From Chlorobiaceae bacterium (GTDB taxonomy: Bacteria > Bacteroidota > Chlorobiia > Chlorobiales > Chlorobiaceae): DNA of 64,000 bases. This document shows positions 1-64,000 of the stretch, one piece after another. The stretch's first letter is position 1, and every line of letters starts with the position of its first letter. The DNA lies in the NCBI GenBank assembly GCA_013334865.1, contig JAAXWS010000004.1, forward strand, positions 62,001 to 126,000. The letters are read 5' to 3'. The notes under the pieces are model-generated. The model ran no database searches. It was not told the DNA's origin and saw only the letters and a program-made list of their open reading frames with translations. The position numbers and the translations under genes are program-made.

Positions 1-603
1 CGTCGGCAGGACCGATTCCGGCCTCGACGAGACGAGGATGAAGACCACGTGGGCCGGGGGCTCCTCGAGCAGCTTGAGCAGCTTGTTGGCGGCTGACGGA
101 TGGAGCCGTTCCGCCTGCGAGATGATGAACACCTTCCGGCCTCCCTCCCTCGGGGCGAGCGAGGCCTTCTGCTGCAGCGAAACCACCTGTTCGGTCAGGA
201 TGCCCATCGAGCGGTCCATGGCCGGGGTGAAGTAGGGGTTTCGCTTTTTCTCCTCGATCAGGGCATCGTAGCGCTCCCTGGCCTCCGCGAGCTTCTTGTT
301 CTCCTTTTTCGTGGGATCGGAGGGCTCAAGCAGGACCGCCTCGACCGGAAAGAGGTACTCGATGTTCGGGTGCATGAACCGTTCCGCCTGGCGGCAGCTG
401 TCGCACTCGCCGCAGGCGCCCTGCGGGCCCGTCGCGCCTTCGTGGCGGCAGTTGAGGATCCTCGAGATTTCGAACGCCACGCTCTCCTTGCCCGACCCTT
501 CCGGGCCGGCGAAGAGGTAGGCATGGGCGAGGCGCCCGGTTCCGAGCGCCGTTTTCAGCACCCGGACCTGCTGCTCATGTCCGACGATGGAGTCCCAGCC
601 CAT
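1..603 (-). CDS. holB: DNA polymerase III delta' subunit (partial, 3' end off the window)
   Basis: Clamp-loader subunit of the replicative polymerase. Reading from the ATG at 603, 201 codons stay open to base 1, so the C-terminal third is missing because of the window edge, not because the gene is broken. Visible are a Walker A loop (GPEGSGKE, about residues 32-39), a four-cysteine zinc module (about residues 53-75, ending CGECDSC), and the clamp-loader core NKLLKLLEEPP followed by SSRPESVLPT, which normally leads into the SRC motif just beyond the edge. It starts 10 nt after ilvE stops, so the two are probably co-transcribed. The family call rests on motif order; a gamma/tau subunit is less likely because the protein starts directly with MGWDSIVGHEQQ and is short before the zinc module. 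Confidence 0.92.
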   Translation of the reverse strand, partial: MGWDSIVGHEQQVRVLKTALGTGRLAHAYLFAGPEGSGKESVAFEISRILNCRHEGATGPQGACGECDSCRQAERFMHPNIEYLFPVEAVLLEPSDPTKKENKKLAEARERYDALIEEKKRNPYFTPAMDRSMGILTEQVVSLQQKASLAPREGGRKVFIISQAERLHPSAANKLLKLLEEPPAHVVFILVSSRPESVLPT

Positions 604-613
604 GCCTCGAGGC

Positions 614-1525
614 TCAGATGAAGGTCAGCCAGTTGTACGGGTCTTCGCCGGTCTGGACGATCCTGAGGTAGTGGTGCTGCAGGGCTTCGGTGATCGGGCC
701 CCGCTTCTCGTTGCCGATCGGGTACTTGTCGACGCTCCTGACCGGGGTGATCTCTGCCGCCGTGCCGGTGAGGAAGATCTCGTCCGCCACGTAGAGGGCT
801 TCCCGCGGGATGAGCGTCTCGCGCACCTCGTAGCCGAGCTCCTTTGCGATGTGCATGATGGCTCCACGGGTGAAGCCGGGGAGGATCGACTGACCCGACA
901 TCGGGGTGTAGATGACGCCGTCCCTGATGACGAAGATATTCTCACCGCTGCCTTCTGAGACGTAGCCGCTCACGTCGAGGGCGAGCCCTTCGGCGTAGTT
1001 GTCCGCCAGCGCCTCCATCTTGATGAGCTGGGAGTTCAGGTAGTTGCCGCCGGCCTTCGCCCACGAGGGCAGGGTGTTCGGGGCCATGCGGTTCCACGAG
1101 GAGACCCGGACGTCGACGCCGTTCTCGAGCACGTCGTCGCCGAGGTAGGCACCCCACTCCCAGGTGGCGATGGCAACCTCGATGGCCGCGCGGTAGGGGT
1201 TCACCCCGAGGGCTCCGACGCTGCGGTAGACCAGCGGCCTGATGTAGCATGCCTTGTGCCCGTTGGCCCTGATGGTGGCGATGGTCGCCTCCTTCAGTTC
1301 GGTTTCGGAGTAGGGGACCTCTATGCGGTAGATCTTCGAGGAGTCGAAGAGGCGGCGGATGTGCTCGTCGAGGAAGAGGATCGCCGACCCTTTCGCTGTT
1401 TCGTAGCAGCGGATGCCTTCGAAGGTCGAAGAGCCGTAATGGACGACGTGGGACATGATGTGGATCTTGGCGTCATTCCAGTCGATGAGCTCTCCGTTCA
1501 TCCATATTTTGGCAGACTTGTTCAT
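614..1525 (-). CDS. ilvE: Branched-chain amino acid aminotransferase
   Basis: Pyridoxal-phosphate enzyme of fold type IV that performs the last step of leucine, isoleucine and valine synthesis, with glutamate as amino donor. The 303-residue product has the usual full length. Lys157 in SWAKAGGNYLNSQL is the expected Schiff-base lysine; STFEGIRCY near the N terminus and EGSGENIF (about residues 191-198) are the class IV signatures. D-amino acid transaminase and aminodeoxychorismate lyase share the fold, but EGIRCY and KAGGNY favour IlvE. It precedes holB by 10 nt. Confidence 0.95.
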   Translation of the reverse strand: MNKSAKIWMNGELIDWNDAKIHIMSHVVHYGSSTFEGIRCYETAKGSAILFLDEHIRRLFDSSKIYRIEVPYSETELKEATIATIRANGHKACYIRPLVYRSVGALGVNPYRAAIEVAIATWEWGAYLGDDVLENGVDVRVSSWNRMAPNTLPSWAKAGGNYLNSQLIKMEALADNYAEGLALDVSGYVSEGSGENIFVIRDGVIYTPMSGQSILPGFTRGAIMHIAKELGYEVRETLIPREALYVADEIFLTGTAAEITPVRSVDKYPIGNEKRGPITEALQHHYLRIVQTGEDPYNWLTFI

Positions 1526-1620
1526 GACTTGAGCATTGGGATTAAGAAACTTTCCGGTTCGGTATGAACATCTAAGATAGTCCGTTTCGCCTTCTTTTTA
1601 AAGGGCGCAGGGGGCTAAAA

Positions 1621-1684
1621 TGGGGTCAGGTCTTGCATTTTAGCGTTTGCGAAGCAAAATGCTAAAATGCAAGACCTGACCCCA
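1621..1684. repeat. 64-nt palindromic element, copy 1
   Basis: Perfect 24-bp inverted arms beginning TGGGGTCAGGTCTTGC and ending in its complement. The 16-nt centre can itself fold (TTTGC-GAA-GCAAA). It lies between the 3' end of pfp and the region upstream of ilvE. Two relatives occur at 22618-22681 and 29082-29144. The outer arms are constant; the inner stem differs between copies but stays paired. Confidence 0.93.
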
Positions 1685-1713
1685 GCTGTTCTGCCCGCAA
1701 CGGGATGCGGTGC

Positions 1714-2919
1714 TCAGTAGATGCGCTCGTAGACGCCGTCCACTTCGCGCAGGATCGGGTCGTAGGCGACGGTATTCCTGCCGAAGCAGGTGCCGAGCGA
1801 CTCGTACATGGCCACCTGGTCGAGGTCAACGTACCGCTGGGCGATCGCTTTCGAGGACTCGATGTACTCGATCTTGCGGCCCTTCACCTTCGAGACGGTG
1901 ACGCCCGTCTTGCCGTCGAGCAGCAGCAGCACGGCGGCGGCTCCTGCCTCGAAGCCGAAGTTGATGTCGTAGGCCGACGAGTTGCCGGCGCGCACCAGGT
2001 GGCCCGGATGGATTTCGCGGACCTCCGGGATCTCGTAGACACCCTCGACGAACATGCCGGTCTCCTTCATGAACAGCGGCATGCGCGGGTCGCCCTTGAA
2101 GCGCTTCTGGATCTGCTGGCAGACATACTTGCCGGCGCCGGCGAGCTTCTTGTGCCCGAATGCGTCGATGCCCGCAGATTCGTCCACGATGTCGGACCCG
2201 TCGGCGTTCTTCATGCCCTCGGCCACCACGATCGTGTAGGTGCCGCTGTGCACGTCGCTCTGGCGGATGCGGCGCGTGAAACGCTCGACGACGTGTTCGT
2301 ACACGACATCCCAGTCGACCGGGATCTCAGGGATCAGGATGCAGTCGGCCTCGGCGGCCACGCCGCTGCGGAAGGCCGTATGGCCGGCGTAGCGGCCGAA
2401 CACCTCGGTCACCAGCACCCGGTTGTGGGTGCGGCCGGTCGTCTTGAGGTCCTCGACGAACTGGGCGATGCGGTTGATGGTGGAGTCGCCGCCGACCGAG
2501 TAGGTCTGGAGGTCGAGGTCCATGGTCTTCGGCGCGTGGATGCACTGGATGCCGTTCTGGTTCAGGTCGATCATGACGCTGCCCGAATCGTCGCCGCCGC
2601 TGATGATGAGGGCGTCGAGCTCGAACTTCTTCATGCCCGCCTTGATGCGGTTGTACTTGTCGGGATTGCTGATCGCCTTGATCTTGACGCGCGAATGCCC
2701 GGCTTCGGATCCGGCGAAGTTCGCATCGAACTGGTCGAGGCGCGCCTGGTCGAACCGGATCAGCCTTTCCTGGTTCAGGAGGTTGTACAGCCCGGCATAG
2801 CCGTTGGGGACGACATAGAGTTCGATCCCCTTGTTCAGTGCCATGAGTGCGGCGCCCTTGATGACGGCGTTCAGGCCGCCGCAGTCGCCACCGCTGGTAA
2901 GGATGCCAATTTTTTTCAC
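1714..2919 (-). CDS. pfp: 6-phosphofructokinase, pyrophosphate-dependent type
   Basis: Phosphorylates fructose 6-phosphate, reversibly if PPi is the donor. The 401-residue product opens with the PFK nucleotide loop ILTSGGDCGGLNA. Two residues separate the PPi and ATP enzymes: Asp111 in GGDDS (ATP enzymes have GGDGS) and Lys131 in PKTMDLD (ATP enzymes have PGTIDND). Both are of the PPi kind here; Asp134 is the expected catalytic base. The start is GTG at 2919, eight or so bases after GAGGAGA, a good ribosome-binding site. Monocistronic as far as visible, followed by palindromic element copy 1, which may end its transcript. Donor specificity is inferred from the two residues, not shown. Confidence 0.9.
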   Translation of the reverse strand: MKKIGILTSGGDCGGLNAVIKGAALMALNKGIELYVVPNGYAGLYNLLNQERLIRFDQARLDQFDANFAGSEAGHSRVKIKAISNPDKYNRIKAGMKKFELDALIISGGDDSGSVMIDLNQNGIQCIHAPKTMDLDLQTYSVGGDSTINRIAQFVEDLKTTGRTHNRVLVTEVFGRYAGHTAFRSGVAAEADCILIPEIPVDWDVVYEHVVERFTRRIRQSDVHSGTYTIVVAEGMKNADGSDIVDESAGIDAFGHKKLAGAGKYVCQQIQKRFKGDPRMPLFMKETGMFVEGVYEIPEVREIHPGHLVRAGNSSAYDINFGFEAGAAAVLLLLDGKTGVTVSKVKGRKIEYIESSKAIAQRYVDLDQVAMYESLGTCFGRNTVAYDPILREVDGVYERIY

Positions 2920-3084
2920 AGTGCTTTCTCCTCGTTGCTCGGGTTGGTTTTTAACGGCTTATTTTGATAATTACACCATGGAAGCCGTGGTGAGTCCTCT
3001 GAGAACCAAGATAGGGCATTTACCGGATATTTCATTGCAGCATGATGAAATACCGGCGCGGCAAACCCCTTGATCCGTCGGCAA

Positions 3085-4356
3085 ATGACCTTTTACGACC
3101 ATCTCCGGATCGCCTGGATCCACCTTCGGGAACGCAAGCGCCAGACCGTCCTCACGGCGCTCGGCGTGGCGGTCGGTTCGGCGATGATGATCACCACGAT
3201 CGCGGTGGCCCGCGGCTCGTCGCAGAACGTCTTCACCAAGATCATCGACATCGCGCCCCACATCACCATTGGCGCCGACCGTGTGGTGCCGCTCGTGCCC
3301 GACAACGTCATCGGGATCGTTCCCGGGAAGGTCGCCATGGTCGAGAAGCATGTGACCACCGACCGAAGGGACATCATCAAGAATTTTTCGGAAGTGACCG
3401 GAGCAATCGCTCCCATCAGGGAGGTGGTCGATGTCTCTCCATACGTGTCGAGCAAGCTGATCGCCCGCAACAAGACCCGTTTCGCCCCCTGCATCGCCAG
3501 GGGCATCGTCCCGGTCCGGGAGGCCAACATGGCGAACCTCAGGAAGAACCTGATGGAGCCGGACGCGCTCTCGGAGCTCTCCTGGACACCGAACGGCATC
3601 CTCCTCGGCAGCCTGCTGGCCGAAAAGCTCAAGGTCGGCTACCGCGACCATGTCGTGCTGGTCAGCAAGACGGGGCAGGAGTATCCCGTGACGGTCGTGG
3701 GCCGTTTCAGGAGCGGCTTCAACGCCAAGGACCTGCGCGAGGCCTACGTCAACCTTTCCCTCGCCCAGCGTATGGAGGCCATGCCTTCGAACTCCGTGAC
3801 CGGCATCGGCATCAGGATCACCGACATCGCGCTCGCCGACCGGCTTGCCGCGCGGATCGAACGGCTGACCGGCTACAACACCGAGAGCTGGAGCGAAACC
3901 AACCGCAATGTCATCGAGTTCTACAACCGCAACGGCACGATCACGCTGGTGCTCGTCGGCTTCGTCTTCATCGTCGCCGGGCTTGGCGTGGCCTCGGTCA
4001 TGACCACCATCGTGCTCCAGAAGGTGAAGGATATCGCGATCATGCGCTCCATGGGCGTGCAGCGCGGCAGCATCACCCGCATCTTCATGCTCGAAGGGCT
4101 GATGATCGGCGTCATGGGCGTGCTCCTCGGCAGCCCGGTCGGCCACCTGGTCTGCAAGCTCATCAGCGATATCAGGTTCCCTGCAAGCTCGGCGGGCGTG
4201 ATCAGCGCCGACCGCCTCAACCTGGTCGAGACGCCCGACTCACATGTGATCGTCGTCGTCTTCGGCATCATCATTGCGGTGATTTCGTCAGTTGGGCCGG
4301 CAAGGAGGGCAACCGGGTACCCGCCCGTGAGGGTGCTCAGGGGCGAAGTGGGCTAG
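3085..4356 (+). CDS. FtsX/MacB-like ABC transporter permease
   Basis: Inner-membrane permease of the lipoprotein-export/macrolide-efflux (FtsX-domain) class. The layout is typical: one N-terminal membrane helix (LTALGVAVGSAMMITTIAVA, about residues 24-43), a large periplasmic domain of about 230 residues, then three C-terminal helices, with RSMGVQRGSI in the cytoplasmic coupling loop. The ATG at 3085 gives 423 residues; an in-frame TTG at 3070 would add five, and neither has a clear Shine-Dalgarno. No ATPase or membrane-fusion partner is adjacent in this window, so substrate and partner are unknown. It is divergent from pfp and convergent with mtnA. Confidence 0.85.
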   Translation: MTFYDHLRIAWIHLRERKRQTVLTALGVAVGSAMMITTIAVARGSSQNVFTKIIDIAPHITIGADRVVPLVPDNVIGIVPGKVAMVEKHVTTDRRDIIKNFSEVTGAIAPIREVVDVSPYVSSKLIARNKTRFAPCIARGIVPVREANMANLRKNLMEPDALSELSWTPNGILLGSLLAEKLKVGYRDHVVLVSKTGQEYPVTVVGRFRSGFNAKDLREAYVNLSLAQRMEAMPSNSVTGIGIRITDIALADRLAARIERLTGYNTESWSETNRNVIEFYNRNGTITLVLVGFVFIVAGLGVASVMTTIVLQKVKDIAIMRSMGVQRGSITRIFMLEGLMIGVMGVLLGSPVGHLVCKLISDIRFPASSAGVISADRLNLVETPDSHVIVVVFGIIIAVISSVGPARRATGYPPVRVLRGEVG

Positions 4357-4440
4357 TGCCTGCTGCAACAGCGTTCGACTTGCCCCGGCAGGGGCCGTCG
4401 GAATGTTCCCGGTGTGAACCGGCAGGAGGGCAGAAACCAG

Positions 4441-4478
4441 AAGAGGGTGTCCCGGTTTTGATTCCGGGACACCCTCTT
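4441..4478. terminator. Bidirectional hairpin between convergent genes
   Basis: A perfect 15-bp stem (AAGAGGGTGTCCCGG and its complement) around an 8-nt loop, between the 3' ends of the permease (plus) and mtnA (minus). The AAG/CTT ends give short A and T flanks on both strands. No other role is apparent. Confidence 0.85.
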
Positions 4479-4510
4479 GCGTTGTGGAAGAGTGTTGCTC
4501 GCAGCTGATA

Positions 4511-5575
4511 TCAGCCCTTGCAGATGCGGGCGAGCGACTCGTTGTAGTTGCCCACGACGGCCTCCTTCTCGGTGATGATGCCGCGGATGAGGGTGCCGGG
4601 GGTGACGTCGAACGCGTAGTTCAGCACCGGGGTGGTCGGCGTGGCTACCTGGGTGCCGAAGATGGTGCGCAGCTCGTCGGCGTTCCTTTCTTCGATCGGG
4701 ATCATCGAGCCTTCGGCCATCGTGATGTCGATGGTCGAGACCGGGGCCGCGATGTAGAACGGGATGCCGTGGTGGCGCGCGCTGACGGCGTGGGCGTAGG
4801 TGCCGATCTTGTTTGCCGTGTCGCCGTTGGCCGTGATGCGGTCGGCGCCGACGACCGCGAAGTCGATCTTGCCCTGCTGCATGATGAATGCCGACGAGGA
4901 ATCGGAGATGGAGAAGAACGGGATGCCGTCATGCTCGAGCTCCCAGGCGGTCAGGCGGAGGCCCTGCAGGAGCGGTCGGCTTTCCGAGGTGATCACTTTC
5001 TCGATCAGGCCCTCCTGCCAGGCGAGGCGGATCACGCCGAGCGCCGTGCCGGTGCCGCAGCATGCCAGCGTGCCGGTGTTGCAGTGGGTGAGCACGGTGA
5101 GCTTGCGGGTCTTGAGCACGTCGGCGAAATCGCGCTTGATCAGTTCGACGCCGTGGCGCGAGATCCGGTCGCAGTTGTCGACTTCGTCATGGTAGATCTT
5201 GTGGGCCTCTTCGGTCATCTTCGCGAAAAGTGACTCGAGTGAGTCGGAAGCGAAGTTTGCCTCATAGACCGCCTTCAGCTTCCTGGTGGCGAAGAAGAGG
5301 TTGACGGCCGTCGGGCGCGAGGCCTCGACGTCGGCGACAAGCTTGCCGAAGTATGCCGGGAACTCCTCCCTGGTGCCCGTGAACCCGTTGATGCCGAGGA
5401 TCACGGTATAGCCGGCCGAAGCGCCGATCAGCGGGGCGCCCCTGACGGCAAGGGTCTTGATGGCCTCGATGGCCTCCTGGTGGTCCCTGGTCTCCACATG
5501 GAGCTCCTGCAGGGGAAGGAAGCGCTGGTCGAGGTAACGGAACGTTCCGTTCTTGAAGGAAATGGCGTCGATCAT
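4511..5575 (-). CDS. mtnA: S-methyl-5-thioribose-1-phosphate isomerase
   Basis: Converts methylthioribose 1-phosphate to methylthioribulose 1-phosphate in methionine salvage (eIF2B-alpha/MtnA family). Signatures in order: RGAPLIGASAGY, HCNTGTLACCGTGTALG with the catalytic cysteine, TESRPLLQGLRLTAWEL, and GADRITANGDTANKIGTY with the catalytic Asp. The length of 354 residues is normal. It starts 25 nt after the purine-nucleoside phosphorylase gene on the same strand, which fits a shared salvage operon in which the phosphorylase may act on methylthioadenosine. eIF2B-like ribose-bisphosphate isomerases are related, but the ESRPLLQG and NGDTANK motifs favour MtnA. Confidence 0.95.
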   Translation of the reverse strand: MIDAISFKNGTFRYLDQRFLPLQELHVETRDHQEAIEAIKTLAVRGAPLIGASAGYTVILGINGFTGTREEFPAYFGKLVADVEASRPTAVNLFFATRKLKAVYEANFASDSLESLFAKMTEEAHKIYHDEVDNCDRISRHGVELIKRDFADVLKTRKLTVLTHCNTGTLACCGTGTALGVIRLAWQEGLIEKVITSESRPLLQGLRLTAWELEHDGIPFFSISDSSSAFIMQQGKIDFAVVGADRITANGDTANKIGTYAHAVSARHHGIPFYIAAPVSTIDITMAEGSMIPIEERNADELRTIFGTQVATPTTPVLNYAFDVTPGTLIRGIITEKEAVVGNYNESLARICKG

Positions 5576-5600
5576 GGTGTGCGTATGGTTCCGTTCTGGG

Positions 5601-6422
5601 TTAAAGTTTCGCGACCACGTTCCTGAAGATGGTGGTCATCTTCGGCTCTGCATGTTTGGAGACCTCGATGATCTCTTCGATGCCGACCGGCACGAGGCAG
5701 TCCGGGAAGCACTCGTCGGTGACGATGGACATGCCGAAGACCTCGGTTCCCTGGTGCACGGCCGCGATCACTTCGGGCACGGTCGACATGCCGACCACGT
5801 CGGCACCGAGCGTCCTGAGCATGCGGTACTCGGCGCGGGTCTCGAGGCAGGGGCCCGTGACGGCGACGTACACGCCGCGCTGCACCTTGATGCCGTTCTC
5901 GAGGGCGACCTTCTCGGCGATCTCAAGGATCCTCGGCGAATAGGGGGCGCACATGTCGGGGAAGCGCGGGCCGATCTCGGGATCGTTGGGGCCGATGAGG
6001 GGGTTGGTGCCGAGCAGGTTGATATGGTCGTCGATCAGCATGATGTCGCCCTTGCTGTAGCTGGGGTTCATGCCTCCGCAGGCGTTGGTGATGCCGAGGG
6101 TCTTGACGCCGAGAGCCTTCATGATACGGATCGGGAAGACGATCTGCGTCATCGAGTAGCCTTCGTAGAAGTGGAAGCGGCCCTGCATGGCGACGACCTT
6201 CTTGCCGGCCAGCGTACCGAAAATCAGCTTGCCGTGGTGCGTCTCGACCGTCGAGATCGGGAAGTACGGGATGTCGGCATAGTCGAGCGCGAAATCGATC
6301 TCGATCTCCTTGACCAGGCCGCCCAGGCCGGTGCCGAGCACGATGCCCACCGGGTACTCGGTGCTGGTTTTCTTCCTGATGAACTCAACGGCTTCCCTGA
6401 TTTTCTGCCTCTGTTCGGTCAT
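5601..6422 (-). CDS. Purine-nucleoside phosphorylase, trimeric class
   Basis: Phosphorolysis of purine nucleosides to free base and (deoxy)ribose 1-phosphate. The 273-residue product has GIVLGTGLGGL near the N terminus, METHHGKL-type and MQGRFHFYEGY phosphate-binding segments, TNACGGMNPSY, and VTGPCLETRAEYRMLRTLGADVVGMSTVPEV, which is characteristic of the low-molecular-mass trimeric PNP family. Some members use 5'-methylthioadenosine, and the neighbour mtnA makes that substrate plausible here, but sequence alone does not decide. A heptad-type repeat island lies just upstream (6481-6565), between it and yggS. Confidence 0.92.
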   Translation of the reverse strand: MTEQRQKIREAVEFIRKKTSTEYPVGIVLGTGLGGLVKEIEIDFALDYADIPYFPISTVETHHGKLIFGTLAGKKVVAMQGRFHFYEGYSMTQIVFPIRIMKALGVKTLGITNACGGMNPSYSKGDIMLIDDHINLLGTNPLIGPNDPEIGPRFPDMCAPYSPRILEIAEKVALENGIKVQRGVYVAVTGPCLETRAEYRMLRTLGADVVGMSTVPEVIAAVHQGTEVFGMSIVTDECFPDCLVPVGIEEIIEVSKHAEPKMTTIFRNVVAKL

Positions 6423-6480
6423 GTTCTGCTCTGTTTTTAAATGGTTGCGTGACGCCCTGATAAAGATTCAGAATATATAA

Positions 6481-6565
6481 TGGACAATGGACAATTGATA
6501 ATGGATAATGGCGGGAACAAGACTCCCTTTAATTATCAATTATCCATTATCAATTATTAATTATC
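6481..6565. repeat. Inverted ATTATC/GATAAT repeat island without a gene
   Basis: The left arm (6481-6510) is built of TGGACAATGGACAATTGATAA-like units. The right arm (6531-6565) is its approximate inverse (AATTATCAATTATCCATTATC-like). A 20-nt unique spacer separates them. The yggS stop codon lies inside the right arm. The unit CCATTATCAATTGTCCATT recurs at 30641-30660, next to nifB. Confidence 0.85.
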
Positions 6566-7250
6566 TCCATCCGAAGATGGCCGTGCCGATGCGGATCATG
6601 GTTGCGCCTTCCTGGACGGCCTCCTCGAAATCCTGGCTCATGCCCATGGAGAGCTCGGAGAGCAGGGAGGGGTCGGGGGCGTTGGACCTGAGCTTATCGA
6701 GGCAGGCGCGCAGTTCGGCGAACTCCCTGCGGGCGAGGCCGGGGTCGGGCGATGCGATGGTCATCAGGCCTCTCAGCCTGACGTTGGGAAGTCCGAAGCA
6801 GAGTTCGGCCGCAGCCATGAGGGTCGACGGCTCGAGGCCGTACTTCGAGCTTTCACGGGAGGTGTTCACCTCGAGCAGGTAGTCCATGACGATGCCGTGC
6901 TGCCCGGCGCGCTTCGAGAGCTCCTCTACCGTGCTGACCTTGTCGATGCCATGGACCATGGCCACCTTGCCGGCGACCTGGCGGACCTTGTTCGACTGCA
7001 GGTGGCCGATGAAGTGCCACTCGATCGGCAGCTCCGACAGGTCGGGGTCCTCGAGCTTGTCGAGGAACTCCTGCACGTAGCTTTCGCCGAACGCCCGCTG
7101 CCCCGCATCCCAGGCCTCCCGGACTGCCGCGGCGCTCTTGGTCTTCGAGACCGCGATGAGGCGCACTTCGTCGGGGTTCCGGCCTGCCTTGCGGCAGGCG
7201 GACGCGATCTGTTCCCGTACCTCGGCGAGGTTTTCGGCTATGCTCTCCAT
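6561..7250 (-). CDS. yggS: YggS/PLPBP-family pyridoxal-phosphate homeostasis protein
   Basis: Cytosolic PLP-binding single-domain alanine-racemase-fold protein that buffers PLP and affects amino-acid metabolism; it has no established catalytic reaction. The 229-residue product has the PLP lysine in LIAVSKTKS (about residue 36), then FGESYVQEF, WHFIGHLQSNK, LLEVNTSRESSKYG and LSMGMSQDFEEAVQEGATMIRIGTAIFG, the family signature near the C terminus. Its stop codon falls in the repeat island, so the last residues (FGWR) may have been set by the insertion. It follows the PPIase gene by 4 nt. Confidence 0.95.
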   Translation of the reverse strand: MESIAENLAEVREQIASACRKAGRNPDEVRLIAVSKTKSAAAVREAWDAGQRAFGESYVQEFLDKLEDPDLSELPIEWHFIGHLQSNKVRQVAGKVAMVHGIDKVSTVEELSKRAGQHGIVMDYLLEVNTSRESSKYGLEPSTLMAAAELCFGLPNVRLRGLMTIASPDPGLARREFAELRACLDKLRSNAPDPSLLSELSMGMSQDFEEAVQEGATMIRIGTAIFGWR

Positions 7251-7254
7251 CGGA

Positions 7255-7746
7255 TCAGGCTTCGGCGACGGGCGTGATGGATTCTATGGTCACGGGCTTC
7301 AGGGGGTTGTCACGCATGTCGGTTTCGACCGTGGCGATCTGGTCGACCACCTCGATGCCCGATTCGACGATGCCGAAGACGGTGTACTGGCCGTCAAGGA
7401 AGGCGTTGTCGGCCTGGTTGATGTAGAACTGGCTGCCCGAGGAGGCCTTCTGGGGATTGTTGTCCCTTGCAGCCGCCAGGGTGCCTTTCCTGTTGGCGTG
7501 CTTGATCTCTGCGGGTACGCGGTACTCCGGCCCGCCGGTGCCGTGCAGCATGCGCTTGTCGTCATGGCGCGAGAGCGGGTCGCCCGTCTGGATCATGAAT
7601 CCTTCGATGACCCGGTGGAAGCGGATGCCGTCGTAGTAGCCTTCGGCGACAAGCTTCGCGAAGTTGTCGCGGTGCTGCGGGGTGTCGTCGTGGAGCGCGA
7701 TGGCGATGTCGCCCATGCTGGTCTTGATGATGTACTGTAACGCCAT
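7255..7746 (-). CDS. Cyclophilin-type peptidyl-prolyl cis-trans isomerase
   Basis: Protein-folding helper that isomerises X-Pro bonds. The start is the ATG at 7746 (MALQYIIKTSMGDI), giving 163 residues; longer reading upstream overlaps the preceding gene and lacks family sequence. Visible cyclophilin core: FHRVIEGFMIQTGDP with the catalytic Arg, GSQFYIN, FLDGQYTVFGIVESG. There is no signal peptide, so it is cytoplasmic. It sits in the minus-strand run between a TPR membrane protein and yggS. Confidence 0.94.
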   Translation of the reverse strand: MALQYIIKTSMGDIAIALHDDTPQHRDNFAKLVAEGYYDGIRFHRVIEGFMIQTGDPLSRHDDKRMLHGTGGPEYRVPAEIKHANRKGTLAAARDNNPQKASSGSQFYINQADNAFLDGQYTVFGIVESGIEVVDQIATVETDMRDNPLKPVTIESITPVAEA

Positions 7747-7783
7747 GGTGATGGTATGGTTCTGGTGGTTTTCGGAATTGCCG

Positions 7784-8452
7784 TTACGGCGCGGGAACCT
7801 GGATGCCCTGGCCGGAGAGGCGCCACATGGTGCGCTGGGCGACCGCGGCCGACGAGGTGCCGGGCCAGCTCCTGACGACCTTGTCGAGGAGCTTGACAGC
7901 CTCGGCGGGCTTTCCTGCAAGGATATCGCTTTCCGCTGCCTTGTTGAGGTACGTGGCCTTGAGCGATTCGTTCTCGGCCGCATCCGAGGCCTTCTCGAAG
8001 CCTTCGGCCGCCGCCGTGAACGCCTTTTTCTGCACGTTGCAGGATGCCGCCCCGGCAAGTGCCGACGCCTGCAGGTCCTTGTTGCCGCTCGAGAATGCGC
8101 GGTACATGGCGAGCGCTTCGTCGGGCCTGTTCATGGTATAGTAGATGGTGGCGAGGTAGAGCCTGGCCATGTTGCCGCTCGCGGTGCCGCCGTAGCCGTT
8201 GACGATCTCTTTCAGTGCCTTGGTCGCCCTTTCGGAGTCCCCGGTCTGGATCCAGACGGATGCTTTCGAGAGCGCCATGGAGGCATTCGCTTCGTCGGTT
8301 TTCGTCTTCTGCATCCAGAAGAACCCGCCGCCCCCGATCAGGGCGATGGCGATGAGGAGTACGATGAGGAGCTGCTTCTTTTCCAGCAGCAGGTCGATGA
8401 AGGTCGGTTTCGGCAACGCCTGCACGGCATGCACGGTATTCTGTTCGTTCAT
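7784..8452 (-). CDS. Membrane-anchored TPR protein (YfgM-like)
   Basis: A short cytoplasmic N terminus is followed by one membrane helix (about residues 27-47, LLIVLLIAIALIGGGGFFWM) and then a periplasmic helical-repeat domain of about 170 residues with TPR-like repeats (for example ARLYLATIYYTMNRPDEALAMY). This layout is that of the YfgM family, which acts near the Sec translocon and periplasmic chaperones; here that role is inferred from architecture. The PPIase gene begins 37 nt downstream, which fits a folding-related pair. Confidence 0.75.
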   Translation of the reverse strand: MNEQNTVHAVQALPKPTFIDLLLEKKQLLIVLLIAIALIGGGGFFWMQKTKTDEANASMALSKASVWIQTGDSERATKALKEIVNGYGGTASGNMARLYLATIYYTMNRPDEALAMYRAFSSGNKDLQASALAGAASCNVQKKAFTAAAEGFEKASDAAENESLKATYLNKAAESDILAGKPAEAVKLLDKVVRSWPGTSSAAVAQRTMWRLSGQGIQVPAP

Positions 8453-8545
8453 TGATGTCGGTTGGCTTGATCGTTCGTGATGCGGTAGCAGTCCCTGGCG
8501 GCTGCTTCGCCGGTGGAGATCAACCTAAGCAAGTTGCGCTGAATT

Positions 8546-9328
8546 TCAAAATGCAGGATGGATCCCGAAAAGGTCGCAGGCGTTGTGCAGGAGCGCATCC
8601 GCCACCGTGTCGAACGGTTCCGGCCTCGAGTCGGCGATGGCTTGGACCGTCAGGGCCACATGGGCCGGCTCGTTCCGCTTGCCCCGCATGGGTACGGGCG
8701 AGAGGTAGGGGGCGTCGGTTTCGGAGAGGAGCTCCTGCAGGCCGACCTTGGCCACGATCTCCGGCAGGGGGGAGCGCTTGTAGGTTATGGTGCCCGGGAT
8801 GGAGATCTTCAGGCCGAAGCCGATGCATCGGCGTGCGATGTCAAGGTCTCCGGAGAAGCAGTGCATCATGCCCCTCAGGCCGGAGTGGCGCTCTTCCGAC
8901 AGTACGCGCAGCATGTCGGGCCAGGCGTCGCGGCAGTGGATGGCCACGGGGAGGTCGAGCGCCTCGGCCATGTGCAGCATCTCCCGGAACGCGTCGAGCT
9001 GGAGCTCGGGGTGATGGTCGGGCCAGTGGTAGTCGAGGCCGATCTCGCCGATGCCGACGACCTTGCCGGCCATCGCCAGGGCCAAGAGTTCGTCGTAAAT
9101 CTCCGGCGTGAAGGGTTTGTCGACTTCGCCGGGGTGCAGGCCGACGTTGGCGTAGACGAAATCGTGGCTGGAAGCGAGCGCCACCGACCTGCGGCTGCTC
9201 TCCGCAGAGGTGCCGGGGTCGATCACGAGCCCGACGCCGGCCTCCCGGAGGCGGGTGACCACCTCGTCCCTGTCGGCGTCGAACTGCGGGAAGGAGAGGT
9301 GGCTGTGGACGTCGGCGTACCGGTTCAC
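8546..9328 (-). CDS. tatD: TatD-family metal-dependent hydrolase
   Basis: TIM-barrel metallohydrolase (3'-5' DNase or related). The start is GTG at 9328, overlapping the lspA stop by 4 nt (GTGA), which gives 260 residues. Metal ligands are visible in order: DVHSHL near the N terminus, GEIGLDYHW with the Glu and the following His, AIHCRDAW, GMMHCFSGD, and SETDAPYLSP with the last Asp. RNKRGEP-type PMRGKRNEPAHV follows, as in the family. The translational coupling to lspA suggests co-expression, with no evident functional link. Confidence 0.94.
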   Translation of the reverse strand: MNRYADVHSHLSFPQFDADRDEVVTRLREAGVGLVIDPGTSAESSRRSVALASSHDFVYANVGLHPGEVDKPFTPEIYDELLALAMAGKVVGIGEIGLDYHWPDHHPELQLDAFREMLHMAEALDLPVAIHCRDAWPDMLRVLSEERHSGLRGMMHCFSGDLDIARRCIGFGLKISIPGTITYKRSPLPEIVAKVGLQELLSETDAPYLSPVPMRGKRNEPAHVALTVQAIADSRPEPFDTVADALLHNACDLFGIHPAF

Positions 9329-9855
9329 GGCTTTGCTCCTTCTGCGGGGAAGATGCGGTCGTGAAGCAGTATCAGCATCCCGGCGCCGATGGTGATGCAG
9401 GAGTCGGCCACGTTGAAGATCGGCCAGAGCATCACGGGTTTTCCGAAGAGCAGGCCCTGGTAGATGTCGAAATGGATGAAATCGACGACGTGCCCCAGCA
9501 CTATCCTGTCGATGAGGTTGCCGATGCCGCCGCCAAGGATCAGGGCGAAGGCCGTCACCAGCAGGTTGTTCCGGTTGGCCGTCCTCGAGACGTAGGCGAC
9601 GACCCCTGCCGAGATCGCGATGGTGAGCAGCAGGAGCCCCAGGGGAGGGAGGACGCGGACGCCGAATGCGATGCCCAGGTTCTCCGCGTAGGTCAGCTTG
9701 AGCCAGTCCGGGACGAGGACGATGCTGTGGTCCAGAGGGCGCAGGTTGTGGATGGCAAGGAGCTTGGTTGCCCGGTCGATCACGGCGCAAAGCAGGGCGA
9801 GGCTGTAGAACATCGCCATGGAGGGCGACGACGCTGGACGTTCGTTTGTTTTCAT
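9325..9855 (-). CDS. lspA: Lipoprotein signal peptidase (SPase II)
   Basis: Inner-membrane aspartyl protease that removes the signal peptide from diacylglyceryl-prolipoproteins. Four membrane helices are visible. The conserved blocks are ENLGIAFG, GGGIGNLIDRI (first catalytic Asp region) and FNVADSCITIG (second catalytic Asp). ATG at 9855 gives 176 residues; a TTG seven codons upstream is the alternative. The gene overlaps tatD. Lipoprotein substrates in this window include the cytochrome at 50364-50768 and the DUF4136 protein at 55494-56081. Confidence 0.95.
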   Translation of the reverse strand: MKTNERPASSPSMAMFYSLALLCAVIDRATKLLAIHNLRPLDHSIVLVPDWLKLTYAENLGIAFGVRVLPPLGLLLLTIAISAGVVAYVSRTANRNNLLVTAFALILGGGIGNLIDRIVLGHVVDFIHFDIYQGLLFGKPVMLWPIFNVADSCITIGAGMLILLHDRIFPAEGAKP

Positions 9856-9925
9856 CAGGTCGGGTGGAAATTGCAAAAAGGAGAATGTATCAATGAACGC
9901 GGCGTTTTCAAACCATCCGGGCGAA

Positions 9926-10825
9926 TTACCCGCGAACCGATGGCGCCGGCTGCCCGATTTCGCGCATGAGCACGTTCCTCACGGTTTCGACCGGCATCTC
10001 CTTTCCCGTCCAGATGAAAAAGGAGCGGGCTGCCTGGGCGATGAGCATCTCGATGCCCGAAACGGTGTCGGCACCCGCAGCCCGGGCGTCGAAGAGGAGA
10101 GGGGTTTCGAGGGGGTTGTAGACCATGTCGTAGACCACCTGGCCGGGGTGGAAAAGCTCACGGCCGGCCGGAACGATGCTCCGGAGCGTGTCCGTGCGCC
10201 CGGAGGTGCCGATTGGCGTGGCGTTGACGATGACGCTGCACTCCTGAAGCTGCTGGCCTCCGAGCGGCAGGTCGAGGTCGCCCGTGCGGCCGGGGACGAC
10301 GAGCTCCCGGTGCTCGTAGCCGTCGAGCATCTCTTCCGCTTTGTGCAGGTCCCTGACGAAGAGGAGAACCGATGAGGGGCGGAAGAATGTCCTGAAGGCC
10401 TCGACGGCTGCCAGTGCCGCCCCGCCGTTGCCGAAGATGCAGGCCCGCCTGCCGCGGATCCGGTCGGCCCACGGCATCAGTGGCGCCGCAAAACCGGCGA
10501 TGTCGGTATTGTGGCCCGTCAGCCTTCCATTCTCGTTGACTATGGTGTTGACCGCGCCGATGGCTTCGGCCTCCGGGGAGAGCTCGTCGAGGAAGGGGAC
10601 GACGGCCTTCTTGTACGGGATGGTGACGTTGAATCCCTGGATGCCGAGCGCCCGGGCACCTCTGAGGGCGTCGCCCACGAGCTCCGGCGAAGCTATGTTG
10701 AAGACCGTGTAGACGCACGGCATGCCGAGTGCCTCGAACGCGGTATTGTGGATGAGCGGCGACCAGGAGTAGTCGACGTTCCTGCCGATCAGCCCGAACA
10801 CCTTTCTGGTCTGGCGCGTGGTCAT
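9926..10825 (-). CDS. aroE: Shikimate dehydrogenase
   Basis: NADPH-dependent reduction of 3-dehydroshikimate, the fourth step of aromatic amino-acid synthesis. ATG at 10825 gives 299 residues. Signatures: [15 protein letters not shown] (substrate loop), [17 protein letters not shown] with the catalytic Lys, [18 protein letters not shown] with the catalytic Asp, a nucleotide loop [11 protein letters not shown], and [10 protein letters not shown]. It starts 17 nt after the TPR gene stops, so it belongs to the same minus-strand run. Confidence 0.95.
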
Positions 10826-10842
10826 GGTCGGTCGGGGCCGGT

Positions 10843-12240
10843 TCAGGATATTCCGAGCAGGTTGCGCACGGCATCCTGCTGGTAGAGCTCCGGGAAGGTG
10901 CTCTGGAAGAGCTGCTTCTTGTCGGGGTCGATCTTGAATGCCTTGCTGAGCGCCTTGAGCGTGCTCTGCTTGTCGCCCATGGCGAAATAGGCGGCGGCGA
11001 TCTCGAAATGGGCATCGGCCGACATCGGCTGGAGCATGATCGACTCCTCCAGCGCTTGGATGGACTCGTTCATGGCGCCGGCCTCCCGCAATACCATGGC
11101 ATAGTCGAGCCAGATCTGGGGGCTTTCGGGATCGAGGGCGATGATCGAACGGTAGGTCTGGAGCGAATCTTCCAGCAAACCGATGTTGTACTCGATCTCG
11201 GCCTTCAGCAGCAGGTATTCGACGCATTCCGGCATCTCGACTATCGCATGGCCGATGGCCTCGAGGGAGAGGTCGTACTCCTCGACGGCCTCATGGCAGC
11301 AGGCCAGGGCGAACCAGGCGTCCGCGAATTCGGAGTTCAGTTCGATGCACCTGCGGTAGCAGGCGATCGCCTCTTCGTACTGCTCCAGCTCCTCGCGGGC
11401 GATGCCGAGGTTGTACAGGGCGTTGATGTCGTCGGGTTCGAACTCGAGGGTCCTTACGTAGCTTTCGGCGGCCTCCTCGATGCGGCCGGTGATGGCCAGC
11501 ACGTTAGCCCGGTTGTACCATGCGGAGCTGAACTCGTCGGAGATGGCGAGGGCCATGTCGTAGGACGAGAGCGCCTCCTGGTACTGTTTGAGCTTGCTCA
11601 GCACCAGCCCGCTGTTGTACCAGGCGTTGATGTTGTACGGGTCGAGGTCGATCGCCTTGCGGTAGGCTTCACGGCTCTGCTCGAGGCGTCCGAGTATATC
11701 CCGGGAATAGGCCAGTTCGTACCATGCTTCGGCGAACTCCGGGTCGATATCGATGGTCCGCCTGAAGTTCTCCTCGGCCTCCTCGAAGCGCTCGAGGCGC
11801 TGCAATACCAGTCCGCGGTAGAAATTGGCCTCCTTTTCGGTAGAAGAGTCGGGGACGACGCTTTCGATCTCATCGAGGGCCTCCTCCATTCTGCCGGTGT
11901 TGAACAGGGCGAGGGCGAGGTTCAGGGTCGTCTCGCCGTCAGCGGGACTGAGTACGGAGGCCTGCCTGAAGGCTTCGAGGGCTTCGTCGAACAGTCCGTT
12001 AAGGGTCAGGCAGTTGCCGAGGTGGAACCAGGTTTCCGCGTTGAAGGGGGCTACGGTTTCGAGTCGGCGGGCGGCGATGAGGGCCTCCTCCTGCTTCCCG
12101 TCCTCGTTGAGCTGGTTGATCAGGTCGATCAGCTCTTCAGGGTCGGTCATGGATTCGGGGTCGGTCAAGCCGTCCGGACGATCCTCGAAAGGGTTCTCCG
12201 GTAATGTATGTTCATCATCGAAATAATCAAGCAGACTCAT
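10843..12240 (-). CDS. Tetratricopeptide-repeat protein
   Basis: A 465-residue cytoplasmic protein made almost entirely of TPR units from about residue 35 to 440, with repeated W-x-x-x-G and A-x-x-x-A/F-x-x-A spacing (for example [30 protein letters not shown]). The first 35 residues are acidic and Pro-rich. No signal peptide or catalytic domain is present, so a scaffold or adaptor role is likely. ATG at 12240 ([10 protein letters not shown]) is preferred to a GTG two codons upstream. Homologous TPR proteins of this length next to aroE are, to my recollection, usual in green sulfur bacteria; the function is unknown. Confidence 0.85.
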
Positions 12241-12359
12241 ACGCACTCACTTCATGGCATTTCACACGGCCTCTACGGCTCTCTCTACTCCGAAATATAG
12301 CAGATTTTTTTCCCAAACCAGTGCCCGACAGGGTGCGACACCCCTGTGGCGACGCTGTT

Positions 12360-14225
12360 TCAGGGGTGGAAATGTCGGTAAATGCTTTCAGCGGTTTTCT
12401 TTCCGGCAACCGAAGAAATTTCTTCTGCTGACAGCGACGAGAGGGCTTCGACCGAGCCGAATTGCCGGAGAAGCCGTTCGGCCGTTTTTTCCCCGACACC
12501 GGGGATATCGGTCAGCTCCGTGCGGATGGTGCGCGACGTCCTCAGCTTCCGGTGGTAGGTGACCGCGAACCTGTGGGCTTCGTCCCGCATCTGCTGCAGC
12601 AGCTTGAGGGCCGGCGAGGTCTTCGGGAGGTTGTGGGGATCCCGCTCGTTCGGCAGCCAGATCTCCTCGAGCCGTTTTGCCAGTCCCGCGACGGGGAGGT
12701 CGAGCCCGAGCTCCCGAAGGGCGGCGGCTGCCACGTTTGCCTGCCCCTTGCCCCCGTCGACGATGACCAGGTCAGGCATGGGAAGCTCTCCTGCCAGCGA
12801 ACCGCCGTAGCGCCTCGTGAGCGCCTCGTGCATCGCCGCGTAGTCGTCAGACCCCACGAAGCTTTTCAGCCTGAATTTCCGGTAGTCCGACTTCTTCGGT
12901 CTTCCCGATACGAAGGTGACCATGGCGCTGACGTAGTCGGAACCCTGGATGTGCGAATTGTCGAAGCACTCGATCCGTTCGGGAATGCGCTCGAGGCGCA
13001 GGAGCTTCTTCAGGGCCTCGAGTGACGGGGGCACCCTGGCGATTTCGCCGCGCTTCTGCTTCTGCAGCATGAACTCGTGCAGGTGGTGTTCGGCATTCTC
13101 AAGGCACATGGCGAGCAGCTGCGCCTTCTCGCCGATTTTCGGGATGACGAAGCGCACCGCTTTCCGCTCCGGCTGGCGCGAGGAGACGAGCTGCCGCAGC
13201 GCTTCCGACTCCTCGTCGGGCAGGGGTTCCTGCAGCAGGATCTCTTCCGGCATCAGGTCCTGCGTCTCGAGGTAGTAGTGCTCCATGAGGGATGAGAGCA
13301 GGCCGGACGTCGCGACGCTTCCGGTGTTCGTCAGGTAGAGGTGCCGGGAGCCGATCAGTTTGCCCTCCCGGATCTTGAACACCACGCCGCAGGCGTCGTC
13401 GGGCCCGGCCGCCAGGGCGAAGAGGTCCCGGTCTGCCGGGTCCGCGCTTACCACCTTCTGGCGGTCGGCATAGCGTTTCAGTCCGTCGATCTGGGTCTTC
13501 ACGGCGGCGGCCTCCTCGAACTTAAGCGATGCCGCCTTTTGCTGCATGTCGGCGGTCAGCGAGCGGACGAGCCCGGCGGTCCTGCCTTTCAGGAGCTGGA
13601 CGATCTCGCGGATCATCCCGGCGTACTCCTCCTCGCACTGCAATCCTTCGCACGGGCCCTTGCACTTGTGGATGTGGTAGTCCAGGCACACCTTGTACTT
13701 CCCGGACGCCACCGCCTCCTCGGTCAGCTTGTACTTGCAGCTCCTGACCGGGAAGATCGAACCGATGAGGTCGAGGATCAGCCGCAGCTGGTGCGCCTCG
13801 GTGTAGGGGCCGAAGTAGAGCGAGCCGTCCCGCCTGACCTGGCGGGTCAGGAAGATCCGCGGGAAGCGCTCGTTGGTGATGATCAGGTAAGGGTAGCTCT
13901 TGTCGTCCTTCAGATTGACGTTGTACCGGGGGCGCAGCTCCTTGATGAGGTTGTTCTCGAGGATGAGCGCCTCAACCTCCGACGAGGTGATGATGACCTC
14001 AAGATCGGTGATGTGCCCGACCATCACGGCGGTTTTACCGGTCAGCCTGGCGGGGTCCTGGAAATAGGAGCGGACCCTGTTGCGCAGGTTCTTCGCCTTG
14101 CCGACGTAGATCACTGTCCCCTTCACGTTCAAGAAGCGGTAGACGCCCGGTGAGGTGGGGAGGGTCGCCAGCTTTTCCCGGATATCCGGAGCCATGTCGG
14201 GAGCGGGGTTGCCTGTTGAGGGCAT
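12360..14225 (-). CDS. uvrC: Excinuclease ABC subunit C
   Basis: Dual-incision nuclease of nucleotide excision repair. Domain order for the 621-residue product: GIY-YIG nuclease (SPGVYRFLN to VIYVGKAKNLRNRV, about residues 20-50), UVR/UvrB-binding helix-turn-helix around the KFEEAAAVKTQIDGL stretch, the RNase H-like UvrC nuclease (IECFDNSHIQGSDYVSAMV, then DLVIVDGGKGQ), and a C-terminal helix-hairpin-helix (LTDIPGVGEKTAERLLRQFGS). ATG at 14225 is used; a second ATG at 14195 would remove ten residues. It is transcribed alone. Confidence 0.95.
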   Translation of the reverse strand: MPSTGNPAPDMAPDIREKLATLPTSPGVYRFLNVKGTVIYVGKAKNLRNRVRSYFQDPARLTGKTAVMVGHITDLEVIITSSEVEALILENNLIKELRPRYNVNLKDDKSYPYLIITNERFPRIFLTRQVRRDGSLYFGPYTEAHQLRLILDLIGSIFPVRSCKYKLTEEAVASGKYKVCLDYHIHKCKGPCEGLQCEEEYAGMIREIVQLLKGRTAGLVRSLTADMQQKAASLKFEEAAAVKTQIDGLKRYADRQKVVSADPADRDLFALAAGPDDACGVVFKIREGKLIGSRHLYLTNTGSVATSGLLSSLMEHYYLETQDLMPEEILLQEPLPDEESEALRQLVSSRQPERKAVRFVIPKIGEKAQLLAMCLENAEHHLHEFMLQKQKRGEIARVPPSLEALKKLLRLERIPERIECFDNSHIQGSDYVSAMVTFVSGRPKKSDYRKFRLKSFVGSDDYAAMHEALTRRYGGSLAGELPMPDLVIVDGGKGQANVAAAALRELGLDLPVAGLAKRLEEIWLPNERDPHNLPKTSPALKLLQQMRDEAHRFAVTYHRKLRTSRTIRTELTDIPGVGEKTAERLLRQFGSVEALSSLSAEEISSVAGKKTAESIYRHFHP

Positions 14226-14366
14226 TGATTGATTGTTTGGTGCGTGAAGCGTGAAGAAAGGGACTGAAAGGACGTCAGGGACTGCAATGACGAAGAGCAA
14301 TCCATGCTGTTCTTCCTTGTCTCTGCTTACTCGTCACTCGTCACTGAAAATAGCCAATCCGGGGGT

Positions 14367-14400
14367 AAAAAAAAGAGGCACCGCATTGCACGGTGCCTCT
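14367..14400 (-). terminator. Rho-independent terminator of the usp-MFS operon
   Basis: Stem AGAGGCACCG/CGGTGCCTCT with a 7-nt loop, followed on the minus strand by a run of eight T. It lies 40 nt after the stop of the small membrane protein gene. Confidence 0.9.
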
Positions 14401-14439
14401 GCCGACGGATCGGCTGAATGGTAGGACTTGAGAACGAGG

Positions 14440-14664
14440 TCAGTCGATCGCTTCGTACTCTCCCTTGAGGGCGAAGACGCCGAAGGTGATGAGGCTGAAG
14501 GCGATGATGGGCATGAGCACCACCAGCACGATCGACCAGAAGATCCAGTTCTCTTCGCTGGGCTTTGCTGCGATCTCCTTCATGGCGCGCATGATGGCGA
14601 GCGGAATGATTCCGACTCCCATGGCCGCCCAGACGATACCCATTAATTTTTGAATTACTGACAT
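14440..14664 (-). CDS. Small two-helix membrane protein beside an MFS transporter
   Basis: A 74-residue protein with two predicted membrane helices (about residues 6-24 and 40-66) joined by a short charged loop (KEIAAKPSEENW). It starts 26 nt after the transporter stops and precedes the operon terminator, so it is very probably co-expressed with the transporter. Small partner proteins of this size next to MFS permeases occur in Bacteroidetes and Chlorobi (I recall a DUF6814-type family but cannot confirm membership). A stabilising or regulatory subunit is the natural guess; no function is shown by the sequence. Confidence 0.7.
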   Translation of the reverse strand: MSVIQKLMGIVWAAMGVGIIPLAIMRAMKEIAAKPSEENWIFWSIVLVVLMPIIAFSLITFGVFALKGEYEAID

Positions 14665-14690
14665 AGTGTAATGGTTTTGAAGTTTCCTGA

Positions 14691-16262
14691 TTAATCGATG
14701 TCCGTCGCGACCGGCTTGTTCGAGATGTAAAGCGAGCCGATCACAAAGCAGACTGCTGCGATCAGGATCGGGTACATGAGGCCTGCGAGCGGGTCTGCAG
14801 GCGGAAGGTCGGCAGCGGGACGGGTCGCTTCGACGAGCCTTGTGGAGATAAGCGGAACGAGGCCGCCGAACACGCCGTTACCGATATGATACGGCAGTGA
14901 CATTGAGGTGTAACGGATCCTGGTCGGGAACAGCTCAACAAGGAATGCTGCGATCGGACCGTAGACCATGGTCACATAGATCACCTGGATCAGGACCAGG
15001 CCGATCATCTTGTAGAAGATGTCCTGGGGAAGGGTGGTCTCCTTCTTGGTGTCAGGCTTCAGCTTGTCCTTCGGCAGGGCGGCCTTCAGGGCCGGATCCG
15101 TCGGGAACTTCTCCTTCTTGACCTCTTTGTAGGTGGTGCCGTCTTCGAAGGTCTTCTTGGTGATGGTGGTCTTCAGCGAGTCGGACCCCTTCACCTCGGC
15201 CTTGTGCTCGACCGTGGTCTTTTCCTTGATCTCGACTTTTTTCTTCACGCTGCCGAGGTCGTACATGGCCTGGTAGATCGGCTTGTAGGTGAGCACGGCG
15301 ATCAGCATACCGACCATCATGATCCACTTCCTGCCGATCTTGTCGGAGAGTGCGCCGAAAACGACGAAGAACGGGGTGCCGATCACCAGGGCGATCGAAA
15401 TGATGATGTTGCTCTGCACGAACTCGATGTTACAGGCGTTCTGCAGGAAGGAGAGCGCATAGAACTGGCCGGTGTACCACACGACGCCCTGGCCGGCGGT
15501 AGCGCCGAGGAGGGCAAGCAGGACCATCTTCAGGTTGTCCTTCTTCTGGAAGCTTTCAGCCAGCGGGTTGGCAGAGGTCTTGCCCTCTTTCTTCAGCTTG
15601 GCGAACAGCGGCGATTCGGACATCTTCATGCGGATGAAGACCGAAATGGCGACCAGGAAGATCGAGAGCAGGAACGGCACGCGCCATCCCCAGTCGTTGA
15701 ACTTCTCGAGGCCGAGCGACTGGCGGACGATGAGGATCACGCCGAGCGAGACGAACAGGCCGAAGGTAGCGGTGGTCTGGATGAAGCTCGTCCAGTAGCC
15801 GCGCTGGTGGTCGGGAGAGTGCTCCGCAACGTAGGTCGCCGCACCGCCATATTCACCGCCGAGCGCAAGGCCCTGCAGGAGTCGAAGCAGGAAGACGATT
15901 GCCGGCGCCCAGAAGCCGATGGTCTGGTAGCCGGGGACGAGGCCGATGACGAAGGTCGAGCCGCCCATGATGACGAGCGTCACGAGGAAGGTGTACTTAC
16001 GGCCGATGAGGTCGCCGAGGCGGCCGAAGAAGAGCGCGCCGAAAGGACGGACCACGAAACCGGCGGCGAAGGTGGCGAGGGTCGCCAGCAACGCGGCGGT
16101 CGGGTTGTCCTTCGGGAAGAACTGTTCCGAGATGATCTTCGCGAGTGAACCGAAGATGTAGAAGTCGTACCACTCGATGAGGGTGCCGACGGAAGAGGCC
16201 GCAATGACCCTCCGCGTGCTCGTTACCTCTTCGGAGTGGGAGGCAGAGAGATTATTTGCCAT
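14691..16262 (-). CDS. MHS-family MFS metabolite:H+ symporter with a charged insertion
   Basis: Twelve-helix major-facilitator transporter of the metabolite:proton symporter group (KgtP/ProP/ShiA relatives). Signatures: GTLIEWYDFYIFG in helix 1, RPFGALFFGRLGDLIGRKYTF between helices 2 and 3, LLRLLQGLALGGEYGGAATYVAEHSP in helix 4, and SDKIGRKW between helices 8 and 9. Between about residues 335 and 412 there is a hydrophilic Lys/Glu/Thr-rich insert of about 75 residues, which makes the protein 523 residues against about 430-450 for the family. The substrate cannot be named; dicarboxylates or compatible solutes are typical. Downstream of a universal stress protein gene in the same operon. Confidence 0.88.
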   Translation of the reverse strand: MANNLSASHSEEVTSTRRVIAASSVGTLIEWYDFYIFGSLAKIISEQFFPKDNPTAALLATLATFAAGFVVRPFGALFFGRLGDLIGRKYTFLVTLVIMGGSTFVIGLVPGYQTIGFWAPAIVFLLRLLQGLALGGEYGGAATYVAEHSPDHQRGYWTSFIQTTATFGLFVSLGVILIVRQSLGLEKFNDWGWRVPFLLSIFLVAISVFIRMKMSESPLFAKLKKEGKTSANPLAESFQKKDNLKMVLLALLGATAGQGVVWYTGQFYALSFLQNACNIEFVQSNIIISIALVIGTPFFVVFGALSDKIGRKWIMMVGMLIAVLTYKPIYQAMYDLGSVKKKVEIKEKTTVEHKAEVKGSDSLKTTITKKTFEDGTTYKEVKKEKFPTDPALKAALPKDKLKPDTKKETTLPQDIFYKMIGLVLIQVIYVTMVYGPIAAFLVELFPTRIRYTSMSLPYHIGNGVFGGLVPLISTRLVEATRPAADLPPADPLAGLMYPILIAAVCFVIGSLYISNKPVATDID

Positions 16263-16335
16263 ACAATTGCTCCTTGATTATTGAACGGTAATGCTGATTG
16301 ATAAAAAAGTTTGCCGTCTGCGGCTTCATGCCGGT

Positions 16336-16773
16336 TTACTGGATGAACTCGTGTTCGTTCTCCTTCACGACGAGCACCGGGCAGGGGGCGCGGCGGATCA
16401 CATGCTCCGCGACGCTGCCGAGGATCATGCGCTTCAGGCCGCGGCGGCCGTGCGAACCCATGATGATGATGTCCGCCTCCTGGCGCTTGGCGTAATCGAG
16501 GATGCACTCTTCGGCGGATCCCTCGTAGATCGCGTAGTCGGCGACGATGCCGGCCATCTGCTCCTCGTTGATCAGGGCGGCGAGCTTCTGCTCTTCGTCA
16601 GCGCCCTCCTTCTCGAGGCCATGGGAGTAGTTGATCGTTGGGTCGTTTTCGACGACGCCTACCAGGAAGACCTTGGCGTCCGAAAGGCGTGCGAACTCGT
16701 TCGCGTACTGCATGGCCTTGCGGGACAGCTCGGAAAAGTCAACCGGGCAGATGATTTTTTTGATTTTAATCAT
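16336..16773 (-). CDS. Universal stress protein (UspA family, ATP-binding type)
   Basis: A single 145-residue Usp domain. It begins IKKIICPVDFSELSRKAMQYA and ends with the ATP-binding signature GSHGRRGLKRMILGSVAEHV (G-x2-G-x9-G-S), followed by CPVLVVKENE, so it is of the nucleotide-binding subgroup. It is first in an operon with an MFS symporter and a small membrane protein; Usp genes next to transporters often have a regulatory role, which is inference here. A CRP/FNR-like dyad lies about 110 nt upstream (16883-16896). Confidence 0.93.
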   Translation of the reverse strand: MIKIKKIICPVDFSELSRKAMQYANEFARLSDAKVFLVGVVENDPTINYSHGLEKEGADEEQKLAALINEEQMAGIVADYAIYEGSAEECILDYAKRQEADIIIMGSHGRRGLKRMILGSVAEHVIRRAPCPVLVVKENEHEFIQ

Positions 16774-17157
16774 AGCCAGTCATTGGGTTTTGGTTGATTG
16801 AACTAATGGATCGTCAGGAAAAAATGATGTAAAACCCCCAAGCGCCTGCTGCAAAAGAGGGTAAAAAATCCGAACCGGTCACTGTGATCGGTCACAGGAT
16901 CTTGAGCTGTAAAGTATGTCCTCTGAAATAAAAACCGCCGATATGACTGGTGGCGGCGAAAAGAACAGTGTACTTCATGCGGAGCTGAAAAGAAGCTCCG
17001 TAATTACCGGCAGGTCGGGAGAGCACCCAAGCCGGTTCGACGTGTCAGGTGGTGAACAGCGAAAAGTCAACGATATGCTACAAGAGTAATATAATTATGC
17101 GTAGCATAAGCGCAAAGCTTCCGGGCTAATTATTTTAGTCCGGCGCCAACGGAGGGC
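16774..17157. other. Non-coding region upstream of the usp operon
   Basis: No credible ORF. It holds a CRP/FNR-like palindrome (16883-16896), a short hairpin GGAGCT/AGCTCC (16981-16999) and a TTATGC-GTA-GCATAA dyad (17095-17109). It ends at the porin terminator. The usp operon promoter must lie here. Confidence 0.7.
16883..16896. promoter_or_regulatory. CRP/FNR-family-like operator
   Basis: Perfect dyad TGTGATCGGTCACA (TGTGA-N4-TCACA), with an extra half-site GGTCAC immediately 5'. Half-sites are CRP-like but the 4-nt spacing is that of FNR-type sites. It is about 110 nt upstream of the usp start codon. No direct evidence of binding. Confidence 0.5.
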
Positions 17158-17184
17158 AAAAAAAAAGCCGCAGTTTCCTGCGGC
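17158..17184 (-). terminator. Rho-independent terminator of the porin gene
   Basis: Stem GCCGCAG/CTGCGGC with a 4-nt loop and, on the minus strand, a nine-base T run. It lies 22 nt after the porin stop. A related terminator follows the porin relic at 18559-18606. Confidence 0.92.
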
Positions 17185-17206
17185 TTTTCCAGGTTGTAGG
17201 ATAACC

Positions 17207-18280
17207 TTAGAAGGTAACGGTAGCCCAGAGCTCCGTGCGGAGGCGCTGCTGGTTCACGTTCGTCACGCCGCCTTCTGCCTTGTTGGTCAGGTAGCGGAGT
17301 GTCGGCTGGATCGTGAGGCTGCCGGTTGCGGACTTGTGCACCGGGATCTTGTAGGAGGCCCAGACGAAGTTGTTGGTGTACTTGCCTTCAGTTGCTGTGG
17401 CTTTGTCCGTGGTGTGGTTGTAGTCCCAGAAGCAGAGGAGGTTGCCATACTCGCCCTTCACCCTGAACTCGTAGCCGTTGTAGTCGGCATTAGCGTTGGC
17501 TGCAACATGGGTGCTGCTTTTGCCTGCAGTGTAGTAGCCGCTCAGGCCGATTTTCAGGTCGCCTGCAGGTACGGTCACGTTTGCACCGGCAGTCCAAGGG
17601 GTGACTTCAGCGTACGTCCCGACAGCGCCATGAGTGATTGCCCTGATGAACTGGGGCTCGACAGTGACATCGCCGATCTTGTCGGTGTAAGCCAGATGGA
17701 TTGCGTAACCGTCGTTCAGTTTGCCGTTTGCTTCGTCTCCCGTATTGTTTTTCGATGCGTCATCAAGCACAACGAGTGTTCCCCTGAGGTTGCCCGACAG
17801 GAACTTTGTGTTGTAGTTCAGGCCGTAGACACGATCCATAAGCGCGTTGGCAACCGGATTCTCCAGCGGCTGGAACGGGAAGAGGGTGATGTCGAAAACC
17901 GGGTTGTTGAATGCGTTCAGCGGCAGGCGACCGAAAGCGAAGCCGTTGTCCGCGGTCTGACGGCCGAAGTAAAGGTTGGAAATCTGCAGGTTGTACGGCG
18001 TCGTGCCATCAACGGTGACCCAGCCGCCACCAGCGTTTTCCTGGGTGATCATGGTCTTGAAGTAGTAACCATCGCCCAGGTCAGCTGCGGCGTTCAAGCG
18101 TACACGATACTGCGAAAGCAGGTCGTTGGCATCCCTTGTGGCCGACGTGACGGTCGTGCCGGAGTAGCTCTCGTTCCTCACCCTGACTCCGGCGTCGCCG
18201 CTGAAGTTCACCGCTGCGGAAGCGGGGGCTGCGTACGACAGTGCTGCGAACATCGCAGCAAGTGACAGCATTTTTTTCAT
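17207..18280 (-). CDS. Outer-membrane porin
   Basis: The 357-residue precursor has a signal peptide (MKKMLSLAAMFAALSYAAPASA, cleavage expected after ASA), a beta-strand-rich body with alternating polar and apolar residues, and a C-terminal Phe (ATVTF) typical of Bam-inserted barrels. Start: ATG at 18280, with GGAGAAC about ten bases upstream; the longer upstream reading lacks a ribosome-binding site and would bury the signal peptide. Substrate unknown. A 50-nt remnant of the same 3' end lies about 340 bp further upstream (18617-18666). Confidence 0.88.
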   Translation of the reverse strand: MKKMLSLAAMFAALSYAAPASAAVNFSGDAGVRVRNESYSGTTVTSATRDANDLLSQYRVRLNAAADLGDGYYFKTMITQENAGGGWVTVDGTTPYNLQISNLYFGRQTADNGFAFGRLPLNAFNNPVFDITLFPFQPLENPVANALMDRVYGLNYNTKFLSGNLRGTLVVLDDASKNNTGDEANGKLNDGYAIHLAYTDKIGDVTVEPQFIRAITHGAVGTYAEVTPWTAGANVTVPAGDLKIGLSGYYTAGKSSTHVAANANADYNGYEFRVKGEYGNLLCFWDYNHTTDKATATEGKYTNNFVWASYKIPVHKSATGSLTIQPTLRYLTNKAEGGVTNVNQQRLRTELWATVTF

Positions 18281-18558
18281 CTCTTTGTTCTCCGTTAGGT
18301 TGTGTGTGATGCGTAATGCTAAGACAAATCCTGACCGCTTGAGGCGGCCTGTTGCCCGGTATTTCATGGCAACGAAACGATACAAAAGAACAGGTGTGGT
18401 TATGGTTAACGTTAAATTAAGGAAATATTAATCATTAGTCCAAATAAAAGATGTGTATTGTTTTTTTTGTCGGCATGCGGTTGGCCGGTTATGCAGTTAT
18501 GAAGAGGCGCGGACGGGTTGTACTTCTCACGGACCGGAGGGATCGCAGCGGTGCGTCC
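18281..18558. other. Porin upstream region
   Basis: No gene. It should contain the porin promoter; AT-rich DNA around 18410-18470 is the best candidate, but no convincing -35/-10 pair was identified by eye. Confidence 0.6.
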
Positions 18559-18606
18559 AATTAATAAAAAGAAGCCGCAGCTGCCTGTGGCTTCTTTTTA
18601 TTAATT
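18559..18606 (-). terminator. Long hairpin terminator after the porin relic
   Basis: A 22-bp stem with one G-U pair and a CTGC loop. The core (GCCGCAG...CTGTGGC) matches the intact porin terminator at 17158-17184, and T-rich arms flank it on the minus strand. It directly follows the porin relic, so the relic kept its own terminator; it may now serve bciB. Confidence 0.85.
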
Positions 18607-18616
18607 GGAAAACAAT

Positions 18617-18666
18617 TCAGAAGGTGACGGTCGCCCGGAGGTCCTGGACGAGGCTCTCTGGTTGAC
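18617..18666 (-). pseudogene. 3' remnant of a second porin gene
   Basis: Read on the minus strand, GTCAACCAG matches the VNQ of the intact porin, and the last codons read L-R-A-T-V-T-F-stop, against L-x-A-T-V-T-F-stop in the intact gene. One base has been lost after VNQ, so the two halves are in different frames. About 50 nt and the terminator remain; upstream sequence (bciB end) is unrelated. Best explained by a tandem porin duplication that was later deleted. Confidence 0.75.
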
Positions 18667-18705
18667 GGATAAGAGCATGGGGCTGGCCAGCCCAAATCAG
18701 GATGT

Positions 18706-19947
18706 TCAGGTTTTTTCATTGTTGAAAAGCCTGTCGATCCCGTAGCGTTCAGCCAGTCCGTGGACGTATTCCGGTACCAGCGTATCGAGCTTTTCTGGCA
18801 GGTGTTTCCGGATGAAGCAGTAGTTCCTGAGTGCGTGGATGTGTATCGAGTAGCGGGCAAACTCGATGCCGCGAGGACCTTTCAGCGCTGCTACGAGGCA
18901 CAGGAGCTCCCCGGCCGCTCTGGGGAGCCGCTTCCTCGTTTCGAGGCTCTCCGGATGAAGCACCGGGAGGATGGTCGACTCGAGCGAGGCTTTCACGGAG
19001 GTGCTGGCGTCACCGCGCTTCTCCTCGGGGTAGGTGTCGATTTCGTCCATTACGAGGTTGAACAGCCGTTCACCCGTTTCCGTCCGGACGATAAGCCATT
19101 GCAGTTTCCAGTCCCTGCTGAACGGTGCTCCGAAATAGCCTACGGTAATGTCCGAAAGGCCGTTGACGTAGTCGAAGCAGCTCATGCAGCTTGCCGAAAA
19201 TACCCCTGGACGCTGCACATCGGGCGGGAGGCTGAAGAATGGCACCTTTTCGGTTTTCTTTCCGGCATGCTTGATATGCACCCGGTAGTCCTGCATGAAC
19301 TCCATGCTTGTGATGGTGTCCGGGCTTCTGCTGATGTGTGCGAGCACCCAGCGCAGGTGGGAGGATTCGAGGTTGTCGGTGCAGGGGATCCCCACGACGA
19401 GGAGCTCCATCTCCCTGAGGATGGGGCTGGATGCATGGAAGTCCCTGACGGCGTGGACATGGCAGGGGGCCCCGATGACGAGCAATTTCTTGAGGCCGGC
19501 CCGCCAGGCGGAGTGCAGGGCCATCAGGGTCGGCGAGAGCACCGGCTTGTTGCCCCGCCCCTCGAGCACTTCGCCCGGGGTCGTCGCCAGGGCCGCTTTC
19601 GGCTGCAGCATGGTGCCGTGCAGGGTGGCTACCCCGTCGACCAGGCCGGTTTCCAGGGCGCGCAGGGCGATTCTCGTGATGATGCCTCCCCACTGTGCAC
19701 CGTCGACCGGTTGTTTTATCCGTGCGTTGAACCGGCGAAGCGAGATGCCGAACGCGAGCTCATCGTCGTCCTGCGGGTTGCGCTGCCGTCCGAAGAGGCG
19801 TTCTTCATGTTTTCCCAGCCAGCCGGTGTTGAAGACGCAGCTGCGGAGGCTCTCTTCTTCGGGCCATGCGTTGCCCATGCAGAGCCCGCAATGGCTGCAG
19901 AGCGTCTCGTCGAAACGTGGGTTGGCGATTTTGCGTGGAGTCTCCAT
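18706..19947 (-). CDS. bciB: Divinyl (bacterio)chlorophyllide 8-vinyl reductase, ferredoxin-dependent
   Basis: Reduces the C8 vinyl group of divinyl chlorophyllide during (bacterio)chlorophyll synthesis using reduced ferredoxin. It belongs to the FrhB/HCAR iron-sulfur flavoprotein family. Visible: CSHCGLCMG (about residues 17-25) for an Fe-S cluster, FGRQRNP, PVDGAQWGGIITRIALRALETGLVDGV, NKPVLSPTLMAL, then SPDTITSMEFMQDYRVHIKH, VPFF, and SCMSCFDYVNGLSDITVGYFGAPF, all matching BciB rather than other FrhB proteins. The ATG at 19947 (METPRKIANPRFDETLC) gives 413 residues. Some green sulfur bacteria use BciA instead; whether this genome has both cannot be seen. Divergent from the Nudix gene. Confidence 0.9.
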   Translation of the reverse strand: METPRKIANPRFDETLCSHCGLCMGNAWPEEESLRSCVFNTGWLGKHEERLFGRQRNPQDDDELAFGISLRRFNARIKQPVDGAQWGGIITRIALRALETGLVDGVATLHGTMLQPKAALATTPGEVLEGRGNKPVLSPTLMALHSAWRAGLKKLLVIGAPCHVHAVRDFHASSPILREMELLVVGIPCTDNLESSHLRWVLAHISRSPDTITSMEFMQDYRVHIKHAGKKTEKVPFFSLPPDVQRPGVFSASCMSCFDYVNGLSDITVGYFGAPFSRDWKLQWLIVRTETGERLFNLVMDEIDTYPEEKRGDASTSVKASLESTILPVLHPESLETRKRLPRAAGELLCLVAALKGPRGIEFARYSIHIHALRNYCFIRKHLPEKLDTLVPEYVHGLAERYGIDRLFNNEKT

Positions 19948-20083
19948 GGGGGTGCGATTCAGATGGTTGGCGATAAGATTGTATATAAAGATATGGGTTG
20001 CGCTTTGCGGGTGCAATCCGGATTATTTCGTTCATTGTGTGGTAGATCCCTGATGCCTCCTGAAATTCCCAATCCGAGAAGCC

Positions 20084-20611
20084 ATGAGCAGCCCCCTGAG
20101 AAAGACGGTCGACCTGCGGGTTTGCGCCCTGTGCGTGCAGCATGGACAGGTCCTGATGGTCGAGCACCGCAGTTTCGCCCCCGGTGAGCCGGGAATGCCG
20201 GAGAGCTACTGGATCCTTCCCGGCGGTGTCGTGGAGAGGGGGGAGACTCTTGAAGAGGCGGTCATGAGGGAGATGCTGGAGGAGACGGGGCTGGAGTGCA
20301 ATGTCGGCGGGATGATCTTTGTCAAGGAGTTGCTCTACCCGCATCCCGGCAATACGGGACGGGATAAGGGGAGCAGGCACCATTCGGTCACACTCTGTTT
20401 CCACTGCGAAGTGACGGGGGGTACCCTGATGACCGGACGCGACCCGGAGTTCCCCGACGACCGCCAGGTGATCATCGAGACGAGGTGGTTGCCGCTGGAC
20501 GATCTTGCGTCTTATGAGCTCTACCCGCCATTCCTTCCCGGATTCATCGATTCGGGGCTTCGCAAGGGTTTCCATACCCTCTGTCCCGAATTCTTCGATA
20601 CTCTGCGCTGA
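20084..20611 (+). CDS. Nudix hydrolase
   Basis: A 175-residue pyrophosphohydrolase with a complete Nudix box: Gly48-x5-Glu54-x7-Arg62-Glu63-x2-Glu66-Glu67-x-Gly69-Leu70. The N-terminal strand VCALCVQHGQVLMVEHR and YWILPGGVVERGE fit ADP-sugar or (d)NTP-type Nudix enzymes; the substrate cannot be told. Alone on the plus strand, divergent from bciB and convergent with the outer-membrane protein gene, separated from the latter by a hairpin. Confidence 0.93.
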   Translation: MSSPLRKTVDLRVCALCVQHGQVLMVEHRSFAPGEPGMPESYWILPGGVVERGETLEEAVMREMLEETGLECNVGGMIFVKELLYPHPGNTGRDKGSRHHSVTLCFHCEVTGGTLMTGRDPEFPDDRQVIIETRWLPLDDLASYELYPPFLPGFIDSGLRKGFHTLCPEFFDTLR

Positions 20612-20617
20612 ACCATG

Positions 20618-20650
20618 AAAAAGCCCCCCATTCCATCCGGGAGGCTTTTT
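20618..20650. terminator. Bidirectional terminator
   Basis: AAAAAGCC...GGCTTTTT with a G/C-rich inner part, 6 nt after the Nudix stop and 34 nt from the stop of the convergent outer-membrane protein gene. Confidence 0.85.
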
Positions 20651-20684
20651 ATCATTGCTGTCCCTGCTGGCCTTTCCTTCTCTG

Positions 20685-21572
20685 TTACAGGTCGATGATC
20701 ATGCCCAACGAGGTGTAGTTCTCGGTCTTGTTCAGGTACATCCCCTGGCGGCTGATGCCGGTGAAGTAGTTGCAGGCCACCCTGACCTGGTCGAGGCCGA
20801 TCGAGGTGAGGCGCATGCCGGCCTGGAGGTTCCAGGTCCCCCTGAACGAGTCGGTCTTCTGCTTTTCGGTGCTCCATGCCGGCAGCAGCTTGACATCCGC
20901 CGCGACGTAGCTGTGTGCGGGAAGCCCGACTTCGGCGCCGGCCTGGAATGAGTGCGGGTTGATGTCGCCGGGGATGGTGTGGAACATGTACTGGTAGCCG
21001 AGGTAGACCTTGCCGCCGGGAGCGCTCAGCGCCGTGGTGAGGTTGACGAACTCGCGGCTGTAGGTGAATGGGATCTTGCCCGGGGTCGGAGCCTCTTCGG
21101 GATTGAGCCATGCACGGGTGGCTTCGTCGTAGTGCCCATCCTCGAAGTGCGCCGAGATGTGGCTGACGCGCAGCTTGGTGGTCATGGTGTCGAACGGAAG
21201 CACCGAGTCGTCGAATTTGCGCTTCCAGGTCGCATTGACGCCGAACAGGTAGTCGATGGCGTCGACAGGGAACTTGAAGTCGTCGTTGCGCCTGAGCAGC
21301 GACCAGGTGCCGAAATCGACGCCGACGGCGAAATCGCGGGTGCGGTTCTGGTACAGGTCGACCGGTGCGCCGATGTCGAGCTGCACCTCTTTCCTGTCGA
21401 GTTTTCCCGAGACCGCGATGTGCGGATAGGTCGGGTCGGCAAGCAGCGGCTCGAAGAGCGTTTCCAGGGTTGGCTTGATCGCGGATTCGGCCATGGCCGG
21501 TCGGTTCGGCATGAGCGCGGCCACGGCGGCGAGCAACGCGACCTTGATCAGGGAGTGGCGACGGAGGTTCAT
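20685..21572 (-). CDS. DUF1207-like outer-membrane protein
   Basis: A 295-residue secreted protein. The signal peptide is about residues 1-28 (LIKVALLAAVAALMPNRPAMA). The mature part starts with a conserved-looking LFEPLLADPTYPHIAVS, then alternating aromatic/polar strands (YLGYQYMFHTIPGD, VRVACNYFTGIS) and ends GMIIDL. The LADP motif and strand pattern resemble DUF1207 proteins, which are of unknown function; this assignment is from memory of the family. It lies 41 nt after pyrB on the same strand, without a functional link. Confidence 0.7.
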   Translation of the reverse strand: MNLRRHSLIKVALLAAVAALMPNRPAMAESAIKPTLETLFEPLLADPTYPHIAVSGKLDRKEVQLDIGAPVDLYQNRTRDFAVGVDFGTWSLLRRNDDFKFPVDAIDYLFGVNATWKRKFDDSVLPFDTMTTKLRVSHISAHFEDGHYDEATRAWLNPEEAPTPGKIPFTYSREFVNLTTALSAPGGKVYLGYQYMFHTIPGDINPHSFQAGAEVGLPAHSYVAADVKLLPAWSTEKQKTDSFRGTWNLQAGMRLTSIGLDQVRVACNYFTGISRQGMYLNKTENYTSLGMIIDL

Positions 21573-21613
21573 TGTCACGTGTGCTTGTTTGTGGTTGTTG
21601 GTTCGGAAGCTGG

Positions 21614-22540
21614 TCAGTCCGCGAGGAGGCGGTGGAGGACTGCCATGCGGACAGCCACGCCGTTGGTCACCTGTTCCAGGAGCATGCTGCTCGAATATCC
21701 GGGCGGCTGGATGCGGTCGGCCACGTTGTTGGATATTTCGATCTCCCGGTTGATTGGCCCAGGGTGGAGGACGGGCAGGTGCTTGCGCAGGCGGTCGAGT
21801 TTTTCGTCGGTCAGGCCGTACGAGGCCGAGTACTCCTGCAGGGATGGGATGTAGCCGCCGGTCGCGCGCTCGAGTTGCAGCCGCAGGACGATGGCTGCAT
21901 CGGCCCAGGCGATCGCTTCGTCGAGCTTCGTGAATACCTCGATGCCCAGTTCTGAGATGCCCCCGGGCAGGAGGGTCGATGGGCCGCACACGGCGATTTC
22001 GGCACCGAGGGCCTTGAGACCGAAGATGTTCGACCTGGCCACGCGGCTGTGCAGGATGTCGCCGAGGATCATGACCCTGAGGCCTGCAACCCTGCCGAAA
22101 TACTCCCTGAGCGTCAGGATGTCGAGCAGCGCCTGCGTCGGGTGCTCGTGGGTTCCGTCGCCGGCGTTGACCACCGGCCTGTCGGTAAGCGATGCCACGA
22201 ACTCCGCGGCTCCCGAAGATGGGTGGCGCAGCACGAAGGCGTCGACCTGCATGGCTTCAAGGTTCCGGATGGTGTCGGACAGTGTTTCGCCCTTGCTGAC
22301 GCTGCTGGAGGCTGCGGCGAAGCTGAGCGTGCCGGCCCCGAGGTGCCGTGCGGCAAGTTCGAATGAAAAACGGGTACGGGTGGAGTTTTCGAAAAAGACG
22401 AGGGCGACGCGGCGGTTGCCGAGCATCGGCTGGAATGCCGGGTTTGCATGCTTCAGGCCCGCACGGTAGCTGGCAGCCAGGTCAAGAAGATCGACGAGCG
22501 ACTCCGGGGGCAGCCCGTATAATCCCGTAAGGTGTTTCAA
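21614..22540 (-). CDS. pyrB: Aspartate carbamoyltransferase, catalytic subunit
   Basis: Condenses carbamoyl phosphate and aspartate in pyrimidine synthesis. Motifs: FFENSTRTRFSFELAA (carbamoyl-phosphate site), SSVSKGETLSDTIRNLEAM with the mobile Lys loop, NAGDGTHEHPTQALLDILTL, GDILHSRVARSN, and HPGPINREIEI. The length of 308 residues is standard for the catalytic chain. The start appears to be TTG at 22540 (MKHLTGLYGLPPESL), with no strong ribosome-binding site. No pyrI regulatory gene is adjacent. Confidence 0.95.
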   Translation of the reverse strand: MKHLTGLYGLPPESLVDLLDLAASYRAGLKHANPAFQPMLGNRRVALVFFENSTRTRFSFELAARHLGAGTLSFAAASSSVSKGETLSDTIRNLEAMQVDAFVLRHPSSGAAEFVASLTDRPVVNAGDGTHEHPTQALLDILTLREYFGRVAGLRVMILGDILHSRVARSNIFGLKALGAEIAVCGPSTLLPGGISELGIEVFTKLDEAIAWADAAIVLRLQLERATGGYIPSLQEYSASYGLTDEKLDRLRKHLPVLHPGPINREIEISNNVADRIQPPGYSSSMLLEQVTNGVAVRMAVLHRLLAD

Positions 22541-22617
22541 GGCAGCGTATTATTTCGGTTGGACGGCATGAACGTGCGATTAATTTACAAAAAATTCGCC
22601 GATCATGCAGGTGGCCC

Positions 22618-22681
22618 TGGGGTCAGGTCTTGTATTTTGACTTTTCGGCAGCAAAAGGTCAAAATGCAAGACCTGACCCCA
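22618..22681. repeat. 64-nt palindromic element, copy 2
   Basis: Same outer arm (TGGGGTCAGGTCTTG...) as copies 1 and 3 with one G-U-type mismatch. The inner stem differs (TGAC...GTCA and CTTTT...AAAAG) but still pairs. It lies between the pyrB start and the hypA start, just upstream of the hyp operon. Confidence 0.93.
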
Positions 22682-22733
22682 CTCGTTTTCTCTTTTTTTG
22701 CTTTCTTTCATTTTAAGCGAAAATCCTTCTGCC

Positions 22734-23075
22734 ATGCACGAAATGTCCATAGCGATGTCGATCGTCGATGCGGTCGCCGACAGGGCCAGGCAGGAGGGGT
22801 GTTCCCGGGTGACCGGTGTCGACCTTGTTGTCGGCCGTCTCTCCGGTGTCGAGGCCGAATCGCTCAGGTTCTGTTTCGAGGCGGCAGCAAGGAACACTCC
22901 CGTCGAAGGTGCGGAACTCCTGATCGAGGAGCGCGAGCCGTCAGGAACCTGCGATGCGTGCGGAGCCCATTTCCCTGTTGCGGGCTACCATGCCAGCTGC
23001 CCGGCCTGCGGCCTCTTCAGGGTAAGGATCGTTTCGGGAGAAGAGCTTGCCGTAAAGTCGATTACCATAGAATAA
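22734..23075 (+). CDS. hypA: Hydrogenase maturation nickel chaperone HypA
   Basis: Delivers nickel to the large subunit of [NiFe]-hydrogenase with HypB. The protein begins MHEMSIA, where His2 is the nickel ligand, and has the structural zinc site Cys73-x2-Cys76 and Cys89-x2-Cys92. ATG at 22734 gives 113 residues; an upstream alternative would mask the N-terminal MHE motif that must be free. First gene of hypABF-CDE. Confidence 0.96.
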   Translation: MHEMSIAMSIVDAVADRARQEGCSRVTGVDLVVGRLSGVEAESLRFCFEAAARNTPVEGAELLIEEREPSGTCDACGAHFPVAGYHASCPACGLFRVRIVSGEELAVKSITIE

Positions 23076-23106
23076 CACTACAAAGAATACCAACGAGGAT
23101 ACTGCA

Positions 23107-23919
23107 ATGTGCGATACCTGCGGTTGTTCGCCCGAAGGGGGTGCGGTGCTCCGCAAGCCCGGCGAGGACGGTTACCATGTCCATATCGGTGACGAGGCCG
23201 GCCATCATCATCATCACGAACATGATCATGGCCACGATCAAGGGCATCATCACGATCATGGCCCCGCCCGCAAGGTCGAGGTCGAGCAGGATGTCCTGCT
23301 GAAGAACAACCTGCTCGCCGAGCGCAACCGCGGCTGGTTCGAAGCGCGGAAAGTGCTGGCGCTCAACTTCCTCAGCTCTCCGGGGTCGGGCAAGACCACC
23401 ATCCTCGAGAAGACCGTTCCCATGCTCTCGGGCGGGTGGCCGGTGGCCGTCGTGGAGGGCGACCAGCAGACCACCAACGACGCCGACCGCATCCACGCCC
23501 TCGGCGTGCCGGTCATCCAGGTGAATACCGGCACCGGTTGCCACCTCGATGCCCTGATGGTGCAGCGCGCCGTCCGGGAACTCGACCTGAAGGAGCGCTC
23601 CCTGCTCTGCATCGAGAACGTCGGCAACCTGGTCTGCCCGGCCATGTTCGACCTCGGCGAGGCGGCAAGGGTGGTAGTGATCAGCACGACCGAAGGTGAG
23701 GACAAGCCCCTGAAGTACCCGACCATGTTCCATCACGCCGACCTCGTCCTGCTCAACAAGACCGACCTGTTGCCCTACCTCGATTTCGATGTGCAGAAGT
23801 GCCGCGAGTACGCCATGCAGGTCAACCACCACCTCGAATGGATAGAGGTGTCGGCAAAGACCGGGGAAGGGATGGAGCGATGGAAGGCATGGCTGACCTC
23901 GAAGCTGGAACGCCTCTGA
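23107..23919 (+). CDS. hypB: Hydrogenase maturation GTPase HypB
   Basis: SIMIBI-class GTPase that drives nickel insertion. Residues 2-7 are CDTCGC, the high-affinity N-terminal nickel site. Residues 33-51 are a His/Asp-rich nickel-storage stretch. The P-loop is SPGSGKT (91-97), followed by EGDQQTTNDA, IENVGNLVCPAMFDLGE with the metal cysteine, and NKTDLLPY. It has a GAGGA ribosome-binding site about nine bases upstream. It overlaps the 5' end of hypF by about 40 nt, so translation is likely coupled. Confidence 0.97.
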   Translation: MCDTCGCSPEGGAVLRKPGEDGYHVHIGDEAGHHHHHEHDHGHDQGHHHDHGPARKVEVEQDVLLKNNLLAERNRGWFEARKVLALNFLSSPGSGKTTILEKTVPMLSGGWPVAVVEGDQQTTNDADRIHALGVPVIQVNTGTGCHLDALMVQRAVRELDLKERSLLCIENVGNLVCPAMFDLGEAARVVVISTTEGEDKPLKYPTMFHHADLVLLNKTDLLPYLDFDVQKCREYAMQVNHHLEWIEVSAKTGEGMERWKAWLTSKLERL

Positions 23920-26228
23920 AAGGGCACAGCGTTGATGGGCCCGGCGGCATTGCCCGGCGGCAGTTCGTTGTCGCCGGCATCGTGCAGGGGGTCGGGTTCA
24001 GGCCTTTCGTCTGGCGGCTTGCCGGGCGATGCGGCCTCGGGGGCTTCATCCGGAACACCTCCTCGGGGGTGCTTATCGAGGTCGAAGGACCCGCATCGTC
24101 GATTGACCTGTTCACCGATGCCCTGGTGCATGAATCGCCACCGCTCGCACGGATCGCCTCGGTTGATGCCATCGAGATCCAGCCAGTCGGCGGGGACCCG
24201 GTGTTCGAGATCGCCGGCTCGACCTCCGGAGAAGCGATCGAAACCCTGATCTCCCCCGATATCGCCACCTGCGGCGAATGCCTTGGCGATCTCGATGACG
24301 CCGACGGCCGGCGTTTCCGATACCCGTTCACGAACTGCACGAACTGCGGCCCCCGCTACACCATCGTGGAGGCAATCCCTTACGACCGCCCGTTCACCAC
24401 CATGAAGGAGTTCGAGCTCTGTCACGAGTGTGGGTGTGAGTACCGCGATCCCGGCGACCGGAGGTTCCATGCCCAGCCGAACGCCTGCCCGGTTTGCGGC
24501 CCCCGCCTCGAACTCCTCGATGCTGCGGGAACCCGCGTCGACGAAACCGACCCATTGTCCGCGGCGGCAAGGCTGCTCCGTTCAGGCGCCATTCTTGCCG
24601 TCAAGGGCATCGGCGGCTTCCATCTGGCTGTGGACGCCAGGGACGACGAGGCGGTACGGCGCCTCCGGCAGAGGAAGGGGCGGGAGGAGAAGCCCTTTGC
24701 GGTGATGGTTCGGGACCTCGACATTGCACGGTCGCTTTGCTCGTTCGACGCCGACGAGGCCGCTGCGCTCGAGTCACCCGAAGCCCCCATCGTGCTGCTT
24801 CGCAAAAGCGGTGAGGAGGGGGTGGCCGGGTCGGTTGCTCCCGGCAATGACCGGCTCGGCGTGATGCTGCCCTATTCGCCGTTGCACCACCTGTTCCTGC
24901 GCGAAGGGCCGGATGTGCTCGTGATGACGAGCGCCAACCTGAGCGAGGAGCCGCTCGCCGGCGAGAACGGCGAGGCGCTCGAACGGCTCACCGGGATCGC
25001 CGAGTGGTTCCTCATGCACGACCGGCCGATAGCCCAGCGATGCGACGACTCGGTTGCCGTGCGCCTTGCCGGAAGTTTGCGCATGATCCGGCGAAGCCGT
25101 GGCTACGTGCCGGCGCCGATCCACCTGGCCGATTGCGGGCCGACGGTGCTCGCGACGGGTGGCGAACTGAAGAATGCGCTTTGCCTCGCGAAGGGAAGCG
25201 GGGCGATCATGAGCCAGCATATCGGCGACATGAAGAACTATGAGGCCTGGCGCCATTTCGACGCTGTGGCCGCGCACCTGCAGCGGATTTTCCGGGCAGA
25301 ACCGGAGCTCATCGTGCACGACCTGCATCCCTCCTACCTGACGACGCAGTGGGCGCAAGCGCAGTCGACGCCGCTGCTCGGCGTCCAGCACCACCACGCC
25401 CACCTCGCCTCCGTGCTGGCCGAAAACCTCCATTCCGGCCCCGCCATCGGCATCATGCTCGACGGCTCGGGATACGGCACCGACGGCACGGCCTGGGGCG
25501 GCGAGGTGCTGGTTGGCGATGCGGCCGCCGCGTTGCGCTTCGCATCGCTGGAACCGATGCCCCTTCCCGGCGGAGACGCCTCGGTGCGCCATGTCTGGCG
25601 CGCGGCCATCGGATTCCTGCACCGGTCCGGTGTGGATGCTGCAGGCCTTCCGTGCAGCCTGCAACCGGGAGCCGACGAGGTCCTCGAACTGCTCGACCGG
25701 GGAACCGGGTGTGCCGAGACTTCGAGCTGCGGTCGCCTCTTCGACGCGGTCGCCTCGATCTGCGGGCTCCGCCACGAGGCGAGCTATGAGGGGCAGGCGG
25801 CCGTGGAGCTGATGCAGGCGGCCGTGGGGCGGGTCGCCGAACACGGATTCGGTTTCGGTTTCGAACGGAGGCAGGGGCGCTGGCTGATGCTGACTTCTCT
25901 GCTGCTCGGAGAGGTTGCCGCCGAGGTGCGTTGCGGCATGGGGCCTGGACCCGTCAGCCGTCGTTTCCACCGGACGCTCTCCTGCATGTTTTCAGAAGTG
26001 GCGAGGATGGCCTATCTTGAGACGGGCCTGAAGGCCGTTGCCCTCGGCGGAGGGGTGTGCCAGAACGAACTGCTCCTCGAAACCCTCGTCCACGACCTGG
26101 AGACCAACGGCTTCAAGGTGCTGCTCCCGTCCCTCGTCCCGACCAACGACGGCGGCCTCTCCCTCGGCCAGGCCGTTATCGGCAGGGAGTATCTTAAAGG
26201 AAGGTACAGGGGGATAGTTGATAGTTGA
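23880..26228 (+). CDS. hypF: Carbamoyltransferase HypF
   Basis: Makes the thiocarboxamide on HypE from carbamoyl phosphate, the source of the cyanide ligands of [NiFe]-hydrogenase. The domains are in the normal order: acylphosphatase (VAGIVQGVGFRPFVWRLA), two zinc fingers (CGECLGDLD ... CTNCGP and CHECGCEY ... CPVCGP), YrdC-like (about 190-370) and Kae1-like (VQHHHAHLASVLAE, GIMLDGSGYGTDGTAWGGE, ALGGGVCQNELL). ATG at 23880 has GGAG five bases upstream; ATG at 23889 is the alternative. The last residues (RYRGIVDS) read into a heptad repeat, so the natural C terminus has been replaced by a repeat-encoded tail. Confidence 0.95.
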   Translation: MEGMADLEAGTPLKGHSVDGPGGIARRQFVVAGIVQGVGFRPFVWRLAGRCGLGGFIRNTSSGVLIEVEGPASSIDLFTDALVHESPPLARIASVDAIEIQPVGGDPVFEIAGSTSGEAIETLISPDIATCGECLGDLDDADGRRFRYPFTNCTNCGPRYTIVEAIPYDRPFTTMKEFELCHECGCEYRDPGDRRFHAQPNACPVCGPRLELLDAAGTRVDETDPLSAAARLLRSGAILAVKGIGGFHLAVDARDDEAVRRLRQRKGREEKPFAVMVRDLDIARSLCSFDADEAAALESPEAPIVLLRKSGEEGVAGSVAPGNDRLGVMLPYSPLHHLFLREGPDVLVMTSANLSEEPLAGENGEALERLTGIAEWFLMHDRPIAQRCDDSVAVRLAGSLRMIRRSRGYVPAPIHLADCGPTVLATGGELKNALCLAKGSGAIMSQHIGDMKNYEAWRHFDAVAAHLQRIFRAEPELIVHDLHPSYLTTQWAQAQSTPLLGVQHHHAHLASVLAENLHSGPAIGIMLDGSGYGTDGTAWGGEVLVGDAAAALRFASLEPMPLPGGDASVRHVWRAAIGFLHRSGVDAAGLPCSLQPGADEVLELLDRGTGCAETSSCGRLFDAVASICGLRHEASYEGQAAVELMQAAVGRVAEHGFGFGFERRQGRWLMLTSLLLGEVAAEVRCGMGPGPVSRRFHRTLSCMFSEVARMAYLETGLKAVALGGGVCQNELLLETLVHDLETNGFKVLLPSLVPTNDGGLSLGQAVIGREYLKGRYRGIVDS

Positions 26229-26253
26229 TAGTTGATAGTTGATAGTTGATAGT
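26214..26253. repeat. Heptad tandem repeat, left arm
   Basis: Five copies of ATAGTTG plus a partial one. They include the hypF stop codon and end at the ribosome-binding site of the four-helix-bundle gene. The inverse repeat lies at 26630-26660, so the gene between is framed by inverted repeats. Confidence 0.93.
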
Positions 26254-26266
26254 GAAGGGGGGGGAT

Positions 26267-26626
26267 ATGAGCGGGAAGAAGGTCAAGGAACTATCTTTTG
26301 GTTTCGCACTTAGAATTGTGAAGCTTTGCCGGTTTCTGGAGCAGGATAAAAAGGAGTTTGTGCTGAGCAGGCAACTTTTAAAAGCCGGCACTTCGATCGG
26401 TGCTCTGGTTCGTGAAGCCGAGCATGCCGAGAGCCGGGCTGATTTTATCCACAAAATGTCAATAGCCCTCAAAGAAGCCAATGAGACGGTTTATTGGATC
26501 GAACTGCTTCATCAGTCTGAACTGCTTGACCAGAAAGGCTTTGATTCCATCAATCCCGATATTCTGGAACTGTTGAAATTGCTTACCAGTATTGTTAAAA
26601 CATCTAAAAAAAAGATTGATGGCTGA
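26267..26626 (+). CDS. Four-helix-bundle protein (S23/23S rRNA intervening-sequence family)
   Basis: A 119-residue helical protein. The pattern is that of the S23/IVP family (TIGR02436 type): LSFGFALRIVKLCRFLE, SRQLLKAGTSIGALVREAEHAES, DFIHKMSIALKEANETVYWIELL. It starts at ATG 26267 after an unusually strong AAGGGGGGGG. It is not in an rRNA gene but inside the hyp operon, between hypF and hypC, and is framed by inverted heptad repeats. The codon use is more AT-rich than that of hypF and hypC, which suggests recent arrival. The biochemical role of the family is unknown; it has no part in hydrogenase maturation that I know of. Confidence 0.88.
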   Translation: MSGKKVKELSFGFALRIVKLCRFLEQDKKEFVLSRQLLKAGTSIGALVREAEHAESRADFIHKMSIALKEANETVYWIELLHQSELLDQKGFDSINPDILELLKLLTSIVKTSKKKIDG

Positions 26627-26629
26627 GGT

Positions 26630-26660
26630 AACTATCAACTATCAATTATCAACTATCAAC
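26630..26660. repeat. Heptad tandem repeat, right arm
   Basis: About 4.4 copies of AACTATC (one AATTATC variant), the reverse complement of the left-arm unit. It ends 4 nt before the hypC start codon, so it fills the place where a hypC ribosome-binding site would be. Confidence 0.93.
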
Positions 26661-26664
26661 GGTC

Positions 26665-26934
26665 ATGTGCCTCGCAATTCCTGGTAAACTCATCGAAATC
26701 CGTGAGGAGAACGGCCTGAAAATGGGCACGGTCGATATCAGCGGCTCCCTGACGAAGGCCTGCCTCGAGTATGTGCCCGACATCGCGGTCGGCCAGTATA
26801 CCATCGTCCATGCCGGGTTCGCCCTGAAGATCATCGACGAGGAGGAGGCCGCCGAGAGCCTGAAGCTCTGGGACGAACTGGTCCGCAGCGGAGCGTTCGA
26901 TACGGATCACGACCGGCCTTCCCCATCCCGGTAA
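26665..26934 (+). CDS. hypC: Hydrogenase maturation chaperone HypC
   Basis: Small OB-fold chaperone that carries the Fe(CN)2CO unit with HypD. It starts with the invariant MCLAIPGK, where Cys2 is the iron ligand, and contains [14 protein letters not shown]-like [19 protein letters not shown]. 89 residues. The sequence directly before the ATG is repeat DNA with no recognisable ribosome-binding site, so translation may be weak. hypD begins 11 nt after its stop. Confidence 0.96.
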
Positions 26935-26945
26935 CAGCTTCAGAC

Positions 26946-28040
26946 ATGAAGTATATCGACGAATACCGCGACCCACAGCGTGCCAGGGCGCTGCTTGATG
27001 AAATCAGGCGCGTGGCGGTCAACGAGTGGACCATCATGGAGATCTGCGGCGGCCAGACCCACTCCATCATGCGCAACGGCATCGACCAGCTCCTGCCGCC
27101 GAACGTCCGCCTCGTGCACGGGCCCGGCTGCCCGGTCTGCGTCACGCCGCTCGAGACCATCGAGCGCGCCCTTGCCATCGCCTCCCGACCCGGCGTGATC
27201 CTTACGAGCTTCGGGGATATGCTTCGCGTGCCCGGAAGTTCGAAGGACCTCTTCATGGCGAGGAGCGAAGGCGCCGACGTGCGCATCGTCTTTTCGCCCC
27301 TCGAAGCGCTGCAGATCGCCCGCGAGAATCCTGATCGCGACGTGGTGTTCCTCGCAGTCGGTTTCGAGACCACCGCCCCGGCCAACGCCATGGCCGTCCG
27401 GCAGGCGGCACGGGAGGGGATCGGCAACTTCAGCGAGCTCGTCAGCCAGGTGATGGTGCCTCCGGCCATGCGCGCCATCCTGTCGTCGCCAGGCAACCGG
27501 GTGCAGGGGTTCCTTGCCGCCGGCCACGTCTGCGCCATCATGGGTTGGGAGGAGTACGAGCCGGTTTCCGCCGAGTTCGGGGTGCCGGTAGTCCCCGCCG
27601 GCTTCGAGCCGGTGGACCTGCTCGCCGGCATCCTGAAGACGGTCGAAATGCTCGAAACCGGAAGATCGGGGGTCGAGAACGCCTACGGCCGGATCGTGAG
27701 CAGGGAGGGGAACCCCGAGGCGCGCCGCGTCATGGAGGAGGTGTTCGAGGTGGCCGACCGTCCCTGGCGCGGCATCGGCGTCATCCCGCAGAGCGGACTC
27801 GTGCTGCGCGAAGCCTTCGCCCGATTCGACGCCGAAAAGCGTTTCGACGTCGGCCGCATTGCCCCGCAGGAGTCGCCACTCTGCCGTAGCGGCGAGGTGC
27901 TGCAGGGGCACCTGAAGCCCTCCGGATGCCCGGCGTTCGGACGCGAGTGCACTCCGCTGACCCCGCTCGGCGCTACCATGGTCTCCTCGGAAGGAGCCTG
28001 TGCAGCCTATTACAAATATCATCGCAACGCAACCCCATAG
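26946..28040 (+). CDS. hypD: Hydrogenase Fe-cofactor assembly protein HypD
   Basis: [4Fe-4S] protein on which the Fe(CN)2CO unit is assembled. Signatures: [15 protein letters not shown] with the conserved Cys, [22 protein letters not shown]-type [23 protein letters not shown], and the C-terminal cluster cysteines in [28 protein letters not shown]. 364 residues, a normal length. It lies 2 nt before hypE. Confidence 0.97.
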
Positions 28041-28042
28041 CC

Positions 28043-29080
28043 ATGCAACCCGTCTGTCCCGCTCCCATCCTCAGGCATGAAACCGTCCAGATGGCCCACG
28101 GCGCCGGAGGCCGGCTCTCGCAGGAGCTGACGAAGCGGGTCTTCATGCCGCACCTGCACAATGCCTTCCTCGACCAGCTCGACGACCAGGCGAAGTTCGA
28201 TGTCGTGTCCGGCCGGATGGCCTTCTCCACCGACACCTACGTCGTCTCCCCACTCTTTTTCCCCGGCGGCAACATCGGTGAACTCGCGGTCAACGGTACG
28301 GTCAACGACCTCGCCGTCGGTGGCGCCGTGCCGAAGTACCTCAGCGCGGGCTTCGTGCTCGAGGAGGGGTTGCCGCTCGCCGAACTGGAGGAGATCGTCA
28401 GAAGCATGGCCGAATCGGCCCGCAAGGCGGGGGTCATGATCGTCTGCGGCGATACCAAGGTGGTGCAGAAAGGGCAGTGCGACCGCGTCTTCATCAACAC
28501 CTCGGGGGTAGGGTTCGTCAGGGAGGGGATCGACGTGTCGTGCCGCAACCTCAGGCCGGGGGATGCGGTGATCGTATCGGGCACCATCGGCGACCATGGC
28601 ATGGCCGTCATGACCAGCCGCGCGGGGCTCTCCTTCCAGAGCCGCATATCGAGCGATACGGCGGCCCTGAACGGCATGATCCACGCCGTGCTGGACGTCG
28701 TGCCCGGCGTGCATGCCATGCGCGACCCCACCCGGGGCGGTGCCGCGGCCACGCTCAACGAACTGGCCTCGTCGTCGTCGGTCGGCATCGAGCTCGAGGA
28801 GTCGACGATTCCCGTACGCGAAGAGGTGCGGGGCGCCTCCGAACTGCTCGGCATCGACCCGCTAACCATCGCCAACGAGGGCAAACTGCTGCTGGTGGTG
28901 CCGGAGTCCGACGCCGCTACCGTGCTGTCGGTCATGCGTGCCCACGAACACGGCCGCGACGCCGCGATCATCGGCAGGGTGGTGGAGGAGCATCCTGGCA
29001 TGGTGGTCATGAAGACCCCTTTCGGCAGCCGCCGCATCGTCGAGATGCCGTTAGGCGAGCAGCTTCCTCGGATTTGCTGA
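28043..29080 (+). CDS. hypE: Hydrogenase maturation protein HypE
   Basis: PurM/ThiL-fold ATPase that dehydrates the C-terminal thiocarboxamide made by HypF to thiocyanate. MAHGAGGRLSQEL, TDTYVVSPLFFPGGNIGELAVNGTVNDLAVGGA and MRDPTRGGAAATLNELA are family blocks, and the protein ends PRIC with the functional terminal cysteine. ATG at 28043 gives 345 residues. Last gene of the operon; the palindromic element follows 1 nt after the stop. Confidence 0.97.
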   Translation: MQPVCPAPILRHETVQMAHGAGGRLSQELTKRVFMPHLHNAFLDQLDDQAKFDVVSGRMAFSTDTYVVSPLFFPGGNIGELAVNGTVNDLAVGGAVPKYLSAGFVLEEGLPLAELEEIVRSMAESARKAGVMIVCGDTKVVQKGQCDRVFINTSGVGFVREGIDVSCRNLRPGDAVIVSGTIGDHGMAVMTSRAGLSFQSRISSDTAALNGMIHAVLDVVPGVHAMRDPTRGGAAATLNELASSSSVGIELEESTIPVREEVRGASELLGIDPLTIANEGKLLLVVPESDAATVLSVMRAHEHGRDAAIIGRVVEEHPGMVVMKTPFGSRRIVEMPLGEQLPRIC

Positions 29081-29081
29081 G

Positions 29082-29144
29082 TGGGGTCAGGTCTTGCATT
29101 TTAGCGTTTTCCTGAAAAACGCTAAAATGCAAGACCTGACCCCA
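29082..29144. repeat. 63-nt palindromic element, copy 3
   Basis: Perfect 24-bp arms identical to copy 1, with a different inner stem (GTTTT-cctga-AAAAC). It fills the gap between the convergent ends of hypE and modE, 1 nt after one stop and 8 nt before the other, and so could act as a bidirectional terminator. Confidence 0.93.
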
Positions 29145-29152
29145 GAGTTTTA

Positions 29153-29962
29153 TTAGTTCACGCCGATGATCACGCTGGAGGCCTTGAACAGGGCGCAGGC
29201 GTGTTCGCCTTCACTGAGTTCGAGCCGTTCGCGGCTGGTGTGGGTGATGACGGCCGAGATGATGTTTCCGCCCCCGATTTCGATATCGACCTCGCTGCTG
29301 ACCGGACCGTCGATTACCCGCTGTACGGTGCCGCACATGATGTTTCGGGCGCTCAGTTTCGAGCCGTGCAGGTCCCGTCCGACGATGACCGAGTTCGACT
29401 TGACGATGGCGTAGGCGCTCATGCCTTTTTTCAGCCCGAGGTTGTCAACGGCCCCGTTGGTGATGATCGATGCGATCTGCTGCCCGCCGGTCAGTGCGAT
29501 GAGCACTTCGGTGTTCACGGCCCCTTTCCTTATCTCGACTATCCTGCCTGAAAAGGTGTTGCGGGCGCTGATCCTCATGGAGATCCTCCTCAGGAAGCGG
29601 TAGAGCTCGCCGGTGTCCCCGAGCCGCTCCTCGAGGTTTTCGAGGAACTTGCGGTGCTCCTCCTGGACGACGCGGTACTGTTCGATCACCTGCCGGCCCT
29701 CCCTGGTCAGCACGGTTCCCCCACCGCCCTTGCCGCCGGTCATGCGGTCGACCAGGGGTTTTTCCGAGAGGTTGTTCATCATGTTCACCAGGTGCCAGGC
29801 GGTCTTGTAGCTTATGCCGATCTCCTTGGCTGCGCTGTTGATTGATCCCGACTGGTCGATCTTTTCGAGCAGGGCGATCCTGTCGCCTCCCAGGAAGCGG
29901 TTTTGCGATTTCTGGAACCAGATGGTGCCCTCAAGCCCGATGTTCTCTTTCGTCCTGTTCAC
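29153..29962 (-). CDS. modE: ModE-family molybdate-responsive regulator
   Basis: DNA-binding molybdate sensor. The N-terminal winged helix (about residues 25-100: SGSINSAAKEIGISYKTAWHLVNMMNN, VDRMTGGKGGGGTVLTREG) is followed by two Mop/TOBE molybdate-binding domains (about residues 130-195 and 200-268: SARNTFSGRIVEI, LSARNIMCGTVQRVI). The start is GTG at 29962. It is downstream of the nif operon but separated from it by two terminators, so it probably has its own promoter. No modABC transporter is in the window. Confidence 0.93.
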   Translation of the reverse strand: MNRTKENIGLEGTIWFQKSQNRFLGGDRIALLEKIDQSGSINSAAKEIGISYKTAWHLVNMMNNLSEKPLVDRMTGGKGGGGTVLTREGRQVIEQYRVVQEEHRKFLENLEERLGDTGELYRFLRRISMRISARNTFSGRIVEIRKGAVNTEVLIALTGGQQIASIITNGAVDNLGLKKGMSAYAIVKSNSVIVGRDLHGSKLSARNIMCGTVQRVIDGPVSSEVDIEIGGGNIISAVITHTSRERLELSEGEHACALFKASSVIIGVN

Positions 29963-30025
29963 GATGGCTGGTGGGTTTGATGTGGAGCTGCCTCGATAGC
30001 AAATATAGCACCCGGCAAATAAAAA

Positions 30026-30049
30026 CCCGGCGGAGGCGAAGCCGCCGGG
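30026..30049 (-). terminator. Rho-independent terminator between the ferredoxin gene and modE
   Basis: Stem CCCGGCGG/CCGCCGGG with an 8-nt loop, followed on the minus strand by TTTTTATTT. It is the second of two terminators after the nif-linked ferredoxin gene. Confidence 0.88.
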
Positions 30050-30129
30050 CAGGAGAAACGGAGAAAGAACAGGTGGCGAGGAAATGTGTTCCGGATATCG
30101 ATATGTAATTGATGATATAACGGCAGTTG

Positions 30130-30170
30130 AAAAAAATGCCGTTCGCCGGCTCCAGTTCCGTCGAACGGCA
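30130..30170 (-). terminator. Terminator of the nif operon with a competing hairpin
   Basis: Stem TGCCGTTCG/CGAACGGCA (30162-30170 with 30137-30145) and a seven-base T run on the minus strand. A third copy of the arm (AACGGCA complement, 30119-30125) can instead pair with the 3' arm, an alternative fold across the T run. Confidence 0.82.
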
Positions 30171-30186
30171 GGGGTGAAAAGGCTGG

Positions 30187-30495
30187 TCAGTTGATCAGGT
30201 GGTCCTCACAGGCCTCCCCCTCTTCCAGTGCGTCGAGGATCTCGTCGACCTTCTCTTCGCTGTCGATCTCCCCATACCAGAAGTTCTCTGGGTAGACGAC
30301 CAGGACCGGGCCTTTCTCGCAGAGGTTAAGGCAGGCCGTGGCCGACACGGCGACATCGCTCATGCCGCGGTCCGACAGCTCGCTTTCGAGGTAGGGGATG
30401 AGCCCGAGGGCCTCCTTCTTGTGGCAGATGCCCTGCGGAGCTCCCTGCGCCCTGAAGCTCGCGCAGACGAAGATGTGGTGTTTCGGTTTTTCCAT
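30187..30495 (-). CDS. Thioredoxin-like [2Fe-2S] ferredoxin, nif-linked
   Basis: A 102-residue ferredoxin of the thioredoxin-fold (Clostridium pasteurianum 2Fe-2S/Shethna) type. Its four cluster cysteines are in HIFVCASFRAQGAPQGICHKK and SATACLNLCEKGPVLVVYPE, followed by the family GPVLVVYPENFWYG. ATG at 30495 (MEKPKHHIFV) is chosen; the longer upstream reading runs into heptad repeats. It is last in the nif operon, after nifB. The clostridial relative binds the nitrogenase MoFe protein, so a role in electron flow or protection of nitrogenase is a fair inference. Confidence 0.88.
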   Translation of the reverse strand: MEKPKHHIFVCASFRAQGAPQGICHKKEALGLIPYLESELSDRGMSDVAVSATACLNLCEKGPVLVVYPENFWYGEIDSEEKVDEILDALEEGEACEDHLIN

Positions 30496-30584
30496 GATGG
30501 TTGAAATTGGATTACTTGTTGGCTTGAAATATTTTACGGGACTTATAGGCCCTAAGCGGCTTATGTGTTTAAAAAAGAGATCTT

Positions 30585-30660
30585 CAACTATCAACTATCA
30601 ACTATCAACTATCAACTATCAACTATCAACTATCAACTATCCATTATCAATTGTCCATTA
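30585..30660. repeat. Heptad repeat island between nifB and the ferredoxin gene
   Basis: Eight exact tandem copies of CAACTAT (30585-30640), then CCATTATCAATTGTCCATTA (30641-30660), which overlaps the nifB stop codon. The same two sequence types occur at 26214-26660 and 6481-6565. No gene is inside this copy. Confidence 0.93.
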
Positions 30661-31932
30661 ATCACACCCATTCCCCGTCCCCCCGCACCCGGACTTGCAG
30701 GCGTGGATCTGGCTGCTCTTCATCAGGTGCTTCAGGTCCTGGCCGGTGAAGACGCCGTAGACCGCCTCCTCGATCACCCCTTCGAGCGACATGACATCGA
30801 TGCCCCGGGCGTTGAGCACGTTTTTCGGTGAATCTCCGGCGCTGTTGACCAGCAGGGCGCGGCAATCCGCAAGCCTCTCGGCCAGCGCTTCCCAGCGGTC
30901 CCTGCCGCCTCCGGGAGGGGGGGCCTGGCGTGAGTCGACCAGCGCGCAGCTCCGCGTCTGTTCGTCGAGCGCGTAGACCAGGAATCGGTCGGCTTCGCCG
31001 AGGTGCTGGTTGACGAGCACTCCCTCGATGCTGGCCACGGCGATGAACGGACGGTGCTCCTCGGGGTTTTTCGGCAGGCGTGAGGCTTCGGCAAGTTTCT
31101 GCATGATCTCCTCGTTGTTGATCTCGCCGATGATGCCGACCGCGTCGGCGCGGCAGCGGGCGCAGTGCTTCATCTGCGGCAGCAGCTTGCCGGCTTCTTC
31201 CTGGATCTCCTTCACCATTTCCGGATGCGGCTCGGGAATGTTCTCGAACACGGTCTCGGTGGTGTTGTAGTAGGGCAGGCAGTTCAGGATGTCGGCACCC
31301 ATGGAGGCCACCTGGCGGGCGACTTCGACCACATGGGTGTCGTTGATGCCCGGGATGATGATCGAGTTGACCTTGGCGGTCACGCCGAGCCTCTTGAGCT
31401 TCTGCAACGCCGCGAGCTGGTTTTCGAGCAGCAGCCGGGCACCCTCGATGTCGCGGTACATGCGCTTCTGGTAGCGCACCCAGGCATAGATCTCGGCGCC
31501 GATCTGCGGGTCGATGGCGTTGATCGTCAGCGTGACATGGCTCACCTTGAGTTCGGCAAGCTCGTCGATGTAGGGCAGCACGTCGAGGCCGTTGGTGGCG
31601 ACGCAGAGCAGCATTTCAGGATAGTGCTCCCTGACGAGGCGCAGCGTCTCCATGGTCTCCTCCGGGTTGGCGAAGGGGTCGCCGGGGCCGGCGATACCGA
31701 CGACCGAGATGTTCGGGGAGAGCTTGAGCGCCCCTTCGAGATAGTGCAGCGCCTGCTTCGGCGAGAGCACCTTGCTGGTGACGCCGGGGCGGTTCTCGTT
31801 CATGCAGTCGAACTTCCGGTTGCAGTAGTTGCACTGGATGTTGCATTTCGGCGCGACCGGCAGGTGGATGCGTCCGAACTTGTGCCTCGACGAGTCGTTG
31901 AAACAGGGATGGTTCTGGATGTTGAGTGTCAT
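30658..31932 (-). CDS. nifB: Nitrogenase FeMo-cofactor assembly protein NifB
   Basis: Radical-SAM enzyme that makes the 8Fe-9S-C precursor (NifB-co). The N-terminal SAM cluster motif is CNIQCNYC, followed by RKFDCMNENRPGV typical of NifB; GPGDPFANPEET and the later Cys pair (KHCARCRADAVG) are conserved. The last about 120 residues form a NifX/NafY-like cofactor-binding domain, so no separate nifX is needed. ATG at 31932, with GGGAGAAC upstream. 424 residues. The stop codon is in repeat DNA. Confidence 0.97.
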   Translation of the reverse strand: MTLNIQNHPCFNDSSRHKFGRIHLPVAPKCNIQCNYCNRKFDCMNENRPGVTSKVLSPKQALHYLEGALKLSPNISVVGIAGPGDPFANPEETMETLRLVREHYPEMLLCVATNGLDVLPYIDELAELKVSHVTLTINAIDPQIGAEIYAWVRYQKRMYRDIEGARLLLENQLAALQKLKRLGVTAKVNSIIIPGINDTHVVEVARQVASMGADILNCLPYYNTTETVFENIPEPHPEMVKEIQEEAGKLLPQMKHCARCRADAVGIIGEINNEEIMQKLAEASRLPKNPEEHRPFIAVASIEGVLVNQHLGEADRFLVYALDEQTRSCALVDSRQAPPPGGGRDRWEALAERLADCRALLVNSAGDSPKNVLNARGIDVMSLEGVIEEAVYGVFTGQDLKHLMKSSQIHACKSGCGGTGNGCD

Positions 31933-31946
31933 GGTGGTGTTCTCCC

Positions 31947-33320
31947 TTACATGTACGTATAGCCGATTGGCGAAGAGTTCTGGCGTTGTTCGATGACCGT
32001 GTTGACGATTCGGTCGAAAAGCTCCTGGGTCCCCCGGTAGCCGATATGGTGCAGGCGCTGGCCGCCGAAGCGGTCGTGGATCGGGAAGCCGATCCTGAGG
32101 AGCGGCAGCTCGTGGCGCTTCGACATGGCGAATCCCTTGCTGTTGCCGATGAGGAGGTCCGGCTTGAGTTCGTCCGCCTCATGTTCGATGTCCACGAAGT
32201 CCACGCCTTCGCGGACCTTGATGCCGAGCTCGTCCAGTTCCGGGACAAGTTCCTGCAGACGCTTCTTCATCTGGCCGCTCTTGCCGCCCGAGGCGCAGAG
32301 CACCGGCACAACGCCGATCTCGCTCAGGAAGGCGGCCATGGAGATCACCAGGTCCTCTTCGCCGTAGAGGAACGCCCGCCTGCCGAAGACGTACTTGTGC
32401 CCGTCGGCGTAGGCGTCGACGAGGCGCCGGCGTTCGTCCTCGTAGAGCTCCGGCATCGGCTTTTCGGTCAGCTGCTCCAGCGCCTCGAAAAACCGGTCGG
32501 TCGCCTTGATGCCGATGGGGAGCGGCAGGTGGATGCGTGGCACGCCGAAATGCTCTTCAAGGTAGCCGGCGGCAGACTTGCCGGACTCGAGCGTCGAGCC
32601 GAACTCGATGCTGGCCGATGCGCTGCCCGTGTCTTCGATGGCCCGCGCCGGGGTGCCTCCCGGAGGGATACGGTGGTACTCCGCCCAGGGGCCGCCGTCG
32701 AGCGTCTGCGAGTAGTCCGGCAGCAGCACGAAGGGCATGCCGAACGCGGTCAGTATCTCTTTCATGTAGCGGATGTCTGCCGGAGAGATCATGCCGGGGA
32801 AGAGGTTCACCAGCTTCCTTTTCGGGCCCTCCGCGGCGAAGGTCTTCACGGCCGACCGGACGGCAGCGTGGAAGCCGTCGATGTGCGTGCCGCTGTAGCT
32901 CGGCGTCGACGCGAAGATCATTGCCGGCAGCTGGCCCTCGCCGCCCATGATCGCTTCATACTCCTTCAGGATCATCGGCACGTCGTCGCCGATGGTCTCC
33001 GACAGGCAGGTGGTGGCGATGCCGATCACCTCCGGCTTGTACTGCTGCGAGACGTTCTTCAGGCCGAGCTTCAGGTTGTGGCTGCCGCCGAAGACGGCGG
33101 TTTCCTCGTTGAAGTTCGACGATGCGATATCGATCGGCTCCTTGTAGTGGCTGATCAGGTAGCGCCTGATGTAGGTGGCGCACCCCTGTGATCCGTGCAG
33201 GAATGGCACGCACTTCTCGATGCCCCTGAAAGCCAGGCAGGCGCCCAGGGGGTTGCAGAGCTTGCAGGCGTTCTGCGTCGCGGTCTTGGCCGTTGCGGCC
33301 GATGCAGCTGGTTTGGTCAT
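31947..33320 (-). CDS. nifN: Nitrogenase cofactor scaffold subunit NifN
   Basis: With NifE it forms the scaffold on which NifB-co is turned into FeMo-co. It is homologous to NifK: KLCNPLGACLAFRGIEKCVPFLHGSQGCATYIRRYL, ATTCLSETIGDDVP. The ATG at 33320 overlaps the nifE stop (ATGA) and gives 457 residues, in preference to an upstream start inside nifE. It is assigned as NifN rather than NifK by order and by the N-terminal CNPLGACLAFRG. Confidence 0.96.
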   Translation of the reverse strand: MTKPAASAATAKTATQNACKLCNPLGACLAFRGIEKCVPFLHGSQGCATYIRRYLISHYKEPIDIASSNFNEETAVFGGSHNLKLGLKNVSQQYKPEVIGIATTCLSETIGDDVPMILKEYEAIMGGEGQLPAMIFASTPSYSGTHIDGFHAAVRSAVKTFAAEGPKRKLVNLFPGMISPADIRYMKEILTAFGMPFVLLPDYSQTLDGGPWAEYHRIPPGGTPARAIEDTGSASASIEFGSTLESGKSAAGYLEEHFGVPRIHLPLPIGIKATDRFFEALEQLTEKPMPELYEDERRRLVDAYADGHKYVFGRRAFLYGEEDLVISMAAFLSEIGVVPVLCASGGKSGQMKKRLQELVPELDELGIKVREGVDFVDIEHEADELKPDLLIGNSKGFAMSKRHELPLLRIGFPIHDRFGGQRLHHIGYRGTQELFDRIVNTVIEQRQNSSPIGYTYM

Positions 33321-34684
33321 TTGAGGCCTCCTTTTCTCGGGGCGAACTGCCATACGGGGCTCATCACCGATTCATAAACTTCCTTGGCAAAATTGTACAT
33401 GCCGACGAATCCGGCCAGCGGGATCTTCCGCTCGTGGTTGTGGTCGCAGAAGCCGACGCCGAGCTTGAAGGCGATCGGGCGCTCCTTGACGCCGCCGATG
33501 AGCAGGTCGGCCTCCTTTTCGAGCACGAACTTGGAGAGCTCCACCGGGTTCGAGTCGTCGACGATCACCGTGCCCTCGTCGCACATCTCCTTCAGCCGGC
33601 GGTAGTCGTCCTTGTTGCCGGTCTGGGAGCCGGCGAGCACCACCGACATGCCGACCGTGCGAAGCGCCTTGATGAGCGAGAAGGTCTTGAAGGCGCCGCC
33701 GACGTAGATCGCCGCCTTTTTGCCGGTCAGGGCGGCTTTGAACTTCTGCATCTCCGGATAGTATTTCCGGATCTCGTCGCGCACGATCTCCTTGGCCCTT
33801 TCCATGATCTCCGGCCTGTCGGGGAAGAGGGCCGCCACGTCGTAGAGCGACTTGGACATGTCTTCGAAACCGAAGTAGGAGACGCGGATGTAGGGGATCC
33901 CGTACTTCTCTTCCATATCCCTGGCCAGCGTGGTCATCGAGCCGGAGCACTGCACCACGTTCAGGGTTGCGCCGTGCGAACGCCGTATGTCGTCGATCCT
34001 GCCGTCGCCGGTCATGGTGGCGACGACCTGGATGCCCATTTTCTCGTAATATTCCCGGATGATCCAGGCTTCCCCCGCGAGGTTGAACTCGCCGAGGATA
34101 TTGATGCTGTAGTTGCTGATCCCCTCGGTCGAACCGGTGCCGATCAGTTTCATGAGGGCCGAGCAGGCGGCTTTGTAGCCATCCTTCTTGGTGCCCTTGA
34201 ATCCTTCGGAATGCACCGGCATGACCGGGATTCCCTTTTCCTTTGCCACTTTCTTGCAGACGGCCTCGATATCGTCGCCGATCAGGCCGATGATGCAGGT
34301 CGAATAGATGAATGCCGCTTTCGGCTGGTACTGGTCGATCAGTTCGACGAGCGAGCGGTAGAGCTTTTTCTCTCCTCCGTAGATGACATCCATCTCCTGA
34401 AGGTCGGTCGAGAAGCTCAGGCGGTGCAGCTCCGGTCCCGAAGAGACGGCGCCGCGGATGTCCCAGGTGTAGGCCGCGCAGCCGATCGGCCCGTGGACGA
34501 TGTGGATGGCGTCGGCGACAGGGTAGAGGACCACGCGGGAGCCGCAGAAGACGCAGGCACGCTGGCTGACGGAGCCGGAAAGGCTCGTCTTGTCGCAGGC
34601 GATCTCGACCTCGGGGCCGTCCTGCCTCTTTTCGTACACCTGGCCTTCCCTGCCCTCGAGGAGGGCGATGTTGTGCGTGTCCAT
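33317..34684 (-). CDS. nifE: Nitrogenase cofactor scaffold subunit NifE
   Basis: Scaffold partner of NifN, homologous to NifD. Conserved blocks: QRACVFCGSRVVLYPVADAIHIVHGPIGCAAYTWDIRG, STCIIGLIGDDIEAV, and SEGFKGTKKDGYKAAC. The His ligand region of NifD is not preserved in the same form, as expected for a scaffold. 455 residues. It is coupled to nifN by a 4-nt overlap and lies 97 nt after nifK. Confidence 0.96.
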   Translation of the reverse strand: MDTHNIALLEGREGQVYEKRQDGPEVEIACDKTSLSGSVSQRACVFCGSRVVLYPVADAIHIVHGPIGCAAYTWDIRGAVSSGPELHRLSFSTDLQEMDVIYGGEKKLYRSLVELIDQYQPKAAFIYSTCIIGLIGDDIEAVCKKVAKEKGIPVMPVHSEGFKGTKKDGYKAACSALMKLIGTGSTEGISNYSINILGEFNLAGEAWIIREYYEKMGIQVVATMTGDGRIDDIRRSHGATLNVVQCSGSMTTLARDMEEKYGIPYIRVSYFGFEDMSKSLYDVAALFPDRPEIMERAKEIVRDEIRKYYPEMQKFKAALTGKKAAIYVGGAFKTFSLIKALRTVGMSVVLAGSQTGNKDDYRRLKEMCDEGTVIVDDSNPVELSKFVLEKEADLLIGGVKERPIAFKLGVGFCDHNHERKIPLAGFVGMYNFAKEVYESVMSPVWQFAPRKGGLK

Positions 34685-34781
34685 GGTTTACTCATTTTCA
34701 GTTTGTCAAGAGCCGGCCCCGGCAGCGCCGGGACCGCCCCTGTTGTCCTTTTCGTCCTTGATGTCCCTGAAGTCCCTTCTC

Positions 34782-36161
34782 TTACATTACCAACTCGAAC
34801 TTCTCCTCCAGCGCCGTGCGGTCCTGACGGTCCATGAGCACGCTGAGGATCTTTTCGACCAGCCTCAGGCCGCCCTTGTACCCGACGTTCGGGAAGTAGC
34901 TGTGGCCGATGCGGTCCAGGATCGGGAATCCGAACCTGACGAACGGGATGTCCTCGTCACGGGCGATGTACTTGCCGTAGGTGTTGCCGATGAGCAGGTC
35001 GACCGGTTCGTTCTTGATCCACTGGTGGAGCAGGAACATGTCGGCATTGAGCCCGTTCTTGAAGTTGGCGTATGGGGCACGCTCGAGGATCTCCTTCATG
35101 CGCTTCTCGAACCTCTGGCCGGGGGTGCCGCTGACGATGTGCACCGGCTTCATGTTCAGGTCGAGCAGGAATTCAGTAAGCGGGATCAGCTGGTCGGGGT
35201 CGCCGAACAGGGCCACCTTCTTGCCGTGGAAGTACTGCTCCATGTCGGCCATCACGTCGACGAGGCGTCCGCGCTCGGCGGTGATCTCCGCAGGAACCTT
35301 CACGCCGGCCGCTTTGCTGAGCGACACGATGAAGCGGTCGGTCGCCGACAGGCCGATGGGCATGTCGATCGTCTCGAAGGGCACCTTGCACTTCTTGTCG
35401 AGCGCGATTGCCGCCGGTTCGGCGCTGATGCAGCCCAGGGCAATCGAGCACTTGCTGTCGCCGGTGCTCTTCAGCTCGTCGACGGTGACGCCCCCCTTCG
35501 GGTAGATCTCGTGCTTGCCGGTCTGCGGTGCGTCGAGTACGTCGGAGGTGTCCGGGAAGAGGACGATCTTGGTCCCCATGGCCTTGGCGATATCCTTGAT
35601 TTCGCGCATGTCCGAGGGTTCCATCCATCCTGCGACGATGTTGATCTGCTCTTTCTTCTCGCCGGTCGATACGGCGAACTGCTCGGCCATGCCGGTCACC
35701 ATGTTGGCGTAACCGGTGATGTGCGAACCGACGAAGCTCGGGGTGCTCGCATAGATCACGTACTTGCCCGCAGGGATTTTGCCGTCGTCGCTGGCCTTCT
35801 TGGTGATCTGCTGCAAGTCGTCGCCGATGGTTTCGGACAGGCAGGTCGAGTGCACCGCGATGATGTCGGGATCGTAGACCGAGAAGATGGTCTCGATGGA
35901 CTGGAGCAGGTTGGCCTGGCCGCCGAACACCGAAGCGCCTTCGGTGAACGAGCTGGTTGCCGCCATGACCGGCTCCTTGTAGTGCCTGGTCAGGGTGCTG
36001 CGGTGGTAGGAGCAGCAGCCCTGCGAGCCGTGGCTGTGGGGCAGGCAGCCATGGATGCCGAGCGCGGCGTACATGGCGCCGATCGGCTGGCAGGTCTTGG
36101 CCGGGTTGATCGTCAGACCTTCCCGCAGCATGACCTCTTTTGGTGTGTGTCGTAATAACAT
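34782..36161 (-). CDS. nifK: Nitrogenase MoFe protein beta chain
   Basis: Beta subunit that shares the P-cluster with NifD. P-cluster cysteines are in TCQPIGAMYAALGIHGCLPHSHGSQGC and HSTCLSETIGDDL. With 459 residues it is shorter than the Azotobacter protein and lacks the N-terminal extension, like clostridial and methanogen NifK. ATG at 36161 with GGAGACC upstream; a second ATG ten codons later is possible. Confidence 0.97.
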   Translation of the reverse strand: MLLRHTPKEVMLREGLTINPAKTCQPIGAMYAALGIHGCLPHSHGSQGCCSYHRSTLTRHYKEPVMAATSSFTEGASVFGGQANLLQSIETIFSVYDPDIIAVHSTCLSETIGDDLQQITKKASDDGKIPAGKYVIYASTPSFVGSHITGYANMVTGMAEQFAVSTGEKKEQINIVAGWMEPSDMREIKDIAKAMGTKIVLFPDTSDVLDAPQTGKHEIYPKGGVTVDELKSTGDSKCSIALGCISAEPAAIALDKKCKVPFETIDMPIGLSATDRFIVSLSKAAGVKVPAEITAERGRLVDVMADMEQYFHGKKVALFGDPDQLIPLTEFLLDLNMKPVHIVSGTPGQRFEKRMKEILERAPYANFKNGLNADMFLLHQWIKNEPVDLLIGNTYGKYIARDEDIPFVRFGFPILDRIGHSYFPNVGYKGGLRLVEKILSVLMDRQDRTALEEKFELVM

Positions 36162-36232
36162 GATTCGATGGTCTCCTGTTTTGGATCACCGGACAGGTTT
36201 CCTGCCGGTGATCCCTGATTTTCATTCACTCC

Positions 36233-37861
36233 TTATGCGACGTAGCTGGCTTCCAGGGCCTCGGCGCCTTCCTTTTCCCACGGCGCCTTGATGAGCTTCC
36301 ATACCGGGTTGTTGACCATGCGGTCGATATCCTTGTAGAAGTTCACCGCACCTTCAAAGCCGGTGTAGGGGCCGCCGTAGTCGTAGCTGTGGAGCTGCTT
36401 GAGCGGCACGCCCATCTTCTGGACCACATACTTCTCCTTGATGCCGGCGCAGAAGATGTCGGGCTTGTAGAGTTCGATCAGCTTTTCGGACTCGTAGTGG
36501 CTGACGTCGTCGACGACCAGCGACTTTTTGACCATCTGCTTCATCATGCCCTCGTAGCCGTTGATCTCCAGGCCCTTGGCCTTCAGCTCTTCCAGTTCGG
36601 CTTCGCTCTTCCTCGGGTTGTAGAGTTCAGGGTCGGCCGTAATCTTCAGCTCCTCGATGTTCTTGCTGTCGGCGTCGATCTTGATGCTCGGAAGCACTTC
36701 GCGGCCTTCGTAGTCGTCGCGGTGCGCGAACTCGTATCCTGCGGCCACGGTCGTCATGCCGAGCTCCGTGAAGAGGTCCTGGTAGTGGTGGGCGCGCGAG
36801 CCTCCGACGAAGAGCATGGCGGTCTTGCCCTCGGTCCTCGGACGGATCTCGTCGATGATCGCCTTCACCTTCGGCATCTCCTCGGCAATCACCTCTTCGA
36901 CGCGTGCCTTGAGCCCTGCGTCGCCGAAGTATTCGGCGATCTTGCGCAGCGACTTGGCGCTCGATTCGGCGCCGACGAAGTTGACCTTCATCCATGGAAT
37001 ACCGTATTTGGTCTCCATCATGTCGCCCATGTAGTTGATCGAGCGGTGGCAGAGGATGACGTTCAGGTCAGCCATGTGCGAGTTTTCGATCGCGCCGACC
37101 GTCGAGTTGCCGCTGAACGAGGCGACCAGCGTGATGCCGCACTTTTCGAACAGTCGCTCGATTTCGAAGGCGTCGCCGCCGATGTTGTACTCGCCGAGCA
37201 GGTTCAGCTTGAACTTGCCTTCCACAGGCGCGTTGTTGTTGCCGACCATGTGCTTGAACACGCCGTTGTTGGCGATGTGGTGGCCCGCCGACTGGCTGAC
37301 GCCGCGGTAGCCTTCGCAGCTGAATCCGAACACGTTGCAGTCGCCGAGTTTCTCCTTCATCTCCCTGGCGGCGGCGTGGACGTCGTCGCCGATCAGGCCG
37401 ACCGGGCAGGTCGAGAAGATGGCGATGGCCTTCGGGTGGAAGAGGTCATAGGCCTCCTGGATCGCCTGCTTCAGCTTCTTTTCGCCGCCGAAGACCACGT
37501 TCTCCTCCTGCATATCCGTCGAAAAGCAGTAGGGGATGAAGTTTTCGTCGGTCGGGCTTTCCGGCCTGGTCTGGTTGCGGCGCGTCAGCCAGCTGTAGAA
37601 GCTGCAGCCGATCGGGCCGTGCGTGATGTTCACGATGTCGCGGGTCGGCCCGAGGACCACACCCTTGCATCCGGCGTAGGAACAGCCGCGCTGCGTGATG
37701 ATGCCCGGCACGGTACGGACGTTCGCCTGGACTTCAGGGATCGTCTCCGGGTCGTTGATCACGATCGACTTGCTGCGCTTCTTGGCAACCTTGGCCGGAT
37801 ACTTGTTGATCAGTTCCTCCTTGATGAGGGATGGATCTGGTAAATGTATTTTCGCCTGCAT
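36233..37861 (-). CDS. nifD: Nitrogenase MoFe protein alpha chain
   Basis: Catalytic subunit holding FeMo-co. P-cluster cysteines: GCSYAGCKGV, HGPIGCSFYSW and STCPVGLIGDD. FeMo-co ligands: the Cys in VILCHRSINYMG and the His in QLHSYDYGGPY. The 542 residues include an extra segment of about 50 residues in the C-terminal half (around KNIEELKITADPELYNPRKSEAE), which is the hallmark of clostridial/methanogen-type NifD. A GGAGAGA ribosome-binding site precedes the ATG at 37861. Confidence 0.98.
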   Translation of the reverse strand: MQAKIHLPDPSLIKEELINKYPAKVAKKRSKSIVINDPETIPEVQANVRTVPGIITQRGCSYAGCKGVVLGPTRDIVNITHGPIGCSFYSWLTRRNQTRPESPTDENFIPYCFSTDMQEENVVFGGEKKLKQAIQEAYDLFHPKAIAIFSTCPVGLIGDDVHAAAREMKEKLGDCNVFGFSCEGYRGVSQSAGHHIANNGVFKHMVGNNNAPVEGKFKLNLLGEYNIGGDAFEIERLFEKCGITLVASFSGNSTVGAIENSHMADLNVILCHRSINYMGDMMETKYGIPWMKVNFVGAESSAKSLRKIAEYFGDAGLKARVEEVIAEEMPKVKAIIDEIRPRTEGKTAMLFVGGSRAHHYQDLFTELGMTTVAAGYEFAHRDDYEGREVLPSIKIDADSKNIEELKITADPELYNPRKSEAELEELKAKGLEINGYEGMMKQMVKKSLVVDDVSHYESEKLIELYKPDIFCAGIKEKYVVQKMGVPLKQLHSYDYGGPYTGFEGAVNFYKDIDRMVNNPVWKLIKAPWEKEGAEALEASYVA

Positions 37862-37899
37862 TGTGCTTCTCTCCGTTTACACCTTGATTGTTTCTCTCC

Positions 37900-38277
37900 T
37901 TAGTTCAGCGCTTCGTTGCCTTCCTCGCCGGTCCTGACCCTGATCGTATCGAGGATCGGTGTGACGAAGATCTTGCCGTCGCCGGGCTTGCCTGTCTGGT
38001 TGGTCCTGATGATCGTGTCTATCGCCAGTTGGCACAGATCATCGGGGACGACCACGGTCAGGATCCTCTTGGCTACGAGCCTCGGGGCGTTGCCAAGCTG
38101 GGCTATCGCCTCGGGGTGGCCGGCTTCGGCGCCCTGGAGAATGTCGAAGTGAACCTGGCCCTTGCCGCGCCCCATCACCCTTCCCGTTGCCGTGAAGGCG
38201 GGGATGCCGGCATCGATGAGCGCTTTCTTGGTTTCGTTCACCTTGTTGATCCGGATGACTGAAATGATCTCTTTCAT
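37900..38277 (-). CDS. nifI2: Nitrogenase regulatory PII-like protein NifI2
   Basis: PII-family protein that, with NifI1, binds dinitrogenase and switches activity off when fixed nitrogen is plentiful, as shown in methanogens. 125 residues; the PII fold is seen in MKEIISVIRINKVNETKKAL, the T-loop region is long and unlike GlnB (no uridylylated Tyr motif), and GDGKIFVTPILDTIRVRTGE is the C-terminal PII signature. Its ATG overlaps the nifI1 stop by 1 nt (TGATG). Confidence 0.96.
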   Translation of the reverse strand: MKEIISVIRINKVNETKKALIDAGIPAFTATGRVMGRGKGQVHFDILQGAEAGHPEAIAQLGNAPRLVAKRILTVVVPDDLCQLAIDTIIRTNQTGKPGDGKIFVTPILDTIRVRTGEEGNEALN

Positions 38278-38627
38278 CAGGCCTCCTTCGCTGCCAGCAG
38301 CGTTTCGCTTTCCTTGGTTCCGGAGCTGATGGTGTAGACCTCCTCGACGGCCGAAACGAAGATCTTGCCGTCGCCGAACTTGCCGTCACCGGTTTTTGCA
38401 TGGTCCAGAATGGCCCGGATCACGAAATCCTTGTCGGCGTCGGGAACCACGACGAAGAGCATCTCCTTCGGGAGCTCGTCATAGACCACGTCGCCCACCC
38501 GCAGGCCGCGCTGCTTGCCTCGTCCGACCACCGAAATCTTGGTGACGGCCGGGTATCCTGCGTCGAGCAGCCCCTGCATGACCTCGTGTACTTTTTCGGG
38601 CCTGACGATTGTTCTGATCATTAACAT
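38277..38627 (-). CDS. nifI1: Nitrogenase regulatory PII-like protein NifI1
   Basis: Partner of NifI2. 116 residues: MIRTIVRPEKVHEVMQGLLDAGYPAVTKISVVGRGKQRGLRVGDVVYDELPK, then KFGDGKIFVSAVEEVYTI. The T-loop has the NifI1 form rather than the GlnB/GlnK form. ATG at 38627 has AGGAG about nine bases upstream and is preferred over the ATG two codons later. The position between nifH and nifD is that of the methanogen-like nif operons. Confidence 0.96.
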   Translation of the reverse strand: MLMIRTIVRPEKVHEVMQGLLDAGYPAVTKISVVGRGKQRGLRVGDVVYDELPKEMLFVVVPDADKDFVIRAILDHAKTGDGKFGDGKIFVSAVEEVYTISSGTKESETLLAAKEA

Positions 38628-38671
38628 GTGTGTGTTCTCCTGTTTCTTGTTTTCTGTTTTACTTTGCCACA

Positions 38672-38723
38672 GCCCCGTAGGGGCGTCCTATGGGTAGCGC
38701 AGGGTGCCGCGGAGCAAACCCTG
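38672..38723 (-). promoter_or_regulatory. Hairpins between nifH and nifI1
   Basis: Two stems immediately after nifH: CAGGG...CCCTG (38700-38723) and the tight GCCCC-GTA-GGGGC (38672-38684). Neither has a T run. Their position suggests stabilisation of a nifH-only transcript or attenuation ahead of the downstream genes. Confidence 0.55.
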
Positions 38724-38728
38724 GGCGG

Positions 38729-39565
<837 letters not shown>

Positions 39566-39639
39566 TTAAGTTATCGTGTTTGCTTTTGTGAAATATTCAG
39601 GATGGTAGTTTGGATAGCCTGAATAATTAAGGTAATAGT

Positions 39640-39655
39640 TGCAATTCTTGTGCCA
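39640..39655 (-). promoter_or_regulatory. Sigma-54 (-24/-12) promoter of nifH
   Basis: On the minus strand TGGCACAAGAATTGCA: TGGCAC-N5-TTGCA, with the GG and GC doublets ten bases apart as required. It lies 86 nt upstream of the nifH ATG and implies activation by an enhancer-binding protein such as the NifA at 42743-44371. Confidence 0.93.
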
Positions 39656-39807
39656 AGATAAGGTGGTGGTGCAGGATTATTTTTCATTGTGACGGTGGTT
39701 CTGTGATAAATGACTGAATTGCATGGTGTTAAACGCGGTGATCAAAAAACTGAGGATTGGCAGACTGGGTTAACGGGTGGTGGTTTTGCCTTGATAATCC
39801 AGGAATT

Positions 39808-39855
39808 ATCCTACAGAAGGGTAGGAAATGGTTTGTTTCTACCCTTCTGTAGGAT
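39808..39855. promoter_or_regulatory. 17-bp perfect inverted repeat upstream of nifH
   Basis: Arms ATCCTACAGAAGGGTAG and its exact complement around a 14-nt spacer, about 155-200 nt upstream of the -24 element, in the range of an enhancer site. Each arm is itself a dyad (CTAC-N6-GTAG). It does not match the NifA consensus. A terminator is less likely, since no gene ends nearby. Confidence 0.75.
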
Positions 39856-40219
39856 TTTGTCCTTCATGGCGTTCATTTCATTTCCATGAAACAGCGGATG
39901 TGGAGCCGGGTGTTTCGCATTTGCTCATGGTTTTCCGGAAGGGACGTGAGGGTTTTCATCGTCGTGGATTTTCCGGGAGCCGGAAAAGGCACAAAAATGT
40001 AGGAAATTGCGTAAGCTGGTTTTTTGCACAGGAACCGGACGGAACCTGATGTTGTTGCAAAGTAAAAGCCCGGCAGCTTGAAGATGTTGTGGCTGATAAT
40101 GGTATGCCGTTCAAGGCGAGCTAGCCCGGGAACAAGCATTTCAGATGCATCGTTCGGGGCTATCATTGCCTGCCTGAACCCGTTGTTTACAGCTCATTTT
40201 GTCAACCAATCCGGATCTC

Positions 40220-40540
40220 ATGAGAATGCACAGACATCGTAGGGTTCCCGTAGGTGCTGAACGCTATCGGTATTCGGCGGCTCTTGCCGGTAATGCCGGT
40301 AAAGGAATGCGAACTGGTAAAGCTGTTACCGCGGTGGCCGTCGGAGCATTGGCCGCAGGGGCACTCGCTATCGGAGCCCTCTCAGTCGGGGCTTTGGCTA
40401 TCGGGAAGATGGTCGTAGGTCGAATCCTTGTCAGGCTGGCACGGATAGGGAGGCTGGAGATAGAGTCGCTGCATATCGGGAGGATCGAGGTTGCCGAATC
40501 TCCGGAAATTTCCTCCTCAGGCAGGGTGTCGAAGCCTTGA
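40220..40540 (+). CDS. Small glycine/alanine-rich repetitive protein
   Basis: A 106-residue protein of unknown function. The basic N terminus (RMHRHRRVPVGAERYRY) is followed by a regular five-residue pattern (about residues 38-70: GALAAGALAIGALSVGALAIG, then VGRILVRLARIGRLEIESLHIG) that could be a membrane-embedded or beta-solenoid segment. The start is uncertain: ATG 40220 or 40226, with no strong ribosome-binding site. It is convergent with the hybrid kinase gene, 6 nt apart. A repetitive, low-complexity product could in principle be a chance ORF, but the pattern is real. Confidence 0.5.
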   Translation: MRMHRHRRVPVGAERYRYSAALAGNAGKGMRTGKAVTAVAVGALAAGALAIGALSVGALAIGKMVVGRILVRLARIGRLEIESLHIGRIEVAESPEISSSGRVSKP

Positions 40541-40546
40541 GCGACG

Positions 40547-42535
40547 TCATGCGTTCGTCGGACTCGGAACCCATCGCAGCATGAGTTCGGAAAGTGACTT
40601 GATCGTGATCGGTTTAGAGGTGTAGTCGTTCATTCCGGCTTCCATGCACCGCCGGCGATCCTCCTCCATCGCGTTTGCCGTCATGGCGACGATAGGGGTT
40701 TTCGGGTCGAGCACGCCCTCCCAGCCGCTCCTGATCCGAATGGTGGCTTCGATGCCGTCCATGATCGGCATTTGCAGATCCATGAAGACCAGTTCGTAGT
40801 GTTGCGTTTTCATGCGGTCGATGGCATCGGCGCCATTGCGGGCAATATCCACATCGAAACCTATTTTCCTGATCATTGCCGATGCTACCAGCTGGCTGCT
40901 CTGGTTGTCTTCAACCAGGAGGATCCGTCCGGTCTGCTTTTCCGCGCCGGCCTGTATCTGGAGGTTTTCAGCATGATGCATCACGGCATCCTGTGTGTTT
41001 TCCGGTATGCCGAAATCGATCGTGAAGCTGAACGTCGATCCTTCACCGATAAGGCTTTTCAGCTCGATTCTTCCGCCCATGAAGTTGACAAGCTTCGAGG
41101 CGATGGAGAGCCCGAGGCCAGTGCCGCTGGTCAGTCTCGTATTATCCTGCCCGATCCGGGTGAATCGCTGGAACACTATCTGCTGCTTTTCTTCAGGGAT
41201 GCCGATGCCGGTGTCATGAACAGATAGCCGCACTCTCGAACGATCGTTTCCGATATCGACGGCTTCCGCAGAGATCGAGATTCCTCCGGACTCTGTATAC
41301 TTGAGAGCGTTCTGGACCAGGTTGATAAGTACCTGACGCAGGTAGACCGGGTGTCCGGCGAGCAGGTTCGGAATCGACGGATCGATGGTTTCGTTGAGTT
41401 CCAGGCCTTTGCCTTCAGTGCTGTTGCGCATCATGTCATGCAGTTCCCGTATCAGGGCACGCAGGTCGAAGACATTCGTTGCTTCATCGAGGATTCCTGA
41501 TTCGATCCTGCTGAAGTCGAGGATATTGCTGATCAGGTCGAGCAGCAGCTTTGCGCTGTTGTGCGCTGTTTCGGCAAAACATCTCGATTCGCGGTCAAGG
41601 TTTGCGGCCAGCAGAAGTTCGCACATCCCGATGACGGTGTTCAGGGGGGTCCTGATTTCGTGCGACATGTTCGCGACGAATTCGCTCTTCGACCTGCTTG
41701 CGCTTTCGGACTGGCTTCTGGCTTGCTTGAGCTCGATGACCAGCTGCCGCAGTTCCTCCTCCTTTTCTTCGACAAGCCGTTTTTCCGAAACAAGTTTTTC
41801 GTTGAGCTGGCGAGCCTGCTCAAGCGCTTTTTCGGTTTCCTGCATCTGCATTTTTTCCTTGAGCAGGAGCTCCTTGATGTCTGCGTTGAGTACCGTGATG
41901 ATGTCGTTCAGTTCATCGATGGGGCGTCCGCTCGAAACAGGAGTGTACGGTGGGGTCAATGCCTCCTGTTCGTACATGAGCTGTCCGCAACGGGCGGCGA
42001 AATCGTCCAGTTCAGTAATCGAAAGCCCCATTTTCTCCGGTGGCCCGGTTTCTGGGGATTTCAATTCGCTGTTCAGTGATTCGAAAGCCTGGGAAAGGTC
42101 ATCGACGAAGATGAAGCGCTGCTTTACATAACGGGCGAAAAGGCGGAGCGTGATTCTCAGCAGCGGCGAGGAGCCGCAGATAATGGTGATTTCCGGGAAA
42201 GCGTTGTTCGTCCTGTTCGCCCGGTTAAGGGCGTTGGCATAGTGGATTCTGGTCTGGAGGGCGGGCTGGATGACGTCGGAGTAGTCGGCGATTCTTACAT
42301 ATCTGCAACCTGCGAGGTTGCCGCTCATGAAGATTTCGGGTAACGTGGCCATTGCCCGTTCAACGTCTTCCTGCTGTGCCAGACCGCCGATCGAAGTGAA
42401 GAAAAGTCTCCCGGGGATGACGCCGCTGACATAACGGAAGCCGGTATCCGGATTTTCGATCCGCCATTCCGGTCGAAACTTGATCCGGTCATAGCTGAAA
42501 AGATTATTGGGATCCGCATGCTTCGGAAGAACCAT
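40547..42535 (-). CDS. Hybrid sensor histidine kinase/response regulator
   Basis: A 662-residue soluble kinase. The first 190 residues have no recognised sensor fold and no membrane helix. A coiled coil (about 215-280, [29 protein letters not shown]) leads into HisKA with [18 protein letters not shown] (about residue 290), an HATPase ([47 protein letters not shown]) and a receiver domain with [12 protein letters not shown] (phospho-Asp near residue 585) and the terminal KPI. It lies between nifA and nifH, so a role in nitrogen or redox signalling is suggested by position only. No separate output gene is adjacent. Confidence 0.92.
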
Positions 42536-42742
42536 ATGGTAACTGTGAAAATGTTTCGATCTTCTGGAGCAGCCTGACTAGCCTGCCCGGTGTCGATGTG
42601 CCATGGTTACGCCATGTCCTGCCAATATTTTATATGTATTTCCGAAAGATAGTAAAAGGAAGGTATATATACATTTTTTTTGTGTGTGCCCCGTTCGGCG
42701 CCGTGTGCGGGGTGGGGTGGGCGCCGAATCCGTCGGGCGCAA

Positions 42743-44371
42743 TCAGGATCGGAACTTGCGGTAGTCGACGTTGAATTTTTTCATCCTCAGGCCCATGATC
42801 CTGTCGGAAAGGCCGAGTTGGGCCGCTGCCCGGGACATGTTACCCTTGGTGCGCTTCAGGGCCTCGATGATCATCTCCTTCTCGATGGCATCGAGTTTCT
42901 GCTGGAGCGATCCCGTGTAGGGCGTTCCGCTCGATTCTGCTGTCTGGAGCGACGGAGGGAGGTGGTAGCCGTGGATCACGTTGTCCTCGCTCAGGATAAC
43001 CGCCCGCTCGATGCAGTTCTGCAACTCCCTCACGTTGCCGGGCCAGTGGTAGCGCATGAGCATGTCGATGGCCGTCGTGGAGATGCGCCGTACTCCCTTG
43101 TGGTTCAGTGAGTTGAACTTCTCGATGAAATAGTCGGCCAGCAGCATGATGTCGGTCTTCCTCTCTCGAAGCGGCGGAACGGTGATCGGGAAGATGTTCA
43201 GCCGGTAGTAGAGGTCTTCGCGGAACGCACCTTCGCGGATCTGATCCTCGAGGTTCCGGTTGGTGGCCGCGATGATGCGTACATCCGTCTTGATCGTCCT
43301 GGTGCCTCCGAGCCGTTCGAACTCCTTTTCCTGGATGATCCTCAACAGCTTGGCCTGTATCGCAATGCTCAGCTCGCCGACCTCGTCGAGGAAGATGGTG
43401 CCGCCGTCGGCAAGCTCGAAACGGCCCCTGCGCTGCGCTGCGGCTCCGGTGAAAGCTCCCCGCTCGTGGCCGAAGAGCTCGCTTTCGACGATGTTTTCGG
43501 GGAGTGCCGCACAGTTGAACTTGATGAACGACTTTCCGGCCCTGTGGCTTTTGAAGTGGATGGCGTTGGCGACAAGCTCCTTGCCTACGCCGCTTTCACC
43601 CAGGATCAGCGCCGTCGCATTGGTTCGGGAGATCTTGTCGATCATCCTGAAGAGCGAGAGTACGGGCTTGGTGTTGCCTATGATGTTGGCCGGCCTTTCG
43701 GTGTCTTCGAGTTCCCCGTCGAGCTCTTCCTCATCCGGGTGGAGGGCGACGGGGGCGGGGAGGCCGGCAGGAGTTTTCACGTTTGCCTGCTTTCCCTCGG
43801 CGGCGAGCTGCTTGAGCCTGACCGCCTGGGAGATCATGGCCGCGATGATCGACAGCAGGTCGACAAAGTACTGGAGGGTGTCCTTCCTGGCCTCCTCGAC
43901 CTTGCTCCGTTTTGAGTTCCCCGATTCGGAAGGGGCCGATAGCCTGCGGTCAGCGCTCAGGGTGCCGATCACCTCGACGCCTGCCTTGATGGGTACGCAG
44001 ATGAAGCAGAGCTCCTCTTTCTTCTCCCTGGATCGGGAGCCGGTCCTGTCGAGGAACAGCGGCTCCTCGTTGATCCTGGGGACGATGGCCGGCTTTCCGC
44101 TCTTCACCACCTTGCCGATGATCCCCTCGCCGATCCGGTAGCGTCCCCTCTGGCTTTCCGTTTCGGTCAGTCCGAACGATTCGTTGATGACGATTTCGCT
44201 GGTGTCCCGGTTCAGGATCGTGATCATGCCCCGAAGCATGTTCATGTGCTCCGACAGGATGAACAGTACAAGCCGGAGGACCTTGCTGATGTCCTCTTCG
44301 TTGTTGACCGTCCTGCTCACTTCCGCGAGAAGGCTGATGCTGCTGTGTTCCTGCTGGTTGGTGATGAGCAT
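42743..44371 (-). CDS. nifA: Nif-specific sigma-54 activator NifA
   Basis: Enhancer-binding protein for nif transcription. Domains: GAF (about 10-185), AAA+ (about 225-460) with Walker A GESGVGKE (258-265), the sigma-54 contact loop GAFTGA (305-310) and Walker B FLDE (327-330), then a Fis-type helix-turn-helix (NMSRAAAQLGLSDRIMGLRMKKF, about 510-532). It lacks the CxxxxC linker motif of oxygen-sensitive NifA proteins. 542 residues. It starts 6 nt after nifV, so nifV-nifA is an operon. Another sigma-54 activator is possible, but context and the HTH favour NifA. Confidence 0.93.
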   Translation of the reverse strand: MLITNQQEHSSISLLAEVSRTVNNEEDISKVLRLVLFILSEHMNMLRGMITILNRDTSEIVINESFGLTETESQRGRYRIGEGIIGKVVKSGKPAIVPRINEEPLFLDRTGSRSREKKEELCFICVPIKAGVEVIGTLSADRRLSAPSESGNSKRSKVEEARKDTLQYFVDLLSIIAAMISQAVRLKQLAAEGKQANVKTPAGLPAPVALHPDEEELDGELEDTERPANIIGNTKPVLSLFRMIDKISRTNATALILGESGVGKELVANAIHFKSHRAGKSFIKFNCAALPENIVESELFGHERGAFTGAAAQRRGRFELADGGTIFLDEVGELSIAIQAKLLRIIQEKEFERLGGTRTIKTDVRIIAATNRNLEDQIREGAFREDLYYRLNIFPITVPPLRERKTDIMLLADYFIEKFNSLNHKGVRRISTTAIDMLMRYHWPGNVRELQNCIERAVILSEDNVIHGYHLPPSLQTAESSGTPYTGSLQQKLDAIEKEMIIEALKRTKGNMSRAAAQLGLSDRIMGLRMKKFNVDYRKFRS

Positions 44372-44377
44372 GACTGC

Positions 44378-45547
44378 TTAAGCTGATTGATTGCGTGTCT
44401 GGCGATATTGCCGGTGGATCTCGTCCAGCTCTTCCGCGCAAAGGGCGCGCTTCCGGCTCCCTGCCGCTTTCCGGACCAGTTCAAGCATGCCGAAGGCCTC
44501 CTCCCTCGTCAGCTGGACCCCCCGTTTCCGGAAATGTTCACTGATGGCGGCCGATCCGGAATGCTTGCCGATCACCATTTCGAAGCTTTTCCTGCCGACC
44601 GTGGAGGGGAGGAACGGCTGGTAGGAGAGCGGCTCCTGCAGCAATGCGGCGCAGTGTATTCCAGATTCGTGCTCGAACGCCGATTTCCCGACGACCGGCT
44701 TCTGCTCCTGGATCGGCCGGCCTGATGCCGCCGAGACCGCTTCGCAGAGCACGGCGAGCATGGTCGTATCGAGCCTGCAGGCGGTTCCGTCATCAAGGGC
44801 GAGCGCCATGGCGAGCTCTTCGAGGGCGGCGTTTCCGGCCCGTTCCCCTAGGCCGGTCACCGAAACGCTCACGGCCTGGCATCCGGCCTTGAGGGCCGTG
44901 AAGGCATTGGCCGTGGCCATGCCCAGGTCGTTATGCGCATGGAACTCGAGGGGGAGTGTGGTACGGGAACGAAGGCCGGAGACCATCTCGACGATCGAAA
45001 GCGGCGTCGCCACGCCGACGGTATCCGCGATCCTTATCCGGTCTGCTCCTGCCGCTTCGGCATCTTCAACGAATCGTTCCAGGAGCGTTCTTTCCGCCCT
45101 GGTGGCATCCTGGCCGCCGACGCTCACGAATCTGAACAGGCTGCGGGCATGGCCGATCAGTTCATGCAGCTGAGCGCGGACCCATTCGTACTCCCTCTTC
45201 ATGAGCCTGAGGTAGAGGGGAGAGATCGGGAAACTGATATGCACCGCCTCGGTGCCGCATGAAGCCGCAAGCTCGATATCGCTACGGTTTGCTCTCGACC
45301 AGGAGGTGAGCCTGGCGGGAAGGCCCATCGAGACGATCTCCCTTATTGCCTCGCGCTCCGAAGGACCGATGGCAGGGTAGCCCACCTCGATCTCATCGAT
45401 CCCGGTCTCTGCGAGCAACCGCGCGATATGCCTTTTTTCATGATGGCTGAAGACCACGCCGGGGGCCTGCTCCCCATCCCTGAGGGTCGTATCGATGATC
45501 CATGGGCCTGCAGAGGGCCCGGTAGGGATGTTTGCGCCGGGAGGCAT
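44378..45547 (-). CDS. nifV: Homocitrate synthase NifV
   Basis: Condenses acetyl-CoA and 2-oxoglutarate to homocitrate, the organic ligand of FeMo-co. DRE-TIM metallolyase with DTTLRDGEQAPGV at the N terminus, HAHNDLGMATANAF carrying the metal His pair, and GLGERAGNAALEELAMAL; GKSAFEHESGIHCAALL follows. At 389 residues it lacks the leucine-feedback domain of isopropylmalate synthase, which supports NifV. It is immediately upstream of nifA. Confidence 0.93.
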   Translation of the reverse strand: MPPGANIPTGPSAGPWIIDTTLRDGEQAPGVVFSHHEKRHIARLLAETGIDEIEVGYPAIGPSEREAIREIVSMGLPARLTSWSRANRSDIELAASCGTEAVHISFPISPLYLRLMKREYEWVRAQLHELIGHARSLFRFVSVGGQDATRAERTLLERFVEDAEAAGADRIRIADTVGVATPLSIVEMVSGLRSRTTLPLEFHAHNDLGMATANAFTALKAGCQAVSVSVTGLGERAGNAALEELAMALALDDGTACRLDTTMLAVLCEAVSAASGRPIQEQKPVVGKSAFEHESGIHCAALLQEPLSYQPFLPSTVGRKSFEMVIGKHSGSAAISEHFRKRGVQLTREEAFGMLELVRKAAGSRKRALCAEELDEIHRQYRQTRNQSA

Positions 45548-45606
45548 CGGGGATATTCGGTTTTATGCGTTCCTTGTATATTAATTAAGGGTAATATAAA
45601 AAATAT

Positions 45607-45621
45607 CCTAATAAATTTAGG
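45607..45621. promoter_or_regulatory. Dyad upstream of nifV
   Basis: CCTAATAAATTTAGG (CCTAA-N5-TTAGG) in AT-rich DNA 60 nt upstream of the nifV start. The flanks ATCCTA...TAGGAAA resemble the left arm of the inverted repeat upstream of nifH, although the spacer is one base shorter. Confidence 0.4.
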
Positions 45622-45742
45622 AAAATAAACTATTGCGGCTGTTGAAAACAGACGAAAGCGTAGTAAGCGCAATCAGGATGCATTGGTTTCCCGGTTTCAT
45701 CACTGCTCTTCATTGCTGCCTGGGCATGGGTCTGTGGGGAGG

Positions 45743-46264
45743 TCAGGTTGCCGAAACGCCGATGAAGGGGAGCTCACGGTACCTTTCCCCCTCGTCGAGG
45801 CCATAGCCGACGACGAAAAGGTCCGGTATCGTGAAACCGGTGAAATCGATGCAGGCACTGATTTTCCTGCAGGAGGGCTTGTCGAGCAGGCTGCAGATTT
45901 TCAGCGAGGCGGGAGCGAGACGGCGGAGTTCGGCCGTTATGCGGGAGACGGTCAGGCCGGTATCGACGATATCTTCGACCATGAGTACATGGCTGCCCGC
46001 AATGTTGATGTCGTACTCCAGCGACACGCTGCCCGAGGAGCTCCTGCGACCGCCATAGCTCGAGGCCCTGATGAATTCGAGTCGGCAGGGCCGGCCGATG
46101 TTCCGGATGAGGTCGGCCGTGAAGATAACGCCTCCCTTGAGCACGCAGAGCACCACGATTTCCGGGACTTCGGCATACTCGGCCGTGATGGCCGCGCCCA
46201 GCTCGGCGACGCGGTTGCGGATGCTATCGGCGGAGATGAGCTCTCGGATGCGATCATTTTTCAC
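45743..46264 (-). CDS. hpt: Hypoxanthine phosphoribosyltransferase
   Basis: Purine salvage: hypoxanthine or guanine plus PRPP to nucleotide. The PRPP-binding loop is VLMVEDIVDTGLT, preceded by VVLCVLKGGVIFTADLIRNI and followed by FVVGYGLDEGERYRELPFIG. GTG at 46264 (VKNDRIRELI) gives 173 residues, the family length, with AGGA ten or so bases upstream; reading further upstream adds unrelated sequence. Monocistronic. Confidence 0.93.
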   Translation of the reverse strand: MKNDRIRELISADSIRNRVAELGAAITAEYAEVPEIVVLCVLKGGVIFTADLIRNIGRPCRLEFIRASSYGGRRSSSGSVSLEYDINIAGSHVLMVEDIVDTGLTVSRITAELRRLAPASLKICSLLDKPSCRKISACIDFTGFTIPDLFVVGYGLDEGERYRELPFIGVSAT

Positions 46265-46449
46265 GGAATACGGTTCCTGGAAAGAAGTATTGCAATGCCC
46301 ATATCCAAGAGGCAATGCCATTGATCGATGGCCCTGTAGGCTGAAAGGGACGTCCCCCTGCAAAATCCAGTCTATGTTCTCTCAACAGAAGATGTGGCTG
46401 TATGGGAAGGGACCTCATTCATTATGTTGATATGGCATGATGACAGAAA

Positions 46450-47223
46450 TCAAAGAGAACGGATATCCTCGATAAAGCTATATCCAATGCCGCTGGCGGT
46501 CTCGATCGGATTATGGCCACAGGTATCCTTGATTTTACGGCGCAGTCGGTTAACCAGCGATTCGAGAGCGCGGTGGCCGTATTCGTTATTCAAATACTCA
46601 AGGCATTTCAGCAGTTCCTGCCGGGTTGCCACTTCCTGACTGACTGATGCCAGCAGTGAGATGAAGTCCCGCTCTTTTGGGGTTAGCTTGATTTTCTTCC
46701 CGTCAGGGGTTACAAGAAGCCATTTGCCCGGTATAAACGACCAGTTCGCACTCCTCACTATTTCCGGACGGCTCTCTACTTCAGGAACCTTGCTATTTCC
46801 TGTCAACGATTCAGGTGAGATGTCAGGTGGCAGTCTTCTCAGGAGATTGTCGATCGTGGCTTCCAGTTCCCGGATATTGACCGGTTTGACCATGAATACA
46901 TCAGCCCCCGCCTGATAACCGGAAAGTTTATCATCCAGCTTTGAGCGTGCGGTGAGAATGATGATCCTCATATCCGTATTTGCTCGCAAGTACTCTGTCA
47001 GCACAAGCCCGTTCTGGTCTGGAAGGCCGATATCAATGATTGCTATCTTGAATGTATTCGCTGTCAACTGCTGATAGAGTTCAAGTGCCGACCCTACTCC
47101 GGCAACCTCGTATCCTTTGAGCGTCAAATACTTGACGAGGCTTTCGCGAAGGTCGGTGTCATCCTCAGCTATGATCAGTCTGGTGACTGAGGTGCTTGGT
47201 TTGGAGGCATTTTGATGGTTCAC
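46450..47223 (-). CDS. OmpR-type response regulator
   Basis: A 257-residue transcription factor: receiver domain (IIAEDDTDLRESL; phospho-Asp in IAIIDIGLPDQNG; Lys in VKPVN) and a C-terminal winged helix (about 165-255: KIKLTPKERDFISLLA, LESLVNRLRRKI, GYSFIE). The linker between them, about 40 residues, is longer than usual. GTG start at 47223. It follows the double-module kinase by 56 nt and is its likely partner. Targets unknown. Confidence 0.93.
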   Translation of the reverse strand: MNHQNASKPSTSVTRLIIAEDDTDLRESLVKYLTLKGYEVAGVGSALELYQQLTANTFKIAIIDIGLPDQNGLVLTEYLRANTDMRIIILTARSKLDDKLSGYQAGADVFMVKPVNIRELEATIDNLLRRLPPDISPESLTGNSKVPEVESRPEIVRSANWSFIPGKWLLVTPDGKKIKLTPKERDFISLLASVSQEVATRQELLKCLEYLNNEYGHRALESLVNRLRRKIKDTCGHNPIETASGIGYSFIEDIRSL

Positions 47224-47279
47224 GGCACCAGTATTGACATTAATGGTCTGTTACGTGGGTCTTGCATTACGCAACTTCG

Positions 47280-49736
47280 TCATGATTCAGTGAAAAAGCC
47301 GGAAAGCGGCAGACGGACAGTTGCCGCTATCCCATCTTCTCCGTTTTCGAGGGCGACCGAGCCGTTATGCTGCTCGATAATCTCGCGTACAAGCCAGAGG
47401 CCGATTCCTGCTCCGCTGGTATTGTTGCTTGATTTTCCACGAATGTATTTCCCGAATAGCAGATCACACTCTTCCTTTCCCATTTGACCTTTGTTGAATA
47501 TCCTTATCACTAAACCATGATCTTCTTTGAGCGTCATAATGTTGACCGGTGTATTTGCGGGCGAATATTTCTGGGCGTTATCCAGAAGATTGAAAAACGC
47601 TGTTTTCAAATACTGCGCATCCCCGAAGACTTGATCATCCTCCAGTCCGTCATTATAGTTGAAGATTCTTTCCGGCCAGATCGTGCGGATATCTTCGATT
47701 TGTGAAGATATCAATAGTTTGATCGGGACGTGACGAAATTCGGCTTTTGTCTTGGGATCGTAAAGTCGGCCCCGTCCGAGCGATATATCCATAACCTCCA
47801 CTAGGCGATGAACCGCCCGCCTCATCTTGTTCAACTCGACGCTATTGTTGATCTGGTGGAGGGAGTTCTGGAGTTCGAGAATATCCAGGTTGGTGCTGAT
47901 AACCGCCAGCGGGGTCCGATATTCATGAGATATCATAGTCAGGAAGCGGTGTTGCAACTCCCCGGCCTGCCGTTCAGCTTCCAGCGCCGCCCTGAGCCGG
48001 GTTTCTCGTAATTCGAGTTCAGTGGACAACGATTCGATAAACGCAGTACTTGATAGATTGTCCCGGTTTGCTTGCCTGTCGGCAAGCTCTTCGGCTCTGG
48101 GTGTTGTTTCGGTATGGCCCGGATCTGCATCCGTTGCTGTCGATCCAGACATCTCCCCTGCATAAATGGGAAGGGTGACGGTAAATTTGCTGCCCTTGCC
48201 AATATGGCTATCCACATCTATGTAACCCTTGTGTTGTTTGACGATGCCCATCACTGAAGACAGCCCCAGACCCGATTTCAACTCCGAGTGTCTTGTGGTG
48301 AAAAATGGCTCGAAAATGAACGGCAGAATATCAGGAGAAACGCCTGTTCCCGTGTCGCTCACGACAAGCTCTACGTAACGGCCAACCAGAACTCCTTTTG
48401 TCTCTGTTTGATCCTTATCATAATCGACCAGCTTGGTTTCTATCGTTATGGTGCCTCCCTCGGGCATCGCATCCTGGGCGTTGGTTGCGAGATTCATTAC
48501 AACCTGCCTGATTTTAGCAGAATCGCCATGGACAAGCGGCAAATCTCCAACAGTCCAGAAACAGATGTTAATGTCATCCCTGAGAAAACCCCGAAGCAGG
48601 GGTTCACATTTCTTGACCTCACCATTCAGATCAATGGGCCTGAACTCGTGGGATTGAAGCTGGTTGAGGTCGAGAAGCTGGTTAAGCAGATCTTTCGCCC
48701 TTAATGCGGCTCCCGAGACGGTACCCAGCAAGGTTCTCTGTTCGTCACTGTTTATGACGAGATTCGGATCCTTGAGATATTCCGTGTATTCGATAATCGG
48801 TTTAAGGGCATGGTTGAGCTGATTGGCGATGCCGGTTGCGATGCGTCCTATGGATTCCCTTTTCTGAGATACGAACAGATTGCGCTCAAACTCAAGTTGC
48901 TTACGTTCGTTTTTAAGCCTCTCCGTCACGTCGCGCGTAATGCCTACGACACCCGTAACATGTCCAGCTCTGTTGCGAACCAGGGAGACCATTACCTCCG
49001 ACTGGAATACCGAGCCGTCTTTTCGCAATTCGTCAAATCCGTAGATGCCGGAACTTATCGCGTTTTCATCACCGTCCTCGATGGCCTTGATCCGTGTCTG
49101 GAGTTCAATTGCCGCTCTCTGTGCCGATTCGGGTGTCAATACATCAAATAATCCGAGCTGAAGCATCTCATTTTGTGTTCGGCCGCAGATTCTGGTTACC
49201 GACGGCGAGCTGTATGTATACTTCCCGGTGTGAAGATCATATGCCCAAAGAAGATCAATGGAGTTGTCCGAAATCAGTCGAAAGAGTTCGTCTTTCTCCT
49301 GGAGTTCCTTCTCGTGGCCGTTAATGGTACTGCCCTCCATTGCGAAGTTTGACGGGGGCCGGTCCTGAGGCTCGTGACTTGGTGTTTCCGCCAGTGTCCC
49401 AATGACTTTGGCGACTTTTCCGTCGCGGACAAAAGGAGTCACCGTAACATATATCTGGATGGCTTCGCCTGTTTTTGTTTTCGCCATAAGATTTCTGCTC
49501 AACGGGTTTCCCAGTTCCATGCACTCGGAAATCACCAGCTCGAAATCCTGAAAATCGTGTTTTGAAAGAAGTGAGAGCAGCAGATCTGAAGACGAATCAA
49601 CGGGCAATTCTCCAGGGTCATACCCCAGGATGGTGTAAAGCTCATCGGAAACATCCAGTATCTCCCTATCGACATCCAGTATAAATGACGCCGTATGCAC
49701 ACACTCTGTAAGGGCCGGTATTGATGTCTTACTCAT
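47280..49736 (-). CDS. PAS sensor kinase with two tandem kinase modules
   Basis: An 818-residue soluble kinase. Two PAS domains (about 10-115 and 150-275) are followed by a first kinase module: a HisKA-like helix with GIANQLNHALKPI (about 304-318) where NtrB-type kinases have a phospho-acceptor His, and an HATPase with N-box NLATNAQDAMPEGG, DTGTGVSP and GLGLSSVMG. A coiled coil (about 560-600) leads to a second module with a canonical FLTMISHEYRTPLAVI (about 596-611) and an HATPase (NLLDNAQKYSP, GAGIGLWLVREI). The first acceptor His is replaced by Asn; the second is intact. It is paired with the response regulator downstream. Confidence 0.9.
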   Translation of the reverse strand: MSKTSIPALTECVHTASFILDVDREILDVSDELYTILGYDPGELPVDSSSDLLLSLLSKHDFQDFELVISECMELGNPLSRNLMAKTKTGEAIQIYVTVTPFVRDGKVAKVIGTLAETPSHEPQDRPPSNFAMEGSTINGHEKELQEKDELFRLISDNSIDLLWAYDLHTGKYTYSSPSVTRICGRTQNEMLQLGLFDVLTPESAQRAAIELQTRIKAIEDGDENAISSGIYGFDELRKDGSVFQSEVMVSLVRNRAGHVTGVVGITRDVTERLKNERKQLEFERNLFVSQKRESIGRIATGIANQLNHALKPIIEYTEYLKDPNLVINSDEQRTLLGTVSGAALRAKDLLNQLLDLNQLQSHEFRPIDLNGEVKKCEPLLRGFLRDDINICFWTVGDLPLVHGDSAKIRQVVMNLATNAQDAMPEGGTITIETKLVDYDKDQTETKGVLVGRYVELVVSDTGTGVSPDILPFIFEPFFTTRHSELKSGLGLSSVMGIVKQHKGYIDVDSHIGKGSKFTVTLPIYAGEMSGSTATDADPGHTETTPRAEELADRQANRDNLSSTAFIESLSTELELRETRLRAALEAERQAGELQHRFLTMISHEYRTPLAVISTNLDILELQNSLHQINNSVELNKMRRAVHRLVEVMDISLGRGRLYDPKTKAEFRHVPIKLLISSQIEDIRTIWPERIFNYNDGLEDDQVFGDAQYLKTAFFNLLDNAQKYSPANTPVNIMTLKEDHGLVIRIFNKGQMGKEECDLLFGKYIRGKSSNNTSGAGIGLWLVREIIEQHNGSVALENGEDGIAATVRLPLSGFFTES

Positions 49737-50065
49737 GAGAACGGTTTGGCTTCTTGAAAGGAGTCAAGCCTTTCGGCAAGACGGGAGACGGTAATGATAA
49801 GTGCGGATCCTGGAGATCCGGGATCATGGATTCATAGTTTGACCGGCGCGTTTGTGTCGCGAAAGGCCGGTAAAAATCATACAGCTTGTACGTGAATACA
49901 ATATGTAAAATTTTAGAAAAAAAGCCGTTGTGATAAATGATTTTATCAATGGTGGGGATGGTACAAGGAGTGGCCGTTATCCAATGAATTCGGGGGTCTT
50001 ACGTAAATTTGGTATGGATGTGCTTGCGGCGGGATGTTACATTTGCCTGTTGTTGCCGGCAGGAA
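49737..50065. other. Non-coding region upstream of the PAS kinase
   Basis: About 330 nt, more AT-rich than its surroundings. No gene or clear promoter is recognised. It is part of a decayed-looking stretch that runs to about 51.6 kb. Confidence 0.6.
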
Positions 50066-50359
50066 TCAGGATGCCCCGATTTTGATCTCCAGCCATGCGT
50101 CGAACCTGTGCATCCCTGTTTTTAAGAACTGGATATGATGATTTGCACCTTTTTTGCTTACGATTTCACACAGGACCCCCCCGTCAAGTTCCAGGATTAT
50201 GCCAGGATTCATGGCGCTACTCGGTTCCAGCAATACGCACCATTCCTTGTTTTTGGTCATGGCAGGTCTGATGAATTTTATGTGCAGGCGTTTCTGTTGC
50301 CTGCATGCAATGATCTGCCCCTTGAAAAACTCGCCGTATTTAATTGCCCTGAACCACAT
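50066..50359 (-). pseudogene. queA fragment (tRNA ribosyltransferase-isomerase)
   Basis: The 97-residue reading resembles only a middle segment of QueA, the queuosine enzyme: HIKFIRPAMTKNKEWCVLLEPSSAMNPGIILELDGGVLCEIV, then HHIQFLKTG and FDAWLEIKIGAS, corresponding to the inserted domain with WxxLVRPxxxxxPGxxL and the following FxxLLExIG. The catalytic N- and C-terminal parts are absent, so it cannot be an active QueA. It begins 4 nt after the cytochrome gene. The match is by eye; a small domain of independent function is possible. Confidence 0.45.
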
Positions 50360-50363
50360 CGTA

Positions 50364-50768
50364 TTATTTTATCATTTTGACCATATACCGTACGGCAGAA
50401 GATATTTCCTCATCCGAGAGATCAGGAGTTCCGCCTCTCGGCGGCATGGAGCCTGCCTTGCCCTCCAACCCGTTGATGGCGTTATTGACCATGTTCTGCA
50501 TGCCTTTGGCTATCCGATTTTCCCATGCATCCTTATCTCCGATTCTTGGGGCTCCCCCGATTCCATGGCCATGGCAGCCTTCACATTTTGATTCAAATAT
50601 TTCTTTGCCTGCAGCTGTTCTCAATTGCCCGGTATTATCTGTTGCCATTGCATCGCCGCAACCAGGTGTTAACCTCATATCGGCTTCGGGGATGTTCATC
50701 TGCCCGCAAGCACCAAGAAGAAGCGAAACGATACTGATTGCCGATAACTTGAATTTTTTGTAACTCAT
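50364..50768 (-). CDS. Lipoprotein c-type cytochrome (cytochrome c5-like)
   Basis: A 134-residue mono-heme cytochrome. The N terminus is a lipoprotein signal with lipobox LLGAC (Cys about residue 21), so it should be membrane-anchored in the periplasm. The heme site is CEGCHGHG and the likely axial Met is in GSMPPRGG, followed by SDEEISSAVRYMVKMI, as in cytochrome c5-type proteins. Its ATG overlaps the stop of the upstream small ORF (ATGA). It could carry electrons in sulfur oxidation or to the reaction centre, which is inference. Confidence 0.85.
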   Translation of the reverse strand: MSYKKFKLSAISIVSLLLGACGQMNIPEADMRLTPGCGDAMATDNTGQLRTAAGKEIFESKCEGCHGHGIGGAPRIGDKDAWENRIAKGMQNMVNNAINGLEGKAGSMPPRGGTPDLSDEEISSAVRYMVKMIK

Positions 50769-51055
50769 GACAATTGATCTGTTTTTTTGAGAATAAGATC
50801 TTCGAAGAATATCTTTTGCCCTGAATATTCAATTTCGTTTCCCGTTCTGAGGGCTTCGGCGAAGTCAGCGTTGTTCAATGCTTGATTTTTGTTTGGTATA
50901 TCCCGGGGGTATTGAAAGATTTTTTCGATATACAGGACCTGTGTCTGGTTTGTGGATAATGAACTGCGAAAACGTTTTCGATCCCGATTTGCTATATCAA
51001 TGATAAGCGTTGATGGTCTGCAAAGACAACCTATAAGTGCATACAATATTCCCAC
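50765..51055 (-). CDS. Hypothetical protein upstream of the cytochrome
   Basis: A 96-residue reading with no recognised domain and no signal peptide. It overlaps the cytochrome start by 4 nt, which argues for a real, translationally coupled gene, but composition and neighbourhood (queA fragment, transposase remnant) argue that it may be a fragment. The C-terminal half (FAEALRTGNEIEYSGQKIFFEDLIL) looks more protein-like than the N-terminal half. Confidence 0.35.
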   Translation of the reverse strand: MGILYALIGCLCRPSTLIIDIANRDRKRFRSSLSTNQTQVLYIEKIFQYPRDIPNKNQALNNADFAEALRTGNEIEYSGQKIFFEDLILKKTDQLS

Positions 51056-51129
51056 ATTATCCTCATCTGTAAGCTCGTTTACCAGACGATCAACCTACAT
51101 ATTCCTTGCATCCGGTTTGTTTGTGGTGA

Positions 51130-51597
51130 GATGCGATATCTTATCGATTCATCGACGCAGGGCAGATTGATGTCGGGAAACGTCCCGACCTGACTGGTGG
51201 TGGCCTGGTACGTTCGATGGGGCGATGGTCCATTGTCAAGTCCGTCAGGGGCCGGCCTCCAAGGGAGTACCAAAACCATTCCGCTGATCCAAGGATCCTT
51301 GGGAAAGGTGACTTCGTCGATAGTTTGCTTCAGCATGCGGATCAACGCACCATGGACATACTTGCGATGGAAGAAAGAGTTGTGGTCGCTGAAAGAGCGT
51401 TGATTGAGATGTGTGAACTTCAGTCTGTGTCCGTCGATCTTTTGAAATCAGGAGCAAGGCGACGGGAAATGTCTTTGATCAGGAGGGTGCTGGCGACAAG
51501 GATGGTAGTGGAATTGGGGCTTACGCTGGCCGAGACGGCAAGGATTTTAGGGATTTCAATTTCCGGAGTGGCGGAGATTATCCGGAGGATGAGGTGA
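51130..51597 (+). pseudogene. C-terminal remnant of a Y1/REP-associated-type transposase with DnaA_C-like domain
   Basis: From 51130, after an in-frame TGA, the reading includes YRFIDAGQIDVG, RPDLTGGGLVRSMGRWS and DPRILGKGDFVDSLL, which I know as the tail of REP-associated Y1 transposases that carry a DnaA-domain-IV-like HTH; the HTH follows (SLIRRVLATRMVVELGLTLAETARILGISISGVAEIIRRM). The N-terminal HUH nuclease with the catalytic Tyr is missing. Such enzymes are linked to short palindromes like the three in this window. Confidence 0.8.
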
Positions 51598-51797
51598 TGT
51601 TATGCTTGAGGAAGTGAAAGAAATGAATGTCGTCCCCTTTTTCTCCGGGCGGTGGATGCCGGAGCTTTTTGTTTTTCAGGAACGTAACGCCTCCTGTGGC
51701 GGGTTAGTGTTCAGGTCCGGGTGTGTTCCGGTGGCGCAGGTGTCGCCATGTTTTCCAGTCACGGCTGTTTCGAGATATCATGACGGAGGGCAAGCCA

Positions 51798-52985
51798 ATG
51801 AGGCCGACGATTACGATTCTTGCCGTCAATACCGGCTCTTCGAGCATCAAGTTCTCCCTCTACGAAAGCGGGGCGGTCGAGGAGCTGCTGTTTTCAGGGA
51901 GCCTGACCAGGATCGGGCTCAGGGACGGACGGTTTTCCGTTACGGATCCTGAGGGGCGCTTCATCGATTGCCGCCGCCTCGAAACCGCCGACCATGCCGA
52001 GGCATGCCGGATCGTATTTTCATGGATCAGAACCCATGGGCCTGGTATGCCCGATGCGGTCGGCCACCGGATCGTCCACGGCGGGCCCCGCCATTCAGCA
52101 CCGGAGATGGTATCTGTCGAACTGCTCGCCTCCATCGCCGAACTCGTCCCCTATGCACCCGAACACCTCCCCCAGGCGCTGAACGCCTTGCGGCAAGCCG
52201 CGTGGACGTTCCCGGGCGTGTTCCAGGTCGCCTGCTTCGACACGGCTTTCCACATGTCCATGCCGCCTGTCGCGAGGCTGTATGCGCTTCCCGAGCCCTA
52301 CCGCAGCGCGGGGGTGCAGCGATACGGTTTTCACGGCCTCTCCTATGAGTATATCCTCGGAGAGCTGACGGCTCTACGCGACCGGCTGGCAAGGAGAGGC
52401 CGCATCATTATCGCCCATCTCGGCCACGGCGCCAGCATGGTGGCCGTTCGCGATGGCCGGAGCATCGAGACGACGATGGGGTTCTCCCCGGCGGGAGGCC
52501 TGGTCATGGGTACCAGGACCGGAGACCTTGACCCCGGCGTTCTCCTGTTCCTCCTGCATGAGGGGCACCTTTCCGTCGATGGGCTCAGGGATCTGGTCAA
52601 CCGCAGGTCGGGGATGCTTGGGGTTTCGGGCACAAGCGACGACATGCGGGACCTGCTTGAGGCTGAATCAAGCGAAAAGGCCGCCCGCCAGGCCGTGGAG
52701 CTTTTCTGCTACCAGGCACGCAAGCATGCGGGTTCGCTCGCGGCGGTACTCGGCGGCGTCGACATGCTGGTATTCACAGGGGGGATCGGAGAACATGCCC
52801 CCGAGGTCCGGTGGCGCATCTGTTCCGGACTCGAGCACCTCGGCATCCGTATCGATTCCGACAGGAACCGGGAGAACAGTTCAATCATTTCGCACGATTC
52901 ATCCTCCGTCATCGTCAGAATCATGAAAACCAACGAAGAGCTGACCATCGTCCGCCAGACGAGGCGTCTCCTCGAAGCTCGTTGA
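51798..52985 (+). CDS. ackA: Acetate kinase
   Basis: Interconverts acetyl phosphate plus ADP and acetate plus ATP. ASKHA fold with [16 protein letters not shown] at the N terminus, [58 protein letters not shown] and [16 protein letters not shown] at 51798 is preferred because GGAGG lies about ten bases upstream; 395 residues. It is followed 53 nt later by xfp, whose product supplies its acetyl phosphate. Confidence 0.95.
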
Positions 52986-53038
52986 GGCATGCCCTGCCTC
53001 TTCGAAGGTCCCCGTCAACCGAATCCGAAGGTGCATTC

Positions 53039-55426
53039 ATGGAAACGACTATCGCAGAATTTCCCCTCTCCCCGAAAGAGCTCGAGCTGATGAACGCATG
53101 GTGGCGTGCGGCCAACTACCTTTCGGTGGGCCAGATCTACCTGATGGACAACCCACTCCTGCAGCAGCCCCTGCGTCCGGAGCATGTCAAGCCCCGGCTT
53201 CTCGGCCACTGGGGGACGACCCCGGGGCTGAACTTCATCTATGTGCACCTGAACCGGATCATCCGCCAGCGCGACCTCGACATCGTCTACATTGCCGGAC
53301 CGGGACATGGCGGCCCGGCGCTGGTCGCCAACGTCTGGCTTGAGGGCACCTACAGCGAGTACTATCCCGATGTCTCCTTCGACGAGGCCGGGATGCGGCG
53401 GCTGTTCCGGCAGTTCTCCTTCCCCGGAGGCATACCGAGCCATGTCGCGCCGGAGACCCCCGGATCGATCCACGAGGGCGGGGAGCTCGGCTACGCGCTT
53501 TCGCACGCCTACGGCGCGGTGTTCGACAACCCCGGGCTGGTCACGGCGTGCGTGATCGGGGACGGAGAGGCGGAGACCGGGCCTTTGGCCACTGCATGGC
53601 ACGGCAACAAGTTCCTGAACCCGAAGCGGGATGGGGCGGTACTGCCGATCCTGCACCTTAACGGCTACAAGATCGCCAATCCGACCGTACTGGCGAGGAT
53701 TCCCCATGACGAGCTCGAAAGCCTCATGACCGGTTATGGCTACCGGCCGTATTTCGTGGAAGGGCATGACCCGGAGTCGATGCACCAGGCGATGGCCGCC
53801 ACGTTCGACCGCTGCTTCGACGAGATCACGGAGATCCAGCGTCAGGCGCGTGAGGGCGGTGAGCCCGGAAGGCCCCGCTGGCCGATGATCGTGCTCCGCT
53901 CGCCCAAGGGGTGGAGCGGTCCGAAGGAGGTCGACGGCAAGCCGGCCGAAGGGAGCTGGCGGTCGCACCAGGTGCCGTTCAGCGAAGTGAGGAGCAACTC
54001 CGGTCACCTGAAGCTGCTCGAGTCCTGGATGAAGAGCTACCGGCCCGAGGAGCTGTTCACTCCGGAAGGGGCGCTGCTTCCCGAGCTCCGTGCGCTGGCC
54101 CCGAAAGGAAAGCGCCGCATGGGCGACAACCCCCACGCCAACGGCGGCCTGCTGCTCAGGGCGCTCCGCATGCCCGATTTCAGGGATTATGCGGTTGAAC
54201 TGCCGTCACCCGGTTCAGTGGAAGCCGAGACCCCGAAGCCGATGGCCCGTTTTCTGCGTGACGTGATGAAGCTGAACGAACAGAGTGCCAACTTCCGGGT
54301 GTTCGGCCCGGACGAGACGGCGTCGAACCGGCTCGGCGAGCTTTTCGAGGAGACTGACCGGAGCTGGATGGCTGAACGCCTGCCGGGCGACGACCACCTT
54401 TCACCTGACGGCAGGGTCATGGAGATCCTCTCCGAGCATACCTGCCAGGGGTGGCTCGAAGGCTACCTGCTGACCGGACGCCATGGCTTCTTCTCCTGCT
54501 ACGAGGCCTTCATCCACATTGTCGACTCGATGTTCAACCAGCACGCCAAGTGGCTCAAGGTGACCGACAGCGAGATTCCCTGGCGCCGCCCCATCGCCTC
54601 GCTGAACTACTTCCTCACCTCCCACGTCTGGCGGCAGGACCACAACGGCTTCTCGCACCAGGATCCCGGCTTCATCGACCATGTGGTCAACAAGAAGGCC
54701 GAGGTGATCAGAGTCTACCTGCCACCGGACGCCAATACGCTCCTGTCGGTCACCGACCACTGCCTCAGGTCGCGCAACTACATCAACGTGATCGTGGCCG
54801 GCAAGCAGCCGGCATGGCAGTGGCTTGACATGGAGTCAGCCGTCCGGCACTGCAGCTCCGGGATAGGAATCTGGGAGTGGGCTTCGAACGACCGGGACGA
54901 TGGCGATCCCGATGTCGTCATGGCTTGTGCCGGCGACGTGCCGACGCTCGAGACACTGGCCGCAGTGCAGATCCTCCGCCGCCACGCCCCGGATCTCAAG
55001 ATCCGCGTGGTCAACGTGGTTGACCTCATGACCCTGCAGCCGAAGGAGGAGCACCCGCACGGGCTCGACGACAGGGAGTTCGACGACCTGTTCACCACCG
55101 ACCGGCCGGTCATCTTCGCCTATCACGGCTACCCGTGGCTGATCCACCGGCTCACCTACCGGCGGACCAACCACAGGAACCTGCACGTCCGCGGATACAA
55201 GGAGGAGGGGACCACCACCACGCCCTTCGACATGGTGGTGATGAACGACCTCGACCGGTTCCACCTGGTGGCCGACGTGGCCGACCGGGTGCCGAAGCTG
55301 GCGCACCGTGCAGCCTACCTGAAGCAGTTCGTGCGCGACCGGCTCATCGAGCACAGGGAGTACATCCGGACCTATGGTGAAGACATGCCGGAGATCCGCG
55401 ACTGGAAGTGGGCGCAGGGGGCGTGA
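53039..55426 (+). CDS. xfp: Xylulose-5-phosphate/fructose-6-phosphate phosphoketolase
   Basis: Thiamine-diphosphate enzyme that splits xylulose 5-phosphate (or fructose 6-phosphate) with phosphate into acetyl phosphate and a smaller sugar phosphate. 795 residues, the normal size. Signatures: [47 protein letters not shown], and the cofactor motif [23 protein letters not shown]. The C-terminal part has [14 protein letters not shown] and [12 protein letters not shown] at 53039 with GAAGGTG upstream. It works with ackA. Confidence 0.96.
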
Positions 55427-55447
55427 GGGTATATGGTTTTAGGGGAA

Positions 55448-55469
55448 GGGCAGGCTCGGGGGCCTGCCC
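55448..55469. terminator. Strong hairpin between xfp and the DUF4136 gene
   Basis: Stem GGGCAGGC/GCCTGCCC with a 6-nt loop between two convergent stops. There is no good T run on either strand, so termination is likely but unproven. Confidence 0.55.
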
Positions 55470-55493
55470 CTGCAACGTTACATGTCGCAGATG

Positions 55494-56081
55494 TCACCTC
55501 GAAACAGGCGGGAACCTGGCGAGCACCCTGCCGACGACCGTGTCGATCTCCTTGTGCATGTCGTCCGGCGAGCCGTAATCCCTCAGGATGCCGCTGGCGA
55601 CGCCGCGCCAGGCCAGGTCGTCGCTTTTCGTGTCGATGACGTCGATGATGAGCGTCCCCTCCTCGTAATAGGTGTAGGTCGGGTAGGGTGCGTACCAGAA
55701 GGCGGAGTATCCGGGTCCCCAGTGGCGGTGGCCCCGGTAATAGGCGAAGCCCACAGCCGGCTGGCTGACGGCGACCCGATCCCTCATTCCCGCATGGGCA
55801 GTGACCGTGAAGTCGACCGGGCCGGTCTCTTTCTGCACGAAGCCTTTCCAGCTGAGTTCGCGGTTCACCGCCGCCTTGACATGCTTGAAGATCAGCGGGT
55901 TCTTCGCCAGCACGTCGTCGTCGACACCCGAAGCGCCTTCTCCAGCCCAGCGGTAGGTCTTGTAGGTGCCGAACGGCATGCTCCGGTCGTAGTCGCTGAC
56001 GATCGAGTAGGATGAGCACCCCGCCAGCATCAGTAAAAGCAGCAACGCGGCCATCGCGCCTGCCCAGGATCTGGTTTTCAT
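55494..56081 (-). CDS. DUF4136 lipoprotein
   Basis: A 195-residue lipoprotein with lipobox MLAGCSS (Cys about residue 22). The mature part follows the DUF4136 pattern: DYDRSMPFGTYKTYRW, a middle part with PLIFKHVKAAVNRELSWKGF, then Tyr/Trp-rich HWGPGYSAFWYAPYPTYTYYEEGTLIIDVIDTKSDDLAWRGVASG. Proteins of this family are envelope lipoproteins of unknown role. It would be processed by LspA. No partner gene is adjacent. Confidence 0.88.
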   Translation of the reverse strand: MKTRSWAGAMAALLLLLMLAGCSSYSIVSDYDRSMPFGTYKTYRWAGEGASGVDDDVLAKNPLIFKHVKAAVNRELSWKGFVQKETGPVDFTVTAHAGMRDRVAVSQPAVGFAYYRGHRHWGPGYSAFWYAPYPTYTYYEEGTLIIDVIDTKSDDLAWRGVASGILRDYGSPDDMHKEIDTVVGRVLARFPPVSR

Positions 56082-56255
56082 GGCGTAACCTCCGGTATGG
56101 TTTTGTTATCCGATATATCGGTAATTTACAGGTTTGACGTCGGACGTGGAAAGATCCTGCGATTGCACGGTTTCCATGACTCGGTAATCAGTGGTATGGC
56201 GTTCCGGGTTTACGTATCTTCCAAGTAAACCATCGCATCAACACCTATCCCCAGC

Positions 56256-57380
56256 ATGAAGAAAGAGCGTCACGGAAAGCAGGTCTGGCCGATCGATCGC
56301 GGCCGTATCGAAGCGGCCGCAAAGGTGCTGAAAAACCGGACAAAGACGATCGGCCAGCCTCCGGGCACGCTGATCCATGTCGGCGAACGCCAGGTGGAGC
56401 ATCCGGTCATCACGATGATCGCCTACGATGCGGCCGGGGTGACCGTGAAGACCCTTGAGGCCCTTGAGGAGTGCCAGCCGTTCCGCGACAGCGGGAAGGT
56501 GGTGTGGGTCAACATCGATGGCCTGCACGATATCGAACTGATCGCCCGGGCGGGCGAACTGTTCGGCATCGAGCCGCTCACGCTCGAGGATATCCTGCAT
56601 ACCGGCCAGCGGGCCAAGGTCGAGGATTTCGACCGGTATCTCTACCTGGTGCTGCAGATGCTCGAATTCGAGGGAGACGGCGCCGCGGTCACCAGGGAAC
56701 AGCTCAGCGTCATCCTGGCCGACGGCCTCGTTGTCACCTTCCAGGAGAAGCCCGGCGACATGTTCGACGCGGTGCGCCAGCGGATCGGCAACTCTGCCAC
56801 CAGGGTACGGCGGTTCAGGGCGGACTTCCTCGCCTATGCGCTCGTCGACGCGGTCGTCGACCACTGCCTGTCGATGCTCGAACAGATCGAAACCACCATC
56901 GACCGGCTCGAGGAGGGGGTGCTGGAGCAATACGACCGCGACGCCTTCGAGTCCATCTACAGCCTGAAGCGGGAGCTGATCATCCTGCGCAAGTCGGTCT
57001 GGCCGTTGCGCGAAGCGGTAGGGAGCCTCATGCGTGATGATTTCAAGGTGATCGGCCAGACCGTCGGGCCCTATTTCAGGGACGTCTACGACCATATCAT
57101 CCTGGTCATCGACACGGTGGAGGTGTTCCGCGATATCGTAAACGGCATGCAGGAGACCTACCTGGCCGTGGTCAACAACCGGATGAACGAGGTGATGAAG
57201 TTCCTGACCATGATCGCCACGATCTTCATGCCGCTGTCGTTCATCGCCGGGCTCTACGGCATGAACTTCCACTACATGCCTGAGCTGGAGTGGCGCTGGG
57301 GCTATTTCGCCGTGCTCGGGCTGATGGGGGCGATCGTCCTCTTCATGGTCCGCTTCTACCGTTCGAGGAAGTGGTTCTGA
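56256..57380 (+). CDS. corA: CorA-type magnesium/cobalt transporter
   Basis: Pentameric divalent-cation channel. A large cytoplasmic N-terminal domain is followed by two C-terminal membrane helices (about residues 315-335 and 348-366) with the selectivity motif GMN in AGLYGMNFHYMPEL between them; the C terminus is basic (RFYRSRKWF), as expected. 374 residues. Monocistronic, divergent from the lipoprotein gene. Confidence 0.95.
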   Translation: MKKERHGKQVWPIDRGRIEAAAKVLKNRTKTIGQPPGTLIHVGERQVEHPVITMIAYDAAGVTVKTLEALEECQPFRDSGKVVWVNIDGLHDIELIARAGELFGIEPLTLEDILHTGQRAKVEDFDRYLYLVLQMLEFEGDGAAVTREQLSVILADGLVVTFQEKPGDMFDAVRQRIGNSATRVRRFRADFLAYALVDAVVDHCLSMLEQIETTIDRLEEGVLEQYDRDAFESIYSLKRELIILRKSVWPLREAVGSLMRDDFKVIGQTVGPYFRDVYDHIILVIDTVEVFRDIVNGMQETYLAVVNNRMNEVMKFLTMIATIFMPLSFIAGLYGMNFHYMPELEWRWGYFAVLGLMGAIVLFMVRFYRSRKWF

Positions 57381-57393
57381 GCCGTGTCACGCG

Positions 57394-58149
57394 TTACAGC
57401 CTGACGGCGATGCCGCGCTCTCGCAGGTACTGTTTGGCTTCCCTGACGGAGTGCTGGCGGAAGTGGAAAATCGATGCGGCGAGGGCGGCATCGGCATGGC
57501 CCTTCGTGAACCCGTCGTAGAGGTGTTCGAGGTTTCCTGCGCCTCCCGAGGCGATGACGGGAATATGCACCGAGGTCGAGATCCTGCTGAGGATTTCGTT
57601 GTCGTATCCCTCCCTGGTGCCATCGCGGTCCATGCTGGTCAGCAGGATCTCGCCGGCGCCCAGTTCCTGGACCCGTTGGGCCCACTCGACCGCCTCGATC
57701 CCCGTCGAATTTTTTCCCGAATGGGTGTGGACGATGTACCTGCCATCGACCTTCTTGACATCGATGGCGACGACCACCGCCTGGGATCCGAACTTTTCGG
57801 CGATACGGGAGATCAGCTCCGGCTCATTGACGGCCGCAGTGTTTACCGATACCTTGTCGGCACCGTGCAGGAAAGCGTCGCGCGCCCTTTCCACTGAGCT
57901 GATGCCGCCGCCCACCGTCAGCGGGATGAAGACCTCTCCGGAAACTTTGAGCACCTCTTCGAGTGTTGTCCTTCGGGACTCGAGTGATGCCGAAATGTCG
58001 AGGAACACGAGCTCGTCGGCCATCTCGCTGTTGTAGAACCTCGCCTGTTCGAGTATGGACCCTGCGTCCCTCAAACCTTCGAAATTGATACCCTTGACGA
58101 CACGCCCGTCGCGGACGTCAAGGCACGGGATGATCCTTTTGGCTAGCAC
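57394..58149 (-). CDS. hisF: Imidazole glycerol phosphate synthase cyclase subunit
   Basis: Beta/alpha barrel that closes the imidazole ring in histidine synthesis, with ammonia from HisH. It begins [22 protein letters not shown] with the catalytic Asp, has [20 protein letters not shown], and [17 protein letters not shown] with the second catalytic Asp, then IASGGAGN. 251 residues, start GTG at 58149. hisH is not adjacent in this window. Confidence 0.96.
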
Positions 58150-58336
58150 GATCGCTTTTCGGTATTCATTGGTGGTAGATTCTCGAACGCATGAATGTAC
58201 GACAATATTCCCTTAAATATAACCCGTTTTCCCTTTGCCGGCGGTAACCGGTTTGTTACCTGATAACCCATTATTATCTTATATTCCTGCCTGCATTTCC
58301 TTTGCCTCTCATCAAGCAGACTAAACAAGAACGACG

Positions 58337-58663
58337 ATGAAATTTCCTGTTTGCGATTACGCCGAATCGGAAGAGGGCTTCTATTCCCAGTGCGCGAGCT
58401 GTCCAATCGATTGCAAGAACCCCGGGTGCGCCCTTGACGATCTGGGTGACGGTACCTACCAGTTTTCGGGGACGACGCCGCATGGTGGCGTCAGGGCCGT
58501 GTTCTATTTCAAGAACGACGCCGGTGACCAGGTCTCCAAGCAGGAGGCCGAGCATGTCGAAGTCCACGAACTCGACGAACAAGGCGATACGATCTCGATC
58601 CTGTACGGCATGGTCGACCCCGAAGGCATGATCTACCTGAAAAAGTCGGATCACGGCAACTGA
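58337..58663 (+). CDS. Small cysteine-rich protein upstream of the ferredoxin-NADP+ reductase
   Basis: A 108-residue soluble protein of unknown function. Five cysteines lie near the N terminus: Cys6, then Cys19-x2-Cys22-x3-Cys26-x4-Cys31 (QCASCPIDCKNPGC), a pattern that could bind zinc or an Fe-S cluster. The rest is strand-rich and acidic. It starts 41 nt upstream of the FNR gene on the same strand, so the two are probably co-expressed. No family is recognised. Confidence 0.75.
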   Translation: MKFPVCDYAESEEGFYSQCASCPIDCKNPGCALDDLGDGTYQFSGTTPHGGVRAVFYFKNDAGDQVSKQEAEHVEVHELDEQGDTISILYGMVDPEGMIYLKKSDHGN

Positions 58664-58683
58664 GCCCCCGGCGACCCGGTTAA

Positions 58684-59754
<1,071 letters not shown>

Positions 59755-59760
59755 CGACCG

Positions 59761-60672
59761 ATGGACTCAACCATTTCGACGAAACCTTCCGCGCTCCAGG
59801 CCTGGCTTCTGGCCATAAGGCCGAAAACCCTCCCTGCGGGCGCCGTGCCGATCATCCTCGCTTCGGCCATGGCGGCTGCCGACGGCGGATTCCGCCTGTT
59901 TCCGGCCCTGGTCGCCCTGGTCTGCGCGCTGGGCATCCAGATCGCCACCAACTTCATCAACGAGATCTACGATTTCAGGAAAGGGGCGGACACCAGCGAG
60001 CGGCTCGGACCTACCAGGACCGTGGCCGCCGGCATCATCACCGAAAAGACCATGATCCGCGTGTCGGCTGCCCTGGGGATCTCCGTGTTCCTGCTGGGCC
60101 TCTACCTTGTCGCGATCGGGGGGTGGCCGATCCTGCTCATCGGCCTGCTGTCGCTCCTGTTCGCCTGGGCCTATACCGGAGGTCCCTGGCCAATCGCCTA
60201 TTCCGGCCTTGGGGATCTGTTCGTTTTCATCTTCTTCGGCCTCGTTGCCGTTGGCGGGACCTATTACGTCCAGTCCCTCTCGCTTCCGGCACCGGTGCTG
60301 GTCGCCGCCGCCGCACCCGGCGCCTTTTCGGTCAACATCCTGCTGGTCAACAACATCCGTGACATCGACACCGACCGCAAGGTCGGCAAGATGACCCTTC
60401 CGGCACGCATCGGCGCATCGCGCGCCAGGATGCTCTACGTCCTGCTGACGGTGCTCGCCTATGCGGTGCCGCTCTTCATGGTCCGTTCCGGTTACTCCGC
60501 CTGGTGCCTCCTGTCGCTGTTGAGCCTTCCGCTCGCCATCGGCATGGTCCGCAAGCTCTACGGCTCCGAGGGGCGCGCCCTGAATCAGGTCCTTGCCGGT
60601 ACTGGCAAGGTGCTGACCGTCCACGGCCTGCTGTTCTCGGCCGGCCTGCTCGTCAAACTCTTCATTCCGTAA
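59761..60672 (+). CDS. menA: 1,4-Dihydroxy-2-naphthoate polyprenyltransferase
   Basis: Membrane prenyltransferase that makes demethylmenaquinone. About nine membrane helices. The first Asp-rich motif is NFINEIYDFRKGADT and the second is NNIRDIDTDRKVGKMTLPARIG, with RPKTLPAGAVPII near the start. 303 residues. It overlaps in context with FNR upstream and aguB 4 nt downstream; it supplies menaquinone/chlorobiumquinone for the reaction centre. Confidence 0.95.
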   Translation: MDSTISTKPSALQAWLLAIRPKTLPAGAVPIILASAMAAADGGFRLFPALVALVCALGIQIATNFINEIYDFRKGADTSERLGPTRTVAAGIITEKTMIRVSAALGISVFLLGLYLVAIGGWPILLIGLLSLLFAWAYTGGPWPIAYSGLGDLFVFIFFGLVAVGGTYYVQSLSLPAPVLVAAAAPGAFSVNILLVNNIRDIDTDRKVGKMTLPARIGASRARMLYVLLTVLAYAVPLFMVRSGYSAWCLLSLLSLPLAIGMVRKLYGSEGRALNQVLAGTGKVLTVHGLLFSAGLLVKLFIP

Positions 60673-60676
60673 ATCC

Positions 60677-61552
60677 ATGCATTCCGATTCCGTCCGCCTC
60701 GCGCTCGTGCAGATGACCTGCAGCGAAAACCCGGCAGAAAACCTTGAAAAGGCTGCAGCCCGCATCAGGGAGGCCGCTGCCGGCGGTGCCCGCATCGTCT
60801 GCCTCCAGGAGCTGTTCACGACCCTGTACTTCTGCCAGGCCGAGGAGTACGGCCCGTTTGCGTATGCCGAGCCGATCCCCGGCCCGTCGACGGCCCTCCT
60901 GCAGGAGCTTGCCCGGGAACTTGAGGTGGTGATCGTAGCCTCGATGTTCGAGGCGAGGGCCAAGGGGCTCTACCACAACACCGCAGCGGTGATCGACGCC
61001 GACGGCAGCTACCTCGGCAAGTACCGGAAGATGCATATACCCGACGACCCCGGGTTCTACGAGAAGTTCTATTTCACTCCGGGCGACCTCGGCTACAAGG
61101 TGTTCCGCACCCGCTATGCGAACATCGGTGTGCTTATCTGCTGGGACCAGTGGTATCCCGAGGCCGCCAGGCTGACCGCCCTGCACGGCGCCGACATCCT
61201 CTTCTACCCGACCGCGATCGGATGGGCAGCCTCTGAGGATTCCGCCGAGGTCAGGGCGGCGCAGCGGCAGGCTTGGAAGACCGTGCAGCTCGGCCATGCG
61301 GTGTCGAACGGCGTCTTCGTCGCAGCGGCAAACCGTGCAGGGACCGAAGGGGAGCTCGAGTTCTGGGGCAACAGCTTCGTCTCCGATCCGTTCGGGCAGG
61401 TCGTGGCTGAGGCCGCCCACTCCGACGAGCAGATCCTCATGGCAGACTGCGACCTGTCCCGCATCGCCTTCTACCGATCGCACTGGCCATTCATGCGTGA
61501 CCGCCGTGTCGACTCTTTCGGCGACCTGACCCGACGCTGGATCGACGAATAA
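60677..61552 (+). CDS. aguB: N-carbamoylputrescine amidohydrolase
   Basis: Nitrilase-fold hydrolase that turns N-carbamoylputrescine into putrescine. The catalytic triad is Glu45 (CLQELF), Lys118 (KYRKMHIPDD) and Cys155 (GVLICWDQWYPEAARL). The C-terminal block VSDPFGQVVAEA is family-typical. 291 residues. The partner agmatine deiminase (aguA) is two genes downstream, which supports the assignment among nitrilases. Confidence 0.94.
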   Translation: MHSDSVRLALVQMTCSENPAENLEKAAARIREAAAGGARIVCLQELFTTLYFCQAEEYGPFAYAEPIPGPSTALLQELARELEVVIVASMFEARAKGLYHNTAAVIDADGSYLGKYRKMHIPDDPGFYEKFYFTPGDLGYKVFRTRYANIGVLICWDQWYPEAARLTALHGADILFYPTAIGWAASEDSAEVRAAQRQAWKTVQLGHAVSNGVFVAAANRAGTEGELEFWGNSFVSDPFGQVVAEAAHSDEQILMADCDLSRIAFYRSHWPFMRDRRVDSFGDLTRRWIDE

Positions 61553-61564
61553 CCCCTGACGAGT

Positions 61565-62815
61565 ATGAACCCTTACGGCCTCCTCGTCCTCGGTACGCTC
61601 CTGGTGACCTTCGTCCTGAAGCTCGCCGCAGACCTGCTCAACCTCGGGGCGGCTTCTCCCGATATCCCGGAACCGTTCCGCGGGGTGTACGAACCCGAGG
61701 CCTACCGTCGCTCGCAGGAGTACCTCCGGGCCAACACCCGGTTCTCGCTCGTGGATGCCTCGGTCGACCTCATCCTGTTGCTCTTCTTCTGGTTCTCCGG
61801 CGGCTTCAACCTCCTGGACCAGTCCATCCGCAGCCTGGGTTTCGGTACGGTGCCCACCGGCGTGCTCTTCACGGGCGCGCTGCTGTTGCTGCAGTCTGTC
61901 GTCGGCCTGCCGTTCAAGCTCTACAGGACCTTCGTGCTCGAAGAGCGGTTCGGTTTCAACAAGACCACTCCGCGTGTCTTCGCGGCCGACCTCGTGAAGT
62001 CCCTCGGGCTGGCCGTGGCGCTCGGTACGCCGGTGCTCGGCGTCATCATCCGGTTCTTCGAGATCGGCGGGCCGCTGGCCTGGCTTTGGGCCTGGGCTGG
62101 CGTGACCCTTTTCAGCCTGCTCCTGCAGTATGTCGCGCCGAGCGTGATCATGCCGATGTTCAACAAGTTCGTTCCCCTCGAGGAGGGCGAGCTCAGGGAG
62201 GCCATTACCCGGTACGCCTCGTCGGTCCGTTTCCCGCTGGCCGGTATCTACGTCATCGACGGGTCGAAGCGCTCCTCGAAAGCCAACGCATTCTTCACCG
62301 GTTTCGGCCGGAACAAGCGGATCGCCCTGTTCGACACCCTGATTGCCAACCATACCAGGGAGGAACTGGTAGCCGTGCTTGCGCATGAAATCGGCCACTT
62401 CAGGAAGCGGCATATCCTCATCTCGATGCTGCTCAGCATGCTGAACCTCGGCATGGTGTTCTTCCTGCTCTCACGGTTCATGAACAACCGGCAGCTCTTC
62501 GACGCCTTTTTCATGCAAGAGACCTCGGTCTATGGCAGCCTGCTCTTCTTCATGCTGCTCTACAGCCCCGTTGAGTTCATCATCTCGATCCTCCTTCAGC
62601 TGCTCTCGAGGCGGCATGAATTCCAGGCGGACCACTTCGCCGTCGCCACCTATGCCGACGGCCGGGCGCTCTCCGATGCCCTCAAGAAGCTTTCGAGGTC
62701 GAACCTGTCGAACCTCACCCCGCATCCGTTCTACGTGTTCCTGAACTATTCGCATCCGCCGGTGCTTCAACGCATCAGGCGCATCGAGGCCGGGACCGCA
62801 CGGAATCCATCATAA
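61565..62815 (+). CDS. Ste24-like M48 zinc metalloprotease
   Basis: Integral-membrane endopeptidase of the CAAX-protease 1 type. The zinc motif HEIGH is at residues 274-278 and the third ligand Glu is in RRHEFQADHFAV. About seven membrane helices; the N-terminal part has FRGVYEPEAYRRSQEYLR and ERFGFNKTTPRVFAAD, as in Ste24. 416 residues. It sits between aguB and aguA without an obvious link to polyamines; HtpX is the alternative, but size and the N-terminal domain favour Ste24. Confidence 0.93.
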   Translation: MNPYGLLVLGTLLVTFVLKLAADLLNLGAASPDIPEPFRGVYEPEAYRRSQEYLRANTRFSLVDASVDLILLLFFWFSGGFNLLDQSIRSLGFGTVPTGVLFTGALLLLQSVVGLPFKLYRTFVLEERFGFNKTTPRVFAADLVKSLGLAVALGTPVLGVIIRFFEIGGPLAWLWAWAGVTLFSLLLQYVAPSVIMPMFNKFVPLEEGELREAITRYASSVRFPLAGIYVIDGSKRSSKANAFFTGFGRNKRIALFDTLIANHTREELVAVLAHEIGHFRKRHILISMLLSMLNLGMVFFLLSRFMNNRQLFDAFFMQETSVYGSLLFFMLLYSPVEFIISILLQLLSRRHEFQADHFAVATYADGRALSDALKKLSRSNLSNLTPHPFYVFLNYSHPPVLQRIRRIEAGTARNPS

Positions 62816-62842
62816 CCGTCATAGATCCAAGAAGGAGTACCG

Positions 62843-63886
62843 ATGTCCGAAACCAGATATTTCATGCCCCCGGAATGGGCGCCGCACAGCTCGACCTGGC
62901 TCTCCTGGCCGCACAAGCTCGAGTCCTGGCCTGGCAAATTCGAGCCTGTGCCGGCCGTGTTCGCCGAGCTCGCCTTCCAGCTCAGCCGTTCCGAGAATGT
63001 CAACATCAACGTCCTCGACGAAGCGATGGAGGCCGAGGCCCGGGCGCTGCTGAAAGAGAGGGATCCTGAAGGGCGATTCTCGAGCCGGGTGCATTTCCAC
63101 CGGATCCGCACCAACGACGCCTGGTGCCGCGACCATGGCCCGAACTACGTTTTCCGTGATCTGGACGGCTGTCGCGACAGGGTGATCCTCGACTGGGATT
63201 ACAACGCCTGGGGCGGCAAGTATGAGCCCTACGACGACGACGATGCCGTACCTGCAAGGGTTGCCGAAATCCAGGGGCTGCCCCGCATCGCACCCGGCAT
63301 GGTGCTTGAAGGCGGGGCTATCGACGTCAACGGCAACGGGCTGCTGCTGACCACCGAGGCCTGCCTGCTGAACCCGAACCGCAACCCTTCGCTGAGCCGG
63401 GAGGAGATCGAGGAGCGGCTCGGCAGGTATCTTGGCATCCGGAAGGTGCTCTGGCTCGGCGACGGTATCGTCGGGGACGACACTGATGGCCATGTCGACG
63501 ACATGACCCGCTTCGTCGGCGAATCGACCGTGGTGACAGTCGTTGAGGAGGATCCTTCGGATGAAAACTACGAACTGCTCCAGGAGAACCTTCACCGGCT
63601 GGAGGGATTCACCGGCCTTGACGGACGCCCGCTCGAGATCGTGCACCTGCCCATGCCCGAGCCGGTTTTCTACGACGGCGAGCGCCTGCCGGCCAGCTAC
63701 GCCAACTTCTACATTGCCAACACCTCAGTGCTCGTACCCACCTACCGCTGCCCGCGTGACCGACAGGCCATCGATGTGCTGCAGCGGTGCTTCCCCGGCC
63801 GGGAGGTCGTCGGCATCGACTGCAGCGACCTTATCTGGGGCCTGGGCGCCATCCACTGCGTTACGCATGAGGAGCCGGCGCTGTAG
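62843..63886 (+). CDS. aguA: Agmatine deiminase
   Basis: Converts agmatine to N-carbamoylputrescine (peptidyl-arginine-deiminase-like fold). MPPEWAPHSSTWLSWPHKLESW at the N terminus, DAWCRDHGPNYVF with the Asp/His pair, WDYNAWGGKYEPYDDDD, VLEGGAIDVNGNG, DTDGHVDDMTRFV, and the catalytic Cys339 in GAIHCVTHEEPA. 347 residues. An AAGGAG ribosome-binding site stands upstream of ATG 62843. With aguB it makes the two-step agmatine-to-putrescine route. Confidence 0.95.
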   Translation: MSETRYFMPPEWAPHSSTWLSWPHKLESWPGKFEPVPAVFAELAFQLSRSENVNINVLDEAMEAEARALLKERDPEGRFSSRVHFHRIRTNDAWCRDHGPNYVFRDLDGCRDRVILDWDYNAWGGKYEPYDDDDAVPARVAEIQGLPRIAPGMVLEGGAIDVNGNGLLLTTEACLLNPNRNPSLSREEIEERLGRYLGIRKVLWLGDGIVGDDTDGHVDDMTRFVGESTVVTVVEEDPSDENYELLQENLHRLEGFTGLDGRPLEIVHLPMPEPVFYDGERLPASYANFYIANTSVLVPTYRCPRDRQAIDVLQRCFPGREVVGIDCSDLIWGLGAIHCVTHEEPAL

Positions 63887-63893
63887 CCGCTCT

Positions 63894-64000
63894 TGTCTCA
63901 TATTTGTTGAAAATATGTCTCATGTTGAGGCAAATTTTCTCAAAAACGGGACACTTGTCTAAGCTTGATATGAAGCTTTGGGCCGTCTCATGCTTTCCTA
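63894..64000. other. Repeat-containing sequence at the right edge, possible insertion-sequence end
   Basis: TGTCTCAT occurs at 63894-63901 and 63916-63923 and, as GTCTCAT, once more near 63985. Multiple short repeats of this kind are typical of insertion-sequence ends such as those of IS21-like elements, but no transposase is visible before the window ends. Confidence 0.3.

Follow-up and report, generated by a model that had tools for sequence, protein, structure and literature searches.

S23-family genes between inverted heptanucleotide arrays: a unit at the hypF–hypC junction of a Chlorobiaceae genome and its counterparts across bacterial phyla

Among described systems, the intervening sequences (IVSs) of 23S rRNA genes are the closest to the unit analysed here. 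In Coxiella, the IVS carries an S23 ORF and a 28-bp terminal stem that is cut by RNase III, tandem heptamers (GACAGAT) lie beside the ORF in a copy number that varies between strains, and the authors term the IVS a selfish element (PMC4990558). TAACTGA heptamers from Beggiatoaceae, Cyanobacteria and Bacteroidetes were reported in 2015 with no mechanism given (PMC4679880), and homology between S23 and Avd of diversity-generating retroelements (DGRs) has been noted previously (PMC10053308). The association reported here joins two puzzles, namely the role of S23 and four-helix-bundle proteins, whose structures date from 2006–2007, and the dominance of 7-nt units among long bacterial repeats. RAYT transposases with their REP/REPIN sequences are alike in outline, with a gene between short inverted repeats and gene-less inverted pairs elsewhere.

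The window, a stretch of 64,000 nucleotides, comes from a Chlorobiaceae genome of the green sulfur lineage (2.42 Mb, 44 contigs). In this window, hypF (23799..26228, + strand; TIGR00143, E=3e-228; start codon uncertain) and hypC (26665..26934, +; TIGR00074, E=7e-20) are separated by an S23 / four helix bundle protein gene of 119 aa (26267..26626, +; TIGR02436, PF05635). On its left stands a tandem array of 5.9 GATAGTT units (26213..26253, +; 100% match), inside which hypF ends with its stop codon, and on its right an array of 4.4 AACTATC units (26630..26660, −), which is the inverse of the left arm and contains one variant unit. Over their best long stretch, of 31 nt, the arms are 97% complementary, and on the gene strand only the S23 ORF, and no transposase, was found between them. 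A sequence-only reading of this DNA had proposed an S23 gene framed by inverted heptads between hypF and hypC, and these arrays bear it out.

Like the 23S IVSs of Coxiella, Leptospira and Brucella, the unit has an S23-family ORF within terminal inverted repeats. Unlike them, it lies between protein genes and not within a 23S rRNA gene, many matched units make up its stem, and constraint at the RNA level was not seen. Its tandem 7-nt units in intergenic DNA also place it among heptanucleotide repeats (STRR or long simple sequence repeats). With TAACTGA and other long heptanucleotide repeats it shares intergenic 7-nt arrays near gene starts and stops, stop codons in three frames of one direction and a patchy distribution; that work, however, concerns direct repeats of one unit, reports hardly any inverted pairs and mentions neither a linked gene nor S23 (PMC4679880), whereas here the unit varies with the S23-type protein. 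By inspection, the TAACTGA heptamers fit the unit pattern of S23 arms.

The protein encoded in the window is a member of the S23 / 23S_rRNA_IVP family by profile (TIGR02436: E=4e-28, 97.8 bits, cut-off 24; PF05635: E=2e-24, 86.3 bits, cut-off 33.8) and by its four-helix-bundle fold, as the AlphaFold model (pLDDT 94.6) has four helices and a TM-score of 0.92 to 2rld. The relatives 2rld and 2gsc have five chains each in their crystals, and XCC0516 is cited as a homopentamer in PMC4990558. The kinship with 23S IVSs named in the sequence-only reading is real, and the Coxiella S23 ORF, too, has heptamers beside it (PMC4990558).

For a broader comparison, 80 S23 loci were gathered from genome contigs, and the 77 with both flanks were analysed. 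About a dozen phyla were sampled, including Chlorobi, Bacteroidota, Cyanobacteria, Nitrospira, Acidobacteria, Chloroflexi, Planctomycetes, several proteobacterial groups and others. Among tested periods of 4–12, the best repeat period is 7 upstream in 68 of the 77 loci and downstream in 70. At least one flank carries a period-7 array (lag-7 score at least 8) in 94% of them, compared with 4% of Markov-shuffled flanks, 5–8% of regions one kb away and 14% of other intergenic gaps of the same loci, so a chance origin of the arrays beside S23 genes is excluded. An inverted-repeat score of at least 12 is reached in 77% of the loci and in 1–3% of controls. The association is weaker but clear in a wider set including distant Bacteroidota subfamilies, where 125 of 165 loci have an array on one side or both. 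Strong arrays stand on both sides in 47 of these 165, and there the arms of a locus match as inverses with a median score of 17, against 5 for other loci's arms and 5 for the own partner in direct orientation. Flanking of S23/IVP genes by heptads, a check proposed in the sequence-only reading, thus recurs across phyla. A strong ribosome-binding site, also remarked on at this locus, is not a general trait of S23 genes, being present in 35 of 165 by a loose pattern.

The units tend to stand at gene boundaries. The left arm starts within −30 to +25 nt of the upstream stop codon in 41 of 48 cases, a measure with some circularity, since stop codons occur in most arms and an ORF that runs into an arm ends there. 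In 23 of 39 cases the right arm ends near a downstream start, which favours a position at gene borders. The S23 unit of L072 (Okeania; about 2501–2842) appears, judging by its translated flanks, to lie between what we take to be rpoB and rpoC1, inside an essential operon. Inbound stop codons exist in about 90% of arms and outbound stops in about half. The idea that three-frame stops alone explain the unit was rejected, since outbound stops are also common and a 9-nt period stays in one frame. A phage or plasmid vehicle was rejected as well: S23 genes turned up in 2 phage records and in 25 from plasmids, the plasmids mostly cyanobacterial, which indicates no strong vehicle.

The wording of the unit follows the protein. 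For 147 loci from 124 genomes, protein distance and arm-unit distance are correlated (Mantel r 0.604; best of 500 permutations 0.106). Units of different S23 subfamilies within one genome lie 0.52 apart (17 pairs), about as far as those of unrelated loci (0.51); within one subfamily, units from different genomes are alike (0.36). The arm unit therefore tracks the S23 protein, not the host genome. Unit length behaves in the same way: one Bacteroidota S23 clade has 8-nt arms (L260, L261, L264, L277, L279, L281, L284 and others), and the related TIGR04258 4helix_suffix proteins have mostly 9-nt arms, e.g. GTGGACNNN or ATAGGTCTT. On a protein tree of few columns and many open forks, the period changes 5 times, compared with a shuffled mean of 17.5 and minimum of 15. 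Arms of 8 nt are also seen at L305 and L352, outside the main octad clade (L260–L284) and in at least one further S23 lineage, suggesting that the period changed repeatedly. The arms belong to the S23 gene, as both the sequence and the length of the unit track the protein clade across phyla.

The best explanation, to which we give about an even chance, is a widespread and largely selfish IVS-like unit of gene plus arms, in which S23 recognises its own arm repeat as DNA. Such a unit would consist of one S23-type gene between inverted tandem arrays, right behind a host-gene stop codon and in the same orientation. The protein, a homopentamer in solved relatives, would read the arm units in duplex or cruciform DNA, with a clade-specific register of 7, 8 or 9 nt. 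This contact would maintain the unit, allow its horizontal spread and let matching arms be planted in trans at further gene ends, with the arms as the part that is kept and spreads, and stop codons in the arms would keep the host gene readable, so that insertion is tolerated. The 23S rRNA IVS would be built alike, with an rRNA gene as its site.

If the protein does set the length and sequence of the arm unit, S23 would form a new family of sequence readers, for which nature supplies a very large set of protein–target pairs, and 23S rRNA IVSs would be the rRNA-dwelling members of a unit that lives mostly between protein genes. Gene-plus-arms units would also offer an explanation for the commonness of 7-nt repeats in bacteria. 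A bolder version can be put forward only tentatively: S23-type proteins may form a class of minimal element in which the protein reads a 7-, 8- or 9-nt word and has it copied to new gene ends as inverted tandem arms, and these elements, and not slippage by itself, may explain much of the bacterial 7-nt excess. In the literature searched, with most subscription journals outside the search, no paper was found that joins S23 genes to protein-matched inverted arms. The link between S23 and matched arms is provisionally regarded as new; the heptamers in the Coxiella 23S IVS were already published.

One alternative sees operator or processing sites in the arms and a regulator serving the host in S23, for example by autoregulation or by insulation of its neighbours. 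Purifying selection on the S23 reading frame is strong (median dN/dS 0.085), and among 35 sequences from many phyla the invariant residues, many of them charged, include R49, E50, D59, H62, K63, K69, E70, E73, Y76 and W77. Such selection, constrained positions within the unit, and arms at gene ends that have no S23 would suit a regulator; the selection, the invariant residues and the constrained positions also count for the unit of gene plus arms. However, S23 is patchy, being absent in 45 of 198 Bacteroidota genomes, the loci have unrelated neighbours and differing units with no common regulon seen, and the hyp site has turned over between sister species. We consider a host-serving regulator unlikely.

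This turnover can be followed at the hypF–hypC junction of relatives. S23 with heptads is found there in 11 species and 9-mer arms without the gene in 5, while neither gene nor arms exist in G002, G004, G013 and the sister genus, which provide the empty sites in close relatives that the sequence-only reading had called for. Thus relatives did not uniformly carry the gene without repeats, nor was the S23–heptad link absent genome-wide, the two outcomes that would have told against that reading. On the hypC–hypD tree, the S23 state is scattered, with 9 changes, at least 5 of which are forced by well-supported branches. For example, sister species differ in the pairs G007 (9-mer) and G018 (S23), and G002 (empty) and G017 (S23). 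Synonymous divergence is usually higher for S23 than for hypD, and S23 is the less diverged in only 3 of 55 pairs, so a recent spread of S23 among Chlorobium species was rejected. The two measures agree in some pairs (G009–G010, 0.18 and 0.18) and are strongly discordant in others (G009–G012, 0.67 vs 0.25). Together these patterns suggest more than one arrival or exchange of S23 at the hyp site, with the direction of gain and loss unpolarised. Nearly all checkable green-sulfur copies of the window's S23 subfamily adjoin hypC; as the subfamily is found only at hypF–hypC in green sulfur bacteria, no active transposition is seen within the genus.

The hypF tail RYRGIVDS runs into the left array, as had been noticed, but the change to the C terminus is minor, because the tails at empty sites (GVT or GVESGSI) diverge at the last residues only. 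The claim that repeat DNA displaced the hypC ribosome-binding site did not hold: no Shine-Dalgarno-like site precedes hypC in the empty sites of G002, G004 and G013 or with the insertion, hence none was displaced.

A second alternative, which appears rather improbable, acts on RNA: in the hyp mRNA the two arms would pair, leaving the S23 ORF in the loop of a long hairpin that RNase III removes, as it does a 23S IVS. The anatomy is shared with the Coxiella IVS, whose stem is cut in this way (PMC4990558), and in 63 of 68 loci the upstream gene points the same way as S23 (background 78%, p=9e-4). In 128 stems, however, the gene strand has 132 G-U-type and 177 A-C-type mismatches, and none of 40 loci examined lies within an rRNA gene. 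Since there is no G-U excess, the matching of the arms is best explained at the DNA level, and a hairpin under gene-strand selection was rejected, the mismatch asymmetry leaning slightly the opposite way.

Ordinary slippage repeats that S23 genes tolerate or carry, with no recognition by the protein, are a further alternative. Co-inheritance of gene and arms without protein–DNA recognition could account for the arms and by itself yield part of the Mantel correlation, and copy number does vary between Coxiella strains (PMC4990558). But in the window's subfamily, with the unit A-A/G-T-T/G-G/A-A/T-N, mismatches between adjacent units amount to 7–8% at positions 1 and 3 and to 27–35% at positions 4, 5 and 7 (p=2e-58), and this inequality indicates that the arrays are not products of free-running slippage. 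Slippage also leaves aside that unit length shifts with the protein clade, that the arms recur as inverted, matched pairs, and that arrays accompany S23 elsewhere in the genome. In the 198 Bacteroidota genomes, the median number of hits of a heptad pattern is 12 in the 147 with S23 and 0 in the 45 without (p=1e-10), counts in which genome relatedness is incompletely controlled and a single pattern misses some unit types. Sister genomes differ in the same direction: 302 hits in G125 with S23 vs 0 in G128 without it, and 378 and 286 in G134 and G153 vs 0 in both G070 and G160. Four exceptions (G034, G067, G127 and G182) have many heptads without an S23 match, which may reflect loss, missing contigs or another agent. 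Slippage without recognition is accordingly given little credence.

A classical transposon or MITE, with the arms as terminal inverted repeats and a transposase acting in trans, is very unlikely. Inverted arms, gene-less pairs and the coexistence of filled and empty sites are what it would produce. A single S23 gene of the host genome passes the Pfam cut-off, yet its heptad arrays are many, several in inverted pairs; in the window, such a gene-less pair of the same repeat system stands between yggS and punA (6479..6565; arrays 6479–6511 and 6531–6565). At argG–argH and yggS–punA, arm pairs are found at matching sites in sister species, with units that differ and are sometimes 9-mers, and they stand at both borders of the intergenic region. 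The argG–argH pair surrounds the native argG terminator, which is common to species without the right arm. As gene-less pairs enclose native intergenic DNA and not element sequence, they are not deleted transposon copies; these two loci suggest that placement of arms can occur in trans. Moreover, the arms are tandem arrays of variable length and not fixed ends, the element has no transposase, and neither a target duplication nor a clean boundary was identified by comparing filled with empty hyp sites, where the intergenic DNA is too diverged. The S23 unit also differs from RAYT/REPIN in lacking a Y1 transposase, in having arms of 7–9 nt tandem units and in the native interiors of the gene-less pairs examined. 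Of the earlier description as a transposon-like unit, the recurrence of gene and inverted arms across phyla, with units that follow the protein family, stands; the spreading of arm-bounded copies is not supported. A single 77-nt heptad array (30584..30660, −) lies immediately 3' of the stop of the gene 30658–31932 (−) and supplies its stop codon, and no inverted partner was seen nearby.

That a reverse transcriptase with an Avd-fold S23 writes the arm repeats from an RNA template is extremely improbable: S23 shares a four-helix fold and a pentameric family with Avd, the model matching Avd 4dwl more weakly (TM-score 0.65–0.69) and the DGR ribonucleoprotein 8ub7 at up to 0.77, but no template or variable repeat is known, and no RVT_1 (PF00078) reverse transcriptase was detected in the host genome (G000) or in the single-contig genomes G003, G012 and G017, all with S23 and arms, so that a partnership of this kind is excluded there and the proposal is refuted for reverse transcriptases detectable by PF00078.

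For the selfish unit of gene plus arms, the 9-nt system gives a parallel. In 81 family genomes, a 9-mer pattern accompanies 4helix_suffix genes (p=7e-6, with relatedness incompletely controlled), and G005, G007 and G161 are exceptions. The host genome has two TIGR04258 4helix_suffix genes (L002:1288–1845, −, and G000:C19:472–618) and 33 hits of the 9-mer array pattern (control 0), and the former gene is flanked by inverted GGACNNNAR 9-mer arrays. The hypF–hypC junction of G016 (L157) is composite, with 7-mers of the AATTGTG type on the left and 9-mers on the right, which means that the 7-mer and 9-mer systems can share one site.

Two minor observations concern 9-mers. In L174, an internal Ser/Thr stretch of the 4helix_suffix ORF (TTSTTSTKSTTSTSS) resembles in-frame 9-mer arrays, as if arms had grown within the gene itself. 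At L195 (G000:C41:52000–53500), a 7-mer array 3' of a stop codon is followed by inverse 9-mer units, which is another mixed boundary.

Follow-up and report, generated by a model that had tools for sequence, protein, structure and literature searches.

A conserved pair of CTAC-N6-GTAG dyads as the likely enhancer of the nifH operon in Chlorobiaceae

Main finding

We propose, with a probability of about 85%, that a pair of CTAC-N6-GTAG dyads at positions 39808-39855 of a 64-kb stretch of the Chlorobiaceae contig JAAXWS010000004.1 (64,000 nucleotides; hereafter the window) is the upstream activator sequence, or enhancer, of the nifH operon, and that it is bound by the NifA of the Bacteroidota/Chlorobia lineage. 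The phylogenetic footprint of the element indicates that it is functional, the pair apparently being kept in nearly all nitrogen-fixing Bacteroidota relatives examined. NifA acting through TGT-N10-ACA sites is the textbook rule for nif control; the nitrogen-fixing Bacteroidota examined, green sulfur bacteria included, appear to use a non-textbook half-site with the core of the proteobacterial AnfA site.

The paired dyad element and its genomic context

Examination of the window reveals an inverted repeat, ATCCTACAGAAGGGTAG-(14 nt)-CTACCCTTCTGTAGGAT, with perfect 17-bp arms at 39808-39824 and 39839-39855, which a repeat search could extend to 20 nt at 95%. It is made up of two dyads with 3-bp flanks, namely a promoter-proximal dyad, CTAC-AGAAGG-GTAG (39811-39824), and a promoter-distal dyad, CTAC-CCTTCT-GTAG (39839-39852), whose centres are 28 bp apart; neither the dyads nor the repeat have an assigned strand. 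These are the only two matches to CTAC-N6-GTAG in the window (0.13 expected). The exact double dyad with its 14-nt spacer occurs a single time in the whole 2.4-Mb genome, in which there are no further copies of the 17-bp arm with fewer than three mismatches.

The element lies above nifH (38729-39553, minus strand, start at 39553; TIGR01287 and PF00142), the first gene of a nif operon that continues at 30658-38627 on the minus strand with Pfam matches for two P-II (glnB-like) proteins, four nitrogenase component 1-type proteins (nifDKEN) and a nifB-like radical-SAM protein, the gene names beyond nifH being assigned from family and order. The textbook sigma-54 promoter described in the earlier note is borne out by TGGCACAAGAATTGCA at 39640-39655 (minus strand), the only perfect -24/-12 match in the window, which takes the same position in relatives. 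The dyads are centred ~170 and ~198 bp upstream of it, an offset that is fixed in relatives and agrees with the distance previously judged suitable for an enhancer. The element accordingly combines two hallmarks of sigma-54 enhancers: a -24/-12 promoter downstream within looping distance, and a palindrome that is conserved and usually repeated. A pattern search of the window returned zero TGT-N10-ACA matches from nifH to the next gene, upholding the earlier statement that this site is missing near the promoter; four matches lie elsewhere in the window, at 17043, 27999, 29322 and 56869. A canonical NifA upstream activator sequence, which is defined by TGT-N10-ACA, was rejected on the grounds that none occurs upstream of nifH here and that the pattern is at chance level in relatives.

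Upstream of the nif operon, and on the same strand as nifH, are genes for a hybrid histidine kinase situated between nifA and nifH (40547-42535, minus strand; domain search), for NifA (42743-44371, minus strand) and for NifV (44378-45547, minus strand; family search). Past nifV there is a further pair of genes coding for an OmpR-type regulator and a hybrid kinase (46450-49736, minus strand), and both this pair and the kinase at 40547-42535 might possibly take part in nif-linked signaling. A 113-codon open reading frame with AIGALSVGALAIG-like repeats (40199-40540, plus strand), for which Pfam and NCBIfam searches gave no match, separates the hybrid kinase gene from nifH. A degenerate third dyad, CTACATTTTTGTGC (39989-40002, minus strand; repeat D2), has two mismatches and is weak in this genome. 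It lies ~450 bp above nifH; in relatives, where it falls between -340 and -600, it is exact in 16 of 76 upstream regions and present at up to one mismatch in 43 of 76, versus 13 for a control palindrome.

Conservation of the element upstream of nifH

The exact pattern CTAC-N6-GTAG-N14-CTAC-N6-GTAG is found in 14 of the 86 genomes of the family, as one copy each and in every case before nifH, with the reversed control pattern giving zero matches in the same 86 genomes. For the match in one of these genomes (G018) the nifH start was verified on the same contig. The 3' end of that contig (C48; locus L164) is seemingly chimeric, with the nifH frame entering unrelated sequence after a few dozen codons, and is probably an assembly artefact of the G018 genome.

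When up to three mismatches are allowed over the 16 fixed bases, the double dyad is present in 70 of the 76 unique nifH upstream regions of Chlorobiaceae, in which it starts 290-304 bp above the ATG, retains a spacing of exactly 28 and assumes only a few adjacent offsets relative to the -24 element. The six regions that do not have it (L061, L070, L074, L092, L093 and L094) belong to extra or divergent Mo-type copies of nifH in some Chlorobium genomes, and the upstream regions of the alternative-nitrogenase-type nifH (~69% identity) are likewise devoid of it. Three of the six copies adjoin a gene for a VnfA-like activator. Where the pair is conserved, its inner positions (AC in CTAC, GTA in GTAG) are retained at 94-100% and the outer C and G at 67-94%, whereas the N6 cores are variable. 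Hence, of the perfect 17-bp repeat of CTAC-N6-GTAG arms to which the earlier note drew attention, the repeat itself is indeed present here, but the conserved feature is the two dyads with their spacing rather than the perfect inverted repeat; the latter is partly incidental, since complementary arms like those in this genome occur in a minority of relatives.

The same element extends beyond the family. Both of the other nif-bearing genomes of the order carry the dyad pair upstream of nifH, at -271/-243 with a third dyad at -346 in G086, and at -331/-303 in G087. In Bacteroidales at least one dyad with up to one mismatch occurs in 24 of 25 nifH upstream regions. Its distance from the best -24 candidate downstream is usually 125-138 or 153-168 bp, and four cases have dyads at both distances, so that there are again two slots ~30 bp apart; the -12 elements of Bacteroidales are weaker than those of Chlorobia. 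The element has thus withstood the refuting test proposed for it, namely that relatives sharing this nif operon would fail to conserve the repeat.

An unbiased palindrome scan recovers the same motif

The motif was also recovered by a scan of 3,328 palindromes, comprising 256 four-base half-sites with gaps of 0-12, with Markov shuffles as controls. CTAC-N6-GTAG ranked first of the 3,328 both for nifH of Chlorobiaceae (51 of 76 regions with an exact site) and for the upstream regions of a second gene described below (24 of 50), and second for nifH of Bacteroidales (13 of 25), where only the overlapping TACA-N4-TGTA was ahead of it. At up to one mismatch the dyad is present in 73 of 76, 48 of 50 and 24 of 25 of these three sets, respectively, versus 5.6, 2.3 and 1.2 in shuffles. 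TGT-N10-ACA remains at chance in the same sets (10, 5 and 3 regions versus 8.1, 3.7 and 3.3 expected), and the only palindromes over-represented in them besides the CTAC-N6-GTAG type are A/T runs.

A second sigma-54 promoter with the dyad pair

A search for the exact single dyad in six genomes uncovered another pair in the same genome, at 90592 and 90621 of contig C16. It is located upstream of a gene for a protein of ~310 residues (L154:1593-2708, corresponding to ~90592-91708 of the contig), with a sigma-54 site in between, and the same layout is seen in two relatives. Several other single dyads among those examined from this search fall within open reading frames. Among 50 orthologous upstream regions of the ~310-residue gene, the dyad occurs in 48 and a pair at a spacing of 28-30 in 46 (29 in 41), nearly all with a sigma-54 site ~90-125 bp downstream of the pair. 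As the motif had been defined without this promoter, its presence there constitutes an independent confirmation, and the pair is conserved at two independent sigma-54 promoters.

The protein matched no Pfam or NCBIfam family save for a weak hint of MORN_2. It is encoded by 84 of 98 Chlorobia genomes, including both nif-bearing outgroups, and is absent from four (incomplete) genomes of the family and from all ten nif-less members of the order. This phyletic pattern makes it a candidate new nif-associated gene, which seems to track nif across Chlorobia. CTAC-N6-GTAG can be used to look for nif-coregulated genes in Bacteroidota, a phylum for which we came across no work on nif control sites, and it has already retrieved one unknown gene.

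NifA as the candidate binder

The NifA encoded beside the operon displays the layout of its family, with a GAF domain, a sigma-54 AAA+ domain containing the GAFTGA motif and a Fis-type HTH (residues 493-533), and it aligns over its full length with the solved NifA 9qq6 (7e-110). TIGR01817 is by far its best match, with a score of 517.2 bits that is just under the cut-off of 528.85, as are the scores of NifA in five of seven genomes including this one, while the orthologues of two relatives are above it. In Bacteroidales, NifA is encoded by all 24 nif genomes searched and is the sole match at the cut-off used in 22 of them. It is the consistent companion of the dyad site in both Chlorobia and Bacteroidales. 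The recognition helix takes the form [ST][DE]R[IV][MI]GLR in Chlorobia NifA, TER[IM][ML]G[LI]R in Bacteroidales NifA and TRR[VT]LSLK in the VnfA-like paralogues; four proteobacterial NifAs, the only ones compared, have T[PT]RQ[IVM]xY (a PRQxGY type, as against the ERIMGLR type found here). A phylogenetic tree separates Bacteroidales NifA, Chlorobia NifA and the VnfA-like paralogues (the latter next to Chlorobia NifA) from five plasmid-borne sequences, namely one Desulfovibrio-group protein and the four proteobacterial NifAs. Thus, the NifAs of Chlorobia and Bacteroidales share both a site and a helix type, and the groups with other sites differ in their helix, which amounts to a correlation rather than a proof. 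Because the site and the recognition helix of NifA change together, the sequences are now best read in line with the earlier suggestion that this NifA may recognize a different site.

Characterized enhancer-binding proteins offer close parallels. Alongside the TGT-N10-ACA site of NifA, it has been reported that Rhodobacter capsulatus AnfA binds TAC-N6-GTA in two copies and that Azotobacter vinelandii VnfA binds GTAC-N6-GTAC (PMC7294313); VnfA sites are paired at a similar spacing, for which cooperative binding has been proposed (PMC9542535). The Chlorobia element resembles the proteobacterial NifA sites in being a palindrome above a sigma-54 nif promoter in a genome coding for a GAF/AAA+/Fis-HTH activator, but differs from them in its CTAC half-site (TGT there), its pairing at 28-29 bp and the recognition helix of its NifA. 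It shares with the AnfA site an identical TAC-N6-GTA core and gap, the presence of two dyads and a sigma-54 promoter; however, it has an additional outer C/G, comes from a different phylum and precedes a molybdenum nitrogenase operon. With the VnfA site it has in common the TAC-N6-GTA core, the gap and regularly spaced pairs, although the outer base is C here and G there, and VnfA controls vanadium and iron-only nitrogenase genes. Accordingly, the element has the two-copy TAC-N6-GTA core of AnfA/VnfA-type sites, but stands before a Mo-type nifH and not before alternative nitrogenase genes controlled by AnfA or VnfA. It most likely works like a paired AnfA/VnfA-type enhancer that serves the Mo-nitrogenase. 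In the literature accessible without subscription we found no paper with the string CTAC-N6-GTAG and nothing pertinent on where NifA binds in green sulfur bacteria or in Bacteroidetes.

In light of these comparisons, we infer that NifA is the binder and activates the operon in the following manner. One NifA HTH dimer would sit on each CTAC-N6-GTAG dyad, and dyads 28 bp apart could hold two dimers side by side, which would help NifA to build its AAA+ ring. Looping of the DNA over ~170-200 bp would next allow the GAFTGA loops to contact the sigma-54 polymerase at the -24/-12 promoter.

Alternative explanations

The dyads could instead be an enhancer for some other sigma-54 activator or response regulator that is co-conserved with nif, in which case NifA would bind elsewhere. 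The genome does encode several other sigma-54 AAA+ proteins (four further matches), and response-regulator and hybrid-kinase genes are near nifA; however, in Chlorobia and Bacteroidales alike the motif precedes nifH and has NifA as its companion, no over-represented palindrome apart from A/T runs is left for NifA to bind, and the core fits the sites of AnfA and VnfA, the closest characterized relatives of NifA. We regard such an activator as unlikely. A site for ModE or another molybdenum-responsive repressor, ModE having been named in the earlier note, might be expected from the position before a molybdenum-nitrogenase operon, but the pairing and distance fit an activator, the site does not appear to resemble the published ModE consensus, and the second target combines the same enhancer with a sigma-54 promoter; this repressor went unsupported and appears extremely improbable.

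That the 17-bp inverted repeat is a hairpin with which a nifA-containing transcript ends, either a transcription terminator or an RNA element, is suggested by its strong predicted fold (-38.6 kcal/mol, z -9), by a terminator-like match on the plus strand and by complementarity between the N6 cores that is above chance in the family. Nevertheless, the N6 cores fail to match in 57 of 70 relatives even though the CTAC and GTAG bases are retained, the minus strand, from which nifA and nifH are read, has no U-tract after the repeat, Rfam matches are only sub-threshold and unrelated, and the second promoter retains its dyads without complementary arms. As the arms are not conserved and the U-tract is missing, we reject a hairpin or terminator as the main role and consider it very unlikely. 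A chance repeat or the remnant of a mobile element is barely conceivable: nothing was found in its favor, and a repeat family or mobile element is ruled out by the single genomic copy and the conservation of orthologous positions across the family. Binding by NifA as an enhancer thus remains our preferred reading.

Complementarity between the arms

The N6 cores of paired nifH dyads show more inverted complementarity than expected, with 205 matches versus 157 +/- 8 and none of 5,000 shuffles reaching 205, though shuffles only partly remove relatedness. Pairs with at least five of six complementary N6 positions number 13 versus 3.2 expected. The excess persists after thinning to 43 dissimilar upstream regions (132 versus 99 +/- 7) and is present within each genus, but it is uneven by column, being strongest at the second N6 base. 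No excess is seen at the pair of the second gene (71 versus 87). Possible sources of the complementarity are template switching between the arms in replication and selection for pairing. It is conceivable, if rather doubtful, that the nifH element has a second, structural role, in which complementary N6 cores would in many lineages form a long cruciform or hairpin that competes with or tunes activator binding; in that event the second promoter, without complementarity, would be a built-in control.

Sites upstream of alternative nitrogenase genes

For the alternative-nitrogenase-type nifH the palindrome scan yielded A/T runs only. Some of these Chlorobia promoters carry GTKC-N6-GMAC, which is TGT...ACA-like, instead of the CTAC type. 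Exact sites are found in five of 11 upstream regions, in register with TGT-N10-ACA; GTKC-N6-GMAC sites are carried by several regions among L099-L103 and the alternative nifH upstream region of G086 (L166). It is suggestive only, but this could perhaps be the site of the VnfA-like paralogue. The set of paralogues and sites should be useful for understanding how the Fis-type helices of enhancer-binding proteins select DNA. Two of the five regions with exact sites have tandem GTKC-N6-GMAC sites ~30 bp apart.
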